From: Microcaldota archaeon
GTDB lineage: Archaea > Micrarchaeota > Micrarchaeia > Micrarchaeales > Micrarchaeaceae
Length of the DNA: 64,000 nt
Assembly (NCBI GenBank): GCA_021827995.1
Contig: JAKATK010000007.1
Location: 1 to 64,000 of the forward strand
Direction of reading: 5' to 3'
The notes under the pieces are model-generated. The model saw nothing but the letters and a program-made list of their open reading frames with translations, was not told where the DNA came from and made no database searches. The translations under genes and the position numbers were made by a program. This document shows, piece by piece, positions 1 to 64,000 of the stretch. Position 1 is the first letter of the stretch. Every line of letters begins with the position of its first letter.

Positions 1-127
1 GGAACACGGTGGCCTGGTATGCGGCGTGCGGTCGCCTATGGTGCCACGCTCTCGACGCAACCCGGCGTTCCGACATGTAATGAAGCGCAGCGACGAGCGG
101 TAGCTACGTAGGGCGTTACGGTCCAGT
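1..127. other. Left flank, no gene recognised
   Basis: I see no convincing coding frame or RNA gene here. The last six bases, TCCAGT (122-127), are the left copy of the target-site duplication of the adjacent insertion sequence. Confidence 0.5.
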
Positions 128-152
128 GGGTGTTTCTAATTGAGTCAGTTCG
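128..152 (+). repeat. Left terminal inverted repeat of the IS
   Basis: It starts GGGTGTTTCTAATTGA. The reverse complement of 1629-1653 starts GGGTGTTTCCAATTGA. The flanking TCCAGT at 122-127 is the duplicated target. Confidence 0.85.
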
Positions 153-231
153 TTTTTAAACGTTACTAATTTTTAGGTCGGTGCCCCTATACTCATATTA
201 CCCCGCAACCCACAGGCGACCTGTGTGAGAC

Positions 232-1449
232 TTGGGTAGGGGTGAGACGAGTACGGTAGAGGACAGGCGACCAGATACCATAAACGTACCTATAACAATC
301 GGATGGACGCAGACCATAGAAATCAAGGACCAGATGGACGAGGTCTTACCGGCAGAGGATTTCCTCTCACTGTTAAGCAAGGAGACCACCGGTAAGATTG
401 TGGCTGAGCTGGAAAAGTCGTATTCCGACATAAGGAAGTGCGATTATCCGATTCTGCCACAATTCCTCGCTATCGTATACATGAAACTCAAGAAAATAAA
501 ATACCTTTCTTCGCTGCTCAGGGAACTCAAGGCAAAAAATGGCGAACTCGCCGAGAAGTTGGGTTTCAAAAAAGAGAACGGAACTGTTGAAATCCCATCA
601 TACAAAAACTTTTGGACGTTCCTGAAAGTGCGGGTAGGCGAAGGCAGACTAGACGCGTTGTCTGTGATAGCAATAGCCGAACTGGACAAGAAACTGCGAC
701 TGCGCGGCATAGAATTCGGCAAGAAAACCGCGCATGACGGTTACGTGATAAGGGCCCACGACAAGGGCGCCGTATACAACGGGCACTACGAGACAACCAT
801 GTATAAAGGCGAGGTAGGCTTCGACATCGATCTGATGGTCCCGTTCTACGGCTGCGCGACCACCGGTACGGACTATGACGGTTCATATGTCGTTCCGTTC
901 GTTGAGAGGCTGGACGCGGTAAAGAAAGATGGCCGAACGATGTGGCTGGATGGCCACTACGCTTCGATAGAAAACTTCGCCATACTAAATCACACCCACA
1001 AGGTCAGAACAATAATGAACATACCGAAGGACCAAATGGTAATCTCCGAAGAAGGCAGCCTAGAGAACATTGAGAGATGGTACCAGAGCCTCCATGAGAA
1101 GGCGGACTTCGTGGCGGGCGCGACCCTGGATTACAAGCTGACCTTCCTGATGAGATACGGCAGGATAGGCGAGGTCGGTTACTACTACAGGAACCAGTAT
1201 GTTCAGGAGTATATCGACAACCAGGCAGCGTATGAGAAGGAATACCATAGGAGGAGCGCGGAGGAATCCGGTAACAACGTCATGAAGAACGGCCTTGTCG
1301 ATACGGAGAACGCATCATACGGGACGGGCCTCGTGAACAGGAACCTGCACGTCAAGTGGTGCATCCTTGCAATGCAGATAGTGGCACTGATAAGGGCGCA
1401 GAATGGTCGGACTAGGGGACTAACTTCGGTAGAAAACATCGCATGTTGA
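232..1449 (+). CDS. DDE transposase of the IS
   Basis: This 405-residue protein is the only gene inside the inverted repeats. Its C-terminal half looks like an RNase-H-fold DDE catalytic domain. Candidate acidic residues are D198 or D200 (GFDIDLM), D240 (WLDGHYAS) and E314 (RIGEVGYYYR). The WLDGHYASIEN stretch resembles the second-Asp region of IS4-type transposases. The listed start is TTG, and an in-frame ATG at 334 (MDEVLPAED) is an alternative. The frame is uninterrupted, so the enzyme may be active. The call rests on the motif pattern plus the perfect mobile-element context. Confidence 0.8.
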   Translation: MGRGETSTVEDRRPDTINVPITIGWTQTIEIKDQMDEVLPAEDFLSLLSKETTGKIVAELEKSYSDIRKCDYPILPQFLAIVYMKLKKIKYLSSLLRELKAKNGELAEKLGFKKENGTVEIPSYKNFWTFLKVRVGEGRLDALSVIAIAELDKKLRLRGIEFGKKTAHDGYVIRAHDKGAVYNGHYETTMYKGEVGFDIDLMVPFYGCATTGTDYDGSYVVPFVERLDAVKKDGRTMWLDGHYASIENFAILNHTHKVRTIMNIPKDQMVISEEGSLENIERWYQSLHEKADFVAGATLDYKLTFLMRYGRIGEVGYYYRNQYVQEYIDNQAAYEKEYHRRSAEESGNNVMKNGLVDTENASYGTGLVNRNLHVKWCILAMQIVALIRAQNGRTRGLTSVENIAC

Positions 1450-1472
1450 TGCACTTATGCCATAAGTGCATC
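1448..1472 (+). terminator. Perfect hairpin on the transposase stop codon
   Basis: GATGCACTTATG and CATAAGTGCATC form a 12-bp perfect inverted repeat around one central C. It overlaps the TGA stop at 1447-1449. It may end transposase transcription or block read-through. No T-run follows, so the function is a guess. Confidence 0.45.
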
Positions 1473-1628
1473 CTGTGGCTACCGTAAGGTCTCGGCCCGA
1501 GCGCGGGCAACGACCGATTTTCAGGATTTTTAGGCTGTTTTCAATGGGCAGGTGCATCTGGGATCCGATTTACAGCCCAAGTCAAAGCAACGGATAGCGG
1601 AAAAGCGCCTAGAATAATTTTCCAATTG

Positions 1629-1653
1629 AGAATCGGGTCAATTGGAAACACCC
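1629..1653 (-). repeat. Right terminal inverted repeat of the IS
   Basis: It ends in GAAACACCC and is followed directly by TCCAGT (1654-1659), the second copy of the target duplication. Confidence 0.85.
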
Positions 1654-1770
1654 TCCAGTAATGGAGCACAGTGGTAGAAAGTAATAAAATTGTGAATCAC
1701 GGAATGAGGAGATGCGCACTAGGATTTGGGGCTTGATTCGCAGAATCGCATCGCCCCACGGCGTGATTGG

Positions 1771-2595
1771 ATGGATGTGAAGCCGTACATTGGGATGATA
1801 AATAAGGCGATGGACAGCGGGTACCTGTTCTGCACATACTGCGGCGCAGAGACGGCTGCAGCAGGCGCTGGCATATGCTCCGAGTGCGAGAGCCCGATAT
1901 ATTACACAAGGGACGAGCTGCAGGGGAGCAGCCCGGACCTCGTGGAGAAGGTCAATGGTATAAGGCAGCTCGAGGCTAGCGGTAAGTACGGCGAGGCAGC
2001 CGCGGCCTATGACGCGCTGGTAACCGCGAACCCGGACGATCCGAACATGCTATACGCGGCAGGCGCATTCTACTTGAGGTACTCTAACAACGAGATCAGG
2101 CTGATACGTTATGACCTGCCCGGATTCATGGAGCAGAACCCGGTGCACAGGGTCCAGGCATCCCAGCTGGTCATCAAGGCCAAGATAATATTCAACAAGG
2201 CGGTCTATGTGAGCGAGGGCCGCGCGGCAAAAGGAGGCTTCCCGGCGAGAGACACGTACATAGCATTCATGGCCCAGATAAAGATGATGCACCTGCGCGA
2301 GGCCAACGCGCTGCGCGAGAGGCTCGGTGGCCTCGGGGACGCGTTCCTGGCCAGGTATGCCGACCTAGTCTTCAACGCGGGCGCAGAGAACTACGATTAC
2401 ATCATAGAGCACGCGGCCGAGCTTCTGAGCGGCCAGCCGTTCTCGCTGAACGCAGCATTCTACCTGGCGCTCGCGCTCTTCAAGAAGAAGCGTTATGCGG
2501 ATTCCGCCGCGCTGCTGAACGTGCTGAATGGCAGGCTCTCCACATCGAACGTAGGCGAGCTGCTTAGAGAGATAGCGACTGCGAAGTCACTTTGA
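1771..2595 (+). CDS. Zinc-ribbon and TPR-like repeat protein
   Basis: About 274 residues from ATG 1771; an upstream TTG at 1726 would add 15 residues of unlikely sequence. A zinc-binding pair CxxC (CTYC) and CxxC (CSEC) sits near residues 20-40. Helical repeats resembling TPRs follow, rich in Ala, Leu and Tyr (for example YGEAAAAYDALV and YADSAALLNVL). Such proteins are usually protein-interaction scaffolds. No enzyme motif is visible and the substrate or partner is unknown. The gene converges on gltX and overlaps its 3' end by 9 bp. Confidence 0.65.
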   Translation: MDVKPYIGMINKAMDSGYLFCTYCGAETAAAGAGICSECESPIYYTRDELQGSSPDLVEKVNGIRQLEASGKYGEAAAAYDALVTANPDDPNMLYAAGAFYLRYSNNEIRLIRYDLPGFMEQNPVHRVQASQLVIKAKIIFNKAVYVSEGRAAKGGFPARDTYIAFMAQIKMMHLREANALRERLGGLGDAFLARYADLVFNAGAENYDYIIEHAAELLSGQPFSLNAAFYLALALFKKKRYADSAALLNVLNGRLSTSNVGELLREIATAKSL

Positions 2596-4329
2596 AGTGA
2601 AGATGAAGAGCAGCCGGCCAGTTTCCTTCCTGTCGAGTATGCAGTAGCCGAATCTCTCGAACTGCACGTGCTCGTGCTCGCTGAGGTTCTTCGCGTAGCC
2701 CTCGACATAGCCGTTCATTGTGACGAGACTGTCCGGATTGAATGCACCGCTATCATCGAATATAGGGCCTGGCATAAGCACGGAGCACTCGGCCATGTTC
2801 TGGGCAGAGACCCACTGTATTATCCTGCCGCCACCCCAGCTACTGCCAGGTACTGCGGTTATAACGCCCTGTGACTTGCTCAGTACCTTTATGTCTATCA
2901 GGTCCTTCAGCCTTATCATGTCGCCAGCCTTGGCCGTTTCCGCATCGACCCCGCTTATGTAGAAAACGCTGCCGGTATCGAAGCTCCTCGTGCCCAGGTT
3001 ACTGCTTGGGTGAAGCCTCAGGCTTGCGTGCGCACCGGCGAAGCCCTGCACCTCTACCCTTACCGGGTTGCTGACGAAAAATAGGTGCTTGGCTATAGGA
3101 TCTATTGCCTTCTTGTTCTCTGCGAGCAGCGACTCCAACGACAGCTCGCTGTCGGTTTTGGTCATTCCGGCACGAAGCGCGAAAGCGCGTATAGCTTCCG
3201 GCACTACGCCCCTCCTCCTTATAGCTATGAGTGTCATGAGGCGCGGATCGTCCCATCCTTTGATTGCACCGTCCGCGATCATCTCGCGTATCTCCCTCTT
3301 GTGGGTGGTGTTGCCAATGATGTTGAGCCTAGAAAACGGGTGTATCCTCGGCACCCTGAGACCTAGAAGTTTGAGTATCGTGGTGTCGAGCACGGCGCGC
3401 AGCTCGTACTCCTTACTGCGCAGCACGTCAGTGACCCCGTTCAGCGAGTCGTTGATAGGTGTGGCGAGATCGTAAGTAGGCCAGACCTTGTACTTTGTGC
3501 CCTGCCTGTAGTGCACTGCCTTCTTTATCCTAGCGATAGTCGGGTCGCGCATCACGGTATTGTTCGACCCCATGTCGCCCCTGAAGCGCAGTACCATGGC
3601 GCCCTCTTCATAGGCACCTGCTATCATCCCATCGAACTCTGATAGGCTCTCGTCCGGCTTCTTGGCCCTATGCTCGCACTCCTCCATCGCGAGCCTTTTC
3701 TTCTTCATTGTTTCCTGGCTGCACGCGCACGTGTAAGCATGGCCGTCCAGTATAAGCTTCCTTGCGTACTCGTATATCTTGTCTATGTTGTCACTCGCGT
3801 AATACTCCTTGTCGAACTTTATCCCGAACCATGCCAGGTCTGCCTTGTCCGCGTCCACGTATTCCTGCCTAGCCTTCTCCGGATTAGTATCGTCAAAGTA
3901 AAGGAACAGCTTGCCCTTGTAAATCCTCCTGAATTCGTCCTCTAGGAATATCGGCTTGGCGTGACCTATGTGCTGGTAGCCGCTTGGCTCTGGCGGCCAC
4001 CTCGTTGCGAAGTTGCCGACCTCCGCGCCATCTAGCTCCATCTTCGGCTTCCCAGTCTTCATGGCCGTTTCCTCCGCCCTCTTTTCGAACTCCTTCTCGA
4101 ACGGCGCGTACGCATCCAACAGGTCGGACTTGGCCATGCTGTTTACTTCCGTGACTACCCTGTGCACCTCGGCCTTCAATTCTGGTATCGGTATGCCCTT
4201 GGATTGCGGAATGACCTTGCCGAGAACGCTGCCGTCATCTGCCTTTCCGTAGTCGATCGCATTCTTGATGGCGTGCTTGCGTATCAGGCTCAGCACGTCT
4301 TCGCTCACAACCATTCTGATACCCGTCAT
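2587..4329 (-). CDS. gltX: Glutamyl-tRNA synthetase, archaeal type
   Basis: This class I aminoacyl-tRNA synthetase charges tRNA-Glu, and probably also tRNA-Gln in archaea that use the amidotransferase route. The 580-residue length is normal. The HIGH signature is at about residues 120-123 within PSGYQHIGHAK. The family motif GWDDPR is present after FSRLN. The KMSKS equivalent, usually LSKRK in archaeal enzymes, reads THKRE here (about residues 342-346), so the first Ser of the loop is lost while K and R remain. The C-terminal half has the beta-barrel anticodon-binding region of the eukaryotic/archaeal type. It is last in a leftward operon after eif2b, eif1a and a membrane protein. Confidence 0.95.
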   Translation of the reverse strand: MTGIRMVVSEDVLSLIRKHAIKNAIDYGKADDGSVLGKVIPQSKGIPIPELKAEVHRVVTEVNSMAKSDLLDAYAPFEKEFEKRAEETAMKTGKPKMELDGAEVGNFATRWPPEPSGYQHIGHAKPIFLEDEFRRIYKGKLFLYFDDTNPEKARQEYVDADKADLAWFGIKFDKEYYASDNIDKIYEYARKLILDGHAYTCACSQETMKKKRLAMEECEHRAKKPDESLSEFDGMIAGAYEEGAMVLRFRGDMGSNNTVMRDPTIARIKKAVHYRQGTKYKVWPTYDLATPINDSLNGVTDVLRSKEYELRAVLDTTILKLLGLRVPRIHPFSRLNIIGNTTHKREIREMIADGAIKGWDDPRLMTLIAIRRRGVVPEAIRAFALRAGMTKTDSELSLESLLAENKKAIDPIAKHLFFVSNPVRVEVQGFAGAHASLRLHPSSNLGTRSFDTGSVFYISGVDAETAKAGDMIRLKDLIDIKVLSKSQGVITAVPGSSWGGGRIIQWVSAQNMAECSVLMPGPIFDDSGAFNPDSLVTMNGYVEGYAKNLSEHEHVQFERFGYCILDRKETGRLLFIFTSK

Positions 4330-4937
4330 GAGATTGATAGCGTAACGTTTGATACGGTGCCGTTCACGGCGTACGCAAGAGCGCGCACCAGCAGCTTGAT
4401 GGTAGAGCCTATCGGCATTATATGCGATACGCCGATGGAATAGTTCGGCGCTGGGAACCGTACAGAGAACTGCTGACCGAAAGATGACATCTCCACCTGC
4501 TGCGGCAGCCTTACGCGCATTTGCGCGTCTATGCCGACCACGGACGTGATGTTCGCGATTGTGCCGTTTGATACGGCGTTATAGACCAGACCCTGCAGCG
4601 CGTAGAGGCCCATGCTAGCGTTGAATACCCTGAAGTTGTTCGATAGCGGGACGAAGTCATATATCGAGCCGTTCGCTTTCAGGCGCGTGAGAAGCACCGA
4701 GACCGCGTCGCTGCGATTCGCCGCCTGTCCCTGCAGGCTTATCGTTGATGTGTTCGCGTAGCCGCTGACGAGGCCGTTGACGATGCCGGACACGAACACC
4801 TGCTGGGCGGCTATCGTTGTTTGCACAGTGGTTGTAGTGTTGCCGCCGGTCGAAGGGTACGATGCGATCCATGCCGCCACGAAGAAGACTCCTACAAGTA
4901 TCATCGCGACCTTTTTACGTGTGGAGGTTGCCATCAC
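4326..4937 (-). CDS. Membrane-anchored protein of unknown function
   Basis: 203 residues. A short basic start (STRKK) is followed by one hydrophobic helix (about residues 10-27), then a Thr-rich stretch and a predicted extracytoplasmic domain rich in Asn, Ser and Val. It has no cysteines or recognisable family motif. The stop codon overlaps the gltX start region by 4 bp, so the two are probably co-transcribed and translationally coupled. The N-anchor plus Thr-rich linker design recurs in other unknown proteins of this window. Start may be 4937 or 4934 (two adjacent ATGs). Confidence 0.6.
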   Translation of the reverse strand: MMATSTRKKVAMILVGVFFVAAWIASYPSTGGNTTTTVQTTIAAQQVFVSGIVNGLVSGYANTSTISLQGQAANRSDAVSVLLTRLKANGSIYDFVPLSNNFRVFNASMGLYALQGLVYNAVSNGTIANITSVVGIDAQMRVRLPQQVEMSSFGQQFSVRFPAPNYSIGVSHIMPIGSTIKLLVRALAYAVNGTVSNVTLSIS

Positions 4938-5024
4938 TACACCGATTGCTTTTAGCGCGCTGCGGCCAGATGAGCGGCCACAGGAGCGGCGCAGAGCGCT
5001 GGCCGCCGCACCATATCGGCAGGT

Positions 5025-5363
5025 TCAGCTTATTATCTTCTGCTCCTTGAGCCTGCCTATGTCCATGATGCTGTAGCGCCATACTATGTCGCCCCTCTTG
5101 TCGCTCTGGACGACCCAAGGCTTCACGAGGACGACGTCGTTCTCCTTTATCCAGAAGCGCCTCCTGAAGCGTCCCGGTATCGAACACAGGCGCTCATTGC
5201 CATCGCTGCAGGCCACTATGAACTTCGTGGCGCCGGCCAGCTTGGCCACAGTGCCGGCAACCTCGCCGTTGCTGGGCAGCCTGAGCGCGTGCTCCTCCGG
5301 TTCGCCGCTCGGGCTGCGTCTACGACTTGGCCTGTGCCCCCAGTGTCCCCGTCTACCCGGCAT
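5025..5363 (-). CDS. eif1a: Translation initiation factor aIF1A
   Basis: This OB-fold factor binds the A site of the small ribosomal subunit and helps scanning and start selection with aIF1 and aIF2. The 112-residue protein has the family layout: a basic N-terminal tail, the LPSNGEVAGTVAKL strand, then GNERLCSIPGRFRRRFWIKENDVVLV, the most conserved block, and the D(I)VWRY strand. It is eight bases downstream of the aIF2-beta gene on the same strand, so both subunits of the initiation machinery are made together. Confidence 0.95.
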   Translation of the reverse strand: MPGRRGHWGHRPSRRRSPSGEPEEHALRLPSNGEVAGTVAKLAGATKFIVACSDGNERLCSIPGRFRRRFWIKENDVVLVKPWVVQSDKRGDIVWRYSIMDIGRLKEQKIIS

Positions 5364-5371
5364 GCATGCAC

Positions 5372-5788
5372 CTAATAGCTCTTCACCTTATAGTGCGCGC
5401 CGCAGGCCTCGCACACAAGCGTGAACATGCCCCTGCCGCTGCTCTCCAGCTTAGTATCGGGCTTGCCGCATTCCTTGCACATCACGTAGGTGTCGAAGTA
5501 CCTCTTGACTATCTTGTCAAGATCCTGCGCGCTGAACCTGCTGTTTATCGTGAGCCTCTGCTCCTCCACGCTTACAGGGACAGCCAGTACCCTGCTCATG
5601 TACCTGGCCAGCTCGTCCGGCGGTCTGCGTGCCTTGTCGGCTATAGCGGCTATGTTCTTCACTATGGTCTTGTTGCCCTGGACCAGCGCATCGACCGGCG
5701 GTATCACGAAGTCGCTGGCGCCCTCGCTCAGTGAGGGCTTCTTGGAGAAGGCCCTGTCGAGGAGCTTTGCGTATTCGGCATCATCCAA
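5372..5788 (-). CDS. eif2b: Translation initiation factor aIF2 subunit beta
   Basis: The beta subunit of the heterotrimer that delivers initiator Met-tRNA to the small subunit. The 138-residue length is typical of archaea, which lack the eukaryotic N-terminal extension. The central alpha-beta domain contains TIVKNIAAIADKARRPPDEL and the YMSRVLAVP helix. The C-terminal zinc ribbon has C-KEC and C-EAC pairs (CKECGKPD, CEACGAHY). It is the first gene of the leftward operon. Its upstream region is shared with the divergent SRP RNA. Confidence 0.95.
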   Translation of the reverse strand: MDDAEYAKLLDRAFSKKPSLSEGASDFVIPPVDALVQGNKTIVKNIAAIADKARRPPDELARYMSRVLAVPVSVEEQRLTINSRFSAQDLDKIVKRYFDTYVMCKECGKPDTKLESSGRGMFTLVCEACGAHYKVKSY

Positions 5789-5825
5789 CCTAACACCAAC
5801 AGTGACCGATACTTTCCCGCAAATC

Positions 5826-5833
5826 TATTTAAT
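5826..5833 (+). promoter_or_regulatory. Box A promoter of the SRP RNA
   Basis: TATTTAAT lies 26 bases before the predicted 5' end of the SRP RNA at about 5852, the usual archaeal TATA spacing. Confidence 0.6.
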
Positions 5834-5851
5834 GCTTGGTCTAGGAAATAA

Positions 5852-6119
5852 GGTGTGGCGGATAGGCCGGGAAGCTAAGGGTTTCCCACACGCAAATCCC
5901 TTTCGGCGGGCCAATGCCGGTGGCGTGCCGCGCGGCTCTGCGGAGCCTGCACCGAAGCGCTGAAGCCCTGCCCCGGGCGATGGTTTGGTGTGTGAACCAG
6001 GCCAGGCCGGAAGGAGCAACCTTAAGCGCACTCGAGCTATGCTCCCGGGATACAGGGCCGAGCGGGCGTGCAGTCAACCCCGCCGGGCTGTGCGGTGCAA
6101 TACCGACTTCCGCCACTCC
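5852..6119 (+). ncRNA. ffs: Signal recognition particle 7S RNA
   Basis: The RNA scaffold of SRP, which binds SRP54 and SRP19 and targets nascent membrane proteins. The S-domain signature is clear near 5990-6035: GTGAACC, then CCAGGCCGGAAGG and AGCAACC, the helix-8 tetraloop and asymmetric loop bound by SRP54. The ends pair: GTGGCGGA (5855-5862) with TCCGCCAC (6109-6116). The 5' part has the GGCCGGGAAGC / GGGTTTCCC pattern of the archaeal Alu domain. At about 270 nt it is a little short of the usual 300 nt. The exact ends are estimated from the closing helix. Confidence 0.88.
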
Positions 6120-6391
6120 GGTAAATGATGCGGGCATGCCGGACCGAGCGGTTGAGCCTGATTTTTGGTTGGTATCTCTGTGCACATGAACTCTCGGAAA
6201 GGTTTTTAAGGCTGTTCAAGTATTAGTAACGGTTCAAGAATCTTACGGCTTCGAGGACAACGGTCTCGTGCGTTTTGCAGTTTCCTGATGGTTGTCTTCG
6301 AGCGACAAGATTTGTCCGTAACAATCTTAAACTCTTACACGTGTTATCTTAGCACCTTTAATCATGAAGAGACGATTATCCAGTGATTAGA

Positions 6392-7024
6392 ATGCCTGAA
6401 AAACAGGAGTTAGAGATGGGAGCGACCGAGGATGAGGGTATGGCGCAGGGCAACACCGTTTACATAGGCAAGAAACCGACGATGAATTACGTGCTGGCGG
6501 TTGTCACCCAGTTCAATTCAGGGGCACAGACCGTCAGGATAAAGGCGAGGGGCAACGCGATATCGCGCGCCGTGGACGTAGCTGAGATAGTCAGGGGCAG
6601 GTTCCTCAGGGAGCTCAGCGCACCGAGCAACGAGTACATACGCATAGGTTCGGAGGAGCTACAGAACGAGGACGGCACGAGCTCCAAGGTGAGCTACATC
6701 CAGATAACCGCGAAGAACCATGAGGCCGACGGCGACGGCAAGGCCGACGAAGACGGCACCGTCTACATAGGCAAGAAGCCGGCAATGAACTACGTGCTAG
6801 CCGTGATAACGCAGATGAACGGGGGAAGGCCGCACGTGGCGATAAAGGCGAGGGGGAACGCGATATCCAAGGCTGTCGACGTACTCGAGATAACGCGCAA
6901 CAGGTTCATGAAGGACATACGCGACCCGAGCAACGACGCCATATCGGTCAGGTCGGAGGAGCTCTCCAACGAGGACGGAACCGTTTCTAGGGTCAGCTCG
7001 ATGGAGATACTGCTGCACAAGTAG
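6392..7024 (+). CDS. Tandem Alba chromatin protein
   Basis: Alba proteins are small dimeric DNA/RNA-binding chromatin proteins of about 90 residues. This 210-residue protein contains two complete Alba domains in series, about residues 18-100 and 115-207. Each begins TVYIGKKP(T/A)MNYVLAV, followed by the basic loop IKARGNAIS(R/K)AVDV and an SSEEL / NEDGT hairpin. A charged linker ([12 protein letters not shown]) joins them. One chain would therefore supply a built-in pseudo-dimer. Start taken as ATG 6392; a GTG at 6383 would add three residues. Confidence 0.92.
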
Positions 7025-7052
7025 CACATACAGGCACACACTGGAATGCGCG

Positions 7053-7562
7053 TCAGGACACTAACGTAGCGTTCTGCACTATGAAGTAGTAGTCAGTAGT
7101 CTTGCAGTCGAGCGTCTGGGTGTAGCCCTGATACACCTCTATGCAGCCGTTGGCTCTTGGCTGGTCTGGCTCCTGCCAGAACACCCCAGTCACGGTGTAG
7201 TTGTGACCGTACATCCACTGCACGTTGCTCGTTAGGTTGGGCATCGTGACGCTGCCATGCTGGCTACGCAGCCACATGTAGTCGCCCTGTCCGTCTGTAA
7301 GCACGTATGTGGCGTTAGCCAAATTCGGGGTCATGTTCGGTGTGCTGACATCCTTGCCGCTGATCAATTGGCCGCTGGTGGTAGTGTTGGGTTGCCCTAT
7401 GTAGTCGGCAGGGTACTTGAACAGCGATTCCATCGGCGTGTAGAGCGGCCCGCCTACATGAGGTATTATGCTCCTCAGAAGGCTTGGGTCGAGGAAGTAT
7501 ATTAGTATGAGTACGAATACGAGCAGCAGTATGACCTCTAGCACAGCAGACAGCGCAGACAC
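7053..7562 (-). CDS. Membrane-anchored protein of unknown function
   Basis: 169 residues: one N-terminal hydrophobic helix (LEVILLLVFVLILIYFL, about residues 7-24) and an outer domain with many NT/NVT motifs. The domain carries a Cys pair (NGCIEVY and LDCKTT) about 14 residues apart that could form a disulfide. No family is recognised. A TATA-like sequence lies upstream on this strand near 7582-7592 within ATATAAATATG. It is probably a cell-envelope protein. Confidence 0.55.
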   Translation of the reverse strand: MSALSAVLEVILLLVFVLILIYFLDPSLLRSIIPHVGGPLYTPMESLFKYPADYIGQPNTTTSGQLISGKDVSTPNMTPNLANATYVLTDGQGDYMWLRSQHGSVTMPNLTSNVQWMYGHNYTVTGVFWQEPDQPRANGCIEVYQGYTQTLDCKTTDYYFIVQNATLVS

Positions 7563-7736
7563 ACTCTATTAGTCCCAGACAAGATATAAATATGTATTTT
7601 GTCCGGTTGCTTTGCACTTTTGAATATTATTTATCCGATTCCGGATACATGGAAGCGGCATCCCCGCGACTTAAGCCGTGGGCCCCAATGGAGCTTTTTT
7701 ATAGACCATATTGAACCGCAAAGTTTCCCGCGCACA

Positions 7737-7745
7737 TTTATAAAT
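7737..7745 (+). promoter_or_regulatory. Box A promoter of nreA
   Basis: TTTATAAAT ends 26 bases before ATG 7771. The spacing implies a leaderless or nearly leaderless transcript and supports ATG 7771 over the upstream TTG at 7759. Confidence 0.55.
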
Positions 7746-7770
7746 TTCTGCGTCGCCATTGCACTGTAGC

Positions 7771-9030
7771 ATGGACAGGAACGAGATGCTGGGGGAGCTA
7801 GCGGGGATGCCGCCCATGCCGGCGGTCAAGCGGTCTACAGTGGTGTACAGGCACATGCGTGACCCTGCGCTGCTCCGCTACTACTATGGGATGAAGACGA
7901 TGAACCTGCTCGACAGGCTCGACCTGTCGGGCTCGTCACCTACGGACATATTCATAGGCAGGTACGGCTACCCGAAAGTGTACATAGGGCCCCTCGTGCC
8001 GCCGGAGTTCGGCGACACCTCTATACTGGGCACGCCGGAACGCTGGGATAACATGACGATGGACGACATAGTGAGCATGCGCTCCAGGCTCGTCAGGGGC
8101 GTGCACGTGTCGAACGTGCACAGCGTGGAGAGCGGCATCATCGAGGAACAGGTGCGCGACCTGGCGCTGGCTGCAAGACCCGCGGTAACCGACCTGACCT
8201 TCACGCGCAAGCCGTTCATACGTATGGCACTGCAGGACGAGGTGCAACCTTTCGGACCAAGCGCTGTGATGAAGGACATGAGCATCGGTAATACGACGGC
8301 AAACAGGGACGTGGAGGCCCTTTACGGCGACACCGATGCCAAGGCCACCACGGCGATGGCGGAGCTGTACGATAAGGGCCTACCGGTATCGAAGATACAA
8401 CAGGGCTTGTCGGCCGGACTATTCGGCCTGAAGGGCAACCGCCGCTTCGTGCCGACCAGGTGGAGCATAACCGCAGTGGATGACACACTCTCGAAGAGGC
8501 TGCGCGAAGAGATCAAGGCGAACAGCAGCATAGACTCGGTGCGCGCCTATTACAACGTGGCGCTGGACAACAGGTGGCTGATATTCTTCGTGCCGGGCTC
8601 GTGGAGCTACGAGTCGATAGAGGCGTGGTGGCCCAAGACCGTGTGGAACGAGAACGGCAAGGACATATCGATATACTCGTCGCATGAGGGCTACCGCGGC
8701 AGGAGCACCTATGCCGAGATAGGCGGCTGCTACTACGCCGCGAGGCTGGCAGTGGCTGAGAAGCTCAAGGAGCTCGGGGGGCAGGCCACGGTGCTTATAC
8801 TCAGGGAGGTGCACGACGGCTACACGATGCCGGTCGGCGTGTGGAACGTCAGGGAGCACGTCAGGCAGACGCTGCAGGGTGTGCCGCACATACTGCACGA
8901 CACCAAGGACATGATGGCGCTCATATCGCAGCGGCTGGACATACCGGTAAAGACATGGATGGCAAACAGCGCGGTCCTGAGGGACCTGGTGTCGCAGCGC
9001 AGCCTGCGCTCGTACACCGCGCAGGGTTAG
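7771..9030 (+). CDS. nreA: NreA-like archaeal DNA repair protein
   Basis: Nre proteins are archaeal proteins linked to DNA-damage tolerance and to PCNA. The 419-residue chain shows the family hallmark IFIGRYGYPKVYIGPLVPP near residues 50-70 and the later TFTRKP and FGPSAVMKDM blocks. The extreme C-terminus, QRSLRSY, resembles a PCNA-interacting (PIP) box, as known for NreA. I see no N-terminal zinc finger, so this is the A rather than the B form. The gene converges with coaD and overlaps it by 4 bp. Confidence 0.88.
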   Translation: MDRNEMLGELAGMPPMPAVKRSTVVYRHMRDPALLRYYYGMKTMNLLDRLDLSGSSPTDIFIGRYGYPKVYIGPLVPPEFGDTSILGTPERWDNMTMDDIVSMRSRLVRGVHVSNVHSVESGIIEEQVRDLALAARPAVTDLTFTRKPFIRMALQDEVQPFGPSAVMKDMSIGNTTANRDVEALYGDTDAKATTAMAELYDKGLPVSKIQQGLSAGLFGLKGNRRFVPTRWSITAVDDTLSKRLREEIKANSSIDSVRAYYNVALDNRWLIFFVPGSWSYESIEAWWPKTVWNENGKDISIYSSHEGYRGRSTYAEIGGCYYAARLAVAEKLKELGGQATVLILREVHDGYTMPVGVWNVREHVRQTLQGVPHILHDTKDMMALISQRLDIPVKTWMANSAVLRDLVSQRSLRSYTAQG

Positions 9031-9803
9031 CGCACATGCCTTCCGGAGAACTTGTTTATGAACCTGCTAGCAACGCTAGGTGGCAGGTAGTTGCCGACGA
9101 CAGACTGCCAGCCGTCGGATCCGACGAGGCCCTTGACGAAGCTTGAGCTTATCTCAGCCATTTCCCTCGGCGGCATCAGGAACACGGTGGTTATGCTGGG
9201 CTCTATGTCGCTGTTCGCAAGGCGCATGCCACGCTCGTAGGCGTAGTCCGCCTCGTTCCTTATGCCGCGCAGGACGTACTTGACGCCCTTGGACTTGGCG
9301 TACTTGACCAAGAACTGGTTCTCGAACGACTCTATGCTGACGTTGCGGCGTTCCCTTGCCAGCTCCTTCAGCATGGACAGCCTCTCCTCCAGCGTGAAGC
9401 TGTACTCCTTGCCGGTGTTGATGCCGATAGCGACTATAAGCTTGTCGAAGAGTTCGGCGCCGCGTTCGATCATCCACAGGTGCCCGAGCGTGGGCGGGTC
9501 GAAGCTGCCAGCGTATATGGCGCTGCTCGACGGCCTGTGCTTGCCGACTTCGTAGCGCTGCCCGGGGTTCTTGCTCGCTATGAAGAGCTGGTCCGACAGA
9601 CCCACGATGCTGACATCCTGGCCGCGGATGCGCTCGTCCGTGTCGAATTCGGTTATGGTCCAGCCCTCGCGCTCCAGGTTCTCCCTAACGCGTCCAAGCC
9701 GATCGCCACCGCCGGCGGGCACTTCGCCGGGTGAGGCTGCGGACGCCGGCTGCGCCGCGGCCGCTCGACGGCCTGGCTTATCCCCATTGGCATCCACGGG
9801 CAT
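9027..9803 (-). CDS. coaD: Phosphopantetheine adenylyltransferase, bacterial-type CoaD, N-terminally extended
   Basis: It would transfer AMP from ATP to 4'-phosphopantetheine in CoA synthesis. The C-terminal about 165 residues match bacterial CoaD: YAGSFDPPTLGHLWMIER (the T/HxGH nucleotide-binding motif is TLGH), then INTGKEYSFTLEERLSML, and ISSSFVKGL near the end. Most archaea use a different COG1019-type enzyme, so a bacterial-type copy is notable. About 90 extra N-terminal residues include a Pro/Ala-rich stretch and a small alpha-beta-like segment (LEREGWTITEFDTDERIRG) of unknown role. A related cytidylyltransferase activity cannot be excluded. Confidence 0.78.
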   Translation of the reverse strand: MPVDANGDKPGRRAAAAQPASAASPGEVPAGGGDRLGRVRENLEREGWTITEFDTDERIRGQDVSIVGLSDQLFIASKNPGQRYEVGKHRPSSSAIYAGSFDPPTLGHLWMIERGAELFDKLIVAIGINTGKEYSFTLEERLSMLKELARERRNVSIESFENQFLVKYAKSKGVKYVLRGIRNEADYAYERGMRLANSDIEPSITTVFLMPPREMAEISSSFVKGLVGSDGWQSVVGNYLPPSVASRFINKFSGRHVR

Positions 9804-9885
9804 GCAACCATCACGTTATTTGGGCGCGGCGCACACTCTTAAAACTTTGCGTGCAGGCATGTGCCGCGCCTGTGCGCGCTCGACT

Positions 9886-11100
9886 TCACCGTATCTCAAT
9901 GCTGGAACGCGCGAGGTTGCCCCCCTGGCCGATGACGACTATATCGTACGTGCGATTTGGCAATGGACTGACTATGCCGGTCCTGTTCATGATCTGGGGG
10001 CCCCTCGTCGCCATGTTGCGCGCGAAGCCTATGCTTATGACTCCGCTGAATGACAGATTCGCGGAAGAACCAGGCTGCAGGGCGTAGCCAGGGGTTATCA
10101 GGCCTGGGAACTCGAATGGCGGAATCATCGTGCCGTTGGGCTGCACGGCGAAGTCCAGCGCGTTGTGGAAGTGTTCGGCGAACGAACTTATGCCCGATAT
10201 TGTTGCATTGCGCGACAACGCCGATGCGCTTGCGGTGCTGTTCGTCATCTCGCCGCGCAACTGGACGTACATGAGCTGCACTGGCGATGCACCATTGTTC
10301 CTCACATTTATGAACAGCGCGGTGGCGTTGCCGTTCTCAGACAGGCCCGAACCAGTAACCGATATGGCGGTATTTGTCCTGTTGAGCTCGCCAGACAGCG
10401 AAGGGTTAAGCTGTGAAACCGAGCCCAGGCTCTCGTTGGCTCTTATGGACGAGGCGTTCAGCGGCACTGCGTGCGGTGAGAGGTACAGGCCGAACTCCAA
10501 ATTCCTAGGTGCATAGAATTGCAGCGCAGCTGGATTCAGGTCTATGAGCGCACCAGCCGCATCGATGGATGCGCCAGCAATCGATACGTTCTGAACGCGG
10601 TATGGAAGGTCGGTGTTGATTGTCGCGTTGCTTATCGTTATTCTGCCAGAATTTATCACGAATGAGACGCCATCAACCCTGGCGGAGCTAGGTATCAGAG
10701 CGGTGCCCACTACGCGCGCAATAGCGGCGCGGCCTGAGCGGCCTGTTGGCGCAGTGAAGTTGAGCAGGTCCACCTCGCCGCTGCCGGTCGCGTTCACAAA
10801 GCCTGATTCGCCGTCTGGAAGCACCTCGTGCAGCCTGATGCCTGAGTAGCCGAGAACCAGGCCTTGCGTGCCGGAGGGCGCCACGAGCGGGTCCGTGAAT
10901 TCCACAACGAAGGCGCGCTGAGACTGCGACACGGATGTGGTCGTGCACCCGTAACACCGCGCCGTGGAGGTCTGCACGCCACGCTGGTTCAGATTGTTGG
11001 CCACTGCCGCCAATATCGCAATCGCGATGGCTATCAGGATGATGGCGCATAGCGTTTGCCACTTTGCGGAACTGCTACCGCGCCCGGTCGACCTGCGCAT
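9886..11100 (-). CDS. Large membrane-anchored envelope protein, unknown
   Basis: 404 residues: a basic, Ser-rich start, one hydrophobic helix (ICAIILIAIAIAILAAVA, about residues 18-35), a CYGC pair and then an all-beta-looking outer region rich in Asn, Ser and Thr with many potential N-glycosylation sites. No enzymatic motif is seen. It resembles S-layer-like or pilin-like surface proteins in composition only. The ATG lies at 11098-11100. A TTAATACTT-like box upstream on this strand (about 11135) may be its promoter. Confidence 0.55.
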   Translation of the reverse strand: MRRSTGRGSSSAKWQTLCAIILIAIAIAILAAVANNLNQRGVQTSTARCYGCTTTSVSQSQRAFVVEFTDPLVAPSGTQGLVLGYSGIRLHEVLPDGESGFVNATGSGEVDLLNFTAPTGRSGRAAIARVVGTALIPSSARVDGVSFVINSGRITISNATINTDLPYRVQNVSIAGASIDAAGALIDLNPAALQFYAPRNLEFGLYLSPHAVPLNASSIRANESLGSVSQLNPSLSGELNRTNTAISVTGSGLSENGNATALFINVRNNGASPVQLMYVQLRGEMTNSTASASALSRNATISGISSFAEHFHNALDFAVQPNGTMIPPFEFPGLITPGYALQPGSSANLSFSGVISIGFARNMATRGPQIMNRTGIVSPLPNRTYDIVVIGQGGNLARSSIEIR

Positions 11101-11264
11101 TTATTGCACCGTTTCTGTTAGATGTGGCACGCTGCTTTAATACTTTCCTATGCGATGCCACTTGTACCGCGTGCCATTGGAAAGCATGGTTAACGGCGCG
11201 GCACAGCGGCTAAGCTTTGCGATATGACGCGCGCGTTTTAATTGATTGGCGCGTAATACCTGTC

Positions 11265-12446
11265 ATGGGTCGCCACAGGATGGAGCAGGGGCTGCCGTTC
11301 TACCTGCTGGTCGGGTTCGCAATAAGCGCCGTAGGCGGCCCGCTGGCTCTATCTGTGCTGAACGTGCCACAGTATTCCGGACCTGGCTACTCACCGTTCA
11401 TTGTAGTGCTCGTCGCATCGCTGCTGTTCGCCAGCGCGATAGCGGTCTGGTACAGGTACTCTAAGATGGTCGCGTCGTCAGGTGGCCTTTACGAATTCGT
11501 GCGCCGCGCGGCCGGACCGCGCGTAGCGAAAGTGCAGGGGCTCGCGTGGTCGCTCAGCTATTTCCTGTACCTGCCTTACACAGTCACGTACATAAGCTTC
11601 TACATGCTGCCGGGCATGCTCGGCATGGCACCGGCGTACTCATATGCGCTTGAGCTAATCATCCCTGCGGCGATAATCGCGGTCATGCTTGCGGGCAGGA
11701 AGATGCCGTTCTTTTTGTTGCTAGCGCTTGCGTGCACGCAGGTAGCGCTCGTCGTAGTGCTTGGCCTTGTCGCTTTCACGCACGCGGGCCTTGGCGCTTC
11801 AGCAATCCTGCCGTACGGGACAGCTCCGGCAACTGTGCTGCAGAATGCATTGCCGGCGTCGTTGCTCTTCGTCTGTGCGGGCCTACCCCTCTTCCTGGGC
11901 GGCGAGGCCGCTGGCGGCAGGCGTGCCATAAGGAAGGCCTTGGCGACCGCGTTCGCGGTAACTGTAGCGATACTGCTGCTTTATGCGGCGCTAGCCAACG
12001 GAGCTGCCGGCATCTACCATGGCTACGTATACCCAGGCTACCATATCGCGCTGGCATCTGGTGGCCAGGGCTTCGCAGTAGTTGTCGGCCTCTTGGCAGT
12101 GCTCAGCATCGTCGGCCTGATAATCGCGGAGTTCGTAGCTCTTGGTAGGCTGGCGCACCATGCGCTCGGCATAGGCGTGCCAAGAGCAAATCTCTACGTG
12201 GCCATCGCGTTCATCGCGTTCGACGCTATGAGCCTAGTCGACCCGACGGCCTTCTATGGTTACGCGCTCTTCATATCGCTCCTTGCCCTATACGCGTCGC
12301 AGCTCATCGTGTTCGTAGTGTATCCTATCTTCGCGCGCAAGCACTTTGGGCTGTCATCAATTGACCTTGTGCTGGCCTCGGTCGCCTCGATTATCATGGC
12401 TTACGGTCTCTACACAGTACTCCTACAGGCCGTACCGTATGGCTAG
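11265..12446 (+). CDS. APC-superfamily amino acid permease
   Basis: A polytopic membrane protein of about 393 residues with 10-12 hydrophobic helices. The N-terminal GFAISAVGGPLALSVLN resembles the first-helix GIGSGI-type substrate loop of APC transporters. The SGGLYEFVRRAAGP block matches the conserved SAGGxYxYxRxxxG motif of the family. It probably imports an amino acid or polyamine by symport; the substrate cannot be told. ATG 11265 is preferred because the residues before it look non-coding. Confidence 0.78.
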   Translation: MGRHRMEQGLPFYLLVGFAISAVGGPLALSVLNVPQYSGPGYSPFIVVLVASLLFASAIAVWYRYSKMVASSGGLYEFVRRAAGPRVAKVQGLAWSLSYFLYLPYTVTYISFYMLPGMLGMAPAYSYALELIIPAAIIAVMLAGRKMPFFLLLALACTQVALVVVLGLVAFTHAGLGASAILPYGTAPATVLQNALPASLLFVCAGLPLFLGGEAAGGRRAIRKALATAFAVTVAILLLYAALANGAAGIYHGYVYPGYHIALASGGQGFAVVVGLLAVLSIVGLIIAEFVALGRLAHHALGIGVPRANLYVAIAFIAFDAMSLVDPTAFYGYALFISLLALYASQLIVFVVYPIFARKHFGLSSIDLVLASVASIIMAYGLYTVLLQAVPYG

Positions 12447-12464
12447 GCGAGCACCGAGCCGTGC

Positions 12465-13118
12465 TCAACCCCACACTAGCGTCGTTGTCGAGCTCGTAGA
12501 GGCCGTTGAGCTAGTGGTAGGCATGGTCGAGGATGCCGGTGCTGTCGTTGACACCGGCGGCGCCACACTGGTCGTAGCTGCGGGCGCGATCGTTGTGGAC
12601 GAGGCTGGCTGAGCCTGCAGCGTCACTGCGTACCAGACACCGCCGAATGCTTTTATGCCTTGGCCGTTAACCTGGCCTGCCGCAGTGTCGCCTGCGTAGT
12701 AGTACAGCGGCCTGCCCTGGTAGGTGAGCTGCCTGCTGCCGTTCGTCCTGGTTATCGTCCCGAAGGCAGACGCGTTGGCGCCTGTGGGTAGGCTGCCCAT
12801 CGACAGGTTGCCAGCTACTATGTACGGCGGCCAGAAGGTAGCGCACTGGCCGTAGCACGTGCTGCTGCCGCTGTTCGGAACATCAGCGGTTAGATAATAA
12901 AGCGCGAAGCCGGTAGCGTTTTCCAGGTATGTGCCGACCGAGGGGCTTGAACCAGACTCGAAGCTCTGCGTCTGTTCGGTGGGCGGAGCCGTGGTCTGCG
13001 GGTGCGTGGTTGTGCTCGCGGCTGGCGGGGCGGCATGGCCACCCAAAAAGACCGCTGCGGCTATGATTATCACGATGACTAGCGCGGCTATTGCAATCAG
13101 CACGGTGTTTGCCATCAT
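12465..13118 (-). CDS. Anchored protein with secreted-repeat (COG4315-like) domain
   Basis: 217 residues: an N-terminal hydrophobic helix (about residues 3-25), a Thr/Pro-rich linker, a folded domain, and a C-terminal Ser/Thr-rich tail ending in TLVWG. The domain contains FALYYLTADVPNSGSSTCYG-type and RQLTYQGRPLYYYAGD-type repeats. These match the paired 'secreted repeat of unknown function' (YxxDxxxxSxCxGxCAxxWPP and GxPLYxFxGD), seen in bacterial and archaeal lipoproteins. A CYGQC pair is present. It is probably an extracytoplasmic protein; the function of the family is not known. Confidence 0.78.
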   Translation of the reverse strand: MMANTVLIAIAALVIVIIIAAAVFLGGHAAPPAASTTTHPQTTAPPTEQTQSFESGSSPSVGTYLENATGFALYYLTADVPNSGSSTCYGQCATFWPPYIVAGNLSMGSLPTGANASAFGTITRTNGSRQLTYQGRPLYYYAGDTAAGQVNGQGIKAFGGVWYAVTLQAQPASSTTIAPAATTSVAPPVSTTAPASSTMPTTSSTASTSSTTTLVWG

Positions 13119-13143
13119 ATCACAAACATAAGCTATACACGCA

Positions 13144-13153
13144 TATATTTAAA
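13144..13153. promoter_or_regulatory. Box A between divergent genes
   Basis: TATATTTAAA sits between the secreted-repeat gene (start 13118, minus) and the membrane protein at 13175. It is well placed for the rightward gene (31 bases from box start to ATG) and is nearly symmetrical, so it could also serve the leftward one. Confidence 0.5.
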
Positions 13154-13174
13154 TGCATAGAGCGATTTTTTTCC

Positions 13175-13627
13175 ATGGAGTTGCATTCCGGTGACAGGAT
13201 ACTGCTCGCCAGCGTAGCGCTGCAGGTAATATCGAGCGTCTACCTCTTCCTATTCGACAGCTCTTTGAGGGAGACCGCTCCGAGCCATTGGATATCTATG
13301 GGCATCCTGCCAGCCATACTCGTCGCGCTGGTCGCGCTCTATCTGCTGAAGCGTAAGCCTGTGTACAGGCGCGTACTCGGCTATGTCTGCGCCCTGGGCG
13401 TTTTTGTCATGTTCATGGACGCCGCGCTGGACTTGCCGTTCACCGACTTCAACCCTGGCATAAGCGTGCAACTGGCCCTTACAGGCGACGGTTTCCTCTA
13501 CCTGTTCGGGCTGGGCCTTCCGGGCACGAACTCCACATTCCAGGTATCGCTCGCCTTCGTAGCGCTCTTCGCATCGACGATTGTGACTGCGATCGCTGCG
13601 CTGCGGCGCAGGACGCTGAGGGACTAG
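13175..13627 (+). CDS. Small four-helix membrane protein, unknown
   Basis: 150 residues with four hydrophobic segments, for example ILLASVALQVISSVYLFLF and LPAILVALVALYLLKRK. There are no charged motifs in the membrane and no family match by eye. ATG 13175 is chosen because it follows the box A at the right distance and the upstream extension is not membrane-like. It ends 3 bp before the convergent polyprenol-kinase-like gene. Confidence 0.6.
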   Translation: MELHSGDRILLASVALQVISSVYLFLFDSSLRETAPSHWISMGILPAILVALVALYLLKRKPVYRRVLGYVCALGVFVMFMDAALDLPFTDFNPGISVQLALTGDGFLYLFGLGLPGTNSTFQVSLAFVALFASTIVTAIAALRRRTLRD

Positions 13628-13630
13628 GGC

Positions 13631-14572
13631 TCACGCCAGATGCGCAAGGAACAGCGCCGCGTAAATGAGCACTGCCGCGGCAGAAGTCGTAAGGTTGTCA
13701 TCAACGCGTATCCTGAGCCCCTCTATCAGCGCCAGTACGATGCCGAGCAGCAGCGCATACGCACCAATGAATATGTAGCCGCAGGCCGCGACCACAGACA
13801 CGTACGCGAGCAGGCCCTCTACCGACTTGGACTTGTTGTACGGCAGCATCGTGCGGCCGTAGGTCAGACCGACTATGGTAGCGGCCGCGTCGCCGACGAA
13901 CAGCGCCAGTAGAGCAGTCAGCATGAAGCCCTGCTGCGATATGAACCCGATGATGATAGCTGTGCCGCCGGCCAGGTAGAGCGCACCAGTGCCGAACGTA
14001 GTCCCGCTGCGTTCTATCGACCTGAGGAAGCCAGTCACGGGGTCGTGGTTGCCAGTGCTGGCGAAGTCGCTGTAGAAGAGCGCCACAATGAGGAGCGCTA
14101 GTACCACTGGCCCGCTGACCGACGGGGCCGCAAGGATTATGCTCAGCACTATCAGGCCGAGAAGGATCTGGAAGAGGTCGCGCCTTATCTCCAGGCGTGA
14201 CTCGCGGACCTGCATGGGCCTCGGCCTGTGCGTAGACGCGCCGCCGAGTAGGCTCCTGCCCGGCAGCGCGCCGGCTAGGATGCCGATGCCGAACGACGAG
14301 AGCAGGTATTGGTAGATCGGCCCGAACGCGGCTATTAGGCTAAGAGACACGACCACGCTGCTGCCGGCGAAGGCGTAGAAGTCGAAGTGGTGCCGCGCGT
14401 GGTTGAGCGCTGCCAGGGCGAAAAAAACTGTGAGCGATGCCATTCCGGCAAGGTACGGTATGCCGTACTGCGACTTTATCACGGCCTGATAAAATATTAT
14501 CAGGAGGGGCGCCACAACGAAAGCTATGAGCAGCGCTGCCGTGTGAATCGATTTCTTGGAGTTGCGCCGCAC
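13631..14572 (-). CDS. Polyprenol/dolichol-kinase or CTP-dependent lipid kinase family protein
   Basis: A membrane protein of at least 313 residues with about eight helices. It carries the family signature FVGDAAATIVGLTYGR, then PYNKSKSVEGLLAY, the GDxxAxxxGxxxG...P...KSxEG pattern shared by dolichol kinase, phytol kinase and archaeal lipid kinases. It probably phosphorylates a polyprenol or similar lipid with CTP. The listed start is GTG 14572, but the frame stays open upstream as a perfect extra transmembrane helix as far as the TGA of the DUF2070 gene (14657-14659), with no standard start codon. The true N-terminus is therefore unclear. UppS lies nearby, which fits polyprenyl-phosphate metabolism. 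Confidence 0.75.
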   Translation of the reverse strand: MRRNSKKSIHTAALLIAFVVAPLLIIFYQAVIKSQYGIPYLAGMASLTVFFALAALNHARHHFDFYAFAGSSVVVSLSLIAAFGPIYQYLLSSFGIGILAGALPGRSLLGGASTHRPRPMQVRESRLEIRRDLFQILLGLIVLSIILAAPSVSGPVVLALLIVALFYSDFASTGNHDPVTGFLRSIERSGTTFGTGALYLAGGTAIIIGFISQQGFMLTALLALFVGDAAATIVGLTYGRTMLPYNKSKSVEGLLAYVSVVAACGYIFIGAYALLLGIVLALIEGLRIRVDDNLTTSAAAVLIYAALFLAHLA

Positions 14573-14656
14573 CGACAGGTAGGCACCGACTGCGCTGAGC
14601 GCAAGGAACGCTAGGAAGACAACATACTCCGAGAACGGGGTGGGCGTGGCATCAAC

Positions 14657-16507
14657 TCATATTAGGTATATGACCCAGGCGGCGGCGAGGAATCCTGCCG
14701 CTATCGTGACCGGTACGAGCACCCTGCTGACCAGTATGACGGTGTTTATCGCCGAGAACATCTTGTCGCGAACCTTGAAGCCCCAGACCTGGAAGCCTGG
14801 CAGCGTGGTTTTGGCGAATGAGACGCGTACGGGACCCATGTCGGCCATAGCTGCGCGCAGGGCCTCGTCGACCAGGGCGACAAGCTTGGTGTGGCTCGTG
14901 TACCTGCCGAGCACGTTGCTCGCGTCGTAACCAAGAGAGTTGACCGTGTGCGTGTCTGTCGTGTAGACCTCGGCATCGATGCCGTAATCGGCCTTCACGT
15001 GGTCGAGTATGCGCTCCCTGAGCGATGGCATCATGTTGTTGGCGTTGAACTGGATGAGAGCGAACCTCGACCTGCCCATGGAGAACACTCCTACATTTAT
15101 GTTGCCAGGCGCCAGGTCGTCCGGCATGTCAAGGCGCGAATAGCCGTCTACGCTGCCGCAGCCGAACGAAAGCCTCCGGCTTGCGCGGCCGCGGCCGTCG
15201 AGAGCCTTTATGGCCGTGACGTAGTCACGCAGAGGCTTTGAACTTAGGGTGACACCGGAAAGCTCGTCGGCGCTCGCGCGCTCCTGTCTTGAGTTGTGCG
15301 CGTCTACAATGATCGCGTCGGCACCATCGTGCGCTAGCAGCCCGCTGAGCACTGGCGCGGCCTCAGGCGATACGTCCTCGGTTATGCGCGGCGCCCTCGT
15401 AAGGGTCACGAGCGAGACGCTGCCGAAGCCCAGCCTCTTGACAGTGGCACCGTCGTGTGAGCTCTCGGAATACGCGTAGGGGCCGCTGACCGGCCTAGCG
15501 TTGTCGACGCACCACCTGAGCGCGTTGCGCAGGTGCGCTATCTGGGTCGAAGACACGGGATTGAAGTCCTCGTTAACGGTCGTGTGCAGTATGAAGCCGG
15601 TGGCGCCATACCAGTCGAGTATGGTGCGCTCAAGCTTCCTGGGAAAGTCGCTGCCTCCCACAGTCCCGAAGGGCCCGTAGTGCACGCTGGGTACGAAGAA
15701 GACCGACTTGATCCTGTTATCGGCACCGCTCAGGACCAGCGTCTTGGCGTCTATGTCCGCAGTGGTGCCGAATCTTGGGCCGAACGGCGATGATATGTCC
15801 ACGTTGAAGAGCCAGCTCTGCACCGCCTGCGAGAAAGCGTCGACGGCTGCGAAGCCCATCCTGCTCTTCATCGGCTTGTTGAATATGTAGATTATCACGT
15901 AGCTGACTACGAGGAAGACGGCTATGCCGGCGTAGAGCTTGACCAGTAGCAGTGTGGTCGACACATGTATGGCGAACAGGAAGCCGCTGGCTGGCACTAG
16001 AGCGAGTATGTTGAGCGTCGGCTGCGTCACCGCTACGAACACGCCGCTCTTGCGCTTCCCGAACATGATCCGGTCGATGAAGAACCACCAGCCGAAGATG
16101 CTGGCGTCGCCTACAAGCACTATTATGTCGGCTATGACGGACGACAACCCCAGGGCCAGGACCGCGCTGCCGATGACGAGGAAAATCGAGTAGGCGCCGG
16201 AGCTCAGAAGGGCCATGAACAACGTGTACCTAGTGTTCATGCGCCGCCTGGCTATCCTAACGGTTATCGCAGTTAGTATGGCAGGAAGCGCCAGCGCAAG
16301 AATGCCTACCAGAGAGCCGGCCACCACGACATACGGCAGCTGCGTAGCGAGTACATCGTAGCGCAGGAGCACGAGCGCGGCTATGCCGAAGAGCAGGCTC
16401 GTAGATATCTGCACAGTGAGTAGGGCCGGAAGGCCCGGCAGGTGCTTTGAGAAGAGCTTGGAGCGGCCTAGGAAACGGTAATTATTGCTGCGGCGTCCCC
16501 CCGGCAT
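14657..16507 (-). CDS. DUF2070 family archaeal membrane protein
   Basis: 616 residues: about seven N-terminal transmembrane helices (to about residue 230), a long soluble domain, and one C-terminal helix pair. The soluble part has conserved-looking blocks SVHYGPFGTVGGSDFP, VDAHNSRQE and HTTVNEDFNPVSS, which fit the archaeal DUF2070 family. The DAHN and HYGP motifs suggest a metal-dependent or hydrolase-like site, but no function is established. It sits between uppS and the polyprenol-kinase-like gene on the same strand, so a link with lipid-carrier or envelope synthesis is plausible. Confidence 0.82.
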   Translation of the reverse strand: MPGGRRSNNYRFLGRSKLFSKHLPGLPALLTVQISTSLLFGIAALVLLRYDVLATQLPYVVVAGSLVGILALALPAILTAITVRIARRRMNTRYTLFMALLSSGAYSIFLVIGSAVLALGLSSVIADIIVLVGDASIFGWWFFIDRIMFGKRKSGVFVAVTQPTLNILALVPASGFLFAIHVSTTLLLVKLYAGIAVFLVVSYVIIYIFNKPMKSRMGFAAVDAFSQAVQSWLFNVDISSPFGPRFGTTADIDAKTLVLSGADNRIKSVFFVPSVHYGPFGTVGGSDFPRKLERTILDWYGATGFILHTTVNEDFNPVSSTQIAHLRNALRWCVDNARPVSGPYAYSESSHDGATVKRLGFGSVSLVTLTRAPRITEDVSPEAAPVLSGLLAHDGADAIIVDAHNSRQERASADELSGVTLSSKPLRDYVTAIKALDGRGRASRRLSFGCGSVDGYSRLDMPDDLAPGNINVGVFSMGRSRFALIQFNANNMMPSLRERILDHVKADYGIDAEVYTTDTHTVNSLGYDASNVLGRYTSHTKLVALVDEALRAAMADMGPVRVSFAKTTLPGFQVWGFKVRDKMFSAINTVILVSRVLVPVTIAAGFLAAAWVIYLI

Positions 16508-16518
16508 TGAAACACATG

Positions 16519-17223
16519 TTACCTTCCGAACCTGCGCTGCCTCTGCGAGAACTCCAGGATTGCTCTCCTCAGGTCGCGCTTACCGAAGTCTGGCCAGTAC
16601 TTCTTGGCGAAGTATAGCTCCGAGTAGCTCGACTGCCACGGCAGGAACCCTGACGTGCGCATCTCGCCGGACGTGCGTATTATCAGATCTGCTTCGGGCA
16701 CGTCCGCGGTCCTGAGGTTCTGCCTGAGCAGCCGTTCGTCTATCGCGGTCGCGGCGTAGCCCTGCGCTGCAAGGCGCCTGACGGCGTAGAGTACGTCCTC
16801 CTTGCCGCCGTAGCCTATCAATATGTTTATCGTGAACTCCTTGAAGGCGCGCGTGCGCCTCTCGAGGGCCCTCAACGCCTTCTTGACGCTGCCCGGTAGC
16901 AGAGTCATGTTCCCTATGACCACGACCCTGGCCTGGTTCCTCTTGAGGGTCTGGAACACGCCCTCGTCCGTCGCCATCTTCGCGTAGAGCTTGTACAGCG
17001 CGCCCAGCTCTGCCTTGTTCCTGCCTGTGGCGTTCTCCGTCGACAGGGCCCACACGGTAAGCGTACGCACCCCGAAGCTCTTGGCCCAAAGGCTGAAGTC
17101 TATGAACTTCCTGATGCCTAGGTAGTAGCTCCTGTACAGGCTGAGCCTGTGGCTCCTCGACCAGCGCCTGTTCCCGTCTGGTATCAGTGCTAGGTGTTCC
17201 GGCGCGCTTTGGATTTTTGACAT
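16519..17223 (-). CDS. uppS: Undecaprenyl-type cis-prenyltransferase
   Basis: It extends farnesyl- or geranylgeranyl-diphosphate with isopentenyl diphosphate to the long cis-polyprenyl carrier for glycan assembly. The core motif HLALIPDGNRRWSR (DGNRRWA in the family) is near residues 12-25. Downstream are TVWALSTEN, INILIGYGGKEDVLYAVRRL and the C-terminal IRTSGEMRTSGFLPWQ / SELYF (RTSGExRLSxFxxWQxxYxExYF). Length and motifs are standard. Start placed at ATG 17223; an upstream in-frame start at 17244 is possible. Confidence 0.95.
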   Translation of the reverse strand: MSKIQSAPEHLALIPDGNRRWSRSHRLSLYRSYYLGIRKFIDFSLWAKSFGVRTLTVWALSTENATGRNKAELGALYKLYAKMATDEGVFQTLKRNQARVVVIGNMTLLPGSVKKALRALERRTRAFKEFTINILIGYGGKEDVLYAVRRLAAQGYAATAIDERLLRQNLRTADVPEADLIIRTSGEMRTSGFLPWQSSYSELYFAKKYWPDFGKRDLRRAILEFSQRQRRFGR

Positions 17224-17347
17224 CTGGTTCGCCCCCAAGGGCATGCGCGCTAGCGATTCCGATAGCGCAGCGGGTAAACAGTTTAATTGTGCAATTCTTA
17301 AATACTTTTTCTATTGGAGCGCGCCTGCCCCGCGCGGGTGGAAGCTT

Positions 17348-18718
17348 TCACAGCTCGCCACCCTCTGCGGTGTAGAGGAGCATGTCGTTGTACTTGCGCG
17401 AGATCTGGCCGGCACGTATGCCGTACACCGATTTTATGCCGCGCCTGTACGCCGATTCGATGAGCCGTTGGGTTATTATCCCGTCGAACACTATTGCGCG
17501 GACCTCCTTGCCTGAGTTCTGCAGCACCTGTATCAGCTCCCTTATTGGTACCTCGCTGAACTCGCCGCTCGGGCCGTACAGCCTGCCGCGAAGGGTGTCA
17601 CGAAGCTCGCCGAGGGCTGCCACGTAGTTCTCGTCGACCGCGGACTTCTGGACCTCCTGGGCAGAGGTCTCCACTGCCCTCTGGGCCGAGGTCGCAGGGC
17701 CTGCTTCGGCCCGCGACTCGGCGGATGCGACGACCTCTTCCACGATGGCCTGGCTCTCCGGCCTTGCCTGGGGCCTGACCCCTACTGGCTGTTCCGGCTC
17801 CTGCGCCTGCGGCCTCTGCTGCGGCCTCTGCGGCTGCCTGTCAAAGCGCTGCTGCTGCGCAGCACGCTGCTCGCGCTCCTTCTTCAGGTTGTGGAAGACC
17901 TGCTCTATCGGCACCCTCGACCTGAGCGCCTTGATTATCTCCTTCATGGTGAGCTCCTCGACCTCCTTGCCGTCGGGCGCCTTCGCCAGGAAGTCTATGT
18001 CCGCAACGTTAGTTATGCTCCTTGCTATAATGTCCCCGCCCCTGTCGCCGTCGACGAAGAGCGTAGCTTCCTTGGATATGCACAGGTCGATTATTGTTTT
18101 TGACACCGTGCCGGCAGCGCCGCCGACCGCTATGCAGTTCGATATGTCGTTCCTGAGCAGTGTTATCACGTCGGCCCTGCCCTCGACAAGGATCACGTCG
18201 TCACTCTTGTCTATGTCAGGCCCAGCCGGGAGCGCGTCAGGCCCGTAGGTCGTGACCTCGCTGGACTTGACCTCGGCCTCGACCAGGTCGCTTATCTCCT
18301 TGCTATCCGGCAGCTCCGTGGTCACCATCATCTTGACCAGCTCCTTGGCCCTTGCTACTATCTTCTGCCTCTTCTCGCTCCTCGTGTCCTCTATCTTGTT
18401 GACCTTGAAGACAGTGTCGAACGGCCCTACGCGGTCCACAGACTCTATCGCAGCGCCTAGTATGCAGGTCTCTACCTTGGCTAGGGACGACGGCAGGTAC
18501 AGCCTGCCCATCGTCTTGTTGCCTGCGGAGGACGCCTCTATCTCTATCCTGCCTATCTTGCCGCTCTTCTGCAGCTCCCTCAGGTCGAGGTCGCTGCCCA
18601 GCAGGCCCTCAGTCTGGCCGAAAATAGCCCCTATTATGTCTGGTTTCTCCACGGGCCCGGATATCTCAAACCTGGCGTCTATCATGTACTTTACTATGTC
18701 TATGTAGCTCTTTGCCAT
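17348..18718 (-). CDS. dnaG: DnaG-like TOPRIM protein, archaeal
   Basis: Archaeal DnaG is a TOPRIM primase-like protein that is also associated with the exosome. This 456-residue protein starts MAKSYIDIVKYMIDARFE, the usual N-terminus. The TOPRIM core has VILVEGRADVITLL (catalytic Glu) and LFVDGDRGGDII (DxD), with IAVGGAAGTVS between them. A long Gln/Pro-rich linker (about residues 265-325) precedes a C-terminal domain with VRAIVFDGIITQRLIESAYRRGI. ATG 18718 is preferred over 18733. Confidence 0.95.
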   Translation of the reverse strand: MAKSYIDIVKYMIDARFEISGPVEKPDIIGAIFGQTEGLLGSDLDLRELQKSGKIGRIEIEASSAGNKTMGRLYLPSSLAKVETCILGAAIESVDRVGPFDTVFKVNKIEDTRSEKRQKIVARAKELVKMMVTTELPDSKEISDLVEAEVKSSEVTTYGPDALPAGPDIDKSDDVILVEGRADVITLLRNDISNCIAVGGAAGTVSKTIIDLCISKEATLFVDGDRGGDIIARSITNVADIDFLAKAPDGKEVEELTMKEIIKALRSRVPIEQVFHNLKKEREQRAAQQQRFDRQPQRPQQRPQAQEPEQPVGVRPQARPESQAIVEEVVASAESRAEAGPATSAQRAVETSAQEVQKSAVDENYVAALGELRDTLRGRLYGPSGEFSEVPIRELIQVLQNSGKEVRAIVFDGIITQRLIESAYRRGIKSVYGIRAGQISRKYNDMLLYTAEGGEL

Positions 18719-18733
18719 TTTACCAACCAACAA

Positions 18734-19062
18734 TGGAGTCGGTCAGCAGGTCTGCAGCGGCCCTTTACCCACGGTGCGCGCTGGGGCTATATGCTCGATA
18801 GCGCGCGCAGAAAAGCATGAAGTATAATAGGCCATTGTGGTCCCTGCCTCGATACGACTGCCAAATCGAAGGCATTATCGCAGTCAAGATATTAAATACT
18901 AGTGGTGCATTGCTGTGACTTTTTCGAGATGCGCCGGACGATTGCCGTCGAACGGCGCGGCTCTGTGCATGGTATGGGCGCGGCTGACGCCTGAAACAAA
19001 GATATTTATAACATGTTGCATAAGTATTGCCGCTACGGTTAAATCCTAATTCCAGTGTGACC
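18734..19062 (+). ncRNA. Gap of 329 bp with a possible small structured RNA
   Basis: No protein gene is seen. A box-A-like ATATTAAATAC (about 18887-18897) is followed by a strong nested hairpin at 18931-18958: GCGCCG pairs with CGGCGC and GACG with CGTC around ATTGC. An ACA and a CTGA lie shortly after (about 18990-18997), as in H/ACA or C/D guide RNAs. The box motifs are incomplete, so the RNA is only a candidate. ATATTTATAA at 19002-19011 is the probable promoter of the L30 gene. Confidence 0.3.
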
Positions 19063-19488
19063 ATGCCGAGGAAGGGAGCCAAGAACAAGCTAGTGGCTGC
19101 TGTCAGGGTGCGCGGGAGAGTTGGCGTAAGGGCCAGCATAGCAGAGACGCTCGACAGGCTGCGCCTTCGCAGGGTCAACAACTGCACCCTTGTGGTGGCT
19201 GATGGCTCTTACGCAGGCATGCTCGAGAAGTGCGGCAGCTACATAGCATATGGAGAGATATCCGCAGAAACGCTTGGCAGGCTTCTCGACAGGAAGGGCA
19301 TAAAGGCCGACGTGCCGGCTCTGATAGAGGGCAAGAGGGAGGCCATAGCGGCCCTGAAGGAATCGCTTCCGATAAGGCTGAAGCCGCCGAAGCACGGCTA
19401 CAAGAGCACAAAGCTTAGCTTCACGCAGGGCGGTGACCTCGGCTACAGGGGCGAGCGCATCAACGAGCTCATAACCAGGATGATCTGA
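19063..19488 (+). CDS. rpl30p: Ribosomal protein L30 (uL30), archaeal
   Basis: A large-subunit protein. The 141-residue form with a C-terminal extension is the archaeal/eukaryotic type. Features are the N-terminal VRVRGRVGVRASIAETLDRLRLRRVNNC-like core and the C-terminal RLKPPKHGYKSTKLSFTQGG, both typical. ATG 19063 (MPRKGAKNK) is chosen over the upstream frame. Its last base overlaps the start of the L15 gene, so the two are coupled. Confidence 0.95.
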   Translation: MPRKGAKNKLVAAVRVRGRVGVRASIAETLDRLRLRRVNNCTLVVADGSYAGMLEKCGSYIAYGEISAETLGRLLDRKGIKADVPALIEGKREAIAALKESLPIRLKPPKHGYKSTKLSFTQGGDLGYRGERINELITRMI

Positions 19489-19901
19489 TGGTAGTACGCA
19501 GGGAGAAGAGGAACAGGAAGTACCTAGGCTCGCGCAGGTGGGGCGTCGGCAACATAAAGAACGCCAGGGGCAAGGGCGACCGCGGCGGCGTGGGCAATGC
19601 TGGGGCGCGCAAGCACAACTTCACCCACATGACCGCGAAGGAGAGGCACCTGCTCCACAAGAAGGGCTTCACGAAGTGGCACAGCAGGGAGCTGGACGAG
19701 ACAACGCTTTCGCGCATAAACGCGATGGCCACGCAGCAGGGCCAGGTCATAGAACTCAAGAACTGCAAGGTGCTGAGCAACGGCGTGCTGCAACGGCCCC
19801 TCACGATAAAGGCCGCGGGCTTCTCCAGCAGGGCGCTGGAGAAGATAAAGGCGGCCGGCGGCACCGCAGTGGTAATAGGCGCCGATGAGAAAGGCGCGTG
19901 A
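19488..19901 (+). CDS. rpl15p: Ribosomal protein L15 (uL15), archaeal
   Basis: A large-subunit assembly protein of 137 residues. The N-terminus has the basic Gly-rich RKYLGSRRWGVGNIKNARGKG and HNFTHMTA, and the C-terminal domain has IKAAGFSSRALEKIKAAGGTAVV. Its start overlaps the L30 stop by one base. The usual partner secY does not follow; a glycosyltransferase gene begins 10 bases later, so the ancestral spc cluster has been broken here. Confidence 0.95.
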   Translation: MVVRREKRNRKYLGSRRWGVGNIKNARGKGDRGGVGNAGARKHNFTHMTAKERHLLHKKGFTKWHSRELDETTLSRINAMATQQGQVIELKNCKVLSNGVLQRPLTIKAAGFSSRALEKIKAAGGTAVVIGADEKGA

Positions 19902-19910
19902 GGAAATTGA

Positions 19911-21080
19911 ATGGCCAGGAAGCCCGTCATCGCGCTCTACTCGGACACTTATTTACCGGCCTGTGACGGCGTCGTATCCTCGATTGTTAACTTCAGGGGA
20001 GAGCTGCTCAGGCGGGGCTACGAGGTATACCTGTTCGTATCCGGCGGGCCGGGCAGGTCTAGGCCGCATGAGGGGGAGGACAACGTATTCGTGATAAAGG
20101 GGATGAGATTCAAGCGCTACCCGCAGTACAGCTTCGCGTTGTTCCCTTTCATGGCGTCACTAAAGATAAACGAGATAAATCCTGACGTGATACACGCGCA
20201 CACGCCGTTCTTCGTCGGCGTATCCGCGCTCATGACAGCGAGGCTGAACAAGATACCGATGGTGGGCACGTTCCATACCATGGTCACAGATGAGGATGTG
20301 ATACGCGAGTACGCGGCGTCGAACCCGATCGTGCACAGGCTGCTCAAGAAGTACGCATGGAGCTATGCTAGGTTCTTCTACACGCGGTGCAACACGGTGA
20401 CGGCACCTACTATGACGATGTGCAGGCTGCTCTCGATGCACGGCATACACGGGGCCAAGTGCGTGCCGAACAGCGTCGACATAGGCAGGTTCAGCCCGAG
20501 CGTGGACGGGGCGCAAATAAGGCGGAAGCTATTCGGCGACTGGGATGGCGCCACCGTGCTTTACGTTGGCAGGTTGAGCAAGGAGAAGAAGGTCGACACG
20601 ATGATAAGGGCCATGGCGCACCTGCGCGAACGCAGGATAAGGGCCGTGATAGTTGGCACTGGACCGGCGGAGCACTACTACAGGCGCATCGCTGCGCGGA
20701 TGCATCTCGACAACGTCAGGTTCGCGGGCTTCGTGCCCAACGGGGCGCTGCCGGGCTACTACGCTGCTGCAGACCTGTTCTGCATGCCGTCTACGTTCGA
20801 GACGCAGGGCATCGCCGCCATAGAGGCCATGGCGTCCGGCAAGCCGGTCGTAGGCGCGGACCACCTGGCCCTCAAAGAGCTCATACACGACGGCAAGAAC
20901 GGCGAGAAATTCGCTCCGGGAGATAGCAGCGACTGCGCCAGGAAGATAGAAACAGTTATAAATAACATGGATTCCTATAATACAATGCGTAAGACGGCAG
21001 AGAAGTTCTCGATAGAAAGGGCGACTGATCGGCTGCTTGAGATATACGGCATGGCGATGGAGGGAATGACGCTCTCCTAG
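19911..21080 (+). CDS. GT4 family glycosyltransferase
   Basis: A 389-residue GT-B enzyme that should transfer a sugar from a nucleotide sugar, with retention. The N-terminal domain has YLPACDGVVSSIVN and DVIHAHTPFFVGVSA. The C-terminal nucleotide-binding domain has VLYVGRLSKEKKVDTMI, FAGFVPNGALPGYYAAADLF and the EX7E-like ETQGIAAIEAMASGKPVV (Glu pair). It resembles lipid mannosyl- or glucosyltransferases. The acceptor is unknown. It follows L15 closely and may be read through from the ribosomal genes. Confidence 0.88.
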   Translation: MARKPVIALYSDTYLPACDGVVSSIVNFRGELLRRGYEVYLFVSGGPGRSRPHEGEDNVFVIKGMRFKRYPQYSFALFPFMASLKINEINPDVIHAHTPFFVGVSALMTARLNKIPMVGTFHTMVTDEDVIREYAASNPIVHRLLKKYAWSYARFFYTRCNTVTAPTMTMCRLLSMHGIHGAKCVPNSVDIGRFSPSVDGAQIRRKLFGDWDGATVLYVGRLSKEKKVDTMIRAMAHLRERRIRAVIVGTGPAEHYYRRIAARMHLDNVRFAGFVPNGALPGYYAAADLFCMPSTFETQGIAAIEAMASGKPVVGADHLALKELIHDGKNGEKFAPGDSSDCARKIETVINNMDSYNTMRKTAEKFSIERATDRLLEIYGMAMEGMTLS

Positions 21081-21102
21081 CTGCTATACTGAATGTGTTG
21101 AC

Positions 21103-21807
21103 ATGGCAACGGATGACAAGACACCCAAGGAGGAGAAACCCGCCAGCGCAGCCCACGATGCAGAGAAGCGTAGCGAGGGGGAACACACCAACGGCGCGGG
21201 ACACGAAGCCCAGAGAAAGTCTCTTGAGGAGCTCGTGGCCGAGTCGAACAGCGAGGAAGCCAAGGCGCTCAAGCTTGAGATAGACCAGATAAGGAAGGAG
21301 CGCATAGGCGTGGTCATAAGGCTGAAGGACCTCAGGCACAGGATCAGCTACAAGGAGGCCGAGCTGGTCGCGGTCGAGAAGCTCGTCAACATGGAGAAGC
21401 AGTCTGGCAAGGAACCGGAGGTGAAGCGCATCGGCTACCTGAGGCGCATGAAGAACAGGCTCGAGTTCAAAATAGCCACGGAGGCGCAGTCCCTCGCTGC
21501 GGAGCGCGACCTGATACGTAAGATAGGCGAGGTCAACGCGCAGCTCAACGAGGCGCTCAAGCTGATCAGGCTGGAGAAGAAGGTCGAGTACATCAAGGGC
21601 GACATAGCGAGGTACCAGGCGCAGCTGACCGAGATGGACAAGAAGATGGGCGAGTTCGAGGCCAAGCTCGACGACAAGTACAGGGAGCTGAGGCGGCTGC
21701 TAGGCGTTGGCCGTGAGAAGAGGCAGGGCCAGAAGTTCCAGCCTAAGCCGATGCCTGGGATTAATCTTGAGGACATCGCCGTCATAAAGAGGAGGGACCA
21801 GAAGTAA
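21103..21807 (+). CDS. Coiled-coil protein, COG1340-like
   Basis: 234 residues. A disordered charged start (to about residue 40) is followed by almost continuous coiled coil to about residue 200, with runs such as EEAKALKLEIDQIRKER and KLDDKYRELRRLLG. The tail is basic and ends GINLEDIAVIKRRDQ. This matches archaeal coiled-coil proteins of the COG1340 type, whose role is not established. It lies 7 bases before the beta-CASP nuclease gene, so the two are probably one transcript. Confidence 0.65.
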   Translation: MATDDKTPKEEKPASAAHDAEKRSEGEHTNGAGHEAQRKSLEELVAESNSEEAKALKLEIDQIRKERIGVVIRLKDLRHRISYKEAELVAVEKLVNMEKQSGKEPEVKRIGYLRRMKNRLEFKIATEAQSLAAERDLIRKIGEVNAQLNEALKLIRLEKKVEYIKGDIARYQAQLTEMDKKMGEFEAKLDDKYRELRRLLGVGREKRQGQKFQPKPMPGINLEDIAVIKRRDQK

Positions 21808-21813
21808 GCTGCG

Positions 21814-23133
21814 GTGTTTCTGTTGGAATTATCGTTTTTTGGCGCAGCCGGAGAAGTTGGCAGGAGCTGCATAATGGTCGACACCGGCAAAACAAGGGTG
21901 CTGCTAGATTCAGGCGTAAAGCTTGGCAAAACGGTCGAGTACCCGGTAATCGACGACAGCGAGCTGCGCAGTATCGACGCCATACTTCTGTCGCACGCGC
22001 ACCTGGATCACAGCGGTTACCTGCCGCACATATACACCGCAGGCTACCAGGGCGAGGTATACACGACTAAGCCGACGATGGAGCTGACGAAGGTTCTGCT
22101 GAGCGACTACATGCGCATATCGCGACCCGATAACGTCACCAGGGAGGGCATGAGCACCCTGGACAGGCACTTCAAGATGATGGACTTCAAGAGGGAGTTC
22201 AGCGTCGGAGACCTGCGCGTCAAGTTCATTCCGGCCGGGCACATCCTTGGGAGCGCAATGATAAGCATAAGCGACGGCAGCCGAAGGCTCCTGTACACCG
22301 GCGACGTCAACGTGAAGAGGACCAAGCTTCTCGAGGGCGCGGATCTGAAGGGCATGGACGGCGACGTGCTCATAACTGAGAGCACCTACGGCGGCGCCGA
22401 CGACGTGTTCAAGAGCGAGAAGGAGACGGCGCAGGCCATGCTTAAGTCGATGAATGACACCGTGTCGAACGGCGGCAAGGTCATAGTGCCGAGCTTCGCC
22501 GTCGGGAGGGCGCAGGAGGTGCTCATGCTTCTCGATGATTACATAAACTCCGGGGTTATGCAGAAGGTGCCGGTGTACGTAGACGGCATGATAAACAAGG
22601 CGATGCGCATCTACAGGCACAACGTCATATACTGCAGGAAGGAGCTGCAGATGAAGATACTGATGAGCGACTACGACCCGTTCAAGAGCCCAAACTTCGT
22701 GCCGGTCACGGCTATGGGAACCAGGAAGAAGATAGCCGGAACCGATGAGAGCGTCATAGTGATAACGACCAGCGGCATGCTGACTGGCGGCCCGGTGATG
22801 TGGTACTTGAAGAAGATGGCCGGCAACCCGTTGAACAAGATGATCCTGGTAGGCTACCAGGCATCTGGTACGCTGGGCAGGGCGCTGCAGGATGGCACCA
22901 AGAGCATAGGCGTGGAGGGCAAGCGCGTCGATGTCGAGATGGGGGTCGAGACATTCCACCTGTCAGCGCACGCGGACAGGAGGCAGCTGGAGGAGCTGGC
23001 AGGCAGGGTCAAGGGCCTCAGGAAGGTCTTCATAGTGCATGGCGAGCGCGAGAAGGGCGCGGCGCTGCGCGAGACACTGGCGGGGAAGTACGACGCGGTC
23101 ACGCCGAACCTGGGCGAGAGCCTGGTAGCATAG
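21814..23133 (+). CDS. Beta-CASP metallo-beta-lactamase RNase (aCPSF2-like)
   Basis: A zinc-dependent RNase of the CPSF/RNase J superfamily, 439 residues, no N-terminal KH domains. The metallo-beta-lactamase motifs are SHAHLDHSGYLPH (HxHxDH), AGHILGSAM and LYTGDVN. Beta-CASP motifs are VIVPSFAVGRAQEVL, VITTSGMLTGGPVMWYL and the final HLSAHADR. VDG between them is also typical. It would process or degrade RNA as endo- and/or 5'-exonuclease. The start is GTG 21814, six bases after the coiled-coil gene. Confidence 0.92.
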   Translation: MFLLELSFFGAAGEVGRSCIMVDTGKTRVLLDSGVKLGKTVEYPVIDDSELRSIDAILLSHAHLDHSGYLPHIYTAGYQGEVYTTKPTMELTKVLLSDYMRISRPDNVTREGMSTLDRHFKMMDFKREFSVGDLRVKFIPAGHILGSAMISISDGSRRLLYTGDVNVKRTKLLEGADLKGMDGDVLITESTYGGADDVFKSEKETAQAMLKSMNDTVSNGGKVIVPSFAVGRAQEVLMLLDDYINSGVMQKVPVYVDGMINKAMRIYRHNVIYCRKELQMKILMSDYDPFKSPNFVPVTAMGTRKKIAGTDESVIVITTSGMLTGGPVMWYLKKMAGNPLNKMILVGYQASGTLGRALQDGTKSIGVEGKRVDVEMGVETFHLSAHADRRQLEELAGRVKGLRKVFIVHGEREKGAALRETLAGKYDAVTPNLGESLVA

Positions 23134-23187
23134 GACGAAACCGCGAAAAGTGTTAAATAACTTGCTTTGGAAAGGTAGCCCTTCGAG

Positions 23188-23592
23188 ATGCGTGCGATGT
23201 CAACGCAGAGCAGCAGGAGGAACAAGCTCCTCAAGGAACAGGAAGAGATACGCAGGCTGAGGTCGCTCAACAACATACTAAACATGGGCGACATCGAGAA
23301 CGCGGTGCTGGCGAACACGGCCAAGGAGTCAGAGCCTGTGAGCGATGACATCATAGATGAGCTGCTCAACAAGGCCGCGGCAGCGTCGGAGAACCCACGG
23401 GAACAGAGGAACCTTGAGATGATAGAGCGGATCACGATGGGCGCCGGCGAACGGAGAGCGCCGATGAGGCGCGCGCCTGCCGCTGGGCGCGCCGGGCATG
23501 CCGCTAGGAAGTCGGCAGGAAAGAGGCCAGCGACCAAGAAGCACATCGGGGCAGCGGCAAAGGGGAGGAAGGGGCACAGGAATAAAAGGTAG
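23188..23592 (+). CDS. Small basic protein, unknown
   Basis: 134 residues with a helical N-terminal half (KLLKEQEEIRRLRSLNNILNMGDIENAVL) and a Lys/Arg/Ala-rich C-terminal tail from about residue 90, of the kind that binds nucleic acid. No family is recognised. A TTAAATAAC box (about 23152-23160) lies 28-36 bases upstream. An internal ATG at 23197 is another possible start. It ends 21 bases before tRNA-Ala. Confidence 0.55.
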   Translation: MRAMSTQSSRRNKLLKEQEEIRRLRSLNNILNMGDIENAVLANTAKESEPVSDDIIDELLNKAAAASENPREQRNLEMIERITMGAGERRAPMRRAPAAGRAGHAARKSAGKRPATKKHIGAAAKGRKGHRNKR

Positions 23593-23613
23593 GGTTTCCA
23601 AGTCTGTTCGTAT

Positions 23614-23685
23614 GGGCTCGTGGCTCAGTAGTAGAGCGTCCGCTTTGCAAGCGGAAGGTCGCGGGTGCGATCCCCGCCGAGTCCA
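23614..23685 (+). tRNA. tRNA-Ala (anticodon TGC)
   Basis: A complete cloverleaf: acceptor GGGCTCG with CGAGTCC, containing the G3-U70 pair that marks alanine tRNAs; anticodon arm TCCGC-TTTGCAA-GCGGA with anticodon TGC; T arm GCGGG-TGCGATC-CCCGC. No CCA is encoded and there is no intron. Its 3' 52 bases (23634-23685) are the left attachment site of the integrated element, which leaves the tRNA intact. Confidence 0.97.
23634..23685 (+). repeat. attL, 3' part of tRNA-Ala
   Basis: The 52 bases from GAGCGTCC in the D arm to the discriminator base are repeated at 37255-37306. The only difference is ATC here versus ATT there in the T loop region. Confidence 0.93.
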
Positions 23686-24606
23686 CTAAGCAATCCGAGC
23701 AAAGATGACGCCGGAAATGCGGTAAGCGGGTCTGGGTGCGATTACCGTATTGGAGGCGCATCTCCCAAGCGTCCCGGATGCGGTTCCAGCGCAAAAACCG
23801 CATACGAATCCTTAAAGGCTGAGCTAGAGGCCATACTGCCTCTCCTCCCGAAACATTACATGGTGGAGGTAAGGAAGCAGGTCACCGCACAGTTCAAGAA
23901 GCGCTTCAAGAAGAGCCGTGTCCCGAAATACGGCTCACTCAACAAGGGCTTCGAGGAACGGGAGGTGCAGGCTTTCTTCAGGGTCGTAAAGAATCCGAAG
24001 TTCCATCTCCTCTTCTCGTACCAGGCACAACTGGGCCTCAGGATGGGCGAGGCGAGAAGGATAAACATCAAGGACATCAAGTTCGAGAGCAGGGAGCTAG
24101 TGGTCAAGACAGAGAAAGCCATGACTCTGGATACCCTGCTAATCCCTGCTCCGCTGTTCAAAGAGACCTTGGACTACATAAGCGCCAACAAGAAGGCGAT
24201 AGAAGGCGCGTCCGGCTATCTTTTCTTCAAGGAAAAGGGCAAAGGCCGCACCTTAGAGCCTTACCTGGCTGAGGGTTACGTCCGTAACCAGTTCACAGAG
24301 TTCATAGACAAGGCCGCTCTGGATGAGGTCTACGACATGAGCGACGAATCCGCGCCTAACAAGAATCCTAGAAAGCTGCACAGGCTGACTACCCATAGTC
24401 TCAGGCACTACGCCATAACGCACTTCGCCGAGCAGACCAACGGCAATGTCTTCCTTACTAGCAAGTTCGCAAGGCACGCCAAGCCAGACGTTACCATGAC
24501 CTACATAAACACAAACAAGAAGCAGCTATACGAAAACATAGACGGAGCATTTAGCGTAAATCAGGCCATAGCGCTTAAAGCGAAGCTGATTAAGACTTCT
24601 CCTTAA
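23665..24606 (+). CDS. Tyrosine integrase, C-terminal part of a possibly split gene
   Basis: The catalytic residues of the tyrosine recombinase family are all present: R126 (LGLRMGEARR), a Lys around 148-151, H244 and R247 (HSLRHYA), H271 (ARHAKPD) and the nucleophile Y280 (TMTYINT). The frame opens within the tRNA T arm (GTG 23665); the first ATG is at 23860. Little sequence precedes the catalytic domain, so the N-terminal core-binding domain looks short. In the excised circle the frame would run in from 37154 across the att site, giving about 357 residues, as in SSV-type integrases. It may be inactive as integrated. Confidence 0.88.
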   Translation: MRSPPSPLSNPSKDDAGNAVSGSGCDYRIGGASPKRPGCGSSAKTAYESLKAELEAILPLLPKHYMVEVRKQVTAQFKKRFKKSRVPKYGSLNKGFEEREVQAFFRVVKNPKFHLLFSYQAQLGLRMGEARRINIKDIKFESRELVVKTEKAMTLDTLLIPAPLFKETLDYISANKKAIEGASGYLFFKEKGKGRTLEPYLAEGYVRNQFTEFIDKAALDEVYDMSDESAPNKNPRKLHRLTTHSLRHYAITHFAEQTNGNVFLTSKFARHAKPDVTMTYINTNKKQLYENIDGAFSVNQAIALKAKLIKTSP

Positions 24607-24611
24607 AAAAT

Positions 24612-25442
24612 TCAACGGAGTACGCCATAATTGCTCAAGGTAGCTCTATAAAAATCAATGTAGAAGTTAGCCGCCGCAATAACATAAGTAAATATCGCAG
24701 CAATTACATCGTTACTTTTCGTCATCAATTCTTCTGCGGTATACTGCTCCCTTTCATCATAATTCAGGTGACCTGCATCATTTCTTAGATGGTTTTCAAC
24801 AGAAGCCATTAATGAAGGGTACTTGTCCCTGTAAAATTTGTAAAGTTCATTATTACTTGCTGCATCATTATTGTTAAGCTTCTTATACAAGTCCTTCAAA
24901 ATTTTTAAGTATATCTCAAAAGCATCTTTGTAAAGATCCGTAGCAATTTTATGTTTTGCAATTTGGTTTGGATTGCTAAAATTCTGGTTACTGACTGCTT
25001 CATAATCTCTCAGACCTTTGAGCAATCTAGCAATATCCTCATTTGGTAAGAATGTCGCCACTATCTGACTATTCTGCTGCTTCGTTATGCTGCTTGCTAG
25101 AGATTTTACGATCCCAGTGAAAGACATCCCGCCCTCGGCCTCAGGAGCACTTGCGCTATTTTCAGAACCCAGCACTCCTATTAATTTGAATAAACTTGTA
25201 AGAAAGGTACTTGATATAATCTCACTAAATATCGGATAATTTGTTTTATAAGTTTGTGTATCTGTAAGCGTTATCCCGCCCAATATTACAGTGTCCATTT
25301 GCTTTTGAGCATTAATCAGTTCTTCTGCGGATTTCGCCAAAAACCCTTTTCTTTCTTTCTCTCCTTCCATCCCCGCTATTTGCCCTAGATTTTCTAATTG
25401 CTTTTTTTCAAATTCCTCCATGTACTCCACCTTCCTCTGCAC
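24612..25442 (-). CDS. Unknown helical protein of the element
   Basis: 276 residues, AT-rich and clearly different in base use from its neighbours. It starts with a charged coiled-coil-like helix (about residues 1-50), has a hydrophobic stretch (about 75-95) and a Leu/Tyr/Lys-rich helical C-terminal half containing ENHLRNDAGHLNYD. That stretch faintly recalls HEPN-type RNxxxH-like motifs (RNDAGH), but the match is too weak for a call. It converges with the integrase, 5 bp apart, and runs in the same direction as the next two genes. Confidence 0.5.
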   Translation of the reverse strand: MQRKVEYMEEFEKKQLENLGQIAGMEGEKERKGFLAKSAEELINAQKQMDTVILGGITLTDTQTYKTNYPIFSEIISSTFLTSLFKLIGVLGSENSASAPEAEGGMSFTGIVKSLASSITKQQNSQIVATFLPNEDIARLLKGLRDYEAVSNQNFSNPNQIAKHKIATDLYKDAFEIYLKILKDLYKKLNNNDAASNNELYKFYRDKYPSLMASVENHLRNDAGHLNYDEREQYTAEELMTKSNDVIAAIFTYVIAAANFYIDFYRATLSNYGVLR

Positions 25443-25462
25443 TTGTTTGTACTTCCGTTGCT

Positions 25463-25831
25463 TTATCTAATATCTTTGTCGCTTTCCATCTCCTTTCCAA
25501 ATTTCTCGTTTTTTCCAATGCCGCCCCTAACCCCAATTTCGTGCCCTAAAAACTTCGACCATGCCTCCCCAGTTACTTTCCCACCTGACTTTTCAAGTAG
25601 TCTGAATGCCCTTCTCCCTACTGTCAGAACCTTTCTCGCCTTGTCTGTAGGTACCCCACGCTCAATTAGGTAGTTGATAGCCTTCTCAGCCCCTTTAAAA
25701 ACCTGCTGCCCTCCTTTTTCACTTGTTATAAATAACTTTACCATCCCTCCATCCTTTTCTGGCGCAGCATCTATATTATATTTTACATTATAGTTGCCAT
25801 GTACATTTTCGCTTATGTTGTCTTCATTCAT
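25463..25831 (-). CDS. Unknown small protein of the element
   Basis: 122 residues, probably soluble. The middle has a helix-turn-helix-like region (AINYLIERGVPTDKARKVLTVGRRAFRLLEKSG, about residues 46-80). The N-terminal NVHGNYNVKYNI is Asn-rich. No family is recognised. It lies between the J-protein gene and the unknown helical protein gene on the same strand, suggesting one leftward transcript. Confidence 0.45.
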   Translation of the reverse strand: MNEDNISENVHGNYNVKYNIDAAPEKDGGMVKLFITSEKGGQQVFKGAEKAINYLIERGVPTDKARKVLTVGRRAFRLLEKSGGKVTGEAWSKFLGHEIGVRGGIGKNEKFGKEMESDKDIR

Positions 25832-25877
25832 GCGATTACCTCGTGCTCTTTTCTTTTTTTAGATATTTATATTTTAT

Positions 25878-26543
25878 TTATGCCGCGCCTGATGCGTTGC
25901 TCAGCCTTTCATAAGCTTCATTGATCTCCTTCATCCTAGCCTCAGCATCCCTGCTCTTGTTCACGTCCGGGTGGTATCTTAGCGCCATCCTCCGGTAGGC
26001 TTGCTTTACTTCTTGTAAAGAGGCCGTTTCGGGTATCCCTAGCACCCAATAGCACCATGCCGTGTCATGCCTACGGTATGGCTCTTCTCCTTGCTTCCTC
26101 CTCTCCCTCCTAGCTTCTCGTTCCCTTCTCCTTCGCTCCCTTTCCCGAGCCTGCCATTCCTCAAATAGCCTCCTGTCGCGCTCGGCTGCGTGGTGCTCCC
26201 ACCAGACCTCGAAGCCTCCCAGACCGAAGAGCATGGCCAGAAGCCCAAGCAGGTAAAGCGGCTGGATGGCCTGGTCTAGCTGGCCCGGGGCCAGGTACTG
26301 CGTGACTGCCAACAGCGTGAACATGGTGAAGTTGAAGATGTAGCTCCTGAATAGCGAGTAGACGAAGGCCACCACCATGTATATGAACGTCAGGAATATG
26401 AGCAGGACAGCGAAGGCCCAGATAAGTATGAAAATGAGAGCCAGGAAAGAGCCCAGCGACAGGTGGAAGAACAGAAGGTTAGCCGCCCAAGCGCCGACCA
26501 AAATTATGGCAAGCCATAAGCCGCTGTGCTCCATAGGCATCAT
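25878..26543 (-). CDS. Membrane-bound J-domain protein
   Basis: 221 residues. The N-terminal half has about four hydrophobic helices ([20 protein letters not shown] and others up to about residue 100). A highly basic Arg/Glu-rich linker follows. The C-terminal 60 residues are a J-domain: [36 protein letters not shown], including the essential HPD. J-domains stimulate the ATPase of Hsp70. Placing one at the membrane on a mobile element suggests recruitment of host DnaK to a membrane complex, perhaps that of the nearby VirB4/HerA-like ATPase. A TTTATATAA box is at 26555-26563. Confidence 0.85.
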
Positions 26544-26579
26544 TTCTCTTTCCGTTTATATAAGCTAATCTGACTGTCC

Positions 26580-26730
26580 GAACTTGGAACAAATCCAGAA
26601 CTTGGAACGAATGTCCCAAATCGTTCCAAGTCGGGCCTTCGACGACAAGGCCAAAAACGCCGATTTTTTGTCGTCGGGCGTCTCGCCATTCTGAAAGTAT
26701 GCTGTTTTTCAGCGTTTTCGTTCCAAGTCG
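26580..26730. repeat. TTGGAACGAA repeats, iteron- or operator-like
   Basis: Four copies of a 10-12 base motif: direct TTGGAACAAA (26584-26593) and TTGGAACGAA (26602-26611), and inverted copies ATCGTTCCAAGTC (26620-26632) and TTCGTTCCAAGTCG (26717-26730). The first two are 18 bases apart, about two helical turns. They lie just upstream of the J-protein promoter, so they could be operators, or iterons of a replication origin with the hairpins that follow. Confidence 0.6.
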
Positions 26731-26997
26731 CCCTGCGCAGCTTCGCAGCCTCTGGGGCTGCTCGCTGCTGCGGGCGACCAAACCTTCTTTTCGGAAAGAA
26801 GGTTTGCCAAGAAAACGCCGGTTTTCGGGCTTAGCCCAGCTAAGCCCAGAGCCGATTTCGCCCCCACCCGAAATCGGCTCCCAGGCTGCCCTTGCCCCCA
26901 CCCAAGGGCAGCCGCCAGAGGTTCCTTACGCTGCTTTGGTTGCAAAGCTTAAGCTCGTTGGAGCGACCCCTCGAAAGGTGATTTGCGCAGCCAAATC
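26640..26997. repeat. Dense array of perfect hairpins, candidate origin or transfer site
   Basis: Perfect inverted repeats follow each other almost without gaps: 26640-26648/26668-26676 (9 bp); 26701-26713 (4 bp); 26733-26748 (5 bp); 26780-26805 (11 bp, loop TCGG); 26811-26826 (6 bp, loop GCCG); 26827-26847 (9 bp, loop CCA); 26849-26880 (12 bp, loop CCCCCACC); 26884-26913 (11 bp, same loop CCCCCACC); 26953-26964 (4 bp); 26980-26997 (6 bp). The short frames crossing it look like by-products. It could be a single- or double-strand origin, an oriT, or a structured RNA. Confidence 0.7.
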
Positions 26998-27032
26998 AGC
27001 TTTCAGAGTGGGTTAAGGACAAGGCTTAAAGT

Positions 27033-27476
27033 TTGTGGCTGCCATATATCCGAAGGGTATATTTTGTGGCAGAAGGAATAGAACTGTTACCTCTGTTGGA
27101 CGAAGGTCTACCGAAGCTCAGCATAACATACAAAGGTAGCCCAAAATCCAAGTACATGAGGTCTATGTGGGTCTTTAACAAGGTAGCCGCAGCGTCTGAA
27201 AAATATAATACCCCAGTTTATGTCAAAGTAGAGAAGGGAGAATCGCTCCACGTTTTGATTATTGTAGGTGTAGCCATTGCCACTATTGGTGGAGGGGCCT
27301 TTGTGGGGGAACTAGCCAAAAACTTGGCAGATGACATTTACAAATACGTAAAAAGGAAATTTGAAGAAGAGGAAAATGGTAGCAAGAAATTCAAAAGCAA
27401 AATGTTAAAGCCCGAGATAAATAAAGCGTGGGAAGAGTTATCACGTAAAGGTGATGAACCTCGAATACACTCATAA
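27033..27476 (+). CDS. Small membrane protein, unknown
   Basis: About 147 residues from TTG 27033, or 136 from GTG 27066 (starting VAEGIELL). It has one glycine-rich hydrophobic helix (VLIIVGVAIATIGGGAFVGELA, around residues 75-95) and a charged C-terminal tail. AT-rich. No family is recognised. It starts just after the hairpin array and reads toward the LRV and ATPase genes. Confidence 0.45.
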   Translation: MWLPYIRRVYFVAEGIELLPLLDEGLPKLSITYKGSPKSKYMRSMWVFNKVAAASEKYNTPVYVKVEKGESLHVLIIVGVAIATIGGGAFVGELAKNLADDIYKYVKRKFEEEENGSKKFKSKMLKPEINKAWEELSRKGDEPRIHS

Positions 27477-27495
27477 AAGTTAATAAGGTTGTACC

Positions 27496-28155
27496 ATGGA
27501 ACCTAGGAGGGCCAAAACTGATGAACACATGCAATTCGACCTGATACTCGATGAGCCTATCCTGAAGAAGGTAACGGACACCGCGCCGCCAGAGGCACGC
27601 TGGATAATAGCCAAAGACCCGATAACCCCGCCGGAAATCCTTAAGGAGCTGGCGGAGGACAAAGACTATGGAGTGAAGGCCAATGTGGCAGGGAACGAGA
27701 ACACCCCGGAAGAGGTGCTAGGCGACCTGTCAAAGAGCGACGAATGGGTAACCAGGTCTAACGTTGCAGCCAACCCAAACGCGCCGCCAGGCGCGCTAAA
27801 GAGGCTGGCTACCGACCCTTTATGGCCGGTGAGGCGCAACGTGGCGGCCAACCCGAAGGCTGACATAAGCATACTAAAGGAGCTGGCCGCAGACGCGGAC
27901 GAGCGCCCAAGGCTAGAGGCCGAGAAGCGGCTCGCTGCCTTGGAGGTGAAGCCAATCCCGCAGGTCGTGATGGCTAGGGAGCACATGAGAATGGCTATGC
28001 CCGCGAAGAGGCTGGTGAGCCTTATCGACATGGACGCGCTTGAGCACAGGATACAAGTGCACAGGCACAGGAAGCAGAGAAGGGCGAAGAAGGGCAAAAA
28101 GGCGAGAAAGGCCGCTAAGCCCAAACGCAGGAAGGCCGCGCCCAAACAGGGCTAG
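27496..28155 (+). CDS. LRV-type repeat protein with basic tail
   Basis: 219 residues. Four or more tandem about 24-residue repeats with the pattern VAANPNAPPxxLxxLAxDPxWxVRxN (examples VAGNENTPEEVLGDL, VAANPNAPPGALKRL, VAANPKADISILKEL), which match leucine-rich repeat variant (LRV) repeats. The last 35 residues are almost all Lys, Arg and Ala and should bind nucleic acid. The stop is 11 bases before the ATPase start, so it is probably part of the same operon, perhaps as an adaptor. Confidence 0.72.
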   Translation: MEPRRAKTDEHMQFDLILDEPILKKVTDTAPPEARWIIAKDPITPPEILKELAEDKDYGVKANVAGNENTPEEVLGDLSKSDEWVTRSNVAANPNAPPGALKRLATDPLWPVRRNVAANPKADISILKELAADADERPRLEAEKRLAALEVKPIPQVVMAREHMRMAMPAKRLVSLIDMDALEHRIQVHRHRKQRRAKKGKKARKAAKPKRRKAAPKQG

Positions 28156-28166
28156 AAGCTGATCCG

Positions 28167-30368
28167 ATGCCGCAGCAAAACCCGAACATGAGGGGCAGCC
28201 AGCAGGGCAACCCCTACGCCACGGCCATCTCGACAGACGACGCGGTGAGGGACCTGCTGGGCCGCAAGAACCCGGAAATCCTGCCTTGGAGCAAGACGCC
28301 GACCTATCGGCGCACCATGCGCATGTTCGTATCCTCGCTGGCCGCCTACATCGCCATAGTGCTGGTGCTGGGCAGCGCTATAAGCGCAGTGCTGGGCCAT
28401 GCGCTGCTCGGCATAGAAATCATGGTGGCTATTTTCGTGTTGATCGTGCTTGGCTACATACCTCTGGCTAGGTGGCTCTACTACAGGAGCATAAAGCCCA
28501 AGCGACCGAGCATGGACGGCGCCGTGCTAGGCACGGCCTACACCCACTACATAGAGGTTCACCACGCCATAGAGCCTGGGAACCCGGTAGCGGAGCAGGG
28601 CACCAAGGCCCTTCTCGCAGGGCAAACGGAGGAATACGCGATAGACTACGAGCATGAGCCCAACCCGCACGTCGTGATCGTTGGTGGCTCGGGCAGCGGC
28701 AAAACCGTGACGCTCAGGGCTTTCATAGTCAGGAACTGCATGCAACTAGGGGTACCTTTCCTGATAATAGACTGGAACGGCGAGCAGGAGGACTGGGCCA
28801 GGGAGGCCGGCGCCACGCTCTGGAAGGTGCCGGGCACCATGAAGCTCAACCCGTTCGCGCGGCGCGGCAAGAACGCAGCCGACAGGACCGGTTTGTTAAT
28901 GGACCTGTTCCAGTTCGGCGCAGGGCTCACTTACCTGCAAGCCGGGAGGCTCCGCACCCTGGCTTACCAGATGTACCAGGACGGAGGCGAGCCGACGCTC
29001 GTGGAGATTTGGCGGCAGGCAGCGGAGGCCATGAACGACAGGCGCAAGCCGCCCGACGAGAGGCAGTACATGGCATGGATTGAGCAGAGGCTGAAGATGA
29101 TCCAGAGGGTAATCGGCTACGAGCCGGAGGAGTTCTGGACCGGCCTGTTGCAGCGCAACAACGTAGTCAGCCTAAGGGGCCTGAGCGAGGCCGAGAAGGG
29201 CGTCGCCGCCTACGCCATATTCCAGCGTGTTTACGAAATCTTCAACGAGAAGCCGGAGCTAAACAGGAAGATGCAGCTCATGTTAGTTCTTGACGAGGCT
29301 TGGAAAATTTTACAGAGCCAGCAGCAGGACAGGCAGGAAGCCCTGCCCAGTCAGATCGTGAGGCTAGGCAGGAAGTACGGCTTCGGCATTCTGGTCAGCA
29401 CGCAGCAGATGACCGACATGCCGCCCACCTTCCTGAACTCAAGCGCCGTGCAGATAATACACCGCTACAGGGAGACGAGCGCGACGCTGAGCGTCGCCAG
29501 CCTGTACAACCTGGGCCAGTTCGAGAGCGCGTACCTGAACACTGCGAAGCCCGGCGAGGCCATGGTCTTCGACCAGTACCGCAGCCAGCTGGGCCAGTGG
29601 TGGCTGGACTACATAAAAGTGGCCATGCTGAACAAGAAAGAAATGGCGAACTTGGCGCAGCTTTATGACACTTACGAGCCTAAGCCGATACATGAAACGC
29701 AACTGCCCATAGACGACTATGGGAAAACGCCAAAGAAGGAGGAAACGGAAAAAATACCGTTTCCGCCGCCGGAGAACAGGCCGACGCCTTCCATACACGC
29801 CGCGTTGTTGGCCCTTCTGGCGAAGCCAAAAGCGGAACTCTTCGACTTGGTAGAATGGGTAAGGCACGAGGGTTTCGTGACAAGCGATCCCACGTTATAC
29901 GGCAGCAAGGACAGGAAGGGCATATTCGACGGAGCAGTCGAGTTGGGTTATGCGACCAAGGAAGGGAACACATACGAGATAACGGACCAAGGAGCTAGAT
30001 GGGTCAGGCCGGAACTCATAATCAAGCAAGCTGCGACCACGGGCGGGGAGATACACAAGCAATTACTGATAAAGGCGATAGAGTACCTGCACGAGAACAA
30101 CATGCTGACCATCGTTCCTAGCGAGGATGAAGCGCCAGATATTATAGCGTACCCGAGGGAGGGAGGGAAGCGATACATGTGGGATGATGAGGAAAGGTAT
30201 GCTTGCGAGATACAGACAACGGCCAGAAAAGAGAATGTGATGGCAAACAAGGCAAGGAACGACAAAGACAAACTCAAAACATTATGGGTAACTTACGATG
30301 AAAGGATATTAGACGAGATAAAGAAGCTTACTGAGAACAATGACGAATACCTGCTTATAAAGGTGTAA
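28167..30368 (+). CDS. VirB4/HerA-like membrane ATPase with C-terminal winged helix and nuclease-like domain
   Basis: 733 residues. Two N-terminal transmembrane helices (about 52-100) are followed by a FtsK/HerA-class ATPase: Walker A VGGSGSGKTVT (173-182), IDWNGEQED, Walker B LMLVLDEAWK (371-380) and sensor-like VSTQQMTDMP. This is the design of conjugation or DNA-pumping ATPases (VirB4/TraC, HerA). After about residue 540 comes a winged-helix-like region. The end holds PDIIAY (657-662) and ACEIQT (679-684), a possible PD-(D/E)XK fold with Gln for Lys. It probably drives DNA transfer or processing at the membrane. Confidence 0.82.
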   Translation: MPQQNPNMRGSQQGNPYATAISTDDAVRDLLGRKNPEILPWSKTPTYRRTMRMFVSSLAAYIAIVLVLGSAISAVLGHALLGIEIMVAIFVLIVLGYIPLARWLYYRSIKPKRPSMDGAVLGTAYTHYIEVHHAIEPGNPVAEQGTKALLAGQTEEYAIDYEHEPNPHVVIVGGSGSGKTVTLRAFIVRNCMQLGVPFLIIDWNGEQEDWAREAGATLWKVPGTMKLNPFARRGKNAADRTGLLMDLFQFGAGLTYLQAGRLRTLAYQMYQDGGEPTLVEIWRQAAEAMNDRRKPPDERQYMAWIEQRLKMIQRVIGYEPEEFWTGLLQRNNVVSLRGLSEAEKGVAAYAIFQRVYEIFNEKPELNRKMQLMLVLDEAWKILQSQQQDRQEALPSQIVRLGRKYGFGILVSTQQMTDMPPTFLNSSAVQIIHRYRETSATLSVASLYNLGQFESAYLNTAKPGEAMVFDQYRSQLGQWWLDYIKVAMLNKKEMANLAQLYDTYEPKPIHETQLPIDDYGKTPKKEETEKIPFPPPENRPTPSIHAALLALLAKPKAELFDLVEWVRHEGFVTSDPTLYGSKDRKGIFDGAVELGYATKEGNTYEITDQGARWVRPELIIKQAATTGGEIHKQLLIKAIEYLHENNMLTIVPSEDEAPDIIAYPREGGKRYMWDDEERYACEIQTTARKENVMANKARNDKDKLKTLWVTYDERILDEIKKLTENNDEYLLIKV

Positions 30369-30370
30369 AA

Positions 30371-30790
30371 ATGGCTGAAGTAAATATAGAAGCTATTGTA
30401 AAAACAATAACGAATGAGTGTAACGGATTATTGGAACACAACGATACTGTAAGCCAGATTGAGCAAGTGTTTAGGAAGTTTGGGTTTTATACAACAAGAG
30501 AGTACCCGATATATAAAATAAAGGATGGTTCTGGGAGAGCTGGAAGAATTGATTTGGTAGCCAGAAAGGGTAAATTTAGAGTGGCAGTAGAATACGATCA
30601 CCACGCACTGATAAAATGGAAGAGCTTCCATAAAATAGTGCAGATAAAGCCAGATGTGGCTATTGGGATAACTGGAAGTGGGAGCATCAAACCAAATTTT
30701 GACAGGGCAATGAAGTATAAAGATAAAGGCAAAACACCGCTTTATGTCATATCGCTTAAAGAGCGGCGTTGCGAAATCATTTTATCTTGA
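30371..30790 (+). CDS. PD-(D/E)XK-like nuclease-fold protein
   Basis: 139 residues, starting 2 bases after the ATPase stop, so translationally linked. The pattern GRIDLVARKGKFRVAVEYD (D, then E-x-D in the second strand) followed by a helix with Lys and the strand DVAIGIT fits a restriction-endonuclease-like fold. The catalytic Lys is replaced by Asp at the usual place (EYD), so activity is uncertain. Base composition drops sharply to AT-rich from here on. It could belong to the ATPase operon or to the defence genes that follow. Confidence 0.55.
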   Translation: MAEVNIEAIVKTITNECNGLLEHNDTVSQIEQVFRKFGFYTTREYPIYKIKDGSGRAGRIDLVARKGKFRVAVEYDHHALIKWKSFHKIVQIKPDVAIGITGSGSIKPNFDRAMKYKDKGKTPLYVISLKERRCEIILS

Positions 30791-30845
30791 TTACGTAGGA
30801 AGGAATTTAAATTATCAATGATTATGTACATATAAAGCGATTTGC

Positions 30846-33158
30846 ATGGAAATAGTAGAGTTCTTTAATGCACTGATAAATGCCAATAACGTATCGGACG
30901 CAGAGACAGCTCTATCTAATTTTCAGGAAGGACAGGAAAGTAAGATAACATGGGAACCGGTAGGGAAAAAGGAAAATAACAGGGGGCCTATTGAAGTAAA
31001 CGTAGACCAAGGACGTTCAATTATAGAACGTGTTACAAATGGCGTTGATGCAATCTTAGAGTTAGAACATGATCAACATGGCGGAGTTCCAGATTGTAAA
31101 AGTCCTGTTGAAGCAGCGAGAGCGTGGCTGAATGTACCTAATGAAGGGCTTAGCGCAATGAGTCAAGTAGAAAGAAGAAAACTAGCTCAAAATCTAACTG
31201 TAAAACTTATGGCGGGCGACGGCAAGGAGAGCGCAATAGTAGAAGTAAGAGATAAAGGGCTTGGCATAAGCCAAGATGGAATGCCTAATACAATATTAAG
31301 CCTGAACGAAGGAAACAAGATAAAGAAACATTACTTATGCGGTGTGTACGGGCAAGGAGGCTCTAGTACATTTGTATTATCTAAATACACTCTAATTGCA
31401 TCGAGAAGTTATAATGAAAACAAGGTAGCTTTTACAGTAGTAAAATATCTTGACCTGCCACCCGAAGACTTTAAGACAGGGCATTATGTTTATCTTGCAT
31501 TTGATAAAAAAGTTCTAGTGTTCGACTTAGATAAACCAGAACAATTCGAAGTAGGTACACTAGTAAGACATATAGGATATGAAATTAGCAAATACTATCA
31601 GCCTGTAGGGCCGCATAGTTTATATGGGCTACTTAATACGGTTCTTTTTGATCCTATAATTCCTGTCTGGTTAGATAATAGAGTTAATGACTATCGTAGA
31701 GTGATAAAGGGCTCTAGGAATGCACTTAACGGCGCCATTGATGAAACAGATGAGCAAAGAACTGGAGTGCAACTATCTCATAAAATGCCTATTTTCTATG
31801 CAAATATTCCTGATTTTGGAAGGATAGGTATAGAATATTGGGTGTTGAAAAGCGTTAAAGGTCAGCAACCTACGGCTGCATTTGTAAATCCTATAAAACC
31901 GATAATTCTAACGCTTAATGGACAAAACCACGCTGAATTATCTAGAATATTAATAAAACAGAACGCAGAACTGCCATATCTTACTTCTAGGCTAATAGTC
32001 CATATTGATTGTAATTCACTTACTCCAGAAGGGAAAAGATTGCTTATTCCATCTACGAGAGAGACTGCGAGAGAAGGCGTAGTAAGAACACTAATCGAAA
32101 AGGAGATTATTAACGCACTTAAGTCGGATGATACTCTTACAAAACTTAACGAAGAGGCGATGCAAAGTCAGATGTTCGAAAGAGACGAAGAAGAATACAA
32201 AAGTATGAGACAGGAAGTCGCAAAAATATTAAGATTACAAGGAATTAAAGTGATGGACGACCTCAGCAATATGATTGGTACTGAAGGAGAGGTCGGGACA
32301 GGCGGCGCAAACATAGGAGGCAGAAAGACACCTACGCCTATAACGATTGCAGAGCCTCCGACTTACATTAAGATACTATGGGAAAATCCACCAATAACAT
32401 TCTATCCGGAGCAAAGGAGATACATTAGGATTGAAACAGATGCCAATGCAAGTTACCATGATGCGAATGACCCGACTAAATCGAAAATAAATATAATAGC
32501 TAACAATCTCAAAATCTACGGAACTACTCCACTTCAAAACGGGAGGATGCGGATAATCGCGGGATGCGAGAAAGAAACTGCGGTAGGAACGACGGGAAAT
32601 ATTAGGATAGAGTTATCTAGAACCGGATTGGCGACTTTATCAGATGACAAAGCGATAAAAATAGTGGAAAGACCACCAATTAGGCAAAAAAGTAAAGCAC
32701 TTACATTACCTGAGTTTGAAATAAAGCCGATTGGGCCTGACGATGAAATCTGGACAGACCTAGGATGGCCTGAAGAGATTAATTCTGTTGCATCAGAAGC
32801 GGTAATGAACCAAGGAAAATTAATCATATATTACTCTAAAGTATTTCCACAATACGCAAATAAAAGAGAAATATTCGAAAGGAAAAAACAATCAATAGCA
32901 CTTACATTTACTAAGAAATACGAACTTTGGTTAGTTGTACATTCACTTCTTTTTGAACAGGATAAAGATGAAAAGCAAACGACGGCAGAGCAAGAGCAGC
33001 AAGAACAACAGGAACAAAAGAAAGACGAAGAAGGGAAAGAGGCGTTCGAAAGGAAAGAAAGATGTAGAGTTGCAGTTATAGCGTCGCTTGTTGCCGCTAA
33101 AGAAACAGAACAGGAAGGAGATACTGTAGAATCTAATGCAAATACATCTGATGATTAA
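30846..33158 (+). CDS. MutL/MORC-like GHKL ATPase of the defence module
   Basis: 770 residues. The Bergerat ATP-binding fold is clear: N box IIERVTNGVDAIL (E61, N65, D68), G1 box EVRDKGLGIS (D136, G138, G140) and G2 box GVYGQGGSSTF (166-176). The middle has an S5-like transducer region. The later part looks all-beta (ITFYPEQRRYIRIETDA), and the end is a Gln/Glu/Lys-rich coiled coil (about 710-740). Family knowledge: MutL/MORC-type GHKL ATPases occur in restriction-modification loci and act as DNA clamps. It has its own AT-rich promoter (TTTAAATT near 30809) and overlaps the methyltransferase frame. Confidence 0.88.
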   Translation: MEIVEFFNALINANNVSDAETALSNFQEGQESKITWEPVGKKENNRGPIEVNVDQGRSIIERVTNGVDAILELEHDQHGGVPDCKSPVEAARAWLNVPNEGLSAMSQVERRKLAQNLTVKLMAGDGKESAIVEVRDKGLGISQDGMPNTILSLNEGNKIKKHYLCGVYGQGGSSTFVLSKYTLIASRSYNENKVAFTVVKYLDLPPEDFKTGHYVYLAFDKKVLVFDLDKPEQFEVGTLVRHIGYEISKYYQPVGPHSLYGLLNTVLFDPIIPVWLDNRVNDYRRVIKGSRNALNGAIDETDEQRTGVQLSHKMPIFYANIPDFGRIGIEYWVLKSVKGQQPTAAFVNPIKPIILTLNGQNHAELSRILIKQNAELPYLTSRLIVHIDCNSLTPEGKRLLIPSTRETAREGVVRTLIEKEIINALKSDDTLTKLNEEAMQSQMFERDEEEYKSMRQEVAKILRLQGIKVMDDLSNMIGTEGEVGTGGANIGGRKTPTPITIAEPPTYIKILWENPPITFYPEQRRYIRIETDANASYHDANDPTKSKINIIANNLKIYGTTPLQNGRMRIIAGCEKETAVGTTGNIRIELSRTGLATLSDDKAIKIVERPPIRQKSKALTLPEFEIKPIGPDDEIWTDLGWPEEINSVASEAVMNQGKLIIYYSKVFPQYANKREIFERKKQSIALTFTKKYELWLVVHSLLFEQDKDEKQTTAEQEQQEQQEQKKDEEGKEAFERKERCRVAVIASLVAAKETEQEGDTVESNANTSDD

Positions 33159-33159
33159 C

Positions 33160-34335
33160 ATGCTCGGCTGGAAAAATTTACCGAAGAATATGGGGAATCA
33201 GTTACATTCTATATGTAGTTATATGGCTATGTTTCCGCCTACGTTGCCGAATTACTTTATAAAGAAATATTCGAACGTAGGAGAGAAGGTACTTGATCCT
33301 TTTTCTGGCAGGGGAACGACTGTTCTAGAAGCCTGCGTACTAGAACGCATTGGGATTGGCAACGATAAGAACCCGCTAGCCTATTTATTGACTAAAGTAA
33401 AATCTGATGTGCCGCAAAAGGGTAGGATAATATCGAAAATTAACACACTACAAGAAAAGTTTGAACAATCAGAAATAAATATAGAATCAGAACGACCAGA
33501 GATCAAGATGATATTTAGTGATTATACCTTAAAGCAACTCGTATTTATGAAGCAGAACTTGAAATGGAGAACAAGCAATGTCGATGCCTTTATAACTGCT
33601 ATGTTGTTAGGCATATTACACGGTAATTCTGAGGGATATCTTTCATTAAGTATGCCGAATACATTTTCCATGTCACCAAATTACATCAAGGGTTACATCC
33701 AAAAGCACGATTTGAAGAAACCAGAAAGGGATGTTTTTTCTAACCTCCTAAAGAAGCTTGATAGATGCTATCAGAGGCCCAAAATTAAAGGCACTGTGTA
33801 TCATCAGGATGGGAGGAGCATGTCGAAAATCGATGACAAATCTATAAATCTCATTGTGACGTCGCCGCCATATCTTAAGGTAATACGGTATGGCCAATTT
33901 AATTGGATTAGATTATGGTTCCTGAATCGGACTGGTGAAGAAACCGATAAACAGTTGATCTTAACCGAATCCGTTAATAAATATTTAGATTTTATGAACA
34001 GTACATTAGAAGAAATGAAAAGGGTATTGAAGGATGATGGAAAAGCAGTTCTAGTTTTAGGTGATGTAAAAAACAGAGATTCTGATAAAGTAAATAATTT
34101 AGCCGAACTTGTATTAGAGCGTTGTGCCGAGCCACTAGGATTCCATTTAGTAGAGCCGATAATATCTGATACAATTAGTGATGAAAGTAAAGTATCGAAA
34201 ATATGGGGGGAAGGTAAGCGTGGACATGCTACGCAGATAGATAGAATTCTAGTACTATCTAAATCACCGCCAGCGTTATATACTACACTATTTACTGGAT
34301 TGCGGAATATGTTCGTTAATGTATGGCGCGCGTAA
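33160..34335 (+). CDS. SPPY-type DNA methyltransferase (probably N4-cytosine)
   Basis: About 391 residues. The SAM-binding motif I is DPFSGRGTTVLEA (54-66 in the longest frame) with NDKNPLA as the motif II-like acidic strand. The catalytic motif IV is TSPPYLKV (242-249). The order motif I before motif IV and the SPPY core favour N4-cytosine methylation of double-stranded DNA, although N6-adenine cannot be excluded. It probably protects self DNA in the module. ATG 33160 lies just after the GHKL stop at 33158; upstream in-frame ATGs (33136, 33151) would overlap it. Confidence 0.88.
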   Translation: MLGWKNLPKNMGNQLHSICSYMAMFPPTLPNYFIKKYSNVGEKVLDPFSGRGTTVLEACVLERIGIGNDKNPLAYLLTKVKSDVPQKGRIISKINTLQEKFEQSEINIESERPEIKMIFSDYTLKQLVFMKQNLKWRTSNVDAFITAMLLGILHGNSEGYLSLSMPNTFSMSPNYIKGYIQKHDLKKPERDVFSNLLKKLDRCYQRPKIKGTVYHQDGRSMSKIDDKSINLIVTSPPYLKVIRYGQFNWIRLWFLNRTGEETDKQLILTESVNKYLDFMNSTLEEMKRVLKDDGKAVLVLGDVKNRDSDKVNNLAELVLERCAEPLGFHLVEPIISDTISDESKVSKIWGEGKRGHATQIDRILVLSKSPPALYTTLFTGLRNMFVNVWRA

Positions 34336-34365
34336 AGTGTGTTGATTATTAGATTCGAACGGCGT

Positions 34366-34398
34366 AAACTTTTTACGAAAAATTTACAAAAGTTCAGG
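34366..34398 (+). repeat. Copy of the TTTTTACGAAAA repeat
   Basis: AAACTTTTTACGAAAAATTT then ACAAAAGTTCAGG, in the short gap between the methyltransferase and the DUF262 gene. It resembles the repeats at 37032-37071 and 38717-38755. The core CTTTT-TACG-AAAAG (here AAAAA) can form a small hairpin. Confidence 0.5.
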
Positions 34399-34408
34399 AT
34401 GAGGTTAT

Positions 34409-37030
34409 ATGCCAGTACCAAAACGTTTAGACCTGCTCAATCCATTATTAATAGCATTTCATCGATTGGGAGGAAGCGCTTCTATACCTCAAATGGAGGG
34501 AAAGGTCGCAGAGATATTGAATTTGAAAGAAGATGAAATCAAGGAGATCCATAAAGGTAACCGCACAGAATTTGGATACGAACTTGCATGGGCGCGATAT
34601 TACTTGAGGCTATACGGTGTTATAGAGCAGTCAGCAAGAGGTATATGGGCGCTTACACCAAAGGGTAAAAGGCTGAACACGATAGATAAAAATGAGGTTA
34701 GCGATTTTGTTAAAGCGATTGACACAAATAACAAAAAGCGATTTAATCTGGAAGAAGTTAATATAAAAGAGCTTATAAACAAGACCGATTTTAAGCAATT
34801 TGAATATAACCCACATCACTTAAGAAACCCAGGAAACAGAGTTGCAGATATACTCTCATATGCTGAAAAAAAATGGGTTTTACCGAACTTTCAGAGATAT
34901 TATGATTGGGATAAAGAGGATGTAAGGGCGTTTTTAGAATCAATATTTAAGGACTATTTTGTAGGATCATTGTTATTATGGGATGTGGAAGGAGAAATTC
35001 CAATTGATACGTTTCCGATATTTGGTGTGAAATCAAAGATAGAAAAACCGGATGCAGTGATTCTTGATGGGCAACAAAGAATAACGTCACTCTACTACGC
35101 GATAAAGGCACCGGAAATAGAAAATGATCCAATAAAGAGTTATTTTTACATAGATTTCAAAACATTTTTTGAAAATTCTTCTAAAGACATCGTTGTAACG
35201 CTAAACAAGAAACTTAGTAGCATGGAGTCTATAAAGTACATATTATTTCCTATCTACGAATTAGAAAATTACGTTAATTGGTTTAGAGAGTTCGAAGACT
35301 ACTACGAAACTGATGAGGTCGACAGAAATAAGTTTAGGGATATGAAAAGGCTTATGGAAGATAGAGTAAGCAGCATGTTAAACGTCTTTGAAATACCCGA
35401 CATCAAGTTGCCTGCCACTATGAAACTACATCACGTAGTTGATATTTTTGAAAATATTAATACGAAAGGTAAGCCGCTAGATGCCTTTGATCTTTTAATT
35501 GCTGCGTCATCTAAACACAAAATCGATTTGAGAGGGTTGTGGGAATCAGCCTACAAAAACTATCCAAACCTAAAGAGGTATTCAGAAAAAACCAATAAAC
35601 TAAGGATGCACATAATTCAATCGATATCACTGCTGTATAATCCTACTGGTTCTTCCAAAAAAAGTGATATTCTCGAAATTTATGAGCAGATATATAACAA
35701 AGAAAGGGGGATGGACCCAAAAATTTTTGAAAAACATTGGGAAGAAATGGCTATGTTTGTAAATCAGGCGATAGAAAAACTTGAAAATTTGAAAGATGGT
35801 TTTGGTGTACTAAACGAGGATTATGTTCCGTTTATGCCGACCATCCCGATTTTAGCTGCACTATTAAAAGAAGTTGATGGCAAAGAAAATAAGCATGATT
35901 GTAATAAAAAGATAAAACAATGGTACTGGTCAATAGTATTTAGCGAAGCGTATTCATCAAGTGTTGATAGTCAGTTGTCTGCGGATTTTAAGGAGCTAAA
36001 AGAATGGTTTGTAAATGACCATAAAGTACCTAAAAATATAATTAAGGCGCGAGTAAAGATGCAAACGCTCTCGTTAAGAAATGTTACTACCTTATCTAGT
36101 TCTTTATACAAAGGCACACTTTCTTTGTTAGCATTACACGGGGCGAAAGACCTTAAAACTGGGGAAATGGTAAAAAATCGAAAGGAATACGATCGTGATC
36201 ACATATTCCCGCAAAGCAAAGCAAGCGGCTTTAAGGTAGGAAAAGAAATAGATTCCATCCTAAATATTTCATGGTTAACAAAGACAACAAATCAAATCAT
36301 AAAAAAGGCCAAAGAACCAAGCAGATATTTCAAAGAATTCTCTGAAGAATTTAAGGGGGAGAGAGTCGAATACATAGACGTTCTGGCTTCTCATTATATA
36401 GATAAAGAAGGCCTTGATTGCTTATTAACTAATGATTTCGTAAACTTTACCAAAACCAGAGAAAAATTATTAATTAACGAAGTTAAAAAATTAATTGGAT
36501 GGACCGCAGAAGACGTAATTAGTGAAGATGCCAATGATTTTAGTATAGAGGATATAATCTTAGCGGGTGAAGGAGACAGAATTGAATTCAAATCAACGTT
36601 CAAAAAAAATTTGCAAACAGGTATCTCTGATGAAGCATTAAAATTTTCTGTTCTCAAGACGGTTGCTGGATTTTTGAATGCTAACGGCGGCATACTGGTT
36701 ATCGGATATGATGAGAAGAATGACAAAATCGTAGGGTTGCAAGAAGATTATAGCATTTCTAAGTGGAAGGATAAAGACGGGTTCGAAAAGGAATTTTGGG
36801 ACTACTTAGAAGCCAATATCCAAAAAGCTATAATTGACAACCATATAAGTTTAAAATTTGAGGAAAGAGAAGGAAAAGATTTAGCAATCATACAAATAAA
36901 AAGGGTCTTTGAAGGACCGATTTATATAGATAAAACAGGAAAGAAAAACTTTTATGTAAGACGAAAAAATGAAACCGAATTAATCGAAGATCCAGAGGAG
37001 GCGGACGGATATAAGAAAGACCATTATTAA
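34409..37030 (+). CDS. Winged helix-DUF262-DUF1524 (HNH)-AlbA_2 four-domain effector
   Basis: 873 residues. (1) Residues 1-95: Mrr-N-like winged helix (LLIAFHRLGGSASIPQMEGKV). (2) About 145-420: DUF262 (GmrS/ParB-like) with LPNFQRYYDW, ILDGQQRITSL (DGQQR 220-224) and IFENINTKGKPLDAFDL. (3) About 430-690: DUF1524 HNH nuclease with YDRDHIFPQSKA (H598) and a later Asn at 628. (4) About 712-865: AlbA_2/Schlafen-type domain, EGDRIEFKST then GILVIGYDEKND. Parts 2 and 3 match the GmrSD type IV restriction nuclease, which cuts modified DNA in an NTP-dependent way. The extra winged helix and AlbA_2 domain are unusual. It is the likely nuclease of the module. Confidence 0.85.
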   Translation: MPVPKRLDLLNPLLIAFHRLGGSASIPQMEGKVAEILNLKEDEIKEIHKGNRTEFGYELAWARYYLRLYGVIEQSARGIWALTPKGKRLNTIDKNEVSDFVKAIDTNNKKRFNLEEVNIKELINKTDFKQFEYNPHHLRNPGNRVADILSYAEKKWVLPNFQRYYDWDKEDVRAFLESIFKDYFVGSLLLWDVEGEIPIDTFPIFGVKSKIEKPDAVILDGQQRITSLYYAIKAPEIENDPIKSYFYIDFKTFFENSSKDIVVTLNKKLSSMESIKYILFPIYELENYVNWFREFEDYYETDEVDRNKFRDMKRLMEDRVSSMLNVFEIPDIKLPATMKLHHVVDIFENINTKGKPLDAFDLLIAASSKHKIDLRGLWESAYKNYPNLKRYSEKTNKLRMHIIQSISLLYNPTGSSKKSDILEIYEQIYNKERGMDPKIFEKHWEEMAMFVNQAIEKLENLKDGFGVLNEDYVPFMPTIPILAALLKEVDGKENKHDCNKKIKQWYWSIVFSEAYSSSVDSQLSADFKELKEWFVNDHKVPKNIIKARVKMQTLSLRNVTTLSSSLYKGTLSLLALHGAKDLKTGEMVKNRKEYDRDHIFPQSKASGFKVGKEIDSILNISWLTKTTNQIIKKAKEPSRYFKEFSEEFKGERVEYIDVLASHYIDKEGLDCLLTNDFVNFTKTREKLLINEVKKLIGWTAEDVISEDANDFSIEDIILAGEGDRIEFKSTFKKNLQTGISDEALKFSVLKTVAGFLNANGGILVIGYDEKNDKIVGLQEDYSISKWKDKDGFEKEFWDYLEANIQKAIIDNHISLKFEEREGKDLAIIQIKRVFEGPIYIDKTGKKNFYVRRKNETELIEDPEEADGYKKDHY

Positions 37031-37031
37031 C

Positions 37032-37112
37032 AACTTTTTACGAAAAGTTTCATCAAAAAGTCTGGGTGCGGCAAACCTTTTTGGAAAGGCTTGACCGAAA
37101 ACACTGGGTGCG
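37032..37112 (+). repeat. Tandem right-end repeats
   Basis: Two tandem units. 37032-37071 reads AACTTTTTACGAAAAGTTTC and ends AGTCTGGGTGCGG; 37074-37112 reads AACCTTTTTGGAAAGGCTTG and ends CACTGGGTGCG. Each has a small hairpin and a CTGGGTGCG tail. A third unit lies at 38717-38755. TCTGGGTGCG also occurs once just inside the left end (23729-23738). They may be integrase or excisionase binding sites, or end fragments. Confidence 0.6.
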
Positions 37113-37165
37113 AATAACAGCTAGAACCGCACCGTATGTGCTTTTATTTCTAAATGCGGTATAAT

Positions 37166-37183
37166 CTGTGTGCGAAGACACAG
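37166..37183 (+). repeat. Hairpin near the right end, with covarying partner copy
   Basis: CTGTGT-GCGAAG-ACACAG. The copy at 38807-38824 is CTGCGT-ACGGAG-ACGCAG. The stem changes T-A to C-G while pairing is kept. Both are followed by GA(T/C)GTTCG and lie 86-89 bases before an att or att-like sequence. Confidence 0.55.
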
Positions 37184-37254
37184 ATGTTCGCATTTCTGAA
37201 AATAAAATCTATGGTGGCTATATGGAGACGAAAGCTAGTCGTGAAAGAGCTAGG

Positions 37255-37306
37255 GAGCGTCCGCTTTGCAAGCGGAAGGTCGCGGGTGCGATTCCCGCCG
37301 AGTCCA
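37255..37306 (+). repeat. attR, duplicate of the tRNA-Ala 3' part
   Basis: It repeats 23634-23685 with one change. No tRNA 5' half precedes it, so it is not a working tRNA. The stop codon of the AbiEi-like gene lies three bases beyond its end. Confidence 0.92.
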
Positions 37307-37308
37307 AT

Positions 37309-37944
37309 TCAATAGGGGCTGCTCAGTTTGCCCAACTCTGCCAAGCGCTTATATTTCTTTATGAAATTAAGTACGGCAATGGTCGTGTGTCTGTCATATT
37401 CCTTTAGGTATTTGTTTATTTTATCGACGTCTATGGACCGCAGCAGCCCGTCATAGTTCTGGATTGGCAGTTTTACTTTGTAATAGAATAGGTCTATCAG
37501 CGTCTTCTCCGGATCTGAGACAGGCAGCTTCATTGCTCCATAAGTTATTACATCAAATCCGAAAAAGTATCTTGTTGGTATATGATGTACAAATATCACA
37601 TCTTTCGGATCATCAAATATTGGCGTGCGGTTTGAACGCACCTTTTTTATCGTTATTATTTCTGGCCTGGAATTCTGCGCCCAGAGTTCCCTTAGGGTTA
37701 GCGCAGATAATAGCCCATAATAGAAAGGTGCGTATGCGAAGCCAGATACCATATCATTCTTTTTAAAAGTGTATACTCCTTTTTTCAACGCATACAGGCG
37801 GTCATTACTTTTCATGTATGATAAAATCCTTGTAAGATTCGAGGGTTTTATTCCGCTATTGCCGCTGAAGTATAGCCTAAGGTCCCTGTACGTGAAAACC
37901 GGATAGTCTGAGAAATGATTCTTGATTTCATTGACTATTGTCAT
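37309..37944 (-). CDS. AbiEi-like antitoxin / transcriptional regulator
   Basis: 211 residues. An N-terminal winged helix (FTYRDLRLYFSGNSGIKPSNLTRILSYMK, about 18-47) with KKGVYTFKKND wing is followed by the AbiEi C-terminal domain, marked by PEKTLIDLFYYK. In type IV toxin-antitoxin systems AbiEi represses the operon and neutralises the AbiEii nucleotidyltransferase. It overlaps the toxin gene by 17 bases and lies after it; the usual order is antitoxin first. Its stop abuts attR, so its 3' end was at the integration border. Confidence 0.82.
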   Translation of the reverse strand: MTIVNEIKNHFSDYPVFTYRDLRLYFSGNSGIKPSNLTRILSYMKSNDRLYALKKGVYTFKKNDMVSGFAYAPFYYGLLSALTLRELWAQNSRPEIITIKKVRSNRTPIFDDPKDVIFVHHIPTRYFFGFDVITYGAMKLPVSDPEKTLIDLFYYKVKLPIQNYDGLLRSIDVDKINKYLKEYDRHTTIAVLNFIKKYKRLAELGKLSSPY

Positions 37945-38629
37945 TTACCCACTCTTTAAGCCTCTTTATCATGAGTTCGAACGAAGGTGGCAGACCAGTA
38001 ATTATCATATGGTCCAGACTTGAGATATCTGGAGGGGGCTTATTCTTTATTTTGGCAATCAGCTCCCTCATTTTTTTAGCAGTTTTGGGATCGGCCTTTT
38101 TTATTAGCGAGACCAGATACCACATGTCGTAAAGGTCGTGGGCCTCTGGGTGCTTGAAACCGCCCTCGTTGTTGAACTTGTCGCTATACGCTATTATCTT
38201 CTCGTCCAATAGCTCGGCTGGGCTTAGAGACAGCACTACGATTTTGCTCCCGTCAATCTTGGAATAATCGGCGTGGATACCTTTCTTATACTTAAAATTG
38301 ATGTCAATCTTCATTTTTGTGCCAGCTAATTCCACAATAAAATGCATGGCGTCGTTGGACTTACTGTAGCCTTTTTCCTTTACTGTAAATCCATTGTCTT
38401 GTAGAAACCTTGGGAATGCCCGATACTCTTGCGTCTTTTCTGCAGATGTTTTTGCTTCCATGTAGAAATCAAGATCCCTCGAGAATCTATTTCCCGAATA
38501 GCAACGCCATATTGCTGTGCCGCCATGGAACACGAGATTTGTATACTTACCATACAGGACTTCCATTAGCGTATCTTCAAGTTTTGCTTTGTCAACCTGT
38601 GTTGGGTCTCTTAGTTCCATTACAATCAC
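37928..38629 (-). CDS. abiEii: AbiEii-family nucleotidyltransferase toxin
   Basis: 233 residues. The nucleotidyltransferase signature is GGTAIWRCYSGNRFSRDLDFYME (GG-T near residue 36, then RFSRDLDF), followed by KMKIDINFKYKKG carrying the third acidic residue, and SPAELLDEKIIAYSDKF. AbiEii/AbiGii toxins transfer nucleotides to RNA and block growth, giving phage abortive infection or element stability. The start is near 38629 or ATG 38620. It and AbiEi sit between the two right-end copies, outside the main element. Confidence 0.88.
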   Translation of the reverse strand: MIVMELRDPTQVDKAKLEDTLMEVLYGKYTNLVFHGGTAIWRCYSGNRFSRDLDFYMEAKTSAEKTQEYRAFPRFLQDNGFTVKEKGYSKSNDAMHFIVELAGTKMKIDINFKYKKGIHADYSKIDGSKIVVLSLSPAELLDEKIIAYSDKFNNEGGFKHPEAHDLYDMWYLVSLIKKADPKTAKKMRELIAKIKNKPPPDISSLDHMIITGLPPSFELMIKRLKEWVNDNSQ

Positions 38630-38960
38630 AACTACGTTTCATTACATATTTATGTAATAATACACACTTATATATTTATGCACCATGGTGAACCTTTGCA
38701 TATTATTCGGTTGCAAAACCTTTTTACGAAAAGCTTCCAAAAAGTCTGGGTGCGGTTTCAGCTGGAATTGCATTGTATTGTTTTATATCTCTGAAAGCGT
38801 CATTATCTGCGTACGGAGACGCAGACGTTCGTTTTAGAAATAAAAAATCCGGTGAGCTAGACGCAACAAAAACAGGTGTCAAGAAGCTAGAAGAGGTCCA
38901 CGCCAGCGGAGAGGCCGCTGGGTCGTCCCGCAGAGTCCATAAAACTTCTTGGGAAGAGGT
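38630..38960. other. 331-bp gap holding the second right-end copy
   Basis: No gene is recognised. It contains the 38717-38939 module. A short frame across it (ending 38964) is the same DNA read as protein and I do not call it. Confidence 0.6.
38717..38939 (+). repeat. Decayed second copy of the element right end
   Basis: Three blocks recur in the order and spacing of 37074-37306: the AACCTTTTTACGAAAAGCTT…CTGGGTGCGG repeat (38717-38755), the hairpin (38807-38824, 90 bases on) and an att-like stretch (38893-38939) beginning GAGGTCC and ending GCAGAGTCCA, like GAGCGTCC…GCCGAGTCCA of the real att. It is 47 rather than 52 bases and clearly degenerate. It probably marks the outer border of an older element carrying the AbiE pair. 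Confidence 0.55.
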
Positions 38961-39515
38961 TTAATTCTCCTCCCTCGAGAAGATGAGCATGTAATGGGTT
39001 CCGATGTCCTGCTCCTTAATAAGCCTGAAATTCTGCTTTTTCAACTTGCTTACCACGTCATCCTCGGAGAACCGTATTGGAAGAGGGGGGCCGAACGGGG
39101 TATCCTCTTTCTTCCAATCTAGGTCCACGAATTTGCCATTCTTATTTAGGACCCTGCTTATCTCCCTCTCATAACCTACTGGGACGTCATGGAAAGAGTT
39201 TGCTGCAAACACAATGCCCATGCTGCCATCTTTGAATGGCAGGGTGTCTCTAGCCGCCTTGATTATCCTTACATTTCTGATCCCCGCCAGGTTTATGCGC
39301 ATTGCAGCGATGGCTTCGTCAGAGGCATCGACGCAGTACAGGTTTTTTATGTACTTGTACAGTACATTCGAAAACCTTCCGCTTCCCGCCCCCAAATCTA
39401 TGCCTTCTGCCGCTCTGAGATACTCGGCATTCTCCTCTATCGCGTCTATGAACTGCTTCTCTACTGTTCTGGCTTCCAAAAAATTGTGCCTGTGCATGTT
39501 TCCGCCACCATCCAT
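38961..39515 (-). CDS. Class I SAM-dependent methyltransferase
   Basis: 184 residues (178 from the second ATG at 39497). Motif I is GIDLGAGSGRFSNVL, motif II region LYCVDASDEAI, motif IV-like MGIVFAANSFHDVP, and post-motif RVLNKNGKFVDLDW. This is the UbiE/Methyltransf_11 pattern used on small molecules or proteins; the substrate cannot be told. It is the first chromosomal gene after the integrated region. Confidence 0.85.
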   Translation of the reverse strand: MDGGGNMHRHNFLEARTVEKQFIDAIEENAEYLRAAEGIDLGAGSGRFSNVLYKYIKNLYCVDASDEAIAAMRINLAGIRNVRIIKAARDTLPFKDGSMGIVFAANSFHDVPVGYEREISRVLNKNGKFVDLDWKKEDTPFGPPLPIRFSEDDVVSKLKKQNFRLIKEQDIGTHYMLIFSREEN

Positions 39516-39675
39516 AAGACCACCGAAGGTTAATGTTCTTTGCGATCAACTACCGATAATTCATTTAACAGTTTACTGTCTAAAAGACCGGATTTTACCC
39601 CGGATATATGTATAACGAATCACTGCTTTCCGCGCAATCAGCAATATACAGCATAGGCCGGTATAATAATGGGCG

Positions 39676-40644
39676 CTACGGGTTCTCACGCGTGAAATGC
39701 TCAAAGCCCCTGTCACGCATCACGAATCTATTCCCGTCCTTTATCAGCGAGCAGACCCTACCGGCTATCACCCTGCCTATCGCGCTTATCTTTACCCCGG
39801 AATCCCTCGCGCTGGAAGCCAGCGAGGCGAAACGGGCCTTTGGTATGGTGAACAGCAGCTCGTACTCGCCGCCGAAGCCTAGCGCTAGGCGGTCTGTGTC
39901 TATACCTAGCTCCATCGACGCATGCCTAGCGGCCCCGTCTATCGGCAGCGAGGCTTCGTCCAGCTCGAAGCCGCACCTGTTCAGCCTCGATAGCTGCCGT
40001 AGCGCCGAGAGCACACCATCAGACAGGTCCATCGCAGATGTGGCGCCGTGCCTGGCTATTAGCATGCCCTCACTCACCCTCGGCTCTACCCGTAGGATGC
40101 GGTTGGCCCACAGTCTTGACCTGGTCCTCTTCCACATATGGTAGGCCGCCGCGTTCCTGCCGAGTGTGCCAGTGACGCACACCAGGTCGCCACTAGCTGC
40201 GCCTCGGCGCCTGAGTATCCTGTCCCTTGCCACTGCGCCTATCGCTATTCCGGTCATGCACAGCTCTGCGCCCTCTTTGGTATCGCCTCCGATCATCCTC
40301 GTTCCGTATTTCTTTAGGCACGCGGCGATTCCGCGCTCCATCCCGAGAAGCTCCTTTAGCCTCATCGAACGTGGAAGGGTGAGGGCCGACAGGAAATATT
40401 CGGGCTTGCCGCCCATCGCTGCTATGTCGCTGAGGTTTATCGCAGCGAAGAAGTAGCCTAACGTAACTGGGTTCGCGCCAGCGGGTATGTGCGTTTCTCT
40501 GTTTATCGAATCGGTTGTTACCAGCATGTAGCTGCTGCCCATTCCTATCGCGGCCGCGTCGTCATCCTCCCATGCGTAGCCGTAGACGTTCCTTATCTTG
40601 TTTATTATACCGCGCTCGCCGATGCGCGCCAATGTCTCTTCCAT
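39676..40644 (-). CDS. thiL: Thiamine-monophosphate kinase
   Basis: It phosphorylates thiamine monophosphate to the active cofactor thiamine diphosphate. Features are METLARIGERG-type N-terminus, the acidic metal site DDDAAAI, TTDSINRETHIP, INLSDIAAMGGKP (AMGGxP) and MIGGDTKEG (GGDT), plus the C-terminal SAMDLSDGVLSAL and GEYELLFT. The length, about 322 residues, is normal. ATG 40644 (MEETLARIG) is preferred to 40683. Confidence 0.93.
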   Translation of the reverse strand: MEETLARIGERGIINKIRNVYGYAWEDDDAAAIGMGSSYMLVTTDSINRETHIPAGANPVTLGYFFAAINLSDIAAMGGKPEYFLSALTLPRSMRLKELLGMERGIAACLKKYGTRMIGGDTKEGAELCMTGIAIGAVARDRILRRRGAASGDLVCVTGTLGRNAAAYHMWKRTRSRLWANRILRVEPRVSEGMLIARHGATSAMDLSDGVLSALRQLSRLNRCGFELDEASLPIDGAARHASMELGIDTDRLALGFGGEYELLFTIPKARFASLASSARDSGVKISAIGRVIAGRVCSLIKDGNRFVMRDRGFEHFTRENP

Positions 40645-40720
40645 GGTAAGAGATGGTCGTCGGGCTTTAATACAGTGCGGCACACGATACCGATGTGCCT
40701 GGCAGGCCTTGGTGTATTAA

Positions 40721-41830
40721 TCACTTGAGGAGGAGTGCGACTTCTACCACGACCTCGAGCACTATGAGGAGTATTATTATTATCTCGAGCCACTCCTCTG
40801 TGTTGCCCCTTATGACATCGGAAACGAACTCTCTGCTCTTGTCTATCATGTCAAGCTCTCCTGCCAGCGACGACTCCAACTCGCTGAGCTTGAACTCACT
40901 TGCTAGCAGGGCGTAAAGCTTCGCCAGATACCACTCGCCCAGGCCCTGCGGCGTCTCTGTCACTGCGCTCACCATCTCCTTCGTCTTGTCGTAGAAGTCA
41001 CCGAGCTCTCTGTTCAGCCTGCGCATCGAACTGCCATAGCGCCTGGTCAGGTAGTTGTGCTTGCCCGTAGCAGCTATAGCGCTGTTGGCCGATGCCAGCA
41101 TGCGCGATATCCTCTTGTGAAGTATGCGGAGCTCTAGCATCTGCACGTTGGCTATCTCCACTATTAGCAGCTCGTGCTCGTAGCCGCTCAGCCTGTCCAC
41201 AAGGACCGCGCTCTCCCAGCCTACGAAGTGTATGTCGCCTTCGTAATATGATATGTTCCTGCTGAGTATCACGTTAAGGTAACCCTCGTCCAGGCCTTCC
41301 GTCTTGTGCTCGTCTATTAACAGGCCGGCTATGAACTTCTTGTATTTCTTGAGCGCGACCGCCCTATCGCTCTCTATGTAGTAGAACCTGTACGCCTCTG
41401 TCTCCTCAGCGGCAGGCTGGCCGCCTATCTTGACGAGGCTCGACTCGACCCTGGCCTTCGCCTTGCCGGCTATGTTCTTCACGAAGGTAGCAACCGCTGG
41501 GTCGAATGTTAGGGTGCCGAGCGCGACCACAGGGTCGTCAGCGGTGGCGTGGCGCACCCTTATGACGAATTGGCCCGTAGTGTAGACGGATGCCTGCACC
41601 CTGAACCTGTACTGCAGACCCGCCATGTCCAAGGTCTCGTCCTTGAGGTTGAATATCGATGGTACGTTTATGGCAGGAATCTCCTCCGGTCGGGGCTTGT
41701 TGTACTCATACTTCGAGAAGTCCTCAGGGTTCTTGAGCAATCCCTTCAGCTGCTCCTCGCTGAATCTCGCTCCCGCATCATAAACGAAGAGATACACTAT
41801 CTCGGAATTCAAAAGGAATCGCCGCATCAA
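40721..41830 (-). CDS. RMD1/DUF155-like protein with C-terminal membrane anchor
   Basis: 369 residues. The helical second half (ANVQMLELRILHKRISRML, YGSSMRRLNRELGDFYDKTKEM) and a single C-terminal hydrophobic helix (ILLIVLEVVVEVALLL) after TEEWLEIII match the general design of RMD1/DUF155 proteins, which form membrane-tethered complexes of unclear role. The N-terminal half is less recognisable. It starts at the doubled ATG (41830/41827) and diverges from the TBP-like gene. Confidence 0.55.
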   Translation of the reverse strand: MMRRFLLNSEIVYLFVYDAGARFSEEQLKGLLKNPEDFSKYEYNKPRPEEIPAINVPSIFNLKDETLDMAGLQYRFRVQASVYTTGQFVIRVRHATADDPVVALGTLTFDPAVATFVKNIAGKAKARVESSLVKIGGQPAAEETEAYRFYYIESDRAVALKKYKKFIAGLLIDEHKTEGLDEGYLNVILSRNISYYEGDIHFVGWESAVLVDRLSGYEHELLIVEIANVQMLELRILHKRISRMLASANSAIAATGKHNYLTRRYGSSMRRLNRELGDFYDKTKEMVSAVTETPQGLGEWYLAKLYALLASEFKLSELESSLAGELDMIDKSREFVSDVIRGNTEEWLEIIIILLIVLEVVVEVALLLK

Positions 41831-41873
41831 GGCGCAGCGCAGATGCGCGGCGCAAGGCTATACTGTCGACCAC

Positions 41874-41883
41874 TATATTTAAA
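41874..41883 (+). promoter_or_regulatory. Box A upstream of the TBP-like gene
   Basis: TATATTTAAA predicts transcription from about 41902-41907, where GTGATTTTGCG lies. That GTG opens a 16-codon frame (to TAA 41951) that is not the TBP frame. Confidence 0.55.
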
Positions 41884-41952
41884 GCTTTCCGTTAAAGAAG
41901 TACTGGTGATTTTGCGCCAGCGAGCAAGGCCGTCTCACGCTCATCGGATGTT

Positions 41953-42252
41953 ATAAGGCCGGTCATAAAGGTACAGAACATAGTCGTCAGCGCGGACCTG
42001 CATGCCGTCATAGACCTGTACTCGCTGTCGCGCGACGTCAAGGCCGTTGACTACGAACCAGAGCAGTTCCCCGGCGCCATATTCAAGATTGCGGAGCCAA
42101 AGGCAGCGATAATACTGTTCAAGAACGGTAAGATGATCTGCACCGGCGCCAACACAGAGGCTAACATAAAGAAGGTCCTAGCCTATGCCGCCAAGATAAT
42201 ATCCAAGTATGTCATAGACGTGGGCGTGCAGAAGCAGCAGGCCAGCAAGTAG
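41953..42252 (+). CDS. Single-repeat TATA-binding-protein-like protein, start unclear
   Basis: About 100 residues. It matches one TBP repeat end to end: IKVQNIVVSADL, YEPEQFPGAIFKI, AEPKAAIILFKNGKMICTGA, then TEANIKKVLAYAAKII. Archaeal and eukaryotic TBPs have two such repeats in about 180-200 residues and bind the minor groove of box A. Here the frame opens only after a TAA at 41893, and the neighbouring gene leaves no room for another repeat. There is no ATG, GTG or TTG in frame before the conserved region; the first ATG is inside it. Either a rare start (GTT 41950 or ATA 41953) is used, or there is an indel near 41906-41950. As a one-repeat protein it would need to dimerise. Confidence 0.85.
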   Translation: MRPVIKVQNIVVSADLHAVIDLYSLSRDVKAVDYEPEQFPGAIFKIAEPKAAIILFKNGKMICTGANTEANIKKVLAYAAKIISKYVIDVGVQKQQASK

Positions 42253-43386
42253 TCACATGCCCCGTACCATGGCCAGGTATCTGTCGAAACTGGCGAAGAA
42301 GTGCTTCCACGAGTAGTACCTCCTGACCCAGGCTTGGCCATTCTTGCCGAGCTCTTCGGAGAGCGCCGGGTCGGAAGCCACTACGCGCATCTTATCCGCC
42401 ATGGCGGCCTCGCTGTCTACAAGGTAACCGGTCTTGCCGTCGCGAATCGTGTCCCTGGGACCCCCCTCGTTGACAGATATTATCGGCTTCCCGCTGGCCA
42501 TTGCTTCTAGCGGCACAAGGCCGTAGTCCTCATTCATAGGAGTGTAAAGCACCGCAGTGGCTCTGGAGTAGAGCCTGCGCAGCTCCTCTTCACCGGAATC
42601 TAGTATGAGCCGGACATCGCGGGTGTGCCTGGCCAAGGCCGCAACGTCGTTGTAGTATTCCTGGAACTGCTTGTCCTTTGACACTTGGCCGACAATCAGG
42701 AGCTTATAACCAGGCATGAGCCTCTTGAACGCGGAAAACGCCCTTATCGCATAGTCCTGCCTCTTGTTTGGTGATATCCTTGACGGGTAGATGAAGTACT
42801 TCCCGTCGCCAGCGTTCTTGTAGAGCTCGTACTCGACGCCGCCGCTCAGCACCTTCGCGTCGGTCCTACCCAGGTATTTTTCGATTCTCGATTTTGTGTT
42901 GCTGCTGTTGGCGACAATCATCTCCAGATCCCTGACTATAGAACGGTCTATGCGCCTCACTAATGAAGAACCGGCCATGTAGACTGGCTTCTGGTACGGT
43001 TTCTTGAGTGACAACCGGTAGTTGTAGAGGTCGTACACGTCACGCAGCGGCGTGTGGCAGTACCAGAGCACTCTCTCGTTCTTGTTGCGTACCCAGTGGC
43101 TGGGCGCCATGTGCGCATTTATCACGTCGTAATCGTCGTTCAGCCTCAGGTTGTAGAAGGCAGAACCATAGCTAAGGCCCTGCACCACCCTGCCGTAGGG
43201 CATGAGGCGCAGAATGCGGCTGCTGCCAACCACCTCGACATCGAGGTCCGAAAACTCAGGGAACGTGCGCTGCCTATCGTACTCTGCCGTGTATATCTTG
43301 GCCTTGTAGTGCTGCGCAATCTTCAGGAGCACTCGCTCAGCGCCGCCCTTGAGCGTTAGGTATGGCTGCGCAATGACCAGCTTCAT
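42253..43386 (-). CDS. GT4 family glycosyltransferase
   Basis: 377 residues from ATG 43386. N-terminal MKLVIAQPYLTLKGGAERVLL is a typical GT-B nucleotide-fold start with the GGAER loop. The C-terminal half has YPSRISPNKRQDYAIRAF, RRLYSRATAVLYTPMNEDYGLVPLEAMASGKPII (EX7E) and VNEGGPRDTI. It is a retaining sugar transferase; the acceptor is unknown. It may act on polyprenyl-linked glycans or on surface proteins. The longer upstream frame has no similarity and is not used. Confidence 0.88.
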   Translation of the reverse strand: MKLVIAQPYLTLKGGAERVLLKIAQHYKAKIYTAEYDRQRTFPEFSDLDVEVVGSSRILRLMPYGRVVQGLSYGSAFYNLRLNDDYDVINAHMAPSHWVRNKNERVLWYCHTPLRDVYDLYNYRLSLKKPYQKPVYMAGSSLVRRIDRSIVRDLEMIVANSSNTKSRIEKYLGRTDAKVLSGGVEYELYKNAGDGKYFIYPSRISPNKRQDYAIRAFSAFKRLMPGYKLLIVGQVSKDKQFQEYYNDVAALARHTRDVRLILDSGEEELRRLYSRATAVLYTPMNEDYGLVPLEAMASGKPIISVNEGGPRDTIRDGKTGYLVDSEAAMADKMRVVASDPALSEELGKNGQAWVRRYYSWKHFFASFDRYLAMVRGM

Positions 43387-43479
43387 CGACAACACCGCAC
43401 GTGTAACCTTTCGCAAATATCGCCCACCCCTACTTATAAATCCTTTGCAGCGCCTAATTGAGAGCGAAGCGGTGCTTAG

Positions 43480-43704
43480 ATGGTGAACGCTATAGTTACT
43501 GTGCCGGATAAGGAACGTCTCATGGCGATGCCTACCGAGGACATCGACATGAACACCATGGTCGGCAGGAAAGCCAAGTATGTAGATAAGAACGGCAAGG
43601 AGTGGCACGGCGTAGTCATAGACGTCGCGGACCAGATGGCCGTGATAAAGTTCGACCAGTTCCCCAGCGGCCTGGGGCAAGGGCAGATAGTCGAGATAGA
43701 GTAG
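43480..43704 (+). CDS. Small protein, probably SH3-like barrel
   Basis: 74 residues. The alternating beta pattern KAKYVDKNGKEWHGVVIDV and MAVIKFDQFPSGLGQGQIVEIE suggests a small SH3-like barrel, as in several archaeal nucleic-acid or ribosome-binding proteins. No exact family is recognised. It lies upstream of icd on the same strand. Confidence 0.5.
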   Translation: MVNAIVTVPDKERLMAMPTEDIDMNTMVGRKAKYVDKNGKEWHGVVIDVADQMAVIKFDQFPSGLGQGQIVEIE

Positions 43705-43737
43705 TGCTGGCGGTAGCCTGATCTTTAGGGTGGACAT

Positions 43738-44946
43738 ATGGGACTTGTAGGCTACGACGGCGCTAAGTTCAGCGTCCCTGACGATGTAGAGATACCGTAC
43801 ATAGATGGTGACGGTATAGGGCCGGACATAATGAAGGCCGCGCTAAGGGTCTTCGATGCCTGTATCAAGAACGTCTACGATGCAAGGCGCTCGGTCAGCT
43901 GGGTTAGGCTCGAGGCTGGCGAGGAGGCGCTGAGCAAGACGGGGTCGTACGTGCCTGATGTCACTATCGATGAGATAAGGCGCCATCGCGTCGCGATAAA
44001 GGGGCCGCTGACCACCCCGGTGGGCAAGGGGATACGCAGCATAAACGTGATGCTGCGCAAGAAATTCGACTTGTACGCCAACATACGGCCAGTGAGGTAC
44101 CTGCCAGGACTGCCATCACCGCTAAAGGACCCGAATGGCATAGACATAACGATATTCAGGGAGAACACAGAGGATGTCTACGCGGGCATAGAGTTCGCGA
44201 GCGGCTCCGAAGCCGCTAAGAGCCTCATTGACTTCATGGATGAAAAGTTAGGCGTCAAGATCGCGGACGGCGCGGGCATAGGCATAAAAGTGATGACCGA
44301 GGCGGCATCGAAGCGCATAATGCGCAGCGCGCTCGATTACGCTCTGAGCCACGGCAAGGACAGGGTAACGATAATGCACAAGGGCAACATAATGAAGTTC
44401 ACGGAAGGCGCCTTCATGCAGTGGTGCTACGAGGTAGCGCGCGAGACACTGGGCCAGAGGCTCATAACGGAGCAGGAGGTGACGGAATTTAATGGCGGCT
44501 CGGTGCCCAGCGGCAGGGTGCTCGTCAACGATAGGATAGCAGACAACATGTTCCAGCAGGTCATAACTAGGCCGCGCGACTACAGCGTTGTGGTCACGCC
44601 AAACCTGAACGGCGACTACCTTAGCGACGCGGTGGCTGCCGAGATAGGCGGCCTGGGCGTCGCGCCTGGTGCCAATGTGGGCAACGAGTACGCGATCTTC
44701 GAGGCCGTGCACGGCTCCGCCCCGAAGTACGCGAACAAGAATATAGCGAACCCGACGTCGTTGATACTGGCCGGGGCCATGCTATTCGAGCACCTCGGCT
44801 GGACCGAGGCCCACGGCGCGATATATGGCGCCATAGAAAAGACCGTACGCGCTGGCATTATAACGCAGGACCTGGCAAGGGAACTTGGCTCGGCATCTGT
44901 CGGCACGGCCGAGTTCGCAGACGCAGTAATCAGGAACCTGCAGTAG
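43738..44946 (+). CDS. icd: Isocitrate dehydrogenase, NADP type
   Basis: It oxidises isocitrate to 2-oxoglutarate and CO2. The 402-residue protein has IPYIDGDGIGPDIM at the N-terminus, GPLTTPVGKGIRSINV with the substrate Ser/Asn loop, LYANIRPVRY, FRENTEDVYAGIE, MHKGNIMKFTEGAF, TPNLNGDYLSD (metal Asp) and GSAPKYANKNIANPTSLIL (nucleotide site). All catalytic parts are present. A second tricarboxylic-acid enzyme is not seen nearby, so its role may be mainly glutamate and NADPH supply. Confidence 0.95.
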   Translation: MGLVGYDGAKFSVPDDVEIPYIDGDGIGPDIMKAALRVFDACIKNVYDARRSVSWVRLEAGEEALSKTGSYVPDVTIDEIRRHRVAIKGPLTTPVGKGIRSINVMLRKKFDLYANIRPVRYLPGLPSPLKDPNGIDITIFRENTEDVYAGIEFASGSEAAKSLIDFMDEKLGVKIADGAGIGIKVMTEAASKRIMRSALDYALSHGKDRVTIMHKGNIMKFTEGAFMQWCYEVARETLGQRLITEQEVTEFNGGSVPSGRVLVNDRIADNMFQQVITRPRDYSVVVTPNLNGDYLSDAVAAEIGGLGVAPGANVGNEYAIFEAVHGSAPKYANKNIANPTSLILAGAMLFEHLGWTEAHGAIYGAIEKTVRAGIITQDLARELGSASVGTAEFADAVIRNLQ

Positions 44947-45985
44947 CATGCCGCTTCTGGCCCGCGACGCCGGCATGGATGCCACGCTTGCTTATCACGT
45001 ACTCGACGACGACTTCCACCTCGCTTGCCGAATAAGGCCTCACGATTCTGCCGGGAAGGAAGCGCACGGAGTAGCCGCGCCTACTGGAGTGCCGGATTAT
45101 GCTGTCGCGCAGTGCTTCGAACGGCTTGTCGGCACTGGAGAAGGCGTACATGTGCACAACTGCGGTTCGGGACGCTACCAGTAGCGCCTCGTCTAGGAAC
45201 TCCGCGCTAGTCTTCGGCATGGGCATCACAATCCGGTCTGCGAAGCCGCTGAAGTCTTTTGCGGCTGTCTTGACGTCGCCGAGCACGGCCTTTACGTTGC
45301 CGACGCGGTTGAGCTCGATGTTGTCAAGCATGTAGGAGTGCGCATCCGGATTCAGTTCGATCGCCACAACTTTGGCATCGGGATGCGCCTTCGCTATCTC
45401 TATGGCAAACGGCCCTACGCCGGCGAACATGACCATGACGCGCTCACGAGGTCTCACCTGCGACACTATCACAGAACGCTCATGGGCCAGCCGGGCGGAG
45501 AAGAACGCCTTCCTGACATCGAACCTGAAGGTGCAACCGTTCTCCCTGTGCACAGCGATATAATCGCGCTTGCCGGCGACGAACTCTAGCTTCCTCGTGC
45601 GGTAGACGCCGGACACCGCGCCAGCTTTTGCTAGCACGGTCTTTATTCTGGGATTGGCCTCCATCACGGCCTCGGCTATATCGCTCGACCTCGGCTCCAG
45701 CTCCCGCGGTATCTCCACGATGGCTATGCTGCCGAGCAAGTCGAAACCGCGCGGTATGAGCGCTAGCTCGGCGCGCGTCATGACCCGCGCTAGGAGGTCG
45801 GTGTGTGCGAGCTTATCAGGCAAGACTGGCGTGGCTCTCTGGACTATCCGACCGCCGGCCCTCTCTATAACCCTTTTAAGCTTTGCGTTACTGATACTTA
45901 GAATTGGAAAATAGACATAGCTGTTGCTATGTTGCACGGCACGCCGCCTGTCGAGGAGCATGAGACGCAGCAGTGTGTTCTTCAT
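44930..45985 (-). CDS. trm5: tRNA (guanine37-N1)-methyltransferase Trm5
   Basis: It methylates G37 of tRNAs with SAM, the first step of wyosine formation in tRNA-Phe and a guard of reading frame. About 351 residues from ATG 45985. The N-terminal D1-like region has FDLLGSIAIVEIP. The catalytic part has MFAGVGPFAIEIAKAHP (SAM motif I), VVAIELNPDAHSYMLDNIELN and ADRIVMPMPKTSAEFL (the NPP-like motif). Taw1, the next wyosine enzyme, is encoded at 57016. The gene converges with icd and overlaps it by 17 bases. Confidence 0.9.
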   Translation of the reverse strand: MKNTLLRLMLLDRRRAVQHSNSYVYFPILSISNAKLKRVIERAGGRIVQRATPVLPDKLAHTDLLARVMTRAELALIPRGFDLLGSIAIVEIPRELEPRSSDIAEAVMEANPRIKTVLAKAGAVSGVYRTRKLEFVAGKRDYIAVHRENGCTFRFDVRKAFFSARLAHERSVIVSQVRPRERVMVMFAGVGPFAIEIAKAHPDAKVVAIELNPDAHSYMLDNIELNRVGNVKAVLGDVKTAAKDFSGFADRIVMPMPKTSAEFLDEALLVASRTAVVHMYAFSSADKPFEALRDSIIRHSSRRGYSVRFLPGRIVRPYSASEVEVVVEYVISKRGIHAGVAGQKRHATAGS

Positions 45986-46054
45986 GCGCTCCGCGTCGCT
46001 CGGCAGCGTCCTCACGCAGGTCACTGTGCACACCCATGCGTCTTCGCAGGGCGC

Positions 46055-46065
46055 AAATAAATATT
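46055..46065 (+). promoter_or_regulatory. Box A of spt5
   Basis: AAATAAATATT lies about 20 bases before GTG 46078, which favours that codon as start of a leaderless message. Confidence 0.5.
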
Positions 46066-46077
46066 GAAGTGGTTCTG

Positions 46078-46530
46078 GTGTACTTCGTTGTAAAGGTCAC
46101 GGCTGGTCAGGAGAGGGTAGCGGCGAACATGCTGCAGAACAAGCTGGCGAAGGCGAACGTGCCGATATACTCGATAATGATAGTTGAGGGCATGAGAGGC
46201 TACCTCATTGTCGAGGCGGAGGACGAGGTGGCAGTCAGGACCTTCATAACGAAGGAGCGCAACATACGCGGGGTACTGCCCAAGCCTCTGAACGACGACG
46301 AGGTAAACAAGCTGGTCGAGACCGAGAACCTGTCACAGATGGTAGAGAATGGCGACACGATAGAGTTCGTCACTGGACCGTTCAAGGGATACAAGGCGAA
46401 GGTTATACGCGTAGACGAGGTCAAGGACGACATAACCGTTGAGCTGATGGACGTCCCGGTGCCGATACCGATAACGACGAAGGGCAGCACCGCAAAGGTT
46501 GTCCAGAAGGCCTCGAAGAACACCGCATGA
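46078..46530 (+). CDS. spt5: Transcription elongation factor Spt5 (NusG family)
   Basis: It binds the RNA polymerase clamp, with Spt4, and raises processivity; the KOW domain contacts the ribosome. About 150 residues: NGN domain starting YFVVKVTAGQERVAANML with GMRGYLIVEAED, and the KOW domain near FVTGPFKGYKAKVIRVDEVKDDI. The size is the usual archaeal one. GTG 46078 is chosen over upstream ATGs because nothing before it resembles Spt5. L11 follows 15 bases later, the common archaeal order. Confidence 0.93.
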   Translation: MYFVVKVTAGQERVAANMLQNKLAKANVPIYSIMIVEGMRGYLIVEAEDEVAVRTFITKERNIRGVLPKPLNDDEVNKLVETENLSQMVENGDTIEFVTGPFKGYKAKVIRVDEVKDDITVELMDVPVPIPITTKGSTAKVVQKASKNTA

Positions 46531-46545
46531 TCAAACAGTGGTTAA

Positions 46546-47013
46546 ATGGCAGAGATTACAATAGGGAGCTTGGTTGAGGGCGGCAAGGCTAGCGGAGGAC
46601 CGCCGCTCGGGCCGGCTCTGGGGCCTCTTGGCGTCAACATAAATGCCATCGTCACGGAAATAAACGAGAAGACAAAGGCCTTCGATGGCATACGAGTGCC
46701 AGTAAAGGTAATCGTAGATGCGGAGAAGAAGACCTTCAGGATTGAGGTCGGAAGCCCACCGACCAGCGCGCTTATACTCAAGGAGCTCAGTGTCAAGACG
46801 GGCGCGAAGGCCAAGGGGGAGGTCGTCGGGAACCTGACGCTGCAGCAGGTAGTAAAGATAGCCAAGGCGAAGGAGACCGCGCTCTACGGCGGCAGCGCTA
46901 ATGATAGGGTCACGCAGGTGCTGGGCACGTGCAAGAGCATGGGCGTTACCTGCGATGGCGAGGACCCGAGGGCCGTGATAGGCAAGATAAAGGATGGCTC
47001 GCTCAAGGTCTAG
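46546..47013 (+). CDS. rpl11p: Ribosomal protein L11 (uL11)
   Basis: Part of the GTPase-associated centre with L10 and L12. 155 residues: N-terminal domain GSLVEGGKASGGPPLGPALGPLGVNI (the PxGPxLGxxGxN core) and the rRNA-binding C-terminal domain with GNLTLQQVVKIAKAKE and VLGTCKSMGVTC. In operon with spt5. The L1-L10-L12 genes that often follow are 4 kb away on the other strand. Confidence 0.95.
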   Translation: MAEITIGSLVEGGKASGGPPLGPALGPLGVNINAIVTEINEKTKAFDGIRVPVKVIVDAEKKTFRIEVGSPPTSALILKELSVKTGAKAKGEVVGNLTLQQVVKIAKAKETALYGGSANDRVTQVLGTCKSMGVTCDGEDPRAVIGKIKDGSLKV

Positions 47014-47428
47014 TTGACCGCACAGAGGCGAGCCAGGTAGGTTATGGCGGGTTCGGGTCACGGTGCCGCTTAGGGCGCTATTGTTGCGGTTGCAGCCCTA
47101 ATCGATCGCATTGCCAAAGCCGGTTACCATCTGAAAAGGTCGGCGCAGGGACTTCTGCTGGACATGCTGTAGATTGATTGTTATCATCAGGGCGGCCTTT
47201 CCAAGAACCTTGATATTTTCTGTAAGTATCCCCATTGCCAGGTTCTCTTTCATAGTTTCCATTATCAGGGCGCCATGGATCCGCACCTGTTACGCTTACG
47301 ATGCTTTCTGGAACAGATATAGTTTTCGGATTTGAAATGAATCCAAGCCCAAGGATAGAGACCAGCAAGGCGTACGGGCAGCTAGCGTTCGAGTTTATGG
47401 AGAATCTAAACTTTGAGCTCACACGATG
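47014..47428. other. 415-bp gap, possibly gene remnants
   Basis: No intact gene is recognised. On the minus strand a 114-codon frame (47078-47422) starts with a plausible hydrophobic segment (YALLVSILGLGFI) followed by VSVTGADPW, and a second frame (47098-47286) then looks more protein-like. This could be a frameshifted remnant of a small exported protein, but the evidence is thin. Confidence 0.3.
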
Positions 47429-48289
47429 TTATGCAAATAGTAACGTAAGCCCCAATATAAGGAATATGATTATGTGGCCGTATAATCCGAACCTGAGCGT
47501 GCTGATCGCCTTTTCGTCCAGCTCACCCTTCTTATAACCCGCCAGCGCGCCACGATATATCGATAGGTACGCTCCCAAGAAAAGCGCGGCGAAGGCGATG
47601 AGAGAGTAGAAGATTGCCGGAAGGTTCAGCTGAGCTGCAGCTCCAGGGAGATTTGAGATATTAACCATTATGAAGATTATCGCGATCTGGAATGCACCCT
47701 GGACACCGGCAAGCCTTATGTTTATGCCATTGAGCTTCGCTATCCTCTCTTTGCTAGGATCCGGCTTAGCTAGCTCTATGAAGATCCTCATACTGTTAGG
47801 CATAAGAATGACGAAGCCTTGGACAGTCAATATGGTTACTATCAACAATGCGGCTACTATCCAGATGTATGAAAGATTAAAAACGCCAAGTGACATTGCA
47901 AGGTATATGCCAGCGGTTATGGTTGTCGCGGCAAGGGAGGGCAATATGAAGAAGGTAGACGGGGTGAGCCTTTTGGCCACTTCAACCCTGCCAGCTATGT
48001 CAAGCGACCTGAGCACACGCCCGAGTATCAGGGCCATGAAGAGGTCAAAACCAGTCCACATCACAGCCGACATGACATGCGCATAGGTCAGCAGGGTCAG
48101 ATTTTTTAGGATGATCGCGGCCAATAAAACAATCGGCGGTACAAGCCCGAGCATGAAACTCTGCAATAGAAGGCGGTGCGTGTAGGCGGGGAAACTGCCA
48201 TGTTCTGCTTCGATATGTTTATTGGATTCTGTTCCATCTGTGGACATGGAGCTGCCGGGATGTTTTTGGATACCTCGCTCTTTTGGCAT
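47429..48289 (-). CDS. Polytopic membrane protein (DUF2269/CopD-like)
   Basis: About 286 residues from ATG 48289 with eight hydrophobic helices. The TYAHVMSAVMWTGFDLFMALILG stretch recalls the HxxxxxxWxG first helix of DUF2269 or CopD-type membrane proteins, and LTPSTFFILPSLAATTITAG is a second conserved-looking block. A charged loop (AKPDPSKERIAKLN) separates the halves. The function is unknown. An earlier start at 48385 would run into the neighbouring gene; a later ATG (MSTDGTES) is also possible. Confidence 0.55.
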   Translation of the reverse strand: MPKERGIQKHPGSSMSTDGTESNKHIEAEHGSFPAYTHRLLLQSFMLGLVPPIVLLAAIILKNLTLLTYAHVMSAVMWTGFDLFMALILGRVLRSLDIAGRVEVAKRLTPSTFFILPSLAATTITAGIYLAMSLGVFNLSYIWIVAALLIVTILTVQGFVILMPNSMRIFIELAKPDPSKERIAKLNGINIRLAGVQGAFQIAIIFIMVNISNLPGAAAQLNLPAIFYSLIAFAALFLGAYLSIYRGALAGYKKGELDEKAISTLRFGLYGHIIIFLILGLTLLFA

Positions 48290-48317
48290 TAAAACATCGC
48301 CGCGCGCGGCAAAGCAA

Positions 48318-49541
48318 TCACTTCGTATAGTTTTCGGCAGTGACATTCGCGAAGGTATTGTTCTGTATAGCCGCACCAGGGGCATTCCTCAGCCATATCC
48401 CGTAATACTCGTTGCCCACGTTGTTGTTCTGTATTGTGGTATTCAGTACCGGCATTACATCTCCTGAAACAACTATGCCGGTCTTGTTCATATCGCCTAC
48501 TTCTGCGTCTGCGCCGTTGCCGCTCACCCTGTTGAATTCTACGGTAGTATTTGATAGTACATCGCCGGGCGTTGTGGCATGCACTATTATGCCCGGTAAG
48601 AAATTGTCAAATGCGGTGTTGTTCACAACCACATTGTTCATCGCAGTAGCGTTTGGAGCCCCATCTCCTATGACTATCCCGGCTACCCCGAAGCTGACGG
48701 TATTGTTCTCTACTAGGTTGTTTATTATGCCGTCTTTGTTATACGATGAGATTACTATACCACAACCGCCTTTGTTGTACGCGACCTTGTTTCCTATTAT
48801 CTTGTTGCCCATGGAACTGGCAAAGATGTGAGTTTGCGTCAAGCTCCCTGGGTTTATAGGACCGAGATCTGATACCCCTATACCGCCATCGGCGAGGTTG
48901 TTTACGACCACATTCTTCTCAACCGTAACATTGCTTGTTCCTACCAGTTCTATCGGCTTGTCTTCTATTATGCACGGCCCGGCCGGCTTGGCAGGAGGAG
49001 TTGGGCACACTGTGGCGTTGGCGCCATTGTGCTCTACTATGTTATGTGTTATCATTACGTTGCTTACATCCTGGGCGTATATCCCGTGGTTATCTGCATT
49101 TTCTACTGTGAGATTGCTTACCACTGTGCCATTAGCTCCAGGCCCGATAATGTTTATGCCATTCATCTGGCCGGAAGCGTTTATTATTGTAGCGTTAGCA
49201 TCTTCGCCTTCGATTATGACTCTTGATGTTATGTTTATCTGTTCATTGTAGGTTCCGGGCTCCACTATTATGATCTGGCCTGGCCTAGCTAGCGCTATTG
49301 CCCGGTTTATTGTCTTAAATGGGGCAGAGAGTGTTCCGTTTGCTGAGTCGGATCCTGCTGCGCTGACATACAACTGTGACGGCGCCAGTGGTGCACTTGT
49401 CGTGGTTGTAGCATTCTGGGATTGTGCTATGCTCGTGCTCGGCGCAGTGCTAGGCTTGCTCAGAGAACTGATTGCAACTGCGATTACAAGCACCACTATT
49501 ATGATTCCTATTATCAAGCCTATCGACTTAGAGGCTGCCAT
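48318..49541 (-). CDS. Membrane-anchored parallel beta-helix surface protein
   Basis: About 407 residues from ATG 49541. An N-terminal hydrophobic helix (SIGLIIGIIIVVLVIAVAIS) and Ser/Thr-rich linker are followed by GSDSANGTLSAPFKTINRAIALARPGQIIIVEPGTYNE, the classic start of right-handed beta-helix (PbH1/NosD/DUF1565) proteins. About 12 coils then repeat the pattern NxVxxNxxxGI. It probably sits outside the cell and may bind or cleave carbohydrate, but no catalytic residues stand out. Confidence 0.85.
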   Translation of the reverse strand: MAASKSIGLIIGIIIVVLVIAVAISSLSKPSTAPSTSIAQSQNATTTTSAPLAPSQLYVSAAGSDSANGTLSAPFKTINRAIALARPGQIIIVEPGTYNEQINITSRVIIEGEDANATIINASGQMNGINIIGPGANGTVVSNLTVENADNHGIYAQDVSNVMITHNIVEHNGANATVCPTPPAKPAGPCIIEDKPIELVGTSNVTVEKNVVVNNLADGGIGVSDLGPINPGSLTQTHIFASSMGNKIIGNKVAYNKGGCGIVISSYNKDGIINNLVENNTVSFGVAGIVIGDGAPNATAMNNVVVNNTAFDNFLPGIIVHATTPGDVLSNTTVEFNRVSGNGADAEVGDMNKTGIVVSGDVMPVLNTTIQNNNVGNEYYGIWLRNAPGAAIQNNTFANVTAENYTK

Positions 49542-49915
49542 CGATACCACGCATGAGGTTCGTATCTCGTACAAAAATTTATATTTGTTTTGCTTGGGCC
49601 CGGATATGGCATCGTTATATCGATTATCTTGGAGTTTCTCACCCTGCACTATCGCTTCGTGATCTGGGCCGGCGGCCTCTGCTGCCCTTTTCACCATTGT
49701 ATATACCGCAGTTGGTGCCATCGTAAATGCGAATCCCATTGGAGGAAGATGCGGTCTTCGTCGGCGCGGCTAAGGAAGGATTTCGTTATTAGTACGGGTA
49801 CCATCGGTCTTTAAGGAACCTATTGACTGGCTAGCCTTCGCAACCGGGGGCGCCCAGCCGGCTTAAGCGGACACGTTTGCGATTCTGGACTCGCGCTAAC
49901 GACGATATGTAGTGA
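49542..49915. other. 374-bp gap, no gene recognised
   Basis: Upstream of the beta-helix gene. The open frame continues to 49739 but has no signal-like sequence. GTATATAC near 49697 is a weak box A candidate. Confidence 0.4.
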
Positions 49916-50019
49916 TGGGCCCGGTGAGATTTGAACTCACGACCTCCCGATTATCAGTCGGACGCTCCAACCAGGCTTTCAGCCCTGCGCCATTTAATGC
50001 GCAGGAAAGCTACGGGCCC
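49916..50019 (-). tRNA. tRNA-Ile (anticodon GAT) with a D-arm intron
   Basis: Read on the minus strand: acceptor GGGCCCG / CGGGCCC, discriminator A, anticodon arm CCGAC-TGATAAT-(C)GGG with GAT, T arm GTGAG-TTCAAAT-CTCAC. Between the D-stem GCT and AGCCTGGTTGGAGC there are 30 extra or variable bases where one is expected. A 29-nt intron at about 49978-50006 fits; it contains a perfect hairpin CCTGCGC-ATTAAATG-GCGCAGG. Removal gives a normal 75-nt tRNA-Ile. The exact cut sites (bulge-helix-bulge) are uncertain by a few bases. Confidence 0.92.
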
Positions 50020-50129
50020 ACCTTTTGGGGAGCAAGCCTATTTCCATTATAAACCTTTTAAACGCTTCCGAGACGCGTCCTGCCTCGCTCACGCTGATTT
50101 GATTGCTGGCGGCTCCTGGGCGCTCGGCC

Positions 50130-50486
50130 TTACTTGTAGATTGACTGGTACTGCTGGCTGTTGTCGTCAACTATGGTTATGCACTCGCCCTCGCACTCGA
50201 CCAGGCATGCCTGGCAGAGTATGCAAGCTTCGCCATTGACGGCGACGGACAGGCCACCGCTGCGCTCCTCGTACTTGTCCTGGAAGTGCCTGTGCCCATC
50301 GGACACGCCCTCCCACTTGGCCTTGACCGCTGGATCAGACGCGCCCTTCCACTGCTGCTCTGGCGGGGCTACATCTGCGTTAGCATCCGAGCCTGACCTG
50401 TCCTTCATCTGGAAGACAGCAACCGGGCAGACATCGAAGCAGTGCGCACATCCAGTACACTTGGGCTTGTTGACCCATACTTTCAT
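50130..50486 (-). CDS. Two-cluster ferredoxin with a long insert
   Basis: 118 residues. Two 4Fe-4S motifs: CTGCAHCFDVCPVAVF (CxxCxxCxxxCP, residues 10-25) and CILCQACLVECEGECI near residue 88. About 60 residues, charged and rich in Gly, Asp and Lys, separate them, which is longer than in ordinary 7-8-kDa ferredoxins and resembles extended archaeal ferredoxins. It carries electrons in the cytoplasm, for example for oxoacid oxidoreductases or Taw1-like radical enzymes. Confidence 0.88.
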   Translation of the reverse strand: MKVWVNKPKCTGCAHCFDVCPVAVFQMKDRSGSDANADVAPPEQQWKGASDPAVKAKWEGVSDGHRHFQDKYEERSGGLSVAVNGEACILCQACLVECEGECITIVDDNSQQYQSIYK

Positions 50487-50568
50487 TCAATCGACCCTCT
50501 AAGCATTGCCATTTATCGCGCTAGCTATTATATGCGTTGCGCTGTGCGTCGTTACCGAAAACGGCGTC

Positions 50569-50883
50569 TCAGCCGAACAACGACGCCAGGCCTCCGGCAG
50601 CCTCCTCCTCGCTCTTCTTCTCTTCCTCCTTCGGCTTCTCCTCCTTCTTGGAGGCTGCAGCCCCCTGTGCCTGCGCCTGCGGCGCGGCTGCCGCAGTGGC
50701 GCGGGCCGCCTGGGCGTTCTTTATGACGTCCTTTATGTTCACGCCCTTTAGCGAGGCGACGACCGCCTTGGCCCTGGCCTCGTCAGGCGAGAAGCCTGCG
50801 GCCTTCACAACCTCAAGAAGGCTCTGCTCGTTGACCTCCTTTCCTGCTGCATCGAGAAGCAGCGCGGCGTACACGTATTCCAT
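50569..50883 (-). CDS. rpl12p: Ribosomal stalk protein L12/P1
   Basis: The acidic stalk protein that recruits translational GTPases. 104 residues: helical dimerisation domain [20 protein letters not shown], Ala/Gln hinge, Lys/Glu-rich segment and the C-terminal GGLASLFG peptide that binds elongation factors. ATG 50883 is chosen; the seven residues before it are not family-like. It is 17 bases downstream of the L10 gene. Confidence 0.95.
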
Positions 50884-50900
50884 GTCATTCACCTTTAATA

Positions 50901-51734
50901 TCATTGCCCGATTTTGGTTCCAAGCGTCGAGGCGTCAGCCGCGGCCTCGGCGAGAAGACTCTCGGTTATGCCTGTATCGTAGATGCGCGCCCCGATGCCT
51001 AGGCCGACAGCGTTATGGTACGCATCTGCGAGCATGTCAGTTATGGTGTAGCTGTTCACCATGCCGGTCGCCCTGCTAAGGGCGAGAGCCTGTGCGAATG
51101 CCTCCGATACGTCAGCGGACACGATTTCAGGCGTCATGCCCAGCACGGCAGGGGTGAACATTAGCCTCTTGTCGGTTATCAGGCTGGGCGCAATCGACGC
51201 GGTGAACGGCATGACGCCGAGGGTCTTGAGCGCCTTGGCTACGCTTGTCGTCACGACTGCGCCCTTCTCCACGAGCACCTTGTCCTTGGCTATGACTACC
51301 TTGCCCTTGTCTATCTTGACGTCTATGCCGGCCTGCTTTAGCTCGGTGACGGCCTGGCCTGGCTGCACGCTGGTCTCGCCCGCCTTGATCTCTATCGCGT
51401 CAGTAGCCATCTGGTTCGGCTTCGCGGCAAGCTGCAGCGTGTTCGCCCTGAACATGCCGTTGAGTTCGAACGGGTCCTTGTTGCTGAGCACTATGGCGCT
51501 CGTCGCCGACAGCTCCTTGACCAGCGGCTTGAGGCTGTCGCTGCGCTCGAGTATCCTCGCGAGCAGGGTGCGCCTGCCCATGATGAACGTGGCGTCGCCG
51601 CGCATCGAGTTCCTGGACTTCTGCAGCAGCCTGTCTGGCACGCGGTCCATGCTTACTATGGCGACTGTGCTGTAGCGGTCCAGCTTCTTGGCGCTGGACT
51701 CTACGAAGGCTGCCTTCTGTTCTCTTGTGAGCAT
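50901..51734 (-). CDS. rpl10e: Ribosomal protein L10/P0 (uL10)
   Basis: It anchors the L12 stalk on the large subunit beside L11. About 277 residues: [57 protein letters not shown] and the archaeal insertion domain. The C-terminal part is shorter than in many archaea: after [17 protein letters not shown] the chain ends near GTKIGQ, without the charged tail and terminal GLGALFG-like peptide of P0. Helix regions for L12 dimers therefore seem reduced. Confidence 0.92.
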
Positions 51735-51743
51735 ACAATGCAC

Positions 51744-52376
51744 CTACACTATGCGTATCGGCTTGCTCATGGTGAGCTTGACGTACACCGACTTTATGTT
51801 CTGCTTCCCGACCTTCTTGCTCAGGGCGCCGACCACCTCGTCTATGTTTGCCGCGATCTCCGGCGTGCCCATCTTTTCGGTGCCGACCATGCAGTTTATC
51901 GTCGGCAGGTACTTGCCCTTGCTCCTTATGTGAAGGGACTTGCCAGCGTTGCCTATTATGGCAGCTACGTTCGAACCGGCTATTGGCTTCGGCATCTTGC
52001 CCCTGGGGCCCAGGAACTGGCCCAGGGCCTTCGCGATCTGGGGCATCAGGTTCGGCTGCGCCAGCAGGTCGCTTGACAGCAGCTCGTTGAGCGCGGCCTT
52101 GTCAGTTGCCACGCTCGGCAGCTGGGCGCTGCCTATGACCTTGGCGCCTGCCTGCTCTGCCGAAGAGGCTATGTTCTTGTCGTCGGCGAAGACTATAGCG
52201 CCGCTGGCCTTGCCCTTGCCGTTAGGCAGCATGACGTCCATGTTGAGCCTGTTGTCCTGCTTGTTGAAGTCTATGCCGTGGAAGTTGACCGAAAGCTCCA
52301 CGCTCTGCGAGAACTTACGCTTGCCCCTGTTCTCGTCAAGGAATGAGTTTAGCTTGTCCAGCGTCTCTTTCTCCAT
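51744..52376 (-). CDS. rpl1p: Ribosomal protein L1 (uL1)
   Basis: It forms the mobile L1 stalk near the E site and in archaea represses its own mRNA. 210 residues: KRKFSQSVELSVNFHGIDF, the second domain with VFADDKNI, FLGPRGKMPKP and the closing SVYVKLTMSKPIRI. It heads a leftward L1-L10-L12 operon. A leader of some tens of bases lies between the box A (52437-52446) and ATG 52376 and may hold the L1 operator. Confidence 0.95.
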   Translation of the reverse strand: MEKETLDKLNSFLDENRGKRKFSQSVELSVNFHGIDFNKQDNRLNMDVMLPNGKGKASGAIVFADDKNIASSAEQAGAKVIGSAQLPSVATDKAALNELLSSDLLAQPNLMPQIAKALGQFLGPRGKMPKPIAGSNVAAIIGNAGKSLHIRSKGKYLPTINCMVGTEKMGTPEIAANIDEVVGALSKKVGKQNIKSVYVKLTMSKPIRIV

Positions 52377-52436
52377 GCTACCCCTCCTGCAAAGCTGCAG
52401 TGACTTCGGGAAAAAGCGAATACGATTAGGTGGGAG

Positions 52437-52446
52437 ATTTTATAAA
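52437..52446 (-). promoter_or_regulatory. Box A of the L1 operon
   Basis: ATTTTATAAA (TTTATAAAAT on the minus strand) lies 61-70 bases before the L1 start, leaving a leader of about 35-40 nt. Confidence 0.55.
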
Positions 52447-52514
52447 CGTTACGCAGACGCGCTGAGGGCTGCCCGGAACCATGATTAGCTAAATCCCGGA
52501 TAAATTCGCGCGCA

Positions 52515-52597
52515 TTTATAATGCTTACTATTGAAATATTTTTTGGGTTGGATGGGCTGCCTGGGCCGCTGAGCTTTCGCGAGGCGGTGCGCAGCCC
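52515..52597 (+). promoter_or_regulatory. Box A followed by a strong leader hairpin
   Basis: TTTATAAT (52515-52522) is followed by a two-part stem: GGGCTGC (52554-52560) with GCAGCCC (52591-52597), and CCGC (52566-52569) with GCGG (52584-52587). The hairpin ends 12 bases before GTG 52610, so it forms most of the leader of that gene and could control its translation. Confidence 0.45.
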
Positions 52598-52609
52598 TTT
52601 GGTGGTCGT

Positions 52610-52891
52610 GTGGCCGATACGGGCGCGCCGATAAGGATCGGCAGGCAGATTCTCGAGAACGGTAAGGCCATCGCCAAGCGCGACGGCATGGACGAGCTGC
52701 TGCCGAAGTTCGACAAGGCCATGTCAGAGCTCGACGAGTACGAGCGCAACGGGCACAAGACTCTGGACGACAGCGCGAACAGGATAATATTCGGACCGTT
52801 CCGCGGGCACCACGAGCTCGAGGAGGAGGCCATGTCTGACGTAGACGACAGCTGGGCAGTTGTGCCTAAGGGTGGTGCTGGCCCTGGATGA
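52610..52891 (+). CDS. Small acidic protein, unknown
   Basis: 93 residues, probably mostly helical in the first half (RQILENGKAIAKRDGMDELLPKFDKAMSELDEYE) with an acidic, Gly-rich end. GTG start. No family is recognised. It is preceded by the structured leader and followed 28 bases later by the transglutaminase fusion. Confidence 0.45.
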   Translation: MADTGAPIRIGRQILENGKAIAKRDGMDELLPKFDKAMSELDEYERNGHKTLDDSANRIIFGPFRGHHELEEEAMSDVDDSWAVVPKGGAGPG

Positions 52892-52918
52892 GATGAGACG
52901 TTTATGAGGCATGATTAG

Positions 52919-54262
52919 ATGGCTGAGAGAGGCGCTCGTATGACTACTGTGGAACCGATACCAGGTATCGGAGTACCAACGGCAGGGGCCGAGAAACCCG
53001 AGGAGTTCACCGGCGAGGGCGCGATGCTGGCTTATCTGGGGTCTGATAAACTGGTCGGCAAGGACACGGTTAGCGTTGTCCTGCATGACGGCGCCGAGTC
53101 GCGCGCGGTAGAGTTCACAAGGCACGTTAACCCGGATGGCTCGCGCGGAGGCTTCGTCGGAAGCGGGGCCGACGGTGTGAGCCCAAAAATAGACAAGGGC
53201 ACGTACATAGACCCGACGGCTGTGGTGTACGGGGCGTTCACGATAACGAAATCGCGCATAGAGGCAGGCGCATCGATCACCTCTATGGGGAAGCGCGGCG
53301 CCAGCGCGGGCGGGGACAGGAACGTCATAGAGGACTCGACGATAGGCGCAGGCACCAGGCTCACTGCTAGCGGCACGTCGAGCAGGTTTGTCATAAGGCA
53401 CGCCAGGATAGGCGACGACGTGGACATCGACCTAGGCATGGGGAGCGCGTACATACACAACGCTACGATAGGCGATAACGTCAGAGCCAATGGCGGCGCC
53501 AAGAGCGCGTCGAGCATGCTCTACCTCGGCATAGAGGAATCTAGCATAGGCAACGGCACTGGCATAGACCTGGACCACGAGCCGCCTAGGCTCGACATAG
53601 TAGACCAGAGCGTACCGGCGAACGCGCTGGTGACGATAGACAGCCGGCACTACTACCACACGGTCGGGCAGAACAGCCGCATGCCGAACGACGTCTACAC
53701 CGTAGAGGTGCCGGACCTGAACGACAAGGCGCTATCGAAGTTCGCGGACGATGCGCGGGCATACGCGGACAGCCACGCGCTAGCCCCGACGCTGGCCAGC
53801 AGGCTGCAGGCATTCGCTGGCGACCAAGCCACGGCCAAGAAGCTTGAGCGCGTAGCGCTGATGGCCAACCACGTCTGGAAGTACCTCGGCTACGACGCCG
53901 ACACGTACAAGGGCTACCCGGACGCGCAGGCCATACCGCTTGACTATTTCATAACGAACAGGGGCGGCGTGTGCTTCGAGCACGCGCTGCTGTTGTACGA
54001 GGTGCTCGCAAAGGAGCTCGCGGAGGGCAGGTCTGACGTAAAGCCAAGGTTCGTGGATGGTGCGGCAGAGGGCAACGACAGCGATTCGCTGCATGCATGG
54101 GTCGAGGTCGAGATAGACGGCAAGGTATTCGTGATAGACCCGACCACGCCGATGTTCAACACTATAGCGGGCAAGCGCGAGGACGACGGCACCTTTGTTA
54201 GGTTCTCCGGCGTGTATGGCAGGGACTACGTGCCTAACGGCAGGCCGGCAGTGAAGACTTAA
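52919..54262 (+). CDS. Beta-helix repeat and transglutaminase-like fusion protein
   Basis: 447 residues. Residues about 95-225 consist of short repeats such as VIEDSTIGAGTRL, FVIRHARIGDDVDI and YIHNATIGDNVRA, like the hexapeptide coils of left-handed beta helices. Residues about 315-430 are a transglutaminase/arylamine-acetyltransferase-like domain with GGVCFEHALLLYE (Cys), SLHAWVEVEIDG (His) and VFVIDPTTPMF (Asp), the full papain-like triad. There is no signal peptide, so it acts inside the cell or is peripheral. It may be a protease, acyltransferase or cross-linking enzyme; the substrate is unknown. Confidence 0.78.
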   Translation: MAERGARMTTVEPIPGIGVPTAGAEKPEEFTGEGAMLAYLGSDKLVGKDTVSVVLHDGAESRAVEFTRHVNPDGSRGGFVGSGADGVSPKIDKGTYIDPTAVVYGAFTITKSRIEAGASITSMGKRGASAGGDRNVIEDSTIGAGTRLTASGTSSRFVIRHARIGDDVDIDLGMGSAYIHNATIGDNVRANGGAKSASSMLYLGIEESSIGNGTGIDLDHEPPRLDIVDQSVPANALVTIDSRHYYHTVGQNSRMPNDVYTVEVPDLNDKALSKFADDARAYADSHALAPTLASRLQAFAGDQATAKKLERVALMANHVWKYLGYDADTYKGYPDAQAIPLDYFITNRGGVCFEHALLLYEVLAKELAEGRSDVKPRFVDGAAEGNDSDSLHAWVEVEIDGKVFVIDPTTPMFNTIAGKREDDGTFVRFSGVYGRDYVPNGRPAVKT

Positions 54263-54287
54263 GAATGGCTGCGGTGCGCGACCTGAT

Positions 54288-56189
54288 TCAGCATAGCGGC
54301 TGCTGCTGCGTTACGCAGTGTATCGCACCTAACCCTTGCACCAGATGTACGCAGTTTATGCCGATGACCTCCCTGTTCGGGAACGCCATCTGCAGCTCGC
54401 GCAGCGCAATCTTGTCGCTTGCATGCCCGAACACCGGCACGAGCACGACGCTGTTGCCCACGTAGAAGTTCAGGTGGCTTGCTGGAAGCCTGGTCGCGTC
54501 GCCGTCGAATATGCCTTCTATCTTGGGCGGCATCGGCAACCTCACCACCTTCAGCGGGTTGCCGTCCTGGTCTATCGAAGCGCGCAGAATCCTGTAGTTT
54601 TCCTCAAGCACAGCGTGGTTCTCATCCTCTGCGTCGTTCTCGTACGCGCACACGACAGTGTGCGGATCGACGAACCGAGCGACGTCATCCACGTGGCCGT
54701 CTGTGTCGTCACCGGCGATGCCGCCCCTAAGCCAGATGACATTGCTGACGCCCAGATAGTCGATCAGGCGCTGCTCGATGTCGCTCTTCGACATATTTGG
54801 GTTCCTGTTTTTGTTTAGTAGGCACTGCTCTGTAGTCAGCAGGGTGCCTGCACCGTTGACTTCTATGGAACCGCCCTCGAGAACCATGCCTGGCACGAAA
54901 CGTTGCAGGCTGATTATCCTATTTATCGCCTCTGGTATGAGCGTGTCCCTCATAAGCCCCTCGTACTTGCCGCCCCAAGCGTCGAATGCCCAGTGCACCA
55001 TGGCGAGCCTCTTCAGGCTCCTATTCACTACGAATATAGGGCCGTAGTCCCGCATCCATACGTCAGCGTAGTCCCACTCGTGGAATGCAACCCCGCTGGT
55101 GCCAACGCCATTTTCCTCCAGTATGCTCACGGCCCGAGCCTTCATCTTCGCGTCTCTAACGAACAGCTCTATCCTCTCGCCCTTGCTGAGCGCACCTATC
55201 ATCTCAGCGTAGGTCTTCTCCACTCTCTCGATGCTGTTAGGGAAGGTGAGCACCTCGTGCGGCCAGGAGAGCCACGTGGCCTCGTGCTTCTCCCATTCCG
55301 CTGGCATGCGATACCCGGAGCGCAGCGGCGTGCGGTGCGATACGAGTATATCGTAGGTGTCTGGACGCCTGTTGCTGAAGAATCCCCAGCCCTCGCGCAC
55401 CGACTTGTTTTGGCCGGTGTCTACGCGTGCTATTATAACCTCTTCGCTGCCTGGGCCGGCACGCTCCAGCACCCTGCCGAACGCGTCACAGACGAACGAG
55501 GATCCCCAGAACTCTATGTTGCCCTCTGTGCCGACGCGGTTGACTGCGGCAACGTGTACGCCGTTGGCTATCGCATGGGAGCGCTGCACGGTCTCCCAGG
55601 CCGCGCGCCAGTCCTCTGACGAGTACGAGCCGTCGCTCGGGTAACCTATAGCAGACGGGTAAAAGATTATGTCTGCACCGCCGAGGGCGCACGCGCGCGC
55701 AGCCTCTGGGAACCACTGGTCGTAACATATGAGCACGGACAGCGACGCGTAGCGCGTCCTGAATACCGGGTATCCCAGATCGCCGGGCTCGAAATAACTC
55801 TTCTCGTAGAAGAACTGGTCATTGGGTATGTGCACCTTGCGATAGATGCCAAGCAATGAGCCGTCGGCGTCTATCACCCCTGCGGAGTTGTAGTATCTGC
55901 CATCACGGCCTCTCTCGAATACCGGCACTATTAACACGACGGCCAGCTCCCTTGCCAGTGCGGACATGGCGGATGTCGACTCGCCGGGGATAGTCTCGGC
56001 TAGATTCCCGGCGTCGATCTTTGCGTGCTGCGGGAAGTACCTCGTCCTGAACAATTCCTGCAGGCATATTATCTGGGCGCCTCGACCGGCAGCGTCCCTT
56101 ATCTTGGCCATGGCGCCCTTCAGGTTCGCGCCGGTGCTGTCTGAAACGCTTGCCTGTATTAGTCCTATAGTGACTGTTTTGCCAGCCAT
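54288..56189 (-). CDS. Fused N-carbamoylputrescine amidase and agmatine deiminase (AguB-AguA)
   Basis: 633 residues with both enzymes of the agmatine-to-putrescine route. Residues about 1-290 are a nitrilase-type amidase: Glu in IICLQELFRT, Lys in GIYRKVHIP, Cys in VLICYDQWFPEA (E-K-C triad), and the AguB-like FFYEKSYFEPGD. Residues about 293-633 are agmatine deiminase: MPAEWEKHEATWLSWP, DVWMRDYGPIFVV, GGKY, VLEGGSIEVNG, GDDTDGHVDD and the terminal Cys in GAIHCVTQQQP. Channelling of N-carbamoylputrescine between the halves is possible. The decarboxylase PdaD lies directly upstream on the same strand. Confidence 0.93.
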   Translation of the reverse strand: MAGKTVTIGLIQASVSDSTGANLKGAMAKIRDAAGRGAQIICLQELFRTRYFPQHAKIDAGNLAETIPGESTSAMSALARELAVVLIVPVFERGRDGRYYNSAGVIDADGSLLGIYRKVHIPNDQFFYEKSYFEPGDLGYPVFRTRYASLSVLICYDQWFPEAARACALGGADIIFYPSAIGYPSDGSYSSEDWRAAWETVQRSHAIANGVHVAAVNRVGTEGNIEFWGSSFVCDAFGRVLERAGPGSEEVIIARVDTGQNKSVREGWGFFSNRRPDTYDILVSHRTPLRSGYRMPAEWEKHEATWLSWPHEVLTFPNSIERVEKTYAEMIGALSKGERIELFVRDAKMKARAVSILEENGVGTSGVAFHEWDYADVWMRDYGPIFVVNRSLKRLAMVHWAFDAWGGKYEGLMRDTLIPEAINRIISLQRFVPGMVLEGGSIEVNGAGTLLTTEQCLLNKNRNPNMSKSDIEQRLIDYLGVSNVIWLRGGIAGDDTDGHVDDVARFVDPHTVVCAYENDAEDENHAVLEENYRILRASIDQDGNPLKVVRLPMPPKIEGIFDGDATRLPASHLNFYVGNSVVLVPVFGHASDKIALRELQMAFPNREVIGINCVHLVQGLGAIHCVTQQQPLC

Positions 56190-56250
56190 TCTATCTCGGT
56201 TATTGTTTCTGCGCGGGTGCGCCAGCGAGCCGGGAACTATGCTATGCGAG

Positions 56251-56793
56251 TTATATCATGAACACCGCTGCGGCTATGGCGCACGTCCACGCATCATCGT
56301 AAGCCACTTTGGCGGACTGGGTTATGTGCGAGGTCTTTACTATCTTGCCGCTAAGCCTTAATGCGTTCCTTTTGGAGCTCCAATCGCTGTTCGCGTCGAA
56401 GTCCACACCGAGTATGGACGCGAGCATCGTGGCGGCGGACTCCTCCGCTTTCTCGCCTGCGGCCTCCTCGGTCTCGCCATGTGCCTCGTACTCGCTGAGA
56501 TAACCGTACCTGCTGCTGTCTGCAGGAATTGCAAGGCCGATACTGGCCGTGACTAGCTCGCCGAGTTCGTCGGACTCGGCCCTCGACATAACCACGAAGG
56601 TTATTGCTCCGGGCCTCAGCGCGCACGCGCCCTCTTCCTTGCTTATAATCTCGCAGCCTGGCGGCATTATGCTGGAGACGCATACCAGGTTCTGGCCCTG
56701 TATTCCGGCCAAGCGCAGGGCCGCTTCGAAGGCGCCCAGCTTTGATGCCGAATGCCCCATGCCCCGTGTCAGGAACATCCTCTTGGGCACCAT
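56251..56793 (-). CDS. pdaD: Pyruvoyl-dependent arginine decarboxylase
   Basis: It converts arginine to agmatine. The proenzyme self-cleaves at a Ser pair to make a pyruvoyl group: VSSIMPPGCEII holds the SS site. About 180 residues from ATG 56793 (MVPKRMFLTRG, the usual start); a longer frame begins at 56844. Also present are LAGIQGQNLV, ITFVVMSRAES and the C-terminal HGETEEAAGEKAEE. With AguB-AguA downstream (61 bp away) it completes arginine to putrescine. Confidence 0.93.
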   Translation of the reverse strand: MVPKRMFLTRGMGHSASKLGAFEAALRLAGIQGQNLVCVSSIMPPGCEIISKEEGACALRPGAITFVVMSRAESDELGELVTASIGLAIPADSSRYGYLSEYEAHGETEEAAGEKAEESAATMLASILGVDFDANSDWSSKRNALRLSGKIVKTSHITQSAKVAYDDAWTCAIAAAVFMI

Positions 56794-57015
56794 GCCTACC
56801 TGCTCCATGCAAACACCAGCGTATGCATCTCCTAAAGAGATCATTATATTCTGAAACGCTGTGCTTTTAACTTATGTTGCGCTAGAATGCTCGCCTTTTG
56901 GGATGGCTGGCCCTGCCGGTCGGGCCATCGTGCACATGCATTTCGGGACTGCTCGTGCATCCGCGCACCAGCAAAATTTATCAATGTGCGCACTGATTCA
57001 TAGCATAGTGCTAGC

Positions 57016-58011
57016 ATGCCAGGCATGCCAGAGGTTCTAGAAAAGCGCATGCAGAAGCAGGGCTACCACTTCGTCGGCAAGCATTCCGCGGTAAAGATAT
57101 GCGAGTACACTGCCAACGGGCTGCGCGGCGGCACCCTGTGCTACAAGTACTCCTTCTACGGGATAAGGAGCTGGCAGTGCATGCAGGCCACGCCGGCCAT
57201 AGGCTGCGACCTCGCCTGCAAGTTCTGCTGGCGCCTCATACCTGAGGAGATGGGCCTCAAGTGGAACGAGCTCAACGCCATAGACAACTGGGATGACCCA
57301 GAGCTGATCATAGATGGCATGATAGAGGAGCAGAGGCGCATCGTGAGCGGCTTCAAGGCAACAGCAGATACGGACCTTAGGAAGAGGCGCTGGGAGGAGT
57401 CCAGACAGCCTAAGCATGTGGCCCTCAGCCTGACAGGCGAGCCGCTATTCTATCCCAAGATGAGTCAGCTGCTCGCGGGCTTCCACAGGCGTGGCATAAG
57501 CACATTCCTAGTTCACAACGGCACGCTGCCCGAAGCCATACTCAAGCTTGACCCTCTACCTACGCAGCTCTACATATCGCTGCAGGCGCCGGACGAGGAG
57601 ACATACAACGCGGTCGTGAGGCCCAAGATAAAGGACGACTCGTGGCGTAGGTTCCTGCGGTCGCTGGAGATAATGCGGGACATCAAGACCAGGACTGTGC
57701 TGAGGATGACATTGGTGAAGGGCCTGAACATGAAGAACCCTGAGGGCTACGCGCGACTAATCGGGATCGCAAGGCCGAACTACGTCGAGGTCAAGGGCTT
57801 CTCGTTCATAGGCGGCGCAAGGGGCGGGGCGCGCGGCCTCAGCATGGAGAGCATGCCAGAACACAGTGAGATAAAGGAGTTCGCCGCTACGCTCGCTGGG
57901 CTAACTGGCTACATTGAGACATCGGAGCACGTGCCTAGCAGGGTCGTGCTACTCTGCAGGGACGATGAATCTAGGAAGAACAGGATGATAGACTTCGATG
58001 CTATCAGGTGA
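57016..58011 (+). CDS. taw1: 4-demethylwyosine synthase Taw1 (radical SAM)
   Basis: It converts 1-methylguanosine-37 in tRNA-Phe to 4-demethylwyosine using pyruvate and SAM, after Trm5. 331 residues. The radical-SAM cluster motif is CDLACKFC (CxxxCxxC); the second-cluster cysteines are provided by KICEYT, TLCYKY and WQCMQ upstream. HVALSLTGEPLFYP, FLVHNGTLPEAI, QLYISLQAPDEETY and VEVKGFSFIG are family blocks. ATG 57016 or 57025. A box AATTTAT upstream (about 56974) fits a promoter. Confidence 0.94.
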   Translation: MPGMPEVLEKRMQKQGYHFVGKHSAVKICEYTANGLRGGTLCYKYSFYGIRSWQCMQATPAIGCDLACKFCWRLIPEEMGLKWNELNAIDNWDDPELIIDGMIEEQRRIVSGFKATADTDLRKRRWEESRQPKHVALSLTGEPLFYPKMSQLLAGFHRRGISTFLVHNGTLPEAILKLDPLPTQLYISLQAPDEETYNAVVRPKIKDDSWRRFLRSLEIMRDIKTRTVLRMTLVKGLNMKNPEGYARLIGIARPNYVEVKGFSFIGGARGGARGLSMESMPEHSEIKEFAATLAGLTGYIETSEHVPSRVVLLCRDDESRKNRMIDFDAIR

Positions 58012-58116
58012 GGGCTCGACAGCAGGAAATGCGCGCTGCAGGTTCGATGGCCTTACAGGATGGTTCGGGCTGACGCCATAGGTGGTATAGGCCCGTAAAC
58101 CGGTTTGCTAGATGCC

Positions 58117-58125
58117 TTTAAATAT
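58117..58125 (+). promoter_or_regulatory. Box A of the metallophosphoesterase operon
   Basis: TTTAAATAT lies 27-35 bases before ATG 58152. Confidence 0.55.
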
Positions 58126-58151
58126 ATGCTTGAATTGAATAAAAATGGTGT

Positions 58152-60881
58152 ATGAGAATGTCGAGGGAAGTGGCTGAGGGTGCCATCGCTGAGATCGATA
58201 CATCGGATGGAGCGTACAGGGTGGACTTGAAGCAGTCACCAGAGAGTGATAAGAAGTCGATAAGCGTGCTCGTTGTCGGCGAACTCGGGTCAGGATCCGA
58301 GGAGTTCAACGAGGATGCGGTCATAGGACTAGCCGAGGATCTCAAGCAGCGCAGGGCACGTGGAGAGGCACCTGATGTGCTCGTGCTCAACAGCCTACTG
58401 CCGTACATACCGAAGTTCAGCAACGCAGCCAACGACAACAAGCTGACGACGCTCAGGGAGGGCATAGACTCGCTGTCTGACGCCGCCGCTGCCATAAAAC
58501 CCCACATCGAGAGGATACTTAACAACCTGCCAGAGCATGCGGTAGTGTTCTATACTTACGGTGAGGACGACAGGCGGAACATCGAAGCGGTGAAGAGGAA
58601 CCTGCGCTACGAGTACGCATATCCGTCGTCGAAGCTGCAGGACAACTATTACTATTACTTAAAGGAGATAATCGATAGGGAGGAGATAGCCAACACGGCA
58701 AGGGAGACAGTCAGGAAGCTCAACAAGGATTACAAGGCAGCCGCGCCACACGGCGACAAGCGCGCCAGGCTCAGGGGCAACATCGAAGAGGCGAAGCGCG
58801 ATCTGCAGAGGGCGCAGAGCGAGGTGAAGGAGCTTGGCAACATACTGACGCTATTCAACGAGCTGCAGAACTTAAGGACCAGGGGCTTCGACAAGAATAC
58901 GCTCTCGCAGCTGTCCAACGACACGAGGACAGAGCTCAAGGGCGTGCGCGATGAGATAGCCAAGCTGCAGGCCACGGATGCTGACGACCCGCAGCTAGAG
59001 CTGCTGCAGGCTAAGGCCAGGATGCTCGCCAGCAGGCTCAGGGCAGTCTCGAAGCGCCTCAACGAGGCCAACGATGCGCAGGACACGGCCGACTACAAGG
59101 CGCGCATGAAGAACATCATAGCGCACAGCGGCAACATACCTGTGGATCCGACCGCGGCGAAGAAGATAGAGGAGCTGGCCGACGCCATATACAGGCGCTC
59201 ACTGGGGGACGCGCTGGGCAGGAAGCACCGCGTTGCTGTGATGCCGCTGAACGAGAACCAGGTCACGGCCTCGAAGCAGGACGTGACGCTGAACATGCTC
59301 CTGGCGCACAAGCTCAGCAACACGTCGCCAAACTTCACGAAGAACAGCACGAACGCCACAATGCAGATGGTCGGGAGGCTTCTCCAGGATCTTAAGATAG
59401 CGCCGAACGTCGTCATAACGACGCACAACACGAACACGGCTTTCGCGATAAAGCCGCTGGAGCATAATTCCAAGAGCGTTGTTTACGTGCTCAACCAGGG
59501 ACCGCTCTGGGACGTCAACGCGATAGAGGAGGAGATGGCTGCCGGCAAGAAGACGGAGCGCACGCAGGCGCTGGCCAGGGGCGTGCTAGATTCCAGCGTG
59601 AGCATACTGAGGTTCGACAAGGACGGCAGCGTGACCAGGGAGTCGCTGACTGCGAAGTACCTGCTCAGGAAGAGGGCAGAGAGCGACGCAGGCGAGGCCA
59701 AGGAGCTGTCGGCCGTTGAGAAGGAGAAGGCGAAGATAGGGTCCTCGAAGGACCCGTCAGCGGCCACGAAGGACACTCTTGACAAGGCCATCGCGAAGAG
59801 CAAGAGGCCGTCGGAGCTGAGCGAGCACGACATAGCCAGCCTGAGCATATCTGAGATACAGGATCTGGTCAAGTTCAGGGCCGGGGCCAAGGAGCTCGGC
59901 GACACCGGGAAGTTCAGGCTGGGGGTCTTCAGCGACGTGCACTACGGCAGCGACACAGACATGGAGCTGCTCGACGCCGCGGTCAAGGACGCCAAGGCCA
60001 AGGGCATAGATGTGCTCGTAATGGCAGGGGACATGATAGAGGGCTCGTATAACGATTACAAGTACGAGCTCAGGGAGAACAAGAGGGCCGAGATAGCAGG
60101 TGAGTACAGGGACTTCCTCAAGGCCAAGGGCCTCTCGCAGGACCAGGTGGCCAGGGAGATGGTCAAGTTCTACGACTGGTACACCAACAATCTGAGCAAG
60201 AACATCGAGGAGCAGGCATACGGGCTGATAAAGAAGATGCTGCCGCTCATCGAGGACATAGTGACCAGAGGGGGCAGCATCGTCATCGTGTCAGGGAACC
60301 ACTTCAACAAGACCTACAAGGACAACCAGAACGACGAGGCAGAGCGCCTGGCGTCAGTCATAAAGCCGTTCTTCATGGCCCTGGAGGAGCACAACCCCGG
60401 ACTGCTGCCGAAGGACTGGGAGAGCCACATCAAGGTCATACACGGAGGCGAGACCGGCGCCGGCCAGGTGACGATCGGCCAGGACACGACCATGTTCGTG
60501 TCGCACAAGCCGCCCAACTTCGAGAAGCAGAGCAACCACGCAGACCTGATGGTCGCAGGCCATGAGCACGAGTACGAGGAGAAGCAGAGCACGTACGGGG
60601 CGCTGCTGAAGATGTTCCACATGCAGAAATCGGAGAGCGCGTACGTGCAGACCTTCGGAGTGCCGATAGGCAAGGGGCTCAACGGCTACGGCTACTTCGA
60701 CGTCGAGACGGACGACAAGGGCAGGGTGATAAGGCTGGAGTCGCACCCGGTGCTCAGGCAGACGCTCATCAACACAGGAGTGATGCAGGACAACAAGCTC
60801 ATGGATGAGTTCTTCGAGAAGCGCGACAACATAGAGCTGCAGAAAGGCAATGGTAAGGAGAAGTCAAAGGGCGAGTCGTGA
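58152..60881 (+). CDS. Double metallophosphoesterase-like protein with coiled-coil middle
   Basis: 909 residues. The C-terminal domain (about 590-860) is an intact calcineurin-like phosphoesterase: LGVFSDVHYG (DxH), VMAGDMIEG (GD), IVIVSGNHFN (GNH), MFVSHKPP and VAGHEHEYEE (GHxH). The N-terminal domain (about 30-160 and 375-440) has matching strands but with the metal ligands lost: VLVVGELGSG, VLVLNSLLP, VVFYTYGEDD, VVITTHNTN. A coiled coil (about 175-320) lies inside it, a layout loosely like Mre11-Rad50 tools but in one chain. No ATPase domain. It probably acts on DNA, RNA or nucleotides with the nuclease-like protein that follows. Confidence 0.78.
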   Translation: MRMSREVAEGAIAEIDTSDGAYRVDLKQSPESDKKSISVLVVGELGSGSEEFNEDAVIGLAEDLKQRRARGEAPDVLVLNSLLPYIPKFSNAANDNKLTTLREGIDSLSDAAAAIKPHIERILNNLPEHAVVFYTYGEDDRRNIEAVKRNLRYEYAYPSSKLQDNYYYYLKEIIDREEIANTARETVRKLNKDYKAAAPHGDKRARLRGNIEEAKRDLQRAQSEVKELGNILTLFNELQNLRTRGFDKNTLSQLSNDTRTELKGVRDEIAKLQATDADDPQLELLQAKARMLASRLRAVSKRLNEANDAQDTADYKARMKNIIAHSGNIPVDPTAAKKIEELADAIYRRSLGDALGRKHRVAVMPLNENQVTASKQDVTLNMLLAHKLSNTSPNFTKNSTNATMQMVGRLLQDLKIAPNVVITTHNTNTAFAIKPLEHNSKSVVYVLNQGPLWDVNAIEEEMAAGKKTERTQALARGVLDSSVSILRFDKDGSVTRESLTAKYLLRKRAESDAGEAKELSAVEKEKAKIGSSKDPSAATKDTLDKAIAKSKRPSELSEHDIASLSISEIQDLVKFRAGAKELGDTGKFRLGVFSDVHYGSDTDMELLDAAVKDAKAKGIDVLVMAGDMIEGSYNDYKYELRENKRAEIAGEYRDFLKAKGLSQDQVAREMVKFYDWYTNNLSKNIEEQAYGLIKKMLPLIEDIVTRGGSIVIVSGNHFNKTYKDNQNDEAERLASVIKPFFMALEEHNPGLLPKDWESHIKVIHGGETGAGQVTIGQDTTMFVSHKPPNFEKQSNHADLMVAGHEHEYEEKQSTYGALLKMFHMQKSESAYVQTFGVPIGKGLNGYGYFDVETDDKGRVIRLESHPVLRQTLINTGVMQDNKLMDEFFEKRDNIELQKGNGKEKSKGES

Positions 60882-60891
60882 GGCTGGTTCG

Positions 60892-61443
60892 ATGGAAGCC
60901 CAAAAGCTGCAGGACAGCACCCTGAACGCAGAGGTGCTGCGCTTCGGTAGCATGCTCAGGGAGCCGCGCGATTTCGTCTCGGACTTCGAGCGCGATGTGG
61001 CGCACTCCCTCGTCAAGGCCGGCCTGGCCTACGAGTACGAGCCCTACAAGTTCTTCGTCGAGATAGACGGCAGGGTACGCATGTTCGTGCCGGACTTCAG
61101 GATAACGAACGCGAAGATGGGCGGCAAGGAGATCATACTAGAGCCGCACGGGGCGGCGTTCACAGACGACTACTTCTTCAAGAAGCTGAACGCCTTCATG
61201 GATTCGAAGGAGCATGACAGCAGGTACTTCGTTCTCATAACCAACATGAGCAAGGAGGAGATGACGAGGAGGCTAGCAAAGCTCGGCATGAAGCTCAGCG
61301 ACATAGCCGACGACATCTGGTTCGAGACGAGCACGGACGGCACGGTGGCCGGCTACCTGCCGTACCTAGAGAGGAAGACGCAGGAGCTGGCAGACAAGGC
61401 GCGCGCGCTGTCGAACTTCATGAGGCGCAGTATAGAGCGCTAG
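60892..61443 (+). CDS. PD-(D/E)XK-like nuclease-fold protein
   Basis: 183 residues. SDFERDVAHSLVKAGLAYEYEPYKFFV followed by MFVPDFRITN (PD) and EIILEPHGAAF (E-x-H for E-x-K) is the layout of a restriction-endonuclease-like fold, as in VSR or DUF559-type nucleases. A strand RYFVLITNM and a C-terminal helix follow. ATG 60892 is 11 bases after the phosphoesterase stop, so the two are co-transcribed and may form a repair or defence pair. Confidence 0.62.
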   Translation: MEAQKLQDSTLNAEVLRFGSMLREPRDFVSDFERDVAHSLVKAGLAYEYEPYKFFVEIDGRVRMFVPDFRITNAKMGGKEIILEPHGAAFTDDYFFKKLNAFMDSKEHDSRYFVLITNMSKEEMTRRLAKLGMKLSDIADDIWFETSTDGTVAGYLPYLERKTQELADKARALSNFMRRSIER

Positions 61444-61932
61444 CGCACATACCGCATAATCATAGCGTGAGCTAGGCACTTGCATATCCATCGGCGGCTC
61501 AGCATTCGATATGCATGACTGGCACGTTCCAATACTCGAGGCGCGATTATATCGTTCCGGTCTTCTCGAGCTGGTGCGGATTACGCAGCGGTGCAGTGAG
61601 GGTCGTCAAAGCTGGCAAACGCAGGGACTACATGCTAGGTTATAGACATAAAAGAAACCGGGCAGCAATGGCATGACTGGAGAGTACAGCGTTGCTTGCA
61701 GCGCTAACTATCGTGATTATTTCATGCCCGAGGAGCGGCACACCTGCTTCGCTTTTGATTACAATGGTTCAGGCTGTCGCAGGTAGGCGCATCCTGTTGA
61801 CCTTGGAGACCGACACCATGCGCCGCAGACGATCCGGCCAGAAGTGCCTCTAGAAAATCCTTTGGTGAACTGAACCCGGTGTTCTGCAGGTTGCCAGCTC
61901 GGAGGCATGCTGCTGCAGCAGGAATGTACCGT
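61444..61932. other. 489-bp gap, nothing recognised
   Basis: No gene, RNA signature or clear repeat is seen. A box-like ACATAAAAG is near 61647-61655 but no gene follows it. A minus-strand frame of about 80 codons (61722-61967) overlaps the EF-1beta end and looks like chance. Confidence 0.45.
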
Positions 61933-62184
61933 TTACAGGAGGGACTCCTCCTCGACCTCGACTTCACCCACGCCGGCCACCTTCTTCAGCCTCTCCTCCA
62001 GGCCGGATGAGCCAACGCTGGCGTCCTCCATGACGAACAGCACCTTTATGACCTTTATACCGAAGGCCACGTCCTGCATCTGCATACCGACAGGGTCCAT
62101 CGCGCTCTTTATGCTGTCCATCGTCTTATCGACCTGCTCGGGGTCCTTCGGGTAGACCTTGAACAGCACGCTAGCCTTGGCCAT
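61933..62184 (-). CDS. ef1b: Elongation factor 1-beta (aEF1B)
   Basis: The nucleotide-exchange factor for EF-1alpha. 83 residues with the ferredoxin-like fold: ASVLFKVYPKDPEQVDKTM, the key VAFGIKVIKVLFVMED strand pair and the acidic end VGEVEVEEE. The size is normal for archaea. The ATG overlaps the stop of the zinc-ribbon gene, the common archaeal arrangement. Confidence 0.93.
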   Translation of the reverse strand: MAKASVLFKVYPKDPEQVDKTMDSIKSAMDPVGMQMQDVAFGIKVIKVLFVMEDASVGSSGLEERLKKVAGVGEVEVEEESLL

Positions 62185-62354
62185 TAAGGTCCCTCGAAAC
62201 CGCAGTCGGCGCACTTGTATATGTTGGAGATCTCACGGCAGTGGTAGCACCGTATCACCTTGCTGTTGCCGCACTTTGGACATTGGAACTCCGTGTACTC
62301 GTTGGTTAAGCGTCCGCAAGAGACGCAGACCTTCCCAGGTAAAACGCTCATCGA
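62184..62354 (-). CDS. Zinc-ribbon RNA-binding-type small protein
   Basis: 56 residues with four CxxC knuckles: CVSC, CPKC, CYHC and CADC, making two rubredoxin-like zinc ribbons. This is the COG2888-type small protein that is nearly always encoded just before EF-1beta in archaea and is thought to bind RNA. Start at 62354 (MSVLPGK) is preferred; 62369 is the longer option. Confidence 0.85.
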   Translation of the reverse strand, partial: SMSVLPGKVCVSCGRLTNEYTEFQCPKCGNSKVIRCYHCREISNIYKCADCGFEGP

Positions 62355-62365
62355 ATCACGCAACA

Positions 62366-64000
62366 TCAAGTCTTTGGCGGCCTGCCGCGTCGCGGCCCTG
62401 GCCGGACGCTCTTGCTGAGCCTTATCATGAATACGAGCATAGCTATGACAACGACGAGCATGGCCACGAGGGTTATGAACAGAGTCATGATGGTCTGGTT
62501 TATTATCTGTAGGTCGTTCTCCACGCCGGTCAGGTTGACGCTGTTCACGACCGGGTACTGCTGCGGCTTGCCGACCACGAGCTGGTTTGTTGGTGTCAGG
62601 TTGCCAGCTATTACGGCCATGTCTGTACCCAACTGCTGCGCGAGCAGCGCTGCGGAGTATGCAGCGCTTACGTATGAGGTCGCATTGGAAGCGTTGTCTG
62701 CCAACCTAGACTCCAGCAGGTCGAGCTCGGCCTCGTTCGAGAACTGGGTGGCCCACACCCCGTAAGTGGATGACTTCGAGCTTATTATGCTCTGCGTGGC
62801 GTTGTACTCCTGCGCGATGTTGCTTGCGTTGATCACGACACTATCGGCGCTGGTAATCGCGTAGGCGTAATCGGCGTCTAGTATCGCCAATGGGTAGTTG
62901 CCGCTGCTGTAAGCATTCTCTGCGTTTGCCAGGTATATACTAGAACCGTACTGCATCGCCCTGTCTATCCTCTGCAGCGCCACGGAGTTGAGGGACGGCG
63001 ATGGAACGACGGCAGCGCCGCCAAGAGCTGTGGCCGCGTTGTACATGTAGCGAGAGGCGTAGCACCATGCATTGGCCTCGCCGGCGATGCGCATGTTGGC
63101 CAGCACGCCGTCAGTGTCAACGGCAGTTGCCTGGTACCCGTTTATCGCTGCTGCGACGCTGTAGTTCGCCCAGCCCTGGCGCAGCTCGCCACCGAGCACG
63201 TACTCGTAGTTGTTGGTCGTGAGCAGTGGCGGGAGCAGGTTCTGGCAGTAGCTGCGCACGCCGTACAGAGTGCTTAGGCCGTCGGATTGCGTCGCGAGGT
63301 GGTTGGCGAACTCGAATGCGTTTATGTAGGTCAGGAATTCATTGTCTGCACCGACGTAGTAGTAGCCCTTCGAGGCAAGCTGCCCACTCTCGTTCGCGAG
63401 CGCGCCCATCTGCTGCTGCGTCTGCGCGAAGCCGCTTGTCTGTGACAGCACGGCTATCTCGGCCCTAGTCATGTTGAACGTGAAGTTTGCTAGCGCGGAT
63501 ATCGCGCTCTCGTTGCAGCCATTGGTGCAGTAAAGGCTGGCATTAGGTAGCGAGCTTACATGGTAGTTAGTGTAGAAGTCGTATGAGGTTGGTGCTGAGG
63601 TCTTGTTGCCGTAACCGAACGCGTACGGGATGGCCTGCGACACATTGGCGACCTGTATGAGCGGCACGCCGAAGACCTCCTGCGTGAGCAGGTAGAGCTT
63701 GTTCTCGTTGCTGTAGTAAGGTACGGCAGGCACTAAAGCGAACTTCACGCCCTTGGCCGCTGCAGCGCTGATCTTGTCGTAGACACCCCCTATCTCGCCC
63801 ACTGTGCCGTCAGCGCTTATAGTACCGGTTACAGTGAAATTCGTCAGTAGCGGCCTGTGCGTTAGCGCCGAGACGGCCAGGAGGGTCATGGCTGTGCCGG
63901 CGCTGGGCCCGGACACGTTGGCGAAGCTCTCTATCCCGTAGGTGAAGTTGTAGTCGTACTGGCTCACGTTCAGGTACTTCGTTGCGTAAAGCACTGCGGT
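62366..64000 (-). CDS. S16 (Lon-like) archaeal membrane protease, 5' end outside window
   Basis: At least 544 residues; the gene continues beyond 64000. The protease core is near the visible N-terminus: Ser in NVSGPSAGTAMTLLAV and Lys in ISADGTVGEIGGVYDKISAAAAKGV, the Ser-Lys dyad of family S16. A long Ala/Tyr/Asn-rich outer domain follows, and one C-terminal helix (TLFITLVAMLVVVIAMLVFMI) with a basic tail. No AAA+ domain is visible. This matches the archaeal COG1750 type, probably facing outside the cell. Confidence 0.85.
   Translation of the reverse strand, partial: TAVLYATKYLNVSQYDYNFTYGIESFANVSGPSAGTAMTLLAVSALTHRPLLTNFTVTGTISADGTVGEIGGVYDKISAAAAKGVKFALVPAVPYYSNENKLYLLTQEVFGVPLIQVANVSQAIPYAFGYGNKTSAPTSYDFYTNYHVSSLPNASLYCTNGCNESAISALANFTFNMTRAEIAVLSQTSGFAQTQQQMGALANESGQLASKGYYYVGADNEFLTYINAFEFANHLATQSDGLSTLYGVRSYCQNLLPPLLTTNNYEYVLGGELRQGWANYSVAAAINGYQATAVDTDGVLANMRIAGEANAWCYASRYMYNAATALGGAAVVPSPSLNSVALQRIDRAMQYGSSIYLANAENAYSSGNYPLAILDADYAYAITSADSVVINASNIAQEYNATQSIISSKSSTYGVWATQFSNEAELDLLESRLADNASNATSYVSAAYSAALLAQQLGTDMAVIAGNLTPTNQLVVGKPQQYPVVNSVNLTGVENDLQIINQTIMTLFITLVAMLVVVIAMLVFMIRLSKSVRPGPRRGRPPKT

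Follow-up and report, generated by a model that had tools for sequence, protein, structure and literature searches.

A 64,000-nucleotide stretch of Micrarchaeota DNA (contig JAKATK010000007.1; hereafter the window) carries a gene, paralogue A, for a TATA-binding protein (TBP) that consists of a single lobe. Paralogue A is probably a functional TBP, whose DNA-binding saddle is formed, most likely, by two lobes, either A together with a second one-lobe protein of the same genome (B), or two copies of one protein, or both. It is most likely translated from a weak near-cognate start codon. Judged from the sequences compared, the one-repeat TBP extends beyond this genome and characterises much of two DPANN phyla. 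The features of the region are the following:

41874..41884, plus strand: box A or TATA-like element TATATTTAAAG, seen in the sequence, with TATTTAAA-type elements similarly spaced 5' of the orthologues
41896..42252, plus strand: one-lobe TBP gene, paralogue A, given as a stop-to-stop frame (PF00352, E 8.5e-25; dN/dS 0.02-0.09)
41905..41910, plus strand: Shine-Dalgarno-like GGTGAT; GGTG is conserved 5' of the A orthologues, mostly 5 nt before ACG or ATG
41914..41916, plus strand: start-codon position as conserved in the relatives, occupied by GCG in the window (by ACG in 49, ATG in 17 and ATA in 1 of the other orthologues)
41953..41955, plus strand: in-frame ATA just before the lobe, an alternative near-cognate start, seen in the sequence
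41965..42210, plus strand: single TBP lobe with the intercalating Phe positions, the Asn and Thr DNA-contact positions and the YEPEQFPG stirrup (profile match, alignment, AlphaFold)

The frame of A encodes 118 amino acids, lies directly behind an in-frame stop at 41893-41895 and ends with a stop codon at 42250-42252; apart from the single PF00352 lobe it is empty, as the initial annotation had proposed. The profile match spans positions 2-85 of 85 and scores 86.8 bits against a cut-off of 22.9. The best matches of the lobe are solved archaeal TBPs, whose N and C halves are matched about equally. An AlphaFold run on the single sequence gave a poor model, and an alignment-based run with a mean pLDDT of 90 was used instead; in Foldseek this model superposes on most solved TBPs with an rmsd of 0.8-1.7 Å (about 1 Å over about 80 residues). 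In an alignment of 24 diverse lobes, Phe40 and Phe57 are unvarying and almost every residue of YEPEQFPGAI is invariant, YEPEQFPG itself being invariant or nearly so. The charged L3 residues of this stirrup loop are, in the C lobe of an ordinary TBP, the reported contact of TFB (PMC7221094). The full-length match, the lobe fold and the Phe and stirrup residues place A in the TBP superfamily, but its single lobe keeps it out of the canonical two-repeat TBPs, which have two tandem lobes per chain: against the two-lobe NCBIfam models its match extends over half of each, and it scores about 81 bits, where the cut-offs are 181-347. The curated TBP families are all two-lobe. Compared with the canonical archaeal and eukaryotic TBP (PRK00394 / NF001592-NF001601, two PF00352 repeats), A is half the length, shares the lobe fold, the Phe positions, the stirrup and the Asn/Thr DNA contacts, and is presumed to play a similar role.

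Among pairs with relatives that have a finite dS, the dN/dS of A is 0.02-0.09, and the own branch of the window's gene carries 12 synonymous and 2 nonsynonymous changes. By these measures A is under strong purifying selection, and a pseudogene is ruled out.

The genome to which the window belongs is a Micrarchaeota MAG of 1.26 Mb in 22 contigs, 88% complete. The initial annotation had called for a search of the rest of the genome for a two-repeat TBP; none is present in the assembled MAG, which instead gave three PF00352 matches of one lobe each, namely A, B on contig C2 and a divergent lobe on contig C3. Because of the 88% completeness, the absence of a two-repeat TBP partly rests on closed relatives. 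One TFB frame was found in this genome, with two cyclin repeats. The third lobe (L137:8786-9151, PF00352 E 2e-10) is degenerate, having lost YEPEQFPG and KNGK, and its neighbours are a ParB-like gene, an IS200-type transposase and a tyrosine integrase, a probable integrated mobile element; the lobe is possibly a TBP mimic encoded by that element.

Homologues of A were found in relatives and have the same one-lobe architecture. In the GTDB-type family of the archaeon itself (f1), almost every genome has exactly two single-lobe matches, including the single-contig genomes G012, G013, G028 and G034, and in a second family (f2) there are one or two per genome, the single-contig G039 among them. 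Two-match genomes whose sequences were compared pair an A with a B. Where an f2 genome has a second copy, it is of the A type, and many f2 genomes have a B-like gene alone. One-lobe TBPs are the sole TBPs detected in almost all sampled genomes of both families, closed genomes included. A few genomes of relatives had no PF00352 match, probably owing to gaps in incomplete assemblies. A canonical two-repeat TBP lies on contig C43 of G014 (L004), an otherwise one-lobe genome, and this contig is probably a contaminant. About 12 of the sampled Micrarchaeota families are one-lobe and about 9 have two lobes per frame, as judged by open-frame length; most of the Iainarchaeota genomes found via L110 have one-lobe frames.

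No orthologue of A is a normal two-repeat gene, and the one-repeat reading stands. An assembly error hiding a first repeat, which the initial annotation had also considered, is contradicted by relatives with the same one-lobe architecture, closed genomes included, and a frameshift or indel restoring such a repeat is ruled out because the relatives are built alike; as an artefact, the one-lobe architecture is already refuted. Of the explanations left by the annotation, a living one-repeat TBP is favoured over a reduced paralogue or an artefact by the absence of a two-repeat TBP from the genome and its closed relatives and by the purifying selection on A.

In an ordinary TBP the two halves pair through an edge strand, which lies exposed in a lone lobe, and dimerisation is therefore the natural reading. 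The TATA-binding saddle would be built of two separate lobes, joined via their central strands as the halves of an ordinary TBP are, either as an A-B heterodimer or as homodimers; the steady A and B pair of f1 suggests the heterodimer, and genomes with a single gene the homodimer. Natural fused dimers of this kind of lobe exist in relatives, and these two-repeat forms could be covalent versions of the lobe dimers, re-fused several times in related lineages. With the TFB-binding stirrup and the intercalating phenylalanines kept in each lobe, the single two-cyclin TFB would dock on the saddle and set its polarity through the BRE. TFB-BRE contacts set promoter polarity in archaea, so that a symmetric or near-symmetric TBP would be workable. 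A symmetric TBP might leave palindromic promoters; the hexamers enriched upstream of genes are rich in A and T and to some extent directional, and these data are noisy. For the one-lobe TBP we infer both dimerisation and contact with TFB.

Paralogue A might instead be reduced and stand outside general transcription, as a regulator or antagonist of B, the B homodimer being the working TBP. Such a role is conceivable, if rather unlikely. Only a B-like gene is present in many f2 genomes, A stands on a long stem (0.81) in the lobe tree, and its weak start suggests a low dose, but A has retained the DNA-contact and TFB-stirrup residues, has the low dN/dS given above, and is maintained alongside B in almost all f1 genomes. 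We accordingly prefer A as a functional TBP lobe.

The two-repeat TBPs of Micrarchaeota and Iainarchaeota bear on the ancestry of this lobe. In the lobe trees, the single, N and C lobes of these two groups form one clade apart from the canonical N and C lobes (support 100/89 and 99/96). AU tests reject a grouping of the canonical N lobes with the Micrarchaeota/Iainarchaeota N lobes (p 0.002) and marginally reject the latter being held together alone (p 0.044). The N and C halves of the two-repeat TBPs in these groups are about 71% identical on average and up to 84% in L188; for the canonical TBPs compared, the values are 41-53%. Because both halves group with single lobes, away from the canonical ones, and are so alike, these two-repeat TBPs appear to have arisen by duplicating a one-lobe TBP anew. 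Several fusions are likely, since the N and C halves are sisters within some proteins, such as L147 (99/92) and L188 (98/66); alternatively, the halves may have evolved in concert, as gene conversion could mimic repeated re-duplication. On the approximately 82 columns of the lobe trees a primitive and a reduced one-lobe state are not separable, and we regard it as doubtful that the one-lobe TBP is the surviving pre-duplication form, with ancestors that were never two-repeat and two-repeat TBPs arising independently here and in the other archaea and eukaryotes.

Several unusual TBP frames were seen among these relatives. At a contig end (G059 contig C39, L194), two in-frame tandem lobes are identical over about the first 100 compared bases, which makes them either a two-repeat TBP that has only just arisen or an artefact of assembly at the contig end. 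An Iainarchaeota frame of 726 aa (L187:463-2640, G217 contig C8) contains four divergent TBP lobes, and two other Iainarchaeota TBPs, L188 and L190, carry a long Lys/Ala-rich tail resembling histone H1, at the C-terminus in the former and at the N-terminus in the latter.

The start of A is unusual as well. As noted in the initial annotation, the frame contains no ATG, GTG or TTG ahead of the lobe, counting from the upstream stop, and the box A it had recognised does stand about 26 nt 5' of GGTG. Most A orthologues read GGTG-N5-ACG-GCN-AAR 5' of the lobe. The codon at the start position is ACG in 49 of 69 orthologues (five of them assigned by eye, with GGTG altered or cut off), ATG in 17, ATA in one (L037), GCG in the window's gene and unresolved in one; ACA, ACC and ACT occur there in none of the 69. 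Within the lobes of the same genes the Thr codons are mixed (ACA 74, ACC 69, ACG 47, ACT 37). The position of ACG is occupied by ATG in L078-L080 and L082, and the Met-Ala-Lys start of the f2 A genes is aligned with the ACG-Ala-Lys of f1. At least 10 A orthologues have no standard start codon in frame; some others have in-frame standard codons downstream, and L035 and L036 have an in-frame GTG. In the relative Ca. Micrarchaeum harzensis A_DKE, whose chromosome carries A at 156040-156282 and B at 786685-786930, 5 nt is the commonest spacing from GGTG to the start (ATG 30/53, TTG 15/22). Since ACG and ATG exchange at one spot, no other Thr codon occurs there and the Shine-Dalgarno spacing is kept, ACG behaves as a start codon in the family. 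Across the relatives it is kept or exchanged for start-like codons, the window's gene having GCG. The retention by relatives of ACG at the ATG position behind a Shine-Dalgarno element favours an unusual start over an indel, the two possibilities raised in the annotation.

In the mechanism that we propose, ACG would be read as Met by the initiator tRNA at low efficiency, probably keeping A scarce or self-limiting. In Sulfolobus, initiation at non-canonical codons is reportedly disfavoured by aIF1 (PMC8211752), and low-efficiency initiation at ACG is expected for this reason. The weak start may thus have a dosage or autoregulatory role.

Translation might instead begin at the GTG within GGTG, on a short-leader mRNA, and reach the TBP frame by a programmed frameshift. 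Most orthologues have kept that GTG, close to the predicted 5' end, but its frame is 2 to 37 codons long, variable and unconserved, no common slippery sequence was seen among the orthologues, L081 and L083, which carry a GGAGG-type element and lack that GTG, still have ACG, and in L078-L080 and L082 it is ATG that replaces ACG at the same spot. This route is very improbable, and the short, unconserved other frame rules it out. Nor do we give much credence to C-to-U RNA editing of ACG into AUG before translation: ACG is one transition from ATG and ACG-to-AUG editing occurs in chloroplasts, but we know of no C-to-U mRNA editing in archaea, near-cognate initiation without editing is the simpler route, and the window's GCG would not be rescued. 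It is extremely unlikely that the gene is truly two-repeat or ordinarily started and was disguised by an assembly or base error, since the one-lobe build and the missing ATG, GTG or TTG recur in many independent genomes, closed ones too, although the sequence is that of a MAG and a single-base error is possible at the window's GCG, unique among the 69 orthologues. Direct initiation at a near-cognate codon is the preferred reading, and for the window's own gene the candidate explanations are a weak start at GCG 41914-41916, a start at ATA 41953, or a base error behind GCG.

Nearly all archaea and eukaryotes have a TBP, commonly held to derive from the duplication of a single lobe. Brindefalk et al. 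2013 reportedly described single-TBP-domain (monopartite) proteins in some archaea, which are said to be stand-alone one-domain TBPs like A; that archaea can have one-lobe TBPs at all must therefore count as known. The abstract of that work is said to mention neither lineages in which such a protein is the sole TBP, nor secondary fusions, nor an ACG start. The literature searched yielded nothing direct on a one-repeat TBP in DPANN or on ACG starts in archaea. As far as we found, what is new is that one-lobe TBPs are the sole TBPs of whole lineages, that secondary fusions occur in the same phyla, and that an ACG start is conserved. E. coli infC, a self-limiting initiation factor gene, has an AUU start; like A it would be a gene for a gene-expression factor in which a weak start codon is conserved, with AUU and a translation initiation factor in infC and ACG and a transcription factor in A. 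A single lobe that binds nucleic acid by itself is known in the N-terminal TBP-like domain of RNase HIII (PMC4132731), which differs from A in being fused to a nuclease and not being a promoter factor.

Whole lineages thus appear to transcribe with undoubled lobes, and sister lineages hold recent fusions of the same lobe. The old duplication of TBP becomes open to study in living forms, as A/B heterodimers, homodimers and fused dimers, all made of nearly identical lobes, could be compared in vitro, and the question is raised of how promoter polarity is set under a symmetric TBP. The conserved ACG start stands in a core archaeal gene and is without precedent in the literature searched.

Beyond the TBP genes, GGTGNTTNNACGSC occurs once in the genome of the window, below its reversed control, and in 400 kb of A_DKE no enrichment of ACG was found 5 nt after GGTG, whereas ATG and TTG are enriched at that distance; in A_DKE, ACG does not serve as a start codon generally. 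A possible second ACG-started gene, suggested by its sequence, is a thymidine-kinase frame on the minus strand of the A_DKE chromosome (84561-85146, L165), which has GGGGTG-N6-ACG at its 5' end and whose next standard start falls inside the conserved N-terminus.
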